This document shows positions 1-15,342 of a stretch of 15,342 bases of DNA, one piece after another. Made by a program: the position numbers and the translations under genes. Origin of the DNA: an uncultured Dorea sp. (GTDB taxonomy: Bacteria > Bacillota > Clostridia > Lachnospirales > Lachnospiraceae); assembly GCA_934295165.1 (NCBI GenBank), contig CAKRAT010000050.1, positions 1-15,342 of the forward strand, written 5' to 3'. Each line of letters opens with the position of its first letter. Within the stretch, counting starts at the first letter, position 1. The notes under the pieces are model-generated. The model had not been told where the DNA came from. It ran no database searches and worked only from the letters and a program-made list of their open reading frames with translations.

Positions 1-99
1 GAAAAGGGGAAGTTTGATGAAAAGACGGTGGAGAGATTAAAACGTATGACATGGTTGTATGAACGTCTTCCGGAAAAGATGAAAAAGAAAATATGCTAA
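1..99 (+). CDS. C-terminal end of an unidentified protein (partial)
   Basis: Frame 1 is open from the window edge to a TAA at 97-99, giving 32 residues rich in Lys, Arg and Glu (ending in KMKKKIC). The charged helical composition fits the tail of a real protein, but there is no recognisable motif and the family cannot be named. A 345-base gene-free stretch follows, so this is probably the last gene of a unit entering from the left. Confidence 0.55.
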   Translation, partial: EKGKFDEKTVERLKRMTWLYERLPEKMKKKIC

Positions 100-298
100 G
101 GATATTCAGCTGGATTAGTGTTAATTAAGGCGGTTTCAGGAGAAAGATCTGGATTATGGCAGGTAATTTCTTTCATTGAAACCAGATTAATAAAAGAAAT
201 AACATGGATATTATATTGTTTTGCAATTACAGCGGGTAAATTGGTGGCGGAGTCAACAAAAATTTGAAACATATATAGTTTAATCCTTTCTGTATTTA

Positions 299-337
299 AA
301 GGGAGATTACAATGCCGTAGCACTGTGCATCTCCCTT
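299..337 (+). terminator. Possible weak terminator hairpin
   Basis: AAGGGAGAT (299-307) pairs perfectly with ATCTCCCTT (329-337) around a 21-nt loop. A short T-rich stretch follows at 348-352, not directly at the stem. It could end the transcript of the gene at the left edge. The long loop and displaced T-run make this uncertain. The rest of 100-375 is AT-rich and shows no gene. Confidence 0.3.
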
Positions 338-375
338 ATAGACTGATTTTTCTGTTGTATTGGAAAAACCCCCAC

Positions 376-404
376 TTGCAAAATCCCCCCACACCCTGTA
401 TCAT
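376..404 (+). promoter_or_regulatory. Predicted sigma-A promoter for the exonuclease gene
   Basis: TTGCAA (376-381) and TATCAT (399-404) are separated by exactly 17 bases, matching the TTGACA/TATAAT consensus at 4/6 and 5/6 positions. The start codon lies 40 bases downstream. The spacer carries an unusual run of C. Confidence 0.5.
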
Positions 405-444
405 TTCAAAAGGAACAAAACGAAATAACAAGGAGTGGGTTTCA

Positions 445-1347
445 TTGACAAAAGTCAGGAAAAAGCCAAAGAAAAATATAACGAAAAACATAACGAAAAA
501 ATCATTCATACAAAATACACCGAACATCGCAGAAAAACTGGACACCGGGATGGTAGCATTCTTAGACACAGAATTCCTGACATCTCAGGTAAAAGGTGGA
601 CCGCCGGCGAAGCTTGTATCGGTCGGGTGTGTAATCTGCGGGAAGAATTTTGAAGAAGTGACAAGATTTCATTCCTACATTTATGCAGAGGATAAGCTGC
701 ATGACCGGTTTCAGGAGATGACCGGGATTGAGGAAGAAGATCTCTTAAGTGCACCGGACTATGAACTGGTGATGGAAGAAGTCGCAGAGCAGCTGGAAGC
801 GTGGGAAGTATCAAGGGTCTATGTGTGGGGACCGGATAAGTACGTGATACAGAGAGATCTCATGGAATACCGCAAGGACGCATCGAAACGGACCAAAAAG
901 ATCGTGAACCGTATTCTGCGCATGATCAAAGATATAGAAGACATTTATTCGGCGAAGCTGGGTCTTCAAAGTGCCGGGATCGGAAGCTTGAAGATTCTTT
1001 GTGGACTGGGAACGGAAGTCAGCCATAATGCGCTGGATGATGCAGTGGATCTGAAGAACATCATTAAGCACATTGATCTGGAAGGATGTTCGGAGCATAT
1101 GCTGCAGATCATGAAAAAGTATACGGCTGAGAAGGAAGTGTACTACAGACAGCGCAGATTCCGTGAAAAATGGGAAGATGTATCAGAAGGAATTCAGGAA
1201 AAGACGCTTGGTCTGCTGAAAGAGCTTGGAAAAGTGGATACGGTAGAGGCAAGAGCGCTCCGGGATGATCTTTTGGTGATGTGTACTGGGGAAGCGATAG
1301 CTTTTCCAACATTGGAAGAATTTATCCGGAAAGAAGAAAAAGAATAG
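445..1347 (+). CDS. DEDDh-family 3'-5' exonuclease (RNase T / DNA pol III epsilon-like)
   Basis: This is a predicted cytoplasmic 3'-5' exonuclease of 300 aa; whether it acts on DNA or RNA cannot be told. Motif ExoI is DTEF (D41, E43). The ExoII Asp is probably in VYVWGPDK (D131). ExoIII is HNALDDA (H194, D199), the DEDDh arrangement. The reading frame is open back to 325, but AGGAG at 431-435 sits 9 bases before an in-frame TTG at 445, while ATG 325 has no ribosome site, so the TTG start is preferred. The first 20 residues are very basic, encoded partly by a tandem ATAACGAAAAA repeat (478-488, 490-500), and could be a nucleic-acid-binding tail. The C-terminal ~80 residues are charged and helical with no known domain. 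It appears to be a single-gene unit. Exonuclease assignment is good; biological role is unknown. Confidence 0.8.
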   Translation: MTKVRKKPKKNITKNITKKSFIQNTPNIAEKLDTGMVAFLDTEFLTSQVKGGPPAKLVSVGCVICGKNFEEVTRFHSYIYAEDKLHDRFQEMTGIEEEDLLSAPDYELVMEEVAEQLEAWEVSRVYVWGPDKYVIQRDLMEYRKDASKRTKKIVNRILRMIKDIEDIYSAKLGLQSAGIGSLKILCGLGTEVSHNALDDAVDLKNIIKHIDLEGCSEHMLQIMKKYTAEKEVYYRQRRFREKWEDVSEGIQEKTLGLLKELGKVDTVEARALRDDLLVMCTGEAIAFPTLEEFIRKEEKE

Positions 1348-1473
1348 AGTATTACAAACTCTAATAGTAAAATAATACAAAATAATACTTGGACAATGAT
1401 TAAATTTTAGAAATAGTGTAAAATCGCAGCAACTAATTCGTGATAAAAACGATAAATCAACAAAATTAACAGA

Positions 1474-1491
1474 CAATTTTAAGTAAAATTG
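1474..1491. promoter_or_regulatory. Operator-like perfect dyad upstream of promoter
   Basis: CAATTTTA (1474-1481) and TAAAATTG (1484-1491) form a perfect inverted repeat around AG, ending 5 bases before a -35 element. This is where an activator or a -35-overlapping repressor would bind. It resembles the CodY motif AATTTTCWGAAAATT, but its half-sites are one base further apart, so the identity of the regulator is open. Confidence 0.4.
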
Positions 1492-1495
1492 CAGA

Positions 1496-1524
1496 TTGAC
1501 GGAAATCGGTAAAGCGGTTAGAAT
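1496..1524 (+). promoter_or_regulatory. Predicted strong sigma-A promoter
   Basis: TTGACG (1496-1501) and TAGAAT (1519-1524) are separated by 17 bases, each 5/6 to consensus. Transcription should begin near 1531, only about 25 bases before a terminator-like hairpin and about 237 bases before the ABC transporter operon. It could drive that operon through an attenuated leader, or a short untranslated RNA. Confidence 0.6.
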
Positions 1525-1554
1525 AATCACAAGTTCATAAAGAACAAGACAGAC

Positions 1555-1591
1555 AAAGGCGTCGCGGTTGATAAACCTGCGTCGCCTTTTT
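1555..1591 (+). terminator. Terminator-like hairpin in the leader before the ABC operon
   Basis: AGGCG and CGC (1557-1565), then GGTT (1566-1569), pair with AACC (1574-1577), then GCG and CGCCT (1579-1587). The loop is GATA, with one T/T mismatch and one bulged T. A run of five T (1587-1591) follows the GC-rich stem, as in intrinsic terminators. It may end the promoter-1496 transcript early (attenuator or ~60-nt RNA) or end read-through from the exonuclease gene 210 bases upstream. Confidence 0.65.
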
Positions 1592-1644
1592 GTATAGCAA
1601 GATTCTAATTCATCCCGGGTATATTTAGAAAGTCTGTCAGACGG

Positions 1645-1692
1645 AAATGCAAGGGCGCATTACAAAATCATTTGTAATGCGCCCTTACATTT
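1645..1692. repeat. Long near-perfect hairpin (16 bp perfect, extended to 21 bp)
   Basis: Arms at 1651-1666 and 1671-1686 are perfectly complementary over 16 bases around an ATCA loop. After one C/A mismatch the pairing continues for five more bases (AAATG 1645-1649 with CATTT 1688-1692). The following T-run is weak, so it is not a classical terminator. It could be an RNA-stabilising stem in the leader of the ABC operon, a second attenuator, or a palindromic repeat. Nothing else is evident in 1593-1750. Confidence 0.7.
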
Positions 1693-1767
1693 TCAGTTAT
1701 CAAAGGATCCAAAGAAAACTGTATTATAGCAGATTTCACAGATGGAACAGTAAGGAGGACCACAATT

Positions 1768-2601
1768 ATGAAAAAGAAATTAGTAGCAGTTATGATGTGT
1801 GTGACAATGGTGGCAATGCTTGGCGTAGGATGCGGAAGCAAATCAAGTGATGATTCTTCATCAAAGTCTGAGACAAAGAAAACTCTGACAGAAGACGATA
1901 TCAAAGACAGCATGAAAGGTGTAAAACTGAAAGTCGGAACAAGCGGACTCTTCGGACCATTTTCTTACTACGATGAAGACGGAAAGACATTGATCGGATA
2001 TGATCTGGATCTCATCAGTGATCTTCAGGATCTGCTCGGATTCGAGATCGACGGAGGAGTGCAGGCGATGGATTATTCAGCACTGACGACTTCACTTTCA
2101 GAAAGCAAACTGGATATGGGAGCTGCAGCACTTTGTGCAACAGATGAAAGAAAAGAAGTTATGAACTTTACAGATGTATATTGTGATTCCGGTCAGGTCG
2201 TTATGGTAAATAAGACAAATGATGAAGGAATCAAGAGTGTTGATGACCTGAAGGGCAAGAAAGTAGCCGTAGAAAAAGGAACCGCATCCCATACATATGC
2301 ATCTAAGAACCTTTCAGATTCAGAACTGGAAGTGCATGATACGATCACAACCGCATACGAGTCCCTGGAACAGAAGAAAGTCGATGCAGTCATCCAGGAC
2401 GGACCTGGGGCCAACTTCTACATTAAGACAACACCGGACAGTAACCTTGAAGTTGTCGGTGATGAATTCAATCAGGGCCAGGCTCCATACTGTGTGGCAG
2501 TTTCAAAAGAATGTAAATATTATGACGAGATTAACGCAGCAGTCAAAGTTCTGATTAAAAACGGCACTACCGATGAGTTATACGCAAAGTGGTGTGAATA
2601 A
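1768..2601 (+). CDS. Polar amino acid ABC transporter substrate-binding lipoprotein
   Basis: This is the extracellular binding protein (SBP_bac_3 family, 277 aa) that delivers an amino acid to the permease encoded next. Residues 1-21 are a lipoprotein signal with lipobox GVGC and Cys22 as the lipid anchor, followed by a Ser/Lys/Asp-rich linker (23-45). The binding domain runs from about 50 to 277, with the typical opening KVGTSGLFGPFSYYDEDG, a mid-domain DLKGKKVAVEKGTASH segment, and the final YAKW. AAGGAGG at 1752-1758, 9 bases before ATG 1768, sets the start. The permease begins 41 bases downstream. The order binding protein, permease, ATPase is a standard amino acid importer. Exact substrate cannot be read from sequence; cystine is possible from the neighbouring cyuA region but unproven. 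Confidence 0.92.
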   Translation: MKKKLVAVMMCVTMVAMLGVGCGSKSSDDSSSKSETKKTLTEDDIKDSMKGVKLKVGTSGLFGPFSYYDEDGKTLIGYDLDLISDLQDLLGFEIDGGVQAMDYSALTTSLSESKLDMGAAALCATDERKEVMNFTDVYCDSGQVVMVNKTNDEGIKSVDDLKGKKVAVEKGTASHTYASKNLSDSELEVHDTITTAYESLEQKKVDAVIQDGPGANFYIKTTPDSNLEVVGDEFNQGQAPYCVAVSKECKYYDEINAAVKVLIKNGTTDELYAKWCE

Positions 2602-2642
2602 GAAGACAAGAACAAAATAAATCAGATTGGAAGAGATAGTAT

Positions 2643-3287
2643 ATGGATATGAAATTTTTGGATGTTTTACTCCCGATGATGTTCGACGGGTTAAAACTAA
2701 CGGTATTGATCGCTGTAGTAGGTATCGGGATAGGTTTCCTGATCGGAAGTCTCTGCGGATACCTGCTACAGTCAAAGTATAAAATAGGAAAGGCAATCGC
2801 TGAGGTTTACATCTGGATTATCAGAGCAACACCGCTTATGGTGCAGGCACTTTACGGATACTTCGTTATCCCGAAACTGATCGGAGTGGATATCAGCAGT
2901 ACGATCGTCGGAATCGGAGTTATCGCATTGAACTCTGGAGCATTCATTTCTGAGATCGTCAAAGGAGCGTTGATGGGAATCGACCCGGGACAGAAGGAAG
3001 CGGGTGCATCACTTGGACTTACCAGTTCGCAGACGATGATCCACCTGATCATCCCGCCGGCATTCAAGTCCGCATTACCGGCACTCTTTAACCAGTTCAT
3101 TACATCCGTAAAAGACACGGCATTATTATCAGCCATTGCGGTAAATGAGATCACACATCAGGCACAGGCATATGCAGCATTAAGCTTCAAGGCAATTCCT
3201 ACATATACCGCCCTGGCAGTGTTCTACTTGATAATACTTTCTATATTGATAATTGTTCAGAAACAGATTGAAAGAAAAATGAGGTGA
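2643..3287 (+). CDS. Polar amino acid ABC transporter permease (HisM/GlnP-like)
   Basis: This is the membrane subunit of the importer (214 aa, normal length for the family) and probably acts as a homodimer because only one permease gene is present. About five hydrophobic segments are visible, including about 17-43, 60-80, 88-108 and 188-206. The EAA loop that docks the ATPase is at 119-139, beginning EAGASLG and including the IIPPA stretch. GGAAGAG (2629-2635) 7 bases before ATG 2643 is an adequate ribosome site; ATG 2649 is a possible second choice. Its TGA stop at 3285-3287 overlaps an alternative GTG start of the ATPase gene, which points to coupled translation. Confidence 0.93.
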
Positions 3288-3292
3288 TTGAT

Positions 3293-4027
3293 ATGATTAA
3301 AATTAGCCATTTATCAAAGAAATTCGGAAACCTGGAAGTATTAAAAGATATCAACCTGGATATCGAAGAAGGAGAAGTTGTATGTATCATCGGACCATCC
3401 GGTTCCGGAAAGAGTACATTCCTCAGATGCATCAACCAGCTGGAGAGCCCATCCGGAGGAATCGTAGAATACGAAGGAAAGAACCTGTTAGATAAGAAGT
3501 GCGACATCCGTAAGTTCCGTGAAGAGGTTGGTATGGTATTCCAGAGATTCAATCTGTTTCCATTAAAGACGGTTGCGGAAAATGTCATGATGGCGCCGGT
3601 TCTTACAAAGCATATGAATAAAGAAGAAGCGCATGAAAAAGCTCTGGAACTTTTGGATAAAGTAGGTTTGAAAGACAAAGCAGATGTATATCCAGGCACA
3701 CTTTCCGGAGGACAGCAGCAGAGAGTTGCCATAGCAAGAGCACTTGCAATGGAACCAAAGGCACTTCTTTTCGATGAACCGACATCCGCACTGGATCCGG
3801 AACTGGTAGGAGATGTACTGGATGTTATGAAATCCCTGGCAAAAGAGGGAATGACGATGATCGTTGTGACACATGAGATGGGATTCGCCCGTGATGTGGC
3901 AGACAGAGTTATCTTCATGGCAGACGGATATGTAGTAGAAGAAGGAAAACCGGAGCGTATCTTTACCGCACCGAAAGAGAGAAGAACACAGACCTTCCTG
4001 TCACGTATCCTTCCGGCGACTGCATAA
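3293..4027 (+). CDS. Polar amino acid ABC transporter ATP-binding protein (GlnQ-like)
   Basis: This is the cytoplasmic ATPase subunit (244 aa) powering the importer. All family motifs are present: Walker [10 protein letters not shown] (34-42), Q-loop FQRFNLFP (Q84), signature LSGGQ (137-141), Walker B ALLFDEP (D161, E162), D-loop SALD and switch His194 (VVTHE). The start is taken as ATG 3293, with GAGGTGAT (3281-3288) as its ribosome site. An in-frame GTG at 3284 overlapping the permease stop would add three residues. It is the last gene of the operon; a terminator follows about 90 bases later. The family transports amino acids such as glutamine, arginine or cystine; the substrate is not resolved. 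Confidence 0.95.
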
Positions 4028-4116
4028 TGCAATCAATATAAAATCAAAAAAATATTCAGTAGATCAATCAGAAAACAACAAGACGTTTCGCTAAAAATAT
4101 TGATATACTATCCTTT

Positions 4117-4145
4117 GGAAGGGGCAGGCATAGTCTGTCCCTTTT
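4117..4145 (+). terminator. Intrinsic terminator of the ABC transporter operon
   Basis: AAGGGGCAG (4119-4127) pairs with CTGTCCCTT (4135-4143), with one G-U pair, around a 7-nt loop. A four-T run (4142-4145) is at the 3' edge. It lies 90 bases after the ATPase stop. Read on the minus strand there is no T-run, so it should not stop the converging lysR-type gene. Confidence 0.7.
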
Positions 4146-4151
4146 CCGTAC

Positions 4152-4239
4152 CAAAGTATGCAAGAGAAGCTGCCAGTGGCAGGTTCTGTAGATATCAAAG
4201 TATGCAAGAAAAACTGCCGGTTACAGGTGCTGCAAATCA
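4152..4239. repeat. Imperfect tandem duplication, 44-bp unit, two copies
   Basis: Units 4152-4195 and 4196-4239 align without gaps at 34 of 44 positions, both beginning CAAAGTATGCAAGA. The second unit includes the last five codons and stop of the LysR gene; the first is its diverged copy lying just beyond. Unit 1 also contains the short palindrome CTGCCAGTGGCAG, which could act as a weak minus-strand terminator for the LysR gene. Confidence 0.7.
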
Positions 4240-5120
4240 GAAGACACCTCTTTCACCAACTGAAAAAATGCTTTCATCTCCCGGGTCAGAAGCTTGTCTT
4301 TGTGATACACGATCTGCCGCCAGATATGCATATCGAAATCCTGAACCGCGATAGGTGTCAGCATGCCTCGTGCAATCTGTTCCTGCACAGTAAACTGAGG
4401 AACAAATGATAAAAATTCATTTTTCAACAGAAGCTGAATGATAAAATCCGTACTACTGGATTCCACCCGTGGATGGATCTCCTGACCATATGCGGCGAGA
4501 TACTGGTCCAGAATAAAACGGTAACTTGCATCCTTTTCCGTCAGTATAAATGGTTCTTTTATAATTTCATTCAGCGTCAAAGGTCCTTTTTTGGTACACG
4601 GGTGATCCTGACTTCCAACGAAAATAATATTTTCCGGCTCTTCTAAGATCTTGACCCACTTTGGATCATACATACGCTTATCCATGAAATATACGAGATC
4701 GACACGGGATTTGTTCATCATATCGAGAAGTGCTTCCGGTGAATCTGTGATGATACTGATCTCGACCATTGGATGAAGCTGATGATATCTGGACAGAATG
4801 TCAGGCAGGATCGATGCACAGATCGACTCAATCGTTCCGATCCGAAGGGTTCCGTTCAGATCCTGGGAACCGGAGAGGACATCTTTTACTTCTTCAATTT
4901 CATTTGTTATATGCAGTGCATACTGATAAAATATTTTCCCCTGATGCGTAAGAGAGATGTGTTTGCCGATCCGGTCAAAAAGCCGGGTATCTAATTCGGA
5001 TTCCAGCTGTTTAATCTGGATACTGACAGCAGCCTGTGTGTAACCAAGGACATCGGCAGCTTTTGAAAAACTTTCCTGATTCGCAACATGTATAAATGTA
5101 TTAATTTCACGAAAATCCAT
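4221..5120 (-). CDS. LysR-family transcriptional regulator
   Basis: This is a predicted DNA-binding regulator of 299 aa, normal for the LysR family. The N-terminal winged helix-turn-helix is clear, with SFSKAADVLGYTQAAVS (about 17-33) followed by IKQLESEL and the RLFDR motif. The rest is the periplasmic-binding-like effector domain, with LRIGTIES opening the first subdomain. The frame extends to ATG 5171, but ATG 5120 gives the canonical LysR start (MDFREINTFI) and has GGAG just upstream, so it is chosen. The gene is divergent from the cysteine desulfidase gene across 197 bases, the classical arrangement for a LysR regulator controlling its neighbour. Its effector may therefore be cysteine or a related compound (inference). 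It converges on the ABC operon, whose regulation it might also affect. Confidence 0.92.
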   Translation of the reverse strand: MDFREINTFIHVANQESFSKAADVLGYTQAAVSIQIKQLESELDTRLFDRIGKHISLTHQGKIFYQYALHITNEIEEVKDVLSGSQDLNGTLRIGTIESICASILPDILSRYHQLHPMVEISIITDSPEALLDMMNKSRVDLVYFMDKRMYDPKWVKILEEPENIIFVGSQDHPCTKKGPLTLNEIIKEPFILTEKDASYRFILDQYLAAYGQEIHPRVESSSTDFIIQLLLKNEFLSFVPQFTVQEQIARGMLTPIAVQDFDMHIWRQIVYHKDKLLTREMKAFFQLVKEVSSDLQHL

Positions 5121-5135
5121 AATCGCTCCATTCCA

Positions 5136-5161
5136 CGGCGGAATTTGGCAGTATTTCGCCG
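5136..5161. promoter_or_regulatory. GC-rich dyad in the lysR-type gene leader
   Basis: CGGCGGAAT (5136-5144) and ATTTCGCCG (5153-5161) form a 9-bp inverted repeat with one G-T pair and an 8-base centre, 15 bases upstream of the chosen ATG of the LysR gene. It could be an operator for autoregulation or an RNA hairpin near the ribosome site. Its GC-richness stands out from the AT-rich surroundings. Confidence 0.4.
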
Positions 5162-5210
5162 CTGTTTTCATAAAATATTTTTAATCATTTCATAAAAAAG
5201 TTAAATTTTA

Positions 5211-5225
5211 CAAATCCTTCATTTG
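5211..5225. promoter_or_regulatory. Candidate LysR-type binding site
   Basis: CAAATCCTTCATTTG is a perfect 5-bp inverted repeat with a 5-base centre in the intergenic region between the LysR gene and cyuA. Interrupted dyads of about 15 bases located there are typical LysR boxes. The surrounding 5165-5300 is AT-rich with poly-A tracts, and I could not choose a single convincing -10/-35 pair for either gene. Confidence 0.35.
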
Positions 5226-5317
5226 ATGATACAGTGACTAAGTGAGAAAAACAAGTCAAAAACATATTTTCCGAAAAAAATATTTTTATAGATTGAAGAA
5301 AGGAATGCAAAAGAGGG

Positions 5318-6595
5318 ATGGAGAAGACGAATCTAAAATATAACGCATACGTACAGATTTTAAAAGAAGAATTACATCCTGCAATGGGATGTACGGAACC
5401 AATCGCACTGGCTTATGCGGCTGCGGTTGCCAGAAGAGAGTTAGGATGTCTGCCGGATCGCGTTGCAATCGGGGCAAGCGGAAGTATTATCAAAAATGTA
5501 AAGTCAGTCATCGTTCCGAACACTAATCATCTGAAAGGAATACCGGCAGCGGCATCTGCAGGTATCGTGGCAGGAGATCCGGATAAGGAACTGGAAGTAA
5601 TTGCAGAGGCAAACGGGGAAGATGCCGTAAAGATCAAAGAATTCATGGAAAATACACCGATTACGGTAGAACATCTGGATCAGGGCATCACATTTGACAT
5701 TGTGATTACGTTATATCACGGAGATGATTATGCAAAAGTAAGAATTGCAAATTATCATACGAATATTGTATTGATCGAGCATAATGGGGAAGTTGTAAAA
5801 GAATCAGAAGTCAGGGGAGAAGAAGAGGAAGGTCTTACAGACAGAACTCTTTTAAATATGAAAGATATCTGGGATTTTATCAATACCGTAGATGTAGACG
5901 ATATTAAAGAAGTTCTCGACAGACAGATGGAGTACAACTATACAATCGCGAAAGAGGGAATCCGCGGTGATTATGGTGCCAACATCGGAAAAGTACTTCT
6001 TGATATGGATGAAAATAATGTCAAGACCAGAGCAAAAGCGATGGCAGCAGCCGGATCTGATGCACGTATGAACGGATGCGAACTGCCGGTTGTGATCAAT
6101 TCTGGAAGTGGTAACCAGGGAATTACCGTATCTGTACCGGTCATGGTATATGCAGAAGAATTAAAAGTGGAAGAAGAAAAACTCTACCGTGCGCTTGCAC
6201 TTTCCAACCTGACAGCAATTCATGAGAAGACACCGATTGGCCGTCTGTCAGCATACTGTGGGGCAGTCAATGCGGGAGCAGGAGCAGGAGCAGGTATCGC
6301 TTACCTTTGCGGCGGCGGATATGAAGAAGTGATCCACACAGTTGTCAATGCGCTGGCAATTGTATCAGGTATTGTCTGTGACGGTGCAAAAGCATCCTGT
6401 GCGGCGAAGATCGCATCTGCAGTAGATGCCGGTATTCTTGGATATAATATGTATATCCGTGGTCAGGAATTCTATGGAGGGGATGGAATCGTGACAAAAG
6501 GTGTAGAAGCAACACTGAGAAATGTCGGACGTCTCGGAAAAGAAGGTATGCGCGAGACGAATGAAGAAATCATTAAAATGATGATCGAAGATTAA
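5318..6595 (+). CDS. cyuA: L-cysteine desulfidase (CyuA / UPF0597 YhaM family)
   Basis: This cytoplasmic [4Fe-4S] enzyme breaks L-cysteine into hydrogen sulfide, ammonia and pyruvate. The 425-aa product carries the family hallmark HPAMGCTEPIALAYA near the N-terminus (Cys25). A C-terminal cysteine set includes C314, C354 and C361 in AYCGAVNAG and VCDGAKASC, consistent with cluster ligands. Conserved SGSGNQGI (262-269) is also present. Relatives include SdaA-alpha-like serine dehydratases, so some serine activity is possible. ATG 5318 is the only sensible start. The clearest ribosome-site match, AAGGA at 5300-5304, is 13 bases away, which is rather far. It is divergent from a LysR regulator and followed within 40 bases by the remnant of an amino acid symporter, which together suggest a regulated cysteine uptake and degradation unit. 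Confidence 0.9.
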   Translation: MEKTNLKYNAYVQILKEELHPAMGCTEPIALAYAAAVARRELGCLPDRVAIGASGSIIKNVKSVIVPNTNHLKGIPAAASAGIVAGDPDKELEVIAEANGEDAVKIKEFMENTPITVEHLDQGITFDIVITLYHGDDYAKVRIANYHTNIVLIEHNGEVVKESEVRGEEEEGLTDRTLLNMKDIWDFINTVDVDDIKEVLDRQMEYNYTIAKEGIRGDYGANIGKVLLDMDENNVKTRAKAMAAAGSDARMNGCELPVVINSGSGNQGITVSVPVMVYAEELKVEEEKLYRALALSNLTAIHEKTPIGRLSAYCGAVNAGAGAGAGIAYLCGGGYEEVIHTVVNALAIVSGIVCDGAKASCAAKIASAVDAGILGYNMYIRGQEFYGGDGIVTKGVEATLRNVGRLGKEGMRETNEEIIKMMIED

Positions 6596-6632
6596 AAAAG
6601 AAATCGGTGGAGTATACGCAGGAAAGAATCCG

Positions 6633-6965
6633 GTGGAAGTATTCTTCGTAATGACAGTATCAAAAGTCCTTTACGGAACACTTCCGACATTACCAAATAT
6701 GATTTTGTTCTGCGTGTTCTTAGGAGTATTCGCAATCGGAGCACCTGGAGTACATGGAGGAACTGTTATGGCATCCTTAGGACTGATTACAGGGGTACTC
6801 GGATTCGACGAGACAGGAACAGCGCTGATGCTTACAATCTTCGCGCTTCAGGACAGCTTTGGAACAGCCTGCAACGAAACAGGTGACGGAGCCCTGACAC
6901 TGATCTTAACAGGATTTGCAGAAAAACACGGAATCAAAAAACAGACACAGACTGTAGAATTATAG
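6633..6965 (+). pseudogene. C-terminal fragment of a DAACS Na+/amino acid symporter
   Basis: The 110 residues match only the last third of dicarboxylate/amino acid:cation symporters. They cover the end of TM7, hairpin HP2 (GAPGVHGGTVM, 36-46) and TM8 with the D-x6-N-x3-D pattern (D74, N81, D85). TM1-6, HP1 and the NMDGT motif of TM7 are absent, and cyuA ends 37 bases upstream, leaving no room for them. The frame is open back to about 6585 without homology that I recognise. A GTG at 6633 behind AGGAAA (6620-6625) could still translate it. Aligned to GltPh, the substrate-binding Arg397 position is Gly77, as expected of a carrier for neutral amino acids. It is probably a deletion remnant and non-functional as a transporter. 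Confidence 0.75.
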
Positions 6966-6977
6966 AATGGTAAAAAA

Positions 6978-7008
6978 CGGGCGGGTCATAGCGACCTGCC
7001 TGATTTTT
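6978..7008 (+). terminator. Intrinsic terminator after cyuA and the symporter remnant
   Basis: CGGGCGGGTC (6978-6987) pairs over 10 bases with GACCTGCCTG (6993-7002), with two G-U pairs, around a 5-nt loop. A T-rich tail (ATTTTT) follows. It sits 13 bases after the stop of the symporter fragment and closes this transcription unit. Confidence 0.85.
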
Positions 7009-7178
7009 ATTTAAATCGCCATGCGTACGAAAGGAACTGTAAGTGGCGGTCTGTAGATTATCTCATTAAATGTTGGAGTTAAGTGGAAAATCGGTCTCAC
7101 ATTTGGTATATTAATAGAAAGATATAATTTTAGGGAAATATCCTATAATATTACAAAATAACGGGAGGAAAAACTCAG

Positions 7179-9053
7179 GTGAGTTTACTAAATGATAGGG
7201 ATATGCGGGAATTCCTGCGCGTATCAAGAACCGGGTTCTGGGAGATTCAGGTAAGGGACGGAGAAGAGCCCCGGTTTTTTGCAGATACCGTAATGAATGA
7301 ACTGCTGGGAACGGAGGAATCGCTGACTCCGAAAGAAAGATTTGTATTTCACAGGGCACACGTCCATGAAGATGATATGGAGATATTCCTGGAGTATTCG
7401 GACAAGTTGTCAGAAGAACGTACAGAAGTTGTATACCGCTATATACATCCTAATCAGGGAGAAATGTATGTGCGCTGTGGTGGAAAGCGGGTAGAGTCCG
7501 CTGGAGATTGTATCCGTATTATCGGATTCCATCAGGATATCTCAGATACGATCCGTATTGAAAAAGACAAGCAGGCAGAGTGGTGTCTGGCAGAACAGAA
7601 TCAGACTCTTAAGAGAGAACATGTCCAGCAGCAGGATTATTATAAAAAACTGTTGGATGTACAGAATTGTGGGTTGATGGCATACACTCTTCCGGGCCAT
7701 AAGATTCTGCATATGAATGCTGAAGCTTTGCGGATGTATGGTTATGAGACGATTGCAGAAGTACAGGCGAATCTTGGAAAGATAATAGCAGGATTTTATT
7801 ATCCAAATCCTGATACGATCAAGAAATTAAAGAATTTGCGGGATATGAACGGCGTAGTAGATTATGAATTTGTCATTAATCATGGAACGGAAAAAGAATG
7901 TCATGCTCTTGCAAAGACAAAAAGATCACTTTCTCCGACAGGAGAGAATATGGTAGTGACAACATTTCTGGATCTGTCAGATATGATTATGCTGCAGAAT
8001 ACATTGAAAAGAGCGGAAGAGGGGAGCCGGGCGAAATCAGCATTTCTCTTTAATATGTCACATGATCTGCGTACACCAATGAATGCGATCACCGGGTATG
8101 CAGACTTGATGGAGCGGCACTGGGGAGAAGAAAAGGAAACAATAGAATATCTTCAAAAATTAAAATCTGCAAGTAAATTTTTACTTTCCCTGATCAACAA
8201 TGTACTTGAGATGGCAAGGATTGAAAGTGGAAAAGAAATCCTGAATGAGTCGCCATGCAATATTTACAAGATGAACGAGATTCTGGATACGATCATGGAA
8301 GCCTCGATACAGGAAAAGCATCTGACATTTACATGTTCGGTAAATGTTATACATGAAGATATTATATGCGACCAGTTGAAGATTAACGAGATATTTTTGA
8401 ATATATTTGGCAATGCGGTAAAATATACACCGGATGGAGGATATATTCATGTAGAAGTGGAAGAACTTTCATCGGGAAAAGAAGGATATGGAATTTACAG
8501 AACATCGGTAACAGACAGCGGGATTGGTATAGGAGAGGAATATATCCCACATCTGTTTGAGCCATTTTCGAGAGAACATACATCCTCGGAAACAGGAATT
8601 ATCGGAACCGGTTTGGGACTTCCAATTGTGAAGACGCTGGTAGAGATGATGGACGGGCAGATTGAAGTAGAGAGTGAACTGGGAAAAGGAACTAAGTTTT
8701 ACGTTTCCATTCCGCATAAATTTGCAGAGGAAGAGCAGATACTTATGCCGGATGAAATGGTTGATGATATAGAGATGGAAAAACTAGAAGGCAGAAAGAT
8801 CCTGCTGGCAGAGGATAATGAATTAAATGCGGAGATAGCCGTAACAATCCTGAATGATGCAGGGATGTCGGTAGAGACGGAAAAGATCCGGGCATGGAGA
8901 GATGAACGGTCACAGATACCAATCGTTGCAATGACGGCAAATGCATTTGAAGAAGACAAAAGGGCTGCATTTGCAGCCGGGATGAACGGACATGTCGTCA
9001 AACCGATAGAAATCACAAAATTAATGCGGATATTATCAGAGATTATAAAATAA
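7179..9053 (+). CDS. PAS-containing hybrid sensor histidine kinase with damaged receiver domain
   Basis: This is a two-component sensor kinase of 624 aa without obvious membrane segments, so probably cytoplasmic. Two PAS-like regions (about 10-125 and 155-270) precede HisKA with phosphoacceptor His295 (NMSHDLRTPMNAI). The ATPase domain has N-box N412 (GNAVKY), G1 DSGIGIG (446-452) and G2 GTGLGL (476-481). A receiver domain starts at 538 with the acidic pair E545/D546 (AEDNELN) and ends with Thr587 (MTANAF) and Lys608 (VVKPI). It spans only about 87 residues instead of about 120. Sequence jumps from VETE to KIRAWRDE at about residue 568, so the strand carrying the phosphoacceptor Asp (usual LMDIQMP) is missing. 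The GTG start at 7179 is supported by GGGAGG 10 bases upstream. The frame is intact, so the kinase half may still work. An EamA gene follows after 18 bases. Confidence 0.9.
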   Translation: MSLLNDRDMREFLRVSRTGFWEIQVRDGEEPRFFADTVMNELLGTEESLTPKERFVFHRAHVHEDDMEIFLEYSDKLSEERTEVVYRYIHPNQGEMYVRCGGKRVESAGDCIRIIGFHQDISDTIRIEKDKQAEWCLAEQNQTLKREHVQQQDYYKKLLDVQNCGLMAYTLPGHKILHMNAEALRMYGYETIAEVQANLGKIIAGFYYPNPDTIKKLKNLRDMNGVVDYEFVINHGTEKECHALAKTKRSLSPTGENMVVTTFLDLSDMIMLQNTLKRAEEGSRAKSAFLFNMSHDLRTPMNAITGYADLMERHWGEEKETIEYLQKLKSASKFLLSLINNVLEMARIESGKEILNESPCNIYKMNEILDTIMEASIQEKHLTFTCSVNVIHEDIICDQLKINEIFLNIFGNAVKYTPDGGYIHVEVEELSSGKEGYGIYRTSVTDSGIGIGEEYIPHLFEPFSREHTSSETGIIGTGLGLPIVKTLVEMMDGQIEVESELGKGTKFYVSIPHKFAEEEQILMPDEMVDDIEMEKLEGRKILLAEDNELNAEIAVTILNDAGMSVETEKIRAWRDERSQIPIVAMTANAFEEDKRAAFAAGMNGHVVKPIEITKLMRILSEIIK

Positions 9054-9071
9054 GAGATACAGGCGGAGAAA

Positions 9072-10064
9072 ATGAGAAAAGAACAAATGAAGATGGCTGT
9101 GGAGGAGATGATTACTATAGAGACAAGAAATCCGGCGCAGGAAAATCTTGCGGAAAGACTGGACCGGAAGGAAACGGTAAGGGGAACAGCGCTCACGATT
9201 ATGGGAGGTTTTCTGTGGGGGATTGCCGGAGTATTTGGAAAGTATACATTTGAATACAAAGGGGTGACCGCAACATGGATTGTGAATGTGCGTCTGATCA
9301 TTGCCGGGATTATCCTGCTGATCCGGGCATATATGGTACAGAAAGATGGAATCTTCCGTATCTGGAAAAATAAAAAGCATGTGATAAGGATGCTGGTATA
9401 CGGTGTGATTGGTATTGCCGGATGTCAGATGACATATTATCTGGCAGTAGAAGATTCTAATGCGGGGATTGCAACTGTGCTGCAGTATACGGCACCGGTT
9501 ATGATCATGGTATTTCTTGCATTTAAGAACTGGAAACTGCCGGGAAAAAATGAGATTCTTGCACTGATCCTTGCATTTGGAGGAACAGTACTTCTGGCAA
9601 CACACGGTAATCTGACGCAGTTGAGCGTATCAAAGACAACGTTGATATTCGGATTGTCGTCGGCGGTTGCAACGGTATTCTATAATCTGGTTCCGGGAAA
9701 TTTGATGGATGTGTATGGAACATTTTCGATGGTCGGCTGGGGTATGCTGATCAGTGGAATCGGACTGACACCATTTGTGCGTCCGTGGACTCTGGTTGGA
9801 GATATTACCTGGGACTGGCAGTGCATCGGCTGTATTATAGTTGTAATCATATTTGGTACGGTAATGTCTTTTAGCTGTTATATGGAAGGTGTCCGGCTGA
9901 TCGGCGGATCCAAAGCCAGTCTGCTTGCATCGGTAGAACCGTTGACGGCAACGGCAATGTCGGTAATCTTCATGCATGTGGCTTTTTCGGGAATGGATCT
10001 GGCCGGATTTGTCGGAATCATTGCCGGGGTGATTATATTGTCACTGCCGAAGAAGAAAAAGTGA
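9072..10064 (+). CDS. EamA/DMT-family membrane transporter
   Basis: This is a predicted inner-membrane permease of the drug/metabolite transporter superfamily (330 aa), usually an exporter of amino acids or other small metabolites. After a hydrophilic N-terminus of about 35 residues there are about ten hydrophobic segments in two EamA repeats (about 39-165 and 190-325). The first repeat opens with GGFLWGIAGVFGKY; the second includes CYMEGVRLIGGSKASLLAS followed by EPLTA, the typical end-of-repeat signature. ATG 9072 has AGGCGGAG very close upstream; ATG 9087 or 9093 are alternatives. It begins 18 bases after the sensor kinase with no terminator between them, so the two are probably co-transcribed. 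Substrate unknown. Confidence 0.88.
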   Translation: MRKEQMKMAVEEMITIETRNPAQENLAERLDRKETVRGTALTIMGGFLWGIAGVFGKYTFEYKGVTATWIVNVRLIIAGIILLIRAYMVQKDGIFRIWKNKKHVIRMLVYGVIGIAGCQMTYYLAVEDSNAGIATVLQYTAPVMIMVFLAFKNWKLPGKNEILALILAFGGTVLLATHGNLTQLSVSKTTLIFGLSSAVATVFYNLVPGNLMDVYGTFSMVGWGMLISGIGLTPFVRPWTLVGDITWDWQCIGCIIVVIIFGTVMSFSCYMEGVRLIGGSKASLLASVEPLTATAMSVIFMHVAFSGMDLAGFVGIIAGVIILSLPKKKK

Positions 10065-10083
10065 TATAAAAGAATAATATGAG

Positions 10084-10124
10084 GTCCTGCCGGGAAAGGT
10101 AATACTCCCTGCGGGACTTTTTTT
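10084..10124 (+). terminator. Intrinsic terminator after the EamA gene
   Basis: GTCCTGCCGGGA (10084-10095) pairs with TCCCTGCGGGAC (10106-10117), with one mismatch and one G-U pair, around a 10-nt loop. Seven T follow (10118-10124). It closes the kinase-EamA unit. Confidence 0.9.
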
Positions 10125-10180
10125 ATTTGATGCATTGCTATGATAAAGAAAAATGTTTTAAAATTAACGGCTGGAAATAA

Positions 10181-10219
10181 TGTATAAATGCATAAATATT
10201 AATAATATGATGTATAAAT
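10181..10219. promoter_or_regulatory. Candidate repeated operator upstream of the Ala/Gly symporter
   Basis: TGTATAAAT occurs at 10181-10189 and again exactly 30 bases later at 10211-10219, with a one-base variant TGCATAAAT at 10189-10197. A 30-base spacing is about three helical turns, as for cooperatively bound sites. The region is very AT-rich, so chance is a real alternative. It lies about 65 bases upstream of the predicted -10 element. Confidence 0.3.
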
Positions 10220-10260
10220 AAGAAAAAATAAACAAAAAATGCAAAAATATCCATCTATAA

Positions 10261-10291
10261 TTGCATCTATTTATTGATTTTTTTGTATAAT
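10261..10291 (+). promoter_or_regulatory. Predicted promoter of the Ala/Gly symporter gene
   Basis: A perfect -10 TATAAT is at 10286-10291. The best -35 candidate, TTGCAT (10261-10266), is 19 bases away, longer than ideal, so the -35 call is weak. The spacer contains a run of seven T. The start codon is 44 bases downstream. Confidence 0.5.
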
Positions 10292-10334
10292 CGTGATAAA
10301 ATTAACAAATCAAAAGGAATACGGAGGGTATAAT

Positions 10335-11831
10335 ATGTTAAACGGTTTAAACAACGTTGTTAACTTCCTGAATGGCTACATCTGGGGCGTTGGAATGCTG
10401 GTACTGATCGTAGGAAGTGGATTATATTTTACGATCAGACTGCACGGTTTCCAGTTTGTACATTTCAAGGACATGTGGAGCAGAATCATTGATAAGCAGG
10501 ATTCTGACTCGGGAATTTCAGCATTCGGTTCATTCTGTACGACCATGGCAATGCGTGTTGGTACAGGTAACGTAGCCGGAGTTGCGGTAGCAATCTACAT
10601 GGGAGGTCCGGGAGCACTGTTCTGGATGATCCTTGCAGGTATGACGAACTCAGCAGTATGTTTCTCAGAGTGTACACTGTCAGTTCTTTATAAGACAAGA
10701 ATCGACGGACAGTACCGGGGCGGTGGAGCTTACTGTGCAGAGAGAGGACTTGGATGGAAGAAATATGGTGCATTCATGGCCCTGATCCTGATGATCGGAA
10801 CTTCCGTATTCATGCCGGCAGCAGCTACATATACAATCTGTGACGGATTCCACAATGCGATCAAGATTCCAATGTGGGTAAGTGCATTGATCATCGCTCT
10901 GATCCTCGCAGTTGTAGTTATCGGTGGTGTTAAACGTATCAGTGCAATCGCATCTATGATTGTACCATTCATGGTAACAGTATATCTGATCGCAGCAGTT
11001 GTAATTATTGTTATGAACATTACAGCAGTACCTGCACTGATCAAAACAGTTGTAACAGCAGCATTTGGAAAGAATGCAATCTTCGGTGGAACAATCGGTG
11101 TCATCATCCAGCAGGGTGTTAAGAGAGGTACTTTCTCAAGTGCATCTGGTATGGGTGAGGCTTCTCCTACAGCCGCAGCAGCAGAGACAAGTCATCCAGT
11201 AAAACAGGGTATGGCAAATGCAGCAGGTGTATGGCTTGACACAGTTATCATCTGTACAGCATCAGGACTTATGATCCTGTTAACAGACTGCTTCAACACA
11301 GCAAATGGATACGTTGGAAGCGGTTCTGCAGAACTTCCTGCACTCGCAGCAGCAGGAACAAACGGAGTTATCTTCGTACAGTTAGCATGTAAGACAGTTA
11401 TGGGCAAGATTGCTCCTACATTCATCGCAATCATGCTTGCACTGTTCTCATTCACCTGTCTGATCAGTTACTACTACGAAGCAGAGACAGCAGCTATGTA
11501 TCTGTTCCAGGGTGAATCTAAAGCAAAAGCACGTAAGATTGTTACATGGATTATGAGAATCGGTATGCCGGTCCTGATCTTCATCTGGGGTAACCTGGAA
11601 TCAGATATCGCATGGAACTTATCAGACCTGGCACTTGGAAGCTGTACATGGGTAAATATGCTTGTTGTTCTTCTGTTATCACCAAAGGTAATCGCACTTT
11701 ACAAAGACTATGAAGAACAGATGAAAGCAAAGAAAGATCCATACTACAATCCGGACAAACTTACATGGGACGGTGTAGACACAGAGATGTGGAAAGATAT
11801 CAATAAGAAATATATTGAGAATGATAAATAA
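10335..11831 (+). CDS. Alanine/glycine:cation symporter (AGCS family)
   Basis: This is a sodium- or proton-coupled uptake carrier for small neutral amino acids in the cytoplasmic membrane (498 aa, typical length). About eleven hydrophobic segments are visible. Family signatures include AMRVGTGNVAGVA (about 72-84) and the GVKRGTFSSASGMGEAS region followed by AAAAETSHPVKQG in the middle of the protein. The frame is open to 10293, but GGAGGG (10323-10328) 6 bases before ATG 10335 makes that the start. It is a single-gene unit with its own promoter and a strong terminator. Alanine and glycine are the usual substrates; some members take serine or glutamine, so specificity is not fixed by sequence. 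Confidence 0.93.
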   Translation: MLNGLNNVVNFLNGYIWGVGMLVLIVGSGLYFTIRLHGFQFVHFKDMWSRIIDKQDSDSGISAFGSFCTTMAMRVGTGNVAGVAVAIYMGGPGALFWMILAGMTNSAVCFSECTLSVLYKTRIDGQYRGGGAYCAERGLGWKKYGAFMALILMIGTSVFMPAAATYTICDGFHNAIKIPMWVSALIIALILAVVVIGGVKRISAIASMIVPFMVTVYLIAAVVIIVMNITAVPALIKTVVTAAFGKNAIFGGTIGVIIQQGVKRGTFSSASGMGEASPTAAAAETSHPVKQGMANAAGVWLDTVIICTASGLMILLTDCFNTANGYVGSGSAELPALAAAGTNGVIFVQLACKTVMGKIAPTFIAIMLALFSFTCLISYYYEAETAAMYLFQGESKAKARKIVTWIMRIGMPVLIFIWGNLESDIAWNLSDLALGSCTWVNMLVVLLLSPKVIALYKDYEEQMKAKKDPYYNPDKLTWDGVDTEMWKDINKKYIENDK

Positions 11832-11843
11832 ATCTTAAAAAAG

Positions 11844-11876
11844 AACCCCCGGGGAGATGTTTTCCCGGGGGTTTTT
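11844..11876 (+). terminator. Strong intrinsic terminator of the Ala/Gly symporter gene
   Basis: CCCCCGGGG (11846-11854) pairs with TCCCGGGGG (11863-11871), one pair being G-U, flanked by AA/TT. Five T follow the stem (11872-11876). It lies 12 bases after the symporter stop codon. Confidence 0.95.
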
Positions 11877-11910
11877 GCTATTTGATTTATTATCTTGGCT
11901 TACCCCGGTC

Positions 11911-12126
11911 CATGAGAAAGACTTGGTGTTTTGTTTGTTGCTGGATGTCACGATGCAGATGTTCTAAGACAGTCCGCCTTCCCTAAGGGCGAAAGACACT
12001 CCGCTCAAACTCGGCGTGTGCCTCAAACAGTTCGCTCAGTGTCTTTAACGGGAAGTCGAACTATCTAAGAACATCTACACATCGCGCCAAAATACGCATC
12101 AAACAAAACACCAAGTCTTTCTCATG
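11911..12126. repeat. Large palindromic element with 27-bp perfect terminal inverted repeats
   Basis: The first 27 bases (11911-11937, starting CATGAGAAAG) are perfectly complementary to the last 27 (12100-12126, ending CTTTCTCATG). Pairing resumes inside: AGATGTTCT (11957-11965) with AGAACATCT (12068-12076), CTTCCC (11978-11983) with GGGAAG (12050-12055), and AAAGACACT (11992-12000) with AGTGTCTTT (12038-12046). This leaves a 37-nt apical loop (12001-12037). On the minus strand two C/A mismatches between the arms become G-U pairs, so a minus-strand RNA folds better. There is no ORF and no clear target-site duplication. It occupies most of the 331-base gap between two converging genes. It is likely a MITE-like repeat or structured RNA; I cannot identify a named family. 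Confidence 0.85.
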
Positions 12127-12162
12127 TCGTGATTGGCCAATGATAATAAATTTAACAGCGAA

Positions 12163-13041
12163 TTATTTATCATAATCCTCCGAACAAACGCTGATCCCCA
12201 TTCCATATCCCTTAGGTCCGATATGACATCCTACACTGAATGAAAGTGGGTCATAGTATACATAAGAATTCGGGAATGCTTCTACAAGCATCTGTTTCCA
12301 TTCTGCGGCTTCTTCCCCGGTGAGGTTAGAACCAGCAGCACCTACCAGGATATGCTTGTCATCTGTATCTTTAAAACGTGTTTCACGGTCGTTCTTCAAT
12401 GCTTCGACCATCTTCTGCTTGCACTTCTTCATGCCGCGTGTCTTGGCAAAGGCATCCAGCTTGCCGCCCTGGATTGTCAGGATTGGCTTGATGTTCAAAA
12501 CGCTTCCAAGCGCTGCACCGGCAGCAGTAACACGTCCGCCTTTTTTCAGAAATTCAAGCGTATCAACGGCGATATAGATGCTGGAGTTGTAAGCTTCGGC
12601 CTCTAATACTTCTTTGATCTCTTTTGCTGATTTTCCGGCATCAGCAAGCTTCTTGGCATGCATGACAGATTCTCTCTGGGTAACGGAAATTCTGTGATTG
12701 TCAGCAACCTGTACTTTGCCATCATAATCATCGGAAAGGCTGATGGCTGTAGAGCAGGAAGCACTCAGTCCGCTGGACATCGGGATGTGGATGATCTCAT
12801 CATAACCCTGCTCGAAGATATCATCCCAAAGATCCATCAGGTCTCCAGGAGAAGGCTGGGATGTGGATACATTCTTTCCGCCTGTCAGGCTTCCGTAGAA
12901 AGAATCTTCGGTAAGATCGATTCCTTCATAATGTGTCTCGTCGTTGATAATGACTGGCATAGGAATCAGAAAGATCCCCATCGAGTCAGCTTCTGCTTTC
13001 ATAATTCCGCTGTTGGTATCTGTCATAACAGCTGTTTTCAT
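12163..13041 (-). CDS. DegV family protein, probable fatty acid-binding FakB-like subunit
   Basis: DegV/FakB proteins bind a fatty acid and present it to the kinase FakA for phosphorylation, feeding exogenous fatty acids into phospholipid synthesis. This 292-aa cytoplasmic protein has the family landmarks: an N-terminal TDTNSGI strand-loop, TSQPSPG (60-66), the MSSGLSAS turn (88-95), FLKKGGRV followed by a GAALGSVLNIKPIL segment, and a C-terminal HIGPKGYG with His273. It departs from its neighbour at VADNHRIS, where most family members have a D-S pair (DS). AAGGAGG on the minus strand (13051-13057) 9 bases before the ATG at 13041 sets the start. It lies 71 bases downstream of the other degV-like gene, with the same orientation, so co-transcription is likely. 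No fakA is in the window. Confidence 0.9.
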   Translation of the reverse strand: MKTAVMTDTNSGIMKAEADSMGIFLIPMPVIINDETHYEGIDLTEDSFYGSLTGGKNVSTSQPSPGDLMDLWDDIFEQGYDEIIHIPMSSGLSASCSTAISLSDDYDGKVQVADNHRISVTQRESVMHAKKLADAGKSAKEIKEVLEAEAYNSSIYIAVDTLEFLKKGGRVTAAGAALGSVLNIKPILTIQGGKLDAFAKTRGMKKCKQKMVEALKNDRETRFKDTDDKHILVGAAGSNLTGEEAAEWKQMLVEAFPNSYVYYDPLSFSVGCHIGPKGYGMGISVCSEDYDK

Positions 13042-13112
13042 AAGTGAAAACCTCCTTTTGTACTCTTTACTATCTATCGGTTATGGAATAAATATTTTTA
13101 ATAACTACTATC

Positions 13113-14000
13113 TTATTCTGTTCGTGTGTCACCCCAGAAGAACAGTGCTACCGTTCCCGGACCTGTGTGGCTTCCGATCGTTGTTCCAACGTTATTAATC
13201 TCCACCTTTCCATTCAGATAAGGAAAACGTGCTTCGACCAGCCCGGCAACGGCTTTTGCATCTTCATAGCAGCCGGAATGGGAAATGTAACATTTCCCCG
13301 TATAGTCGGTCTGGTGATCGGCATATTCCGCCATTTTACCGACAATGGTGCGGATGACCTTTCTCTTTGTACGAATCTTATAACGTGGGATTAGACGTCC
13401 CTGATTATCCATGTTAAGGAGCGGGCAGATGTTCAGTACACCGCCGATCGCACCTGCTGTCTTTGAGATGCGTCCGCCTTTTACATAGAATTTCAGATCT
13501 GTGGAAAAGAACCAGTGATGTACATTCAGCCTGTGTTTTTCGGCGAAGCGGAAAACCTCATCCAGAGACTTGCCTTCATCGCGAAGATCAGCCAGTTTAT
13601 CCATCAAAAGTCCGTATCCGGAGGATGCGCCCAGAGAATCTACGATCAGGATTCTGCGGTCAGGATAACGTTCTTCAAGACTTTCTTTTGCAATCATTGC
13701 AGAGTTGATAACTCCTGAGATTCCGGAAGAAAGTGTGACGTGCAGGATATCCTTTCCTGCTTTCAGGAAGGGTTCGAAATATTCTTCAAATTCCTCGGCG
13801 TTGACCTGTGAAGTCTTCGTATCGGCTCCGGCAGCCATCGCAGCATAAAATTTATCAAATGGGATGGATTTTCCAAGATCATCTGCATATTCCTTACCAT
13901 CGAGTTCAAAATGAAAACAGATGTAAGATATGTCGCGTGCTTTGAAATGTTCTTCTGTAAGATCTGCTGTCGAGCAGCAGCTGATGATGTAATCCCTCAT
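13113..14000 (-). CDS. DegV family protein, second FakB-like paralogue
   Basis: This 295-aa protein belongs to the same fatty acid-binding family as the gene downstream but is clearly diverged. Landmarks are TSQVNAEEF (63-71), LSSGISGV (90-97), VDSLGASSG (120-128), KGGRISKTAGAIGGVLNICP (174-193) and the C-terminal SHTGPGT with His278. The frame reaches 14069, but the methionine at 14000 gives the usual short DegV N-terminus and is preceded on the minus strand by AAGGAAGGAAG, so it is preferred. An extended -10 promoter lies about 60 bases upstream. It is the first gene of a two-gene minus-strand unit, divergent from a radical SAM gene. Paired FakB paralogues usually differ in preference for saturated versus unsaturated chains; which is which cannot be told here. 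Confidence 0.9.
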   Translation of the reverse strand: MRDYIISCCSTADLTEEHFKARDISYICFHFELDGKEYADDLGKSIPFDKFYAAMAAGADTKTSQVNAEEFEEYFEPFLKAGKDILHVTLSSGISGVINSAMIAKESLEERYPDRRILIVDSLGASSGYGLLMDKLADLRDEGKSLDEVFRFAEKHRLNVHHWFFSTDLKFYVKGGRISKTAGAIGGVLNICPLLNMDNQGRLIPRYKIRTKRKVIRTIVGKMAEYADHQTDYTGKCYISHSGCYEDAKAVAGLVEARFPYLNGKVEINNVGTTIGSHTGPGTVALFFWGDTRTE

Positions 14001-14059
14001 AATGCATGCTTCCTTCCTTATTATATCTGGAATACTCATATATACTCCAAGTGATAAAA

Positions 14060-14088
14060 ATTGTACCATTTTCTCGGGTTAAATTCAA
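14060..14088 (-). promoter_or_regulatory. Predicted promoter of the DegV gene pair
   Basis: Read on the minus strand, TTGAAT (plus 14083-14088) and TACAAT (plus 14060-14065) are 17 bases apart. The -10 is preceded by TGG, an extended -10 arrangement. It lies 60 bases upstream of the chosen start of the first DegV gene. Confidence 0.6.
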
Positions 14089-14138
14089 TATTAACGAAAA
14101 AAACAGAAAGAAAAAGATGAAATTGCCAATGGATTTTG

Positions 14139-14147
14139 TGGTACAAT
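14139..14147 (+). promoter_or_regulatory. Predicted extended -10 promoter of the radical SAM gene
   Basis: TGGTACAAT has the extended -10 TG (14139-14140) one base before TACAAT (14142-14147). No good -35 sits at the standard distance; TTGCCA (14123-14128) would fit only a different -10 (AATATT 14145-14150). The same TGGTACAAT appears in the divergent DegV promoter. The preferred start is about 90 bases downstream. Confidence 0.45.
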
Positions 14148-14236
14148 ATTCATACATTTAGTAATAGTGGATGAAGAATAAAAGAAGATATAAAAAGAAA
14201 ATAGAAATATCAACGAATAGAAGACAGGGAATTGAG

Positions 14237-15211
14237 ATGAAGATAGAAGAAAGTATAAAAAAATATGCAGATATAGAACAAGAAAATGTAATAGCAAAGG
14301 ATAAAATGCAGATTCTGTATGATTGCACATTATGTCCGCGAAACTGCCATGTGGACCGCATTGCAGGACAGCGTGGAAGATGTCATGAGACGGCGGAAAT
14401 CGTGGCAGCAAGGGCTGCGCTCCATATGTGGGAAGAACCCTGCATATCGGGCAAGATGGGCTCAGGAGCAGTATTCTTTTCCGGTTGTTCCATGGGCTGT
14501 ATCTTCTGCCAGAATCATAATATAGCCGAAGCAAAGGCGGGAAAGGTAATAACGGTAAAAAGACTGTCCGAAATATTTCTGGAACTTCAGGGAAAAGGAG
14601 CAGCTAATATTAACCTCGTGACACCGACACATTATGTTCCACAGATTGTAAAAGCACTGGATATAGCAAGAGAAGCTGGTCTGGTCCTTCCGGTTGTTTA
14701 TAATACAAGCGGTTATGAAAAGCCGGAGACAATGCAGATGCTGGATGGCTATGTGGATGTCTATCTTCCGGACTTTAAATATATGGAACCAGATCTCGCA
14801 GCAGCATATTCCCACGCTCGGGATTATCCGGAATACGCCAAAGCATCCATAAAAGAAATGGTTCGTCAGACAGGAAATATCCAGATTAACAAAGAAACGG
14901 GAATGATACAAAAGGGCGTGATCGTAAGACATCTGGTTCTGCCGGGACATGTGAAAAATTCCAAAGCAGTCCTAAAATACCTGCTCGAAACATACCGGGA
15001 TCAGATACTGATCAGCATCATGAACCAATACACCCCGATGCCGCAAGTAGCAGAAGACCCATTGCTCAGCCGCAAAGTTACAAAAAGAGAATACGAAAAA
15101 GTCATAGACTATGCATTAGAACTGGGAATGGAAGACGGATTCATTCAGGAAGGTGAAGCTGCGAAAGAAAGCTTTATACCGGAATTTGATTTAGAGGGGA
15201 TTGGGATTTAA
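14237..15211 (+). CDS. Radical SAM protein of the PflX / PFL-activase-like family (COG1313)
   Basis: This is a predicted oxygen-sensitive iron-sulfur enzyme (324 aa) that cleaves S-adenosylmethionine to a radical; its substrate is unknown. The radical SAM cluster motif CxxxCxxC is CSMGCIFC (C84, C88, C91), followed by QNHNIA. Upstream is a second cysteine group, CTLCPRNC (C30, C33, C37) plus C49 in GRCHE, typical of the PflX subgroup and able to hold another metal site. Later conserved parts include NLVTPTHYVPQI, VYNTSGYE and DVYLPDFKY, then LVLPGH. The frame starts at ATG 14171, without a ribosome site; ATG 14237 has AGGGA 6 bases upstream and a more usual N-terminus; ATG 14306 is also possible. 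No glycyl-radical enzyme is nearby, so it is an orphan activase-like protein. Confidence 0.88.
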   Translation: MKIEESIKKYADIEQENVIAKDKMQILYDCTLCPRNCHVDRIAGQRGRCHETAEIVAARAALHMWEEPCISGKMGSGAVFFSGCSMGCIFCQNHNIAEAKAGKVITVKRLSEIFLELQGKGAANINLVTPTHYVPQIVKALDIAREAGLVLPVVYNTSGYEKPETMQMLDGYVDVYLPDFKYMEPDLAAAYSHARDYPEYAKASIKEMVRQTGNIQINKETGMIQKGVIVRHLVLPGHVKNSKAVLKYLLETYRDQILISIMNQYTPMPQVAEDPLLSRKVTKREYEKVIDYALELGMEDGFIQEGEAAKESFIPEFDLEGIGI

Positions 15212-15234
15212 TTTATTAACTGTGGATCGGCCTC

Positions 15235-15342
15235 TCAGTCCTTGAAGGAAACAATAGATAAAGCTTCTTGTTCAGGTTCCATACCATAAGAAACACTAAG
15301 AGAGTCAGAATCACCTAAAAGCAAAGGAACTACGCTCAAACT
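15235..15342 (-). CDS. Probable C-terminal fragment of an unidentified gene (partial)
   Basis: On the minus strand a frame is open from the window's right edge to a TGA at 15235-15237, 35 codons. It ends YGMEPEQEALSIVSFKD, a protein-like composition. It would converge on the radical SAM gene, with only 23 bases between the stops. Codon choice is richer in T-ending codons than the neighbouring genes. No family is recognisable from so short a piece, and an open frame of this length can arise by chance. Confidence 0.4.
   Translation of the reverse strand, partial: SLSVVPLLLGDSDSLSVSYGMEPEQEALSIVSFKD

Follow-up and report, generated by a model that had tools for sequence, protein, structure and literature searches.

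A palindrome in DNA from an uncultured Dorea sp. is one copy of a non-coding repeat of about 290 bases that is dispersed round the chromosomes of some gut bacteria. We consider it about 70% probable that this family is a non-autonomous, MITE-like foldback transposon with a conserved core. On this reading the unit would be moved in trans by a transposase that acts on its tips, in the lineage of the window as elsewhere (the window being the whole stretch of 15,342 nucleotides that was analysed). From copy to copy the outer arms change in sequence but remain mirrored, and the inner arm, core and apex are kept, as is seen in two related genomes, G062 and G374, where arm symmetry would be restored mainly by template switching during replication. 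The conserved core may be a recognition or stability device that the unit needs in order to spread or that the host tolerates. The window copy, which lies between convergent genes, after the terminator of a symporter gene and at the stop codon of a DegV gene, is most likely without a regulatory function of its own.

The palindrome and the repeat unit

The structure described in the original prediction, with perfect terminal arms of 27 bp, inner stems of 9, 6 and 9 bp and an apical loop of 37 nt, was recovered in full between positions 11911 and 12126 (Table 1). The arms extend to 31 nt at 97% if one mismatch is allowed, and the nested stems lie at 11957-11965 / 12068-12076 (9 bp), 11978-11983 / 12050-12055 (6 bp) and 11992-12000 / 12038-12046 (9 bp). 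On the minus strand the loop contains TTTGAG twice and begins with GAGCG, as had been noted; a second GAGCG, which had been placed at the end of the loop, lies near the end and not at it. The minus strand folds at -115.9 kcal/mol (z -13.5) and the plus strand at -97.9 kcal/mol (z -11.8), and none of 200 shuffles was as good for either strand. No open reading frame of 80 aa or more lies inside the palindrome, in agreement with the claim that it encodes no protein.

The 216-bp palindrome is therefore real and folds beyond shuffled sequences, but it is not the full element. An additional imperfect arm pair of 21 nt lies outside it and its flanks are common to the copies of relatives, and because of these two features we take the repeat unit to be 289 bp long, extending from the T-tract of the symporter's terminator-like hairpin to the DegV stop codon. 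Part of a second copy lies between about 15210 and the right edge of the window, which cuts it off; the core part of this copy is matched with E 0.00099 by R1, a covariance model built from 19 core modules, the window copy included.

Two weak promoter-like sites, at 11889-11918 (minus) and 12119-12147 (plus), score 9/12 each, have identical hexamers and point outward from the ends of the 27-bp arms; four promoter-like sites were found in the region, where 1.4 were expected.

Table 1. Features of the repeat unit and its surroundings in the window.
Feature	Position	Strand	Basis and remarks
Whole repeat unit, 289 bp	11874-12162	- (structured strand as modelled)	Arm extension, flanks kept in G140 copies, outer inverted repeat; adjoins DegV stop (gene 12163-13041, minus)
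Outer imperfect arm, left	11874-11894		Pairs with 12142-12162, 81%
Outer imperfect arm, right	12142-12162		Inverted repeat with 11874-11894
27-bp perfect arm, left	11911-11937		Inverted-repeat search
27-bp perfect arm, right	12100-12126		Inverted-repeat search
Conserved core hairpin	11958-12075	-	Covariance model R1, 105.4 bits; window copy among the 19 modules from which R1 was built
Apical loop, family motif UGUYUGAG ... GAGUU	12001-12037	-	Alignment of core modules
Internal asymmetric loop, 5' side (CGUU)	12044-12053	-	Invariant columns in 19 modules
Internal loop, 3' side	11981-11995	-	Mostly GCUUUUAG in the family, CGCCCUUAG in the window copy
Second family copy, cut by window edge	15210-15342	-	Core part 15290-15342; begins at stop codon of radical-SAM gene
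Terminator-like hairpin after Na/alanine symporter gene	11841-11876	+	Unit starts in its T-tract

Distribution of the family

Homologues of the palindrome exist in the Lachnospiraceae. With the 216-bp palindrome as blastn query (E 0.001), three of 397 genomes of the bacterial family matched, two of them over just 29-31 nt, and among these 397 genomes whole copies were found only in G140. This sister genome is the closest one met, its DegV being 97% identical to that of the window and the surrounding DNA 83-90%. It has nine full-length matches (1-216) at nine places, with identities of 67-87% (five at 85-87%, three at 71-72% and one at 67%). When the best 150 of 743 candidates were scored with R1, at least 33 full-length core matches were obtained in G140, each with E 2.7e-15 or better, several of them copies that had also served to build the model. 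In 17 other near genomes, with up to 150 candidates scored per genome, R1 gave no match at E 0.1.

Scans of the bacterial family and class, in which nine candidates per genome were scored under strict filters so that presence and copy number are lower bounds, placed the core in at least 24 of 397 genomes of the family and in at least 4 of 391 genomes of the class. The latter include G140, and the other three are weak (33-42 bits); the weak copies that were inspected have an apex similar to that of the family. The dispersed copies carry no transposase gene, for which the units are too short. Some G140 copies overlap open frames of 73-123 aa, and in four regions inspected by eye the genes between distant copies were only ordinary-looking ones.

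Tips and target duplications

Units in G062 and G374 carry the tip GTWACAGTTCAC at one end and its complement at the other. Perfect 8-bp target duplications flank 12 of 34 candidate tip pairs and a 7/8 duplication flanks one more, all 13 of them in these two genomes; many of the 34 are chance pairs at up to four mismatches per tip, and the tip-anchored test was made after duplications had been seen by eye in the same two genomes. Nine of the 13 tip pairs that lie 287-290 bp apart have 8/8 duplications and the other four have 6, 6, 1 and 0 of 8, one of these four (L211) having a repeat shifted by one base. The units with perfect duplications measure 91, 202, 238, 287, 289 (seven units) and 290 bp. 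In a control with right flanks taken from other rows, 8/8 was reached in 0.18% of 1122 pairings, and the two pairings concerned come from two of these same loci, each through its second row. The perfect 8-bp duplications show that the units transpose in G062 and G374. An automatic duplication search over 77 elements gave 9 cases at 7/8 or better against 10, 2, 4, 0 and 2 in offset controls, and so proves nothing alone.

The tips of the G140 and window units are ATTTAAT-like and differ from those in G062 and G374, and this difference between genomes counts against the foldback-transposon reading. No convincing target duplication was seen at the G140 copies or at the window copy. Terminal inverted repeats are present in both groups, as the tips in G062 and G374 and as the inverted outer arms of the window unit. 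Among the tip places listed in G062 and G374, inspection by eye revealed no autonomous element of IS length with the same tips. Of the ideas offered originally, that of a MITE is the best supported, by the scattered copies, by their inverted ends and, in two related genomes, by 8-bp duplications; the window copy itself would be mobile by extension from its relatives.

The conserved core

The 19 aligned core modules have invariant positions in the asymmetric internal loop, with CGUU on one side, and in the apex. RNAalifold predicted 36 pairs, of which 31 show two-sided changes, and 95.5% of the cells in the alignment are paired. Covariation among the copies is very strong, with a score of 0.816 against 0.218 in shuffles, and none of 500 shuffles reached it. 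In 8 of 9 modules it is the minus strand that folds better. Stems that covary and loops that are conserved are also features of the structured RNA families of Rfam 15, but stem covariation is not specific to RNA.

Two mismatches that become G-U pairs on the minus strand had been taken as a hint that a minus-strand RNA structure is kept. In the cores of G140 and the window (29 distinct rows of 35) we counted 40 G-U against 5 A-C wobbles, in 13 columns versus 3, one invariant U-G pair being left out of this and the following count. In the other genomes (28 of 30 rows distinct, two being opposite-strand duplicates) the counts were 19 against 21, in 12 columns versus 6. The hint thus holds for G140 and the window and fails in the other genomes, and since the excess is confined to G140 and the window it is limited to that lineage. 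Several apices, among those listed, contain GCGAAGC, which is an unusually stable DNA mini-hairpin.

Evolution of the arms

Arms were compared in nine units of exactly 289 bp with the motif, out of 13 units cut out in G062 and G374. The outer arm (positions 13-62) has a mean pairwise identity of 0.63 and a minimum of 0.22, and 98% of its positions are Watson-Crick with the mirror base and 1.6% are G-T or A-C; in the inner arm, core stem and apex the identity is 0.91-0.93. Over all pairs of the nine units there are 697 double against 74 single mirror changes, counts that are not independent, and the closest G374 pairs show 34 double against 24 single changes. A different picture is seen in the window lineage, where the window unit differs by 2 double and 8 single changes from one G140 copy (L093) and by 2 double and 11 single changes from another (L094). 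Arms in G140 and the window are also less perfect, with 421 other mismatches to 1836 Watson-Crick positions. G-U and A-C are balanced in the outer arms, at 81 versus 78 in G140 and the window and 54 versus 63 in the others, and show no strand preference.

Template switching in replication can create and maintain hairpins, according to excerpts of PMC8794818. We give roughly even odds to the view that arm symmetry in G062 and G374 is restored mainly in this way, with one arm serving as template for the other when the DNA is replicated, and for the outer arms in these genomes template switching, together with selection on the loops, is the likelier cause. Arm copying is not visible between the window and G140, where single changes outnumber double ones and the arms are less perfect; these observations, and the frequent single changes among the closest G374 pairs, speak against it. 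Nor does it account for the conserved loops or for the surplus of G-U in the G140 cores. As compensated changes can arise from DNA-level copying of arms (PMC8794818, in the same excerpts), strong covariation alone is not proof of RNA, and palindromes of near-constant length that keep their pairing while losing their sequence offer a test case for RNA function against arm copying in DNA.

Genomic context and orientation

Flanking-gene counts were based on crude ORF calls with composites merged and IS110 neighbours included. Of the 54 flanking ORF ends that face the elements in G140 and the window, 46 are 3' ends, and 27 of the 46 lie within 13 bp of the unit edge; the corresponding figures for the other genomes are 43 of 87, with 18 within 13 bp. 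The earlier view of the element as an intergenic repeat therefore holds, mostly at gene 3' ends in G140 and at both gene ends elsewhere. Among the 28 cases in the other genomes in which both neighbours are co-oriented, the structured strand is antisense in 19 (p 0.09). Relative to replication, 9 of 10 core matches in G062 are oriented alike (binomial p 0.02), the axis being set by dnaA at base 1 (by eye) and a sign change in GC skew between samples at 3.15 and 3.5 Mb. A hand count of G140 single units, assuming an origin at base 1, put 7 of 13 in that orientation.

At the G140 site that corresponds to the window unit, inspection by eye showed an opposite-orientation remnant beside a transposase-like stretch, and at the site of the window's second copy an outer frame that has collapsed and lacks the inner hairpin. 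In the genes next to seven G140 loci (L087, L092, L097, L098, L185, L187 and L198) the final codons and the stop seem to come from the unit tips, so that the C-termini end in SI.

Alternative explanations

A structured non-coding RNA family, in which the minus-strand RNA folds, the apex and internal loops bind a protein, selection on RNA keeps the pairing and transposition is secondary, is an unlikely account of these data. The high pairing and two-sided changes of the core, its invariant loop motifs, the better folding of the minus strand, the surplus of G-U over A-C in the cores of G140 and the window and the dominance of single changes between the two all favour it, but the strand asymmetry is absent in other genomes, the compensated changes are also produced by DNA-level arm copying and orientation to the flanking genes is not clear-cut. 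Nor is there an Rfam match at gathering score, and the best hit of the permissive scans, a plant miRNA precursor, reached 58 bits where its cut-off is 211. The RNA function originally suggested is weakened accordingly: the covariation that speaks for it is very strong, but arm copying can compensate and the G-U excess does not extend beyond the G140 lineage. A folded 3' region or terminator of the DegV transcript, the remaining idea of the original prediction, is very improbable. The unit does adjoin the DegV stop, and the minus strand is the DegV strand; a scan of that strand gave no terminator-like site, the remnant at the G140 site is reversed (by eye), and elsewhere the unit adjoins many other genes.

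REP hairpins and plasmid single-strand origins work as single-stranded DNA hairpins, and the core could likewise be a device that works when one strand is single, on the lagging strand, in conjugation or at a rolling-circle stage. We find this quite improbable. Co-orientation with replication in G062 and the GCGAAGC of several listed apices agree with it, but the orientation would not be repeated by the G140 single units if the origin there is at base 1, the weak antisense bias to genes could give the same pattern, and 8-bp duplications point to a transposase that makes staggered cuts. It is possible, if rather doubtful, that the core is a portable nucleic-acid device, which a protein of the host or of the transposon recognises in its folded, single-stranded form and which rides on transposable palindromes with different tips; the arms would then be free to change if mirrored and kept in length, and the working form would be the full-length rod with its loops at fixed distances.

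Comparison with known repeats

Under the preferred reading, that of a MITE-like foldback transposon, the family resembles bacterial MITEs such as ERIC, Correia/NEMIS and YPAL as portrayed in excerpts of two reviews (PMC2229807, PMC10969869), in being small and non-autonomous, with inverted-repeat ends, target duplications, intergenic or 3' sites and transcripts that would form long stem-loops. It departs from them in that its unit exceeds the 100-200 bp given in the excerpt of PMC2229807 and its duplication is of 8 bp. Further differences are the near-constant length with hypervariable mirrored arms in G062 and G374, and an asymmetric internal loop and apex that are conserved and common to units with different tips. 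That such a core is conserved although the ends of the units differ calls for a search for its protein partner in this major group of gut bacteria. Units of REP are far shorter than those of the hairpin family, which differs from REP/BIME also in its 8-bp target duplications. It shares with REP/BIME, as presented in part of PMC2817692, the extragenic palindromes and the alternating orientation in composites, seen here as ten minus-then-plus core pairs in G140 (hand count), several of them joined by a third palindrome (by eye).

The hairpin family was not found in Rfam or in the literature searched. Rfam 15 at gathering score gave no match in the window or in six viral loci, and a known RNA family was rejected as matches under permissive scans were far below cut-offs; no paper on the family was among those listed in literature searches whose scope left out preprints and most subscription journals.

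Insertion sequences and phage contigs

Three G140 loci with such core pairs (L186, L190 and L197) carry an IS110-family element, 98.8-99.5% identical between them, at an equivalent position between their two hairpin units, and a similar fourth locus (L192) is without it; the L190 copy has PF01548 and PF02371. This recalls the IS elements that target repeats (PMC1525189, in part). The hairpin repeat may be the target site of IS110, and nothing shows that IS110 moves the repeat. IS66 is present in four of five genomes checked and absent from G140. The one complete IS66 that was delimited (L360, 2924-5840) has the ends GTAAGCGCCAAGT and an 8-bp duplication, GTATCTTA; these ends differ from the unit tips GTWACAGTTCAC, which speaks against IS66 as partner or source.

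A phage or plasmid origin of the window copy was also rejected, as it gave no blastn match and its exact arm pattern occurs in no viral contig. A G062 unit had no match among plasmids and matched the phage contig MT837089.1, from human stool, over half its length. This unannotated contig contains a good core hairpin (L343, 2516-2629; E 4.9e-18), and the stretch matches no plasmid. Exact copies of the 19-nt apex motif TGTYTGAGCGAAGCGAGTT are present in 60 viral contigs (L283-L342), of which about 52 fall by eye in three recurring contexts with other structures; R1 gave just two weak matches on these contigs (E 0.25 and 0.66). In some of them TGTYTGAGCGAAGCGAGTT caps other hairpins. In recurring contexts it lies in or near phage genes, which were inspected in nine of the 60, and some of these genes look by eye like replication and Zot-type genes.
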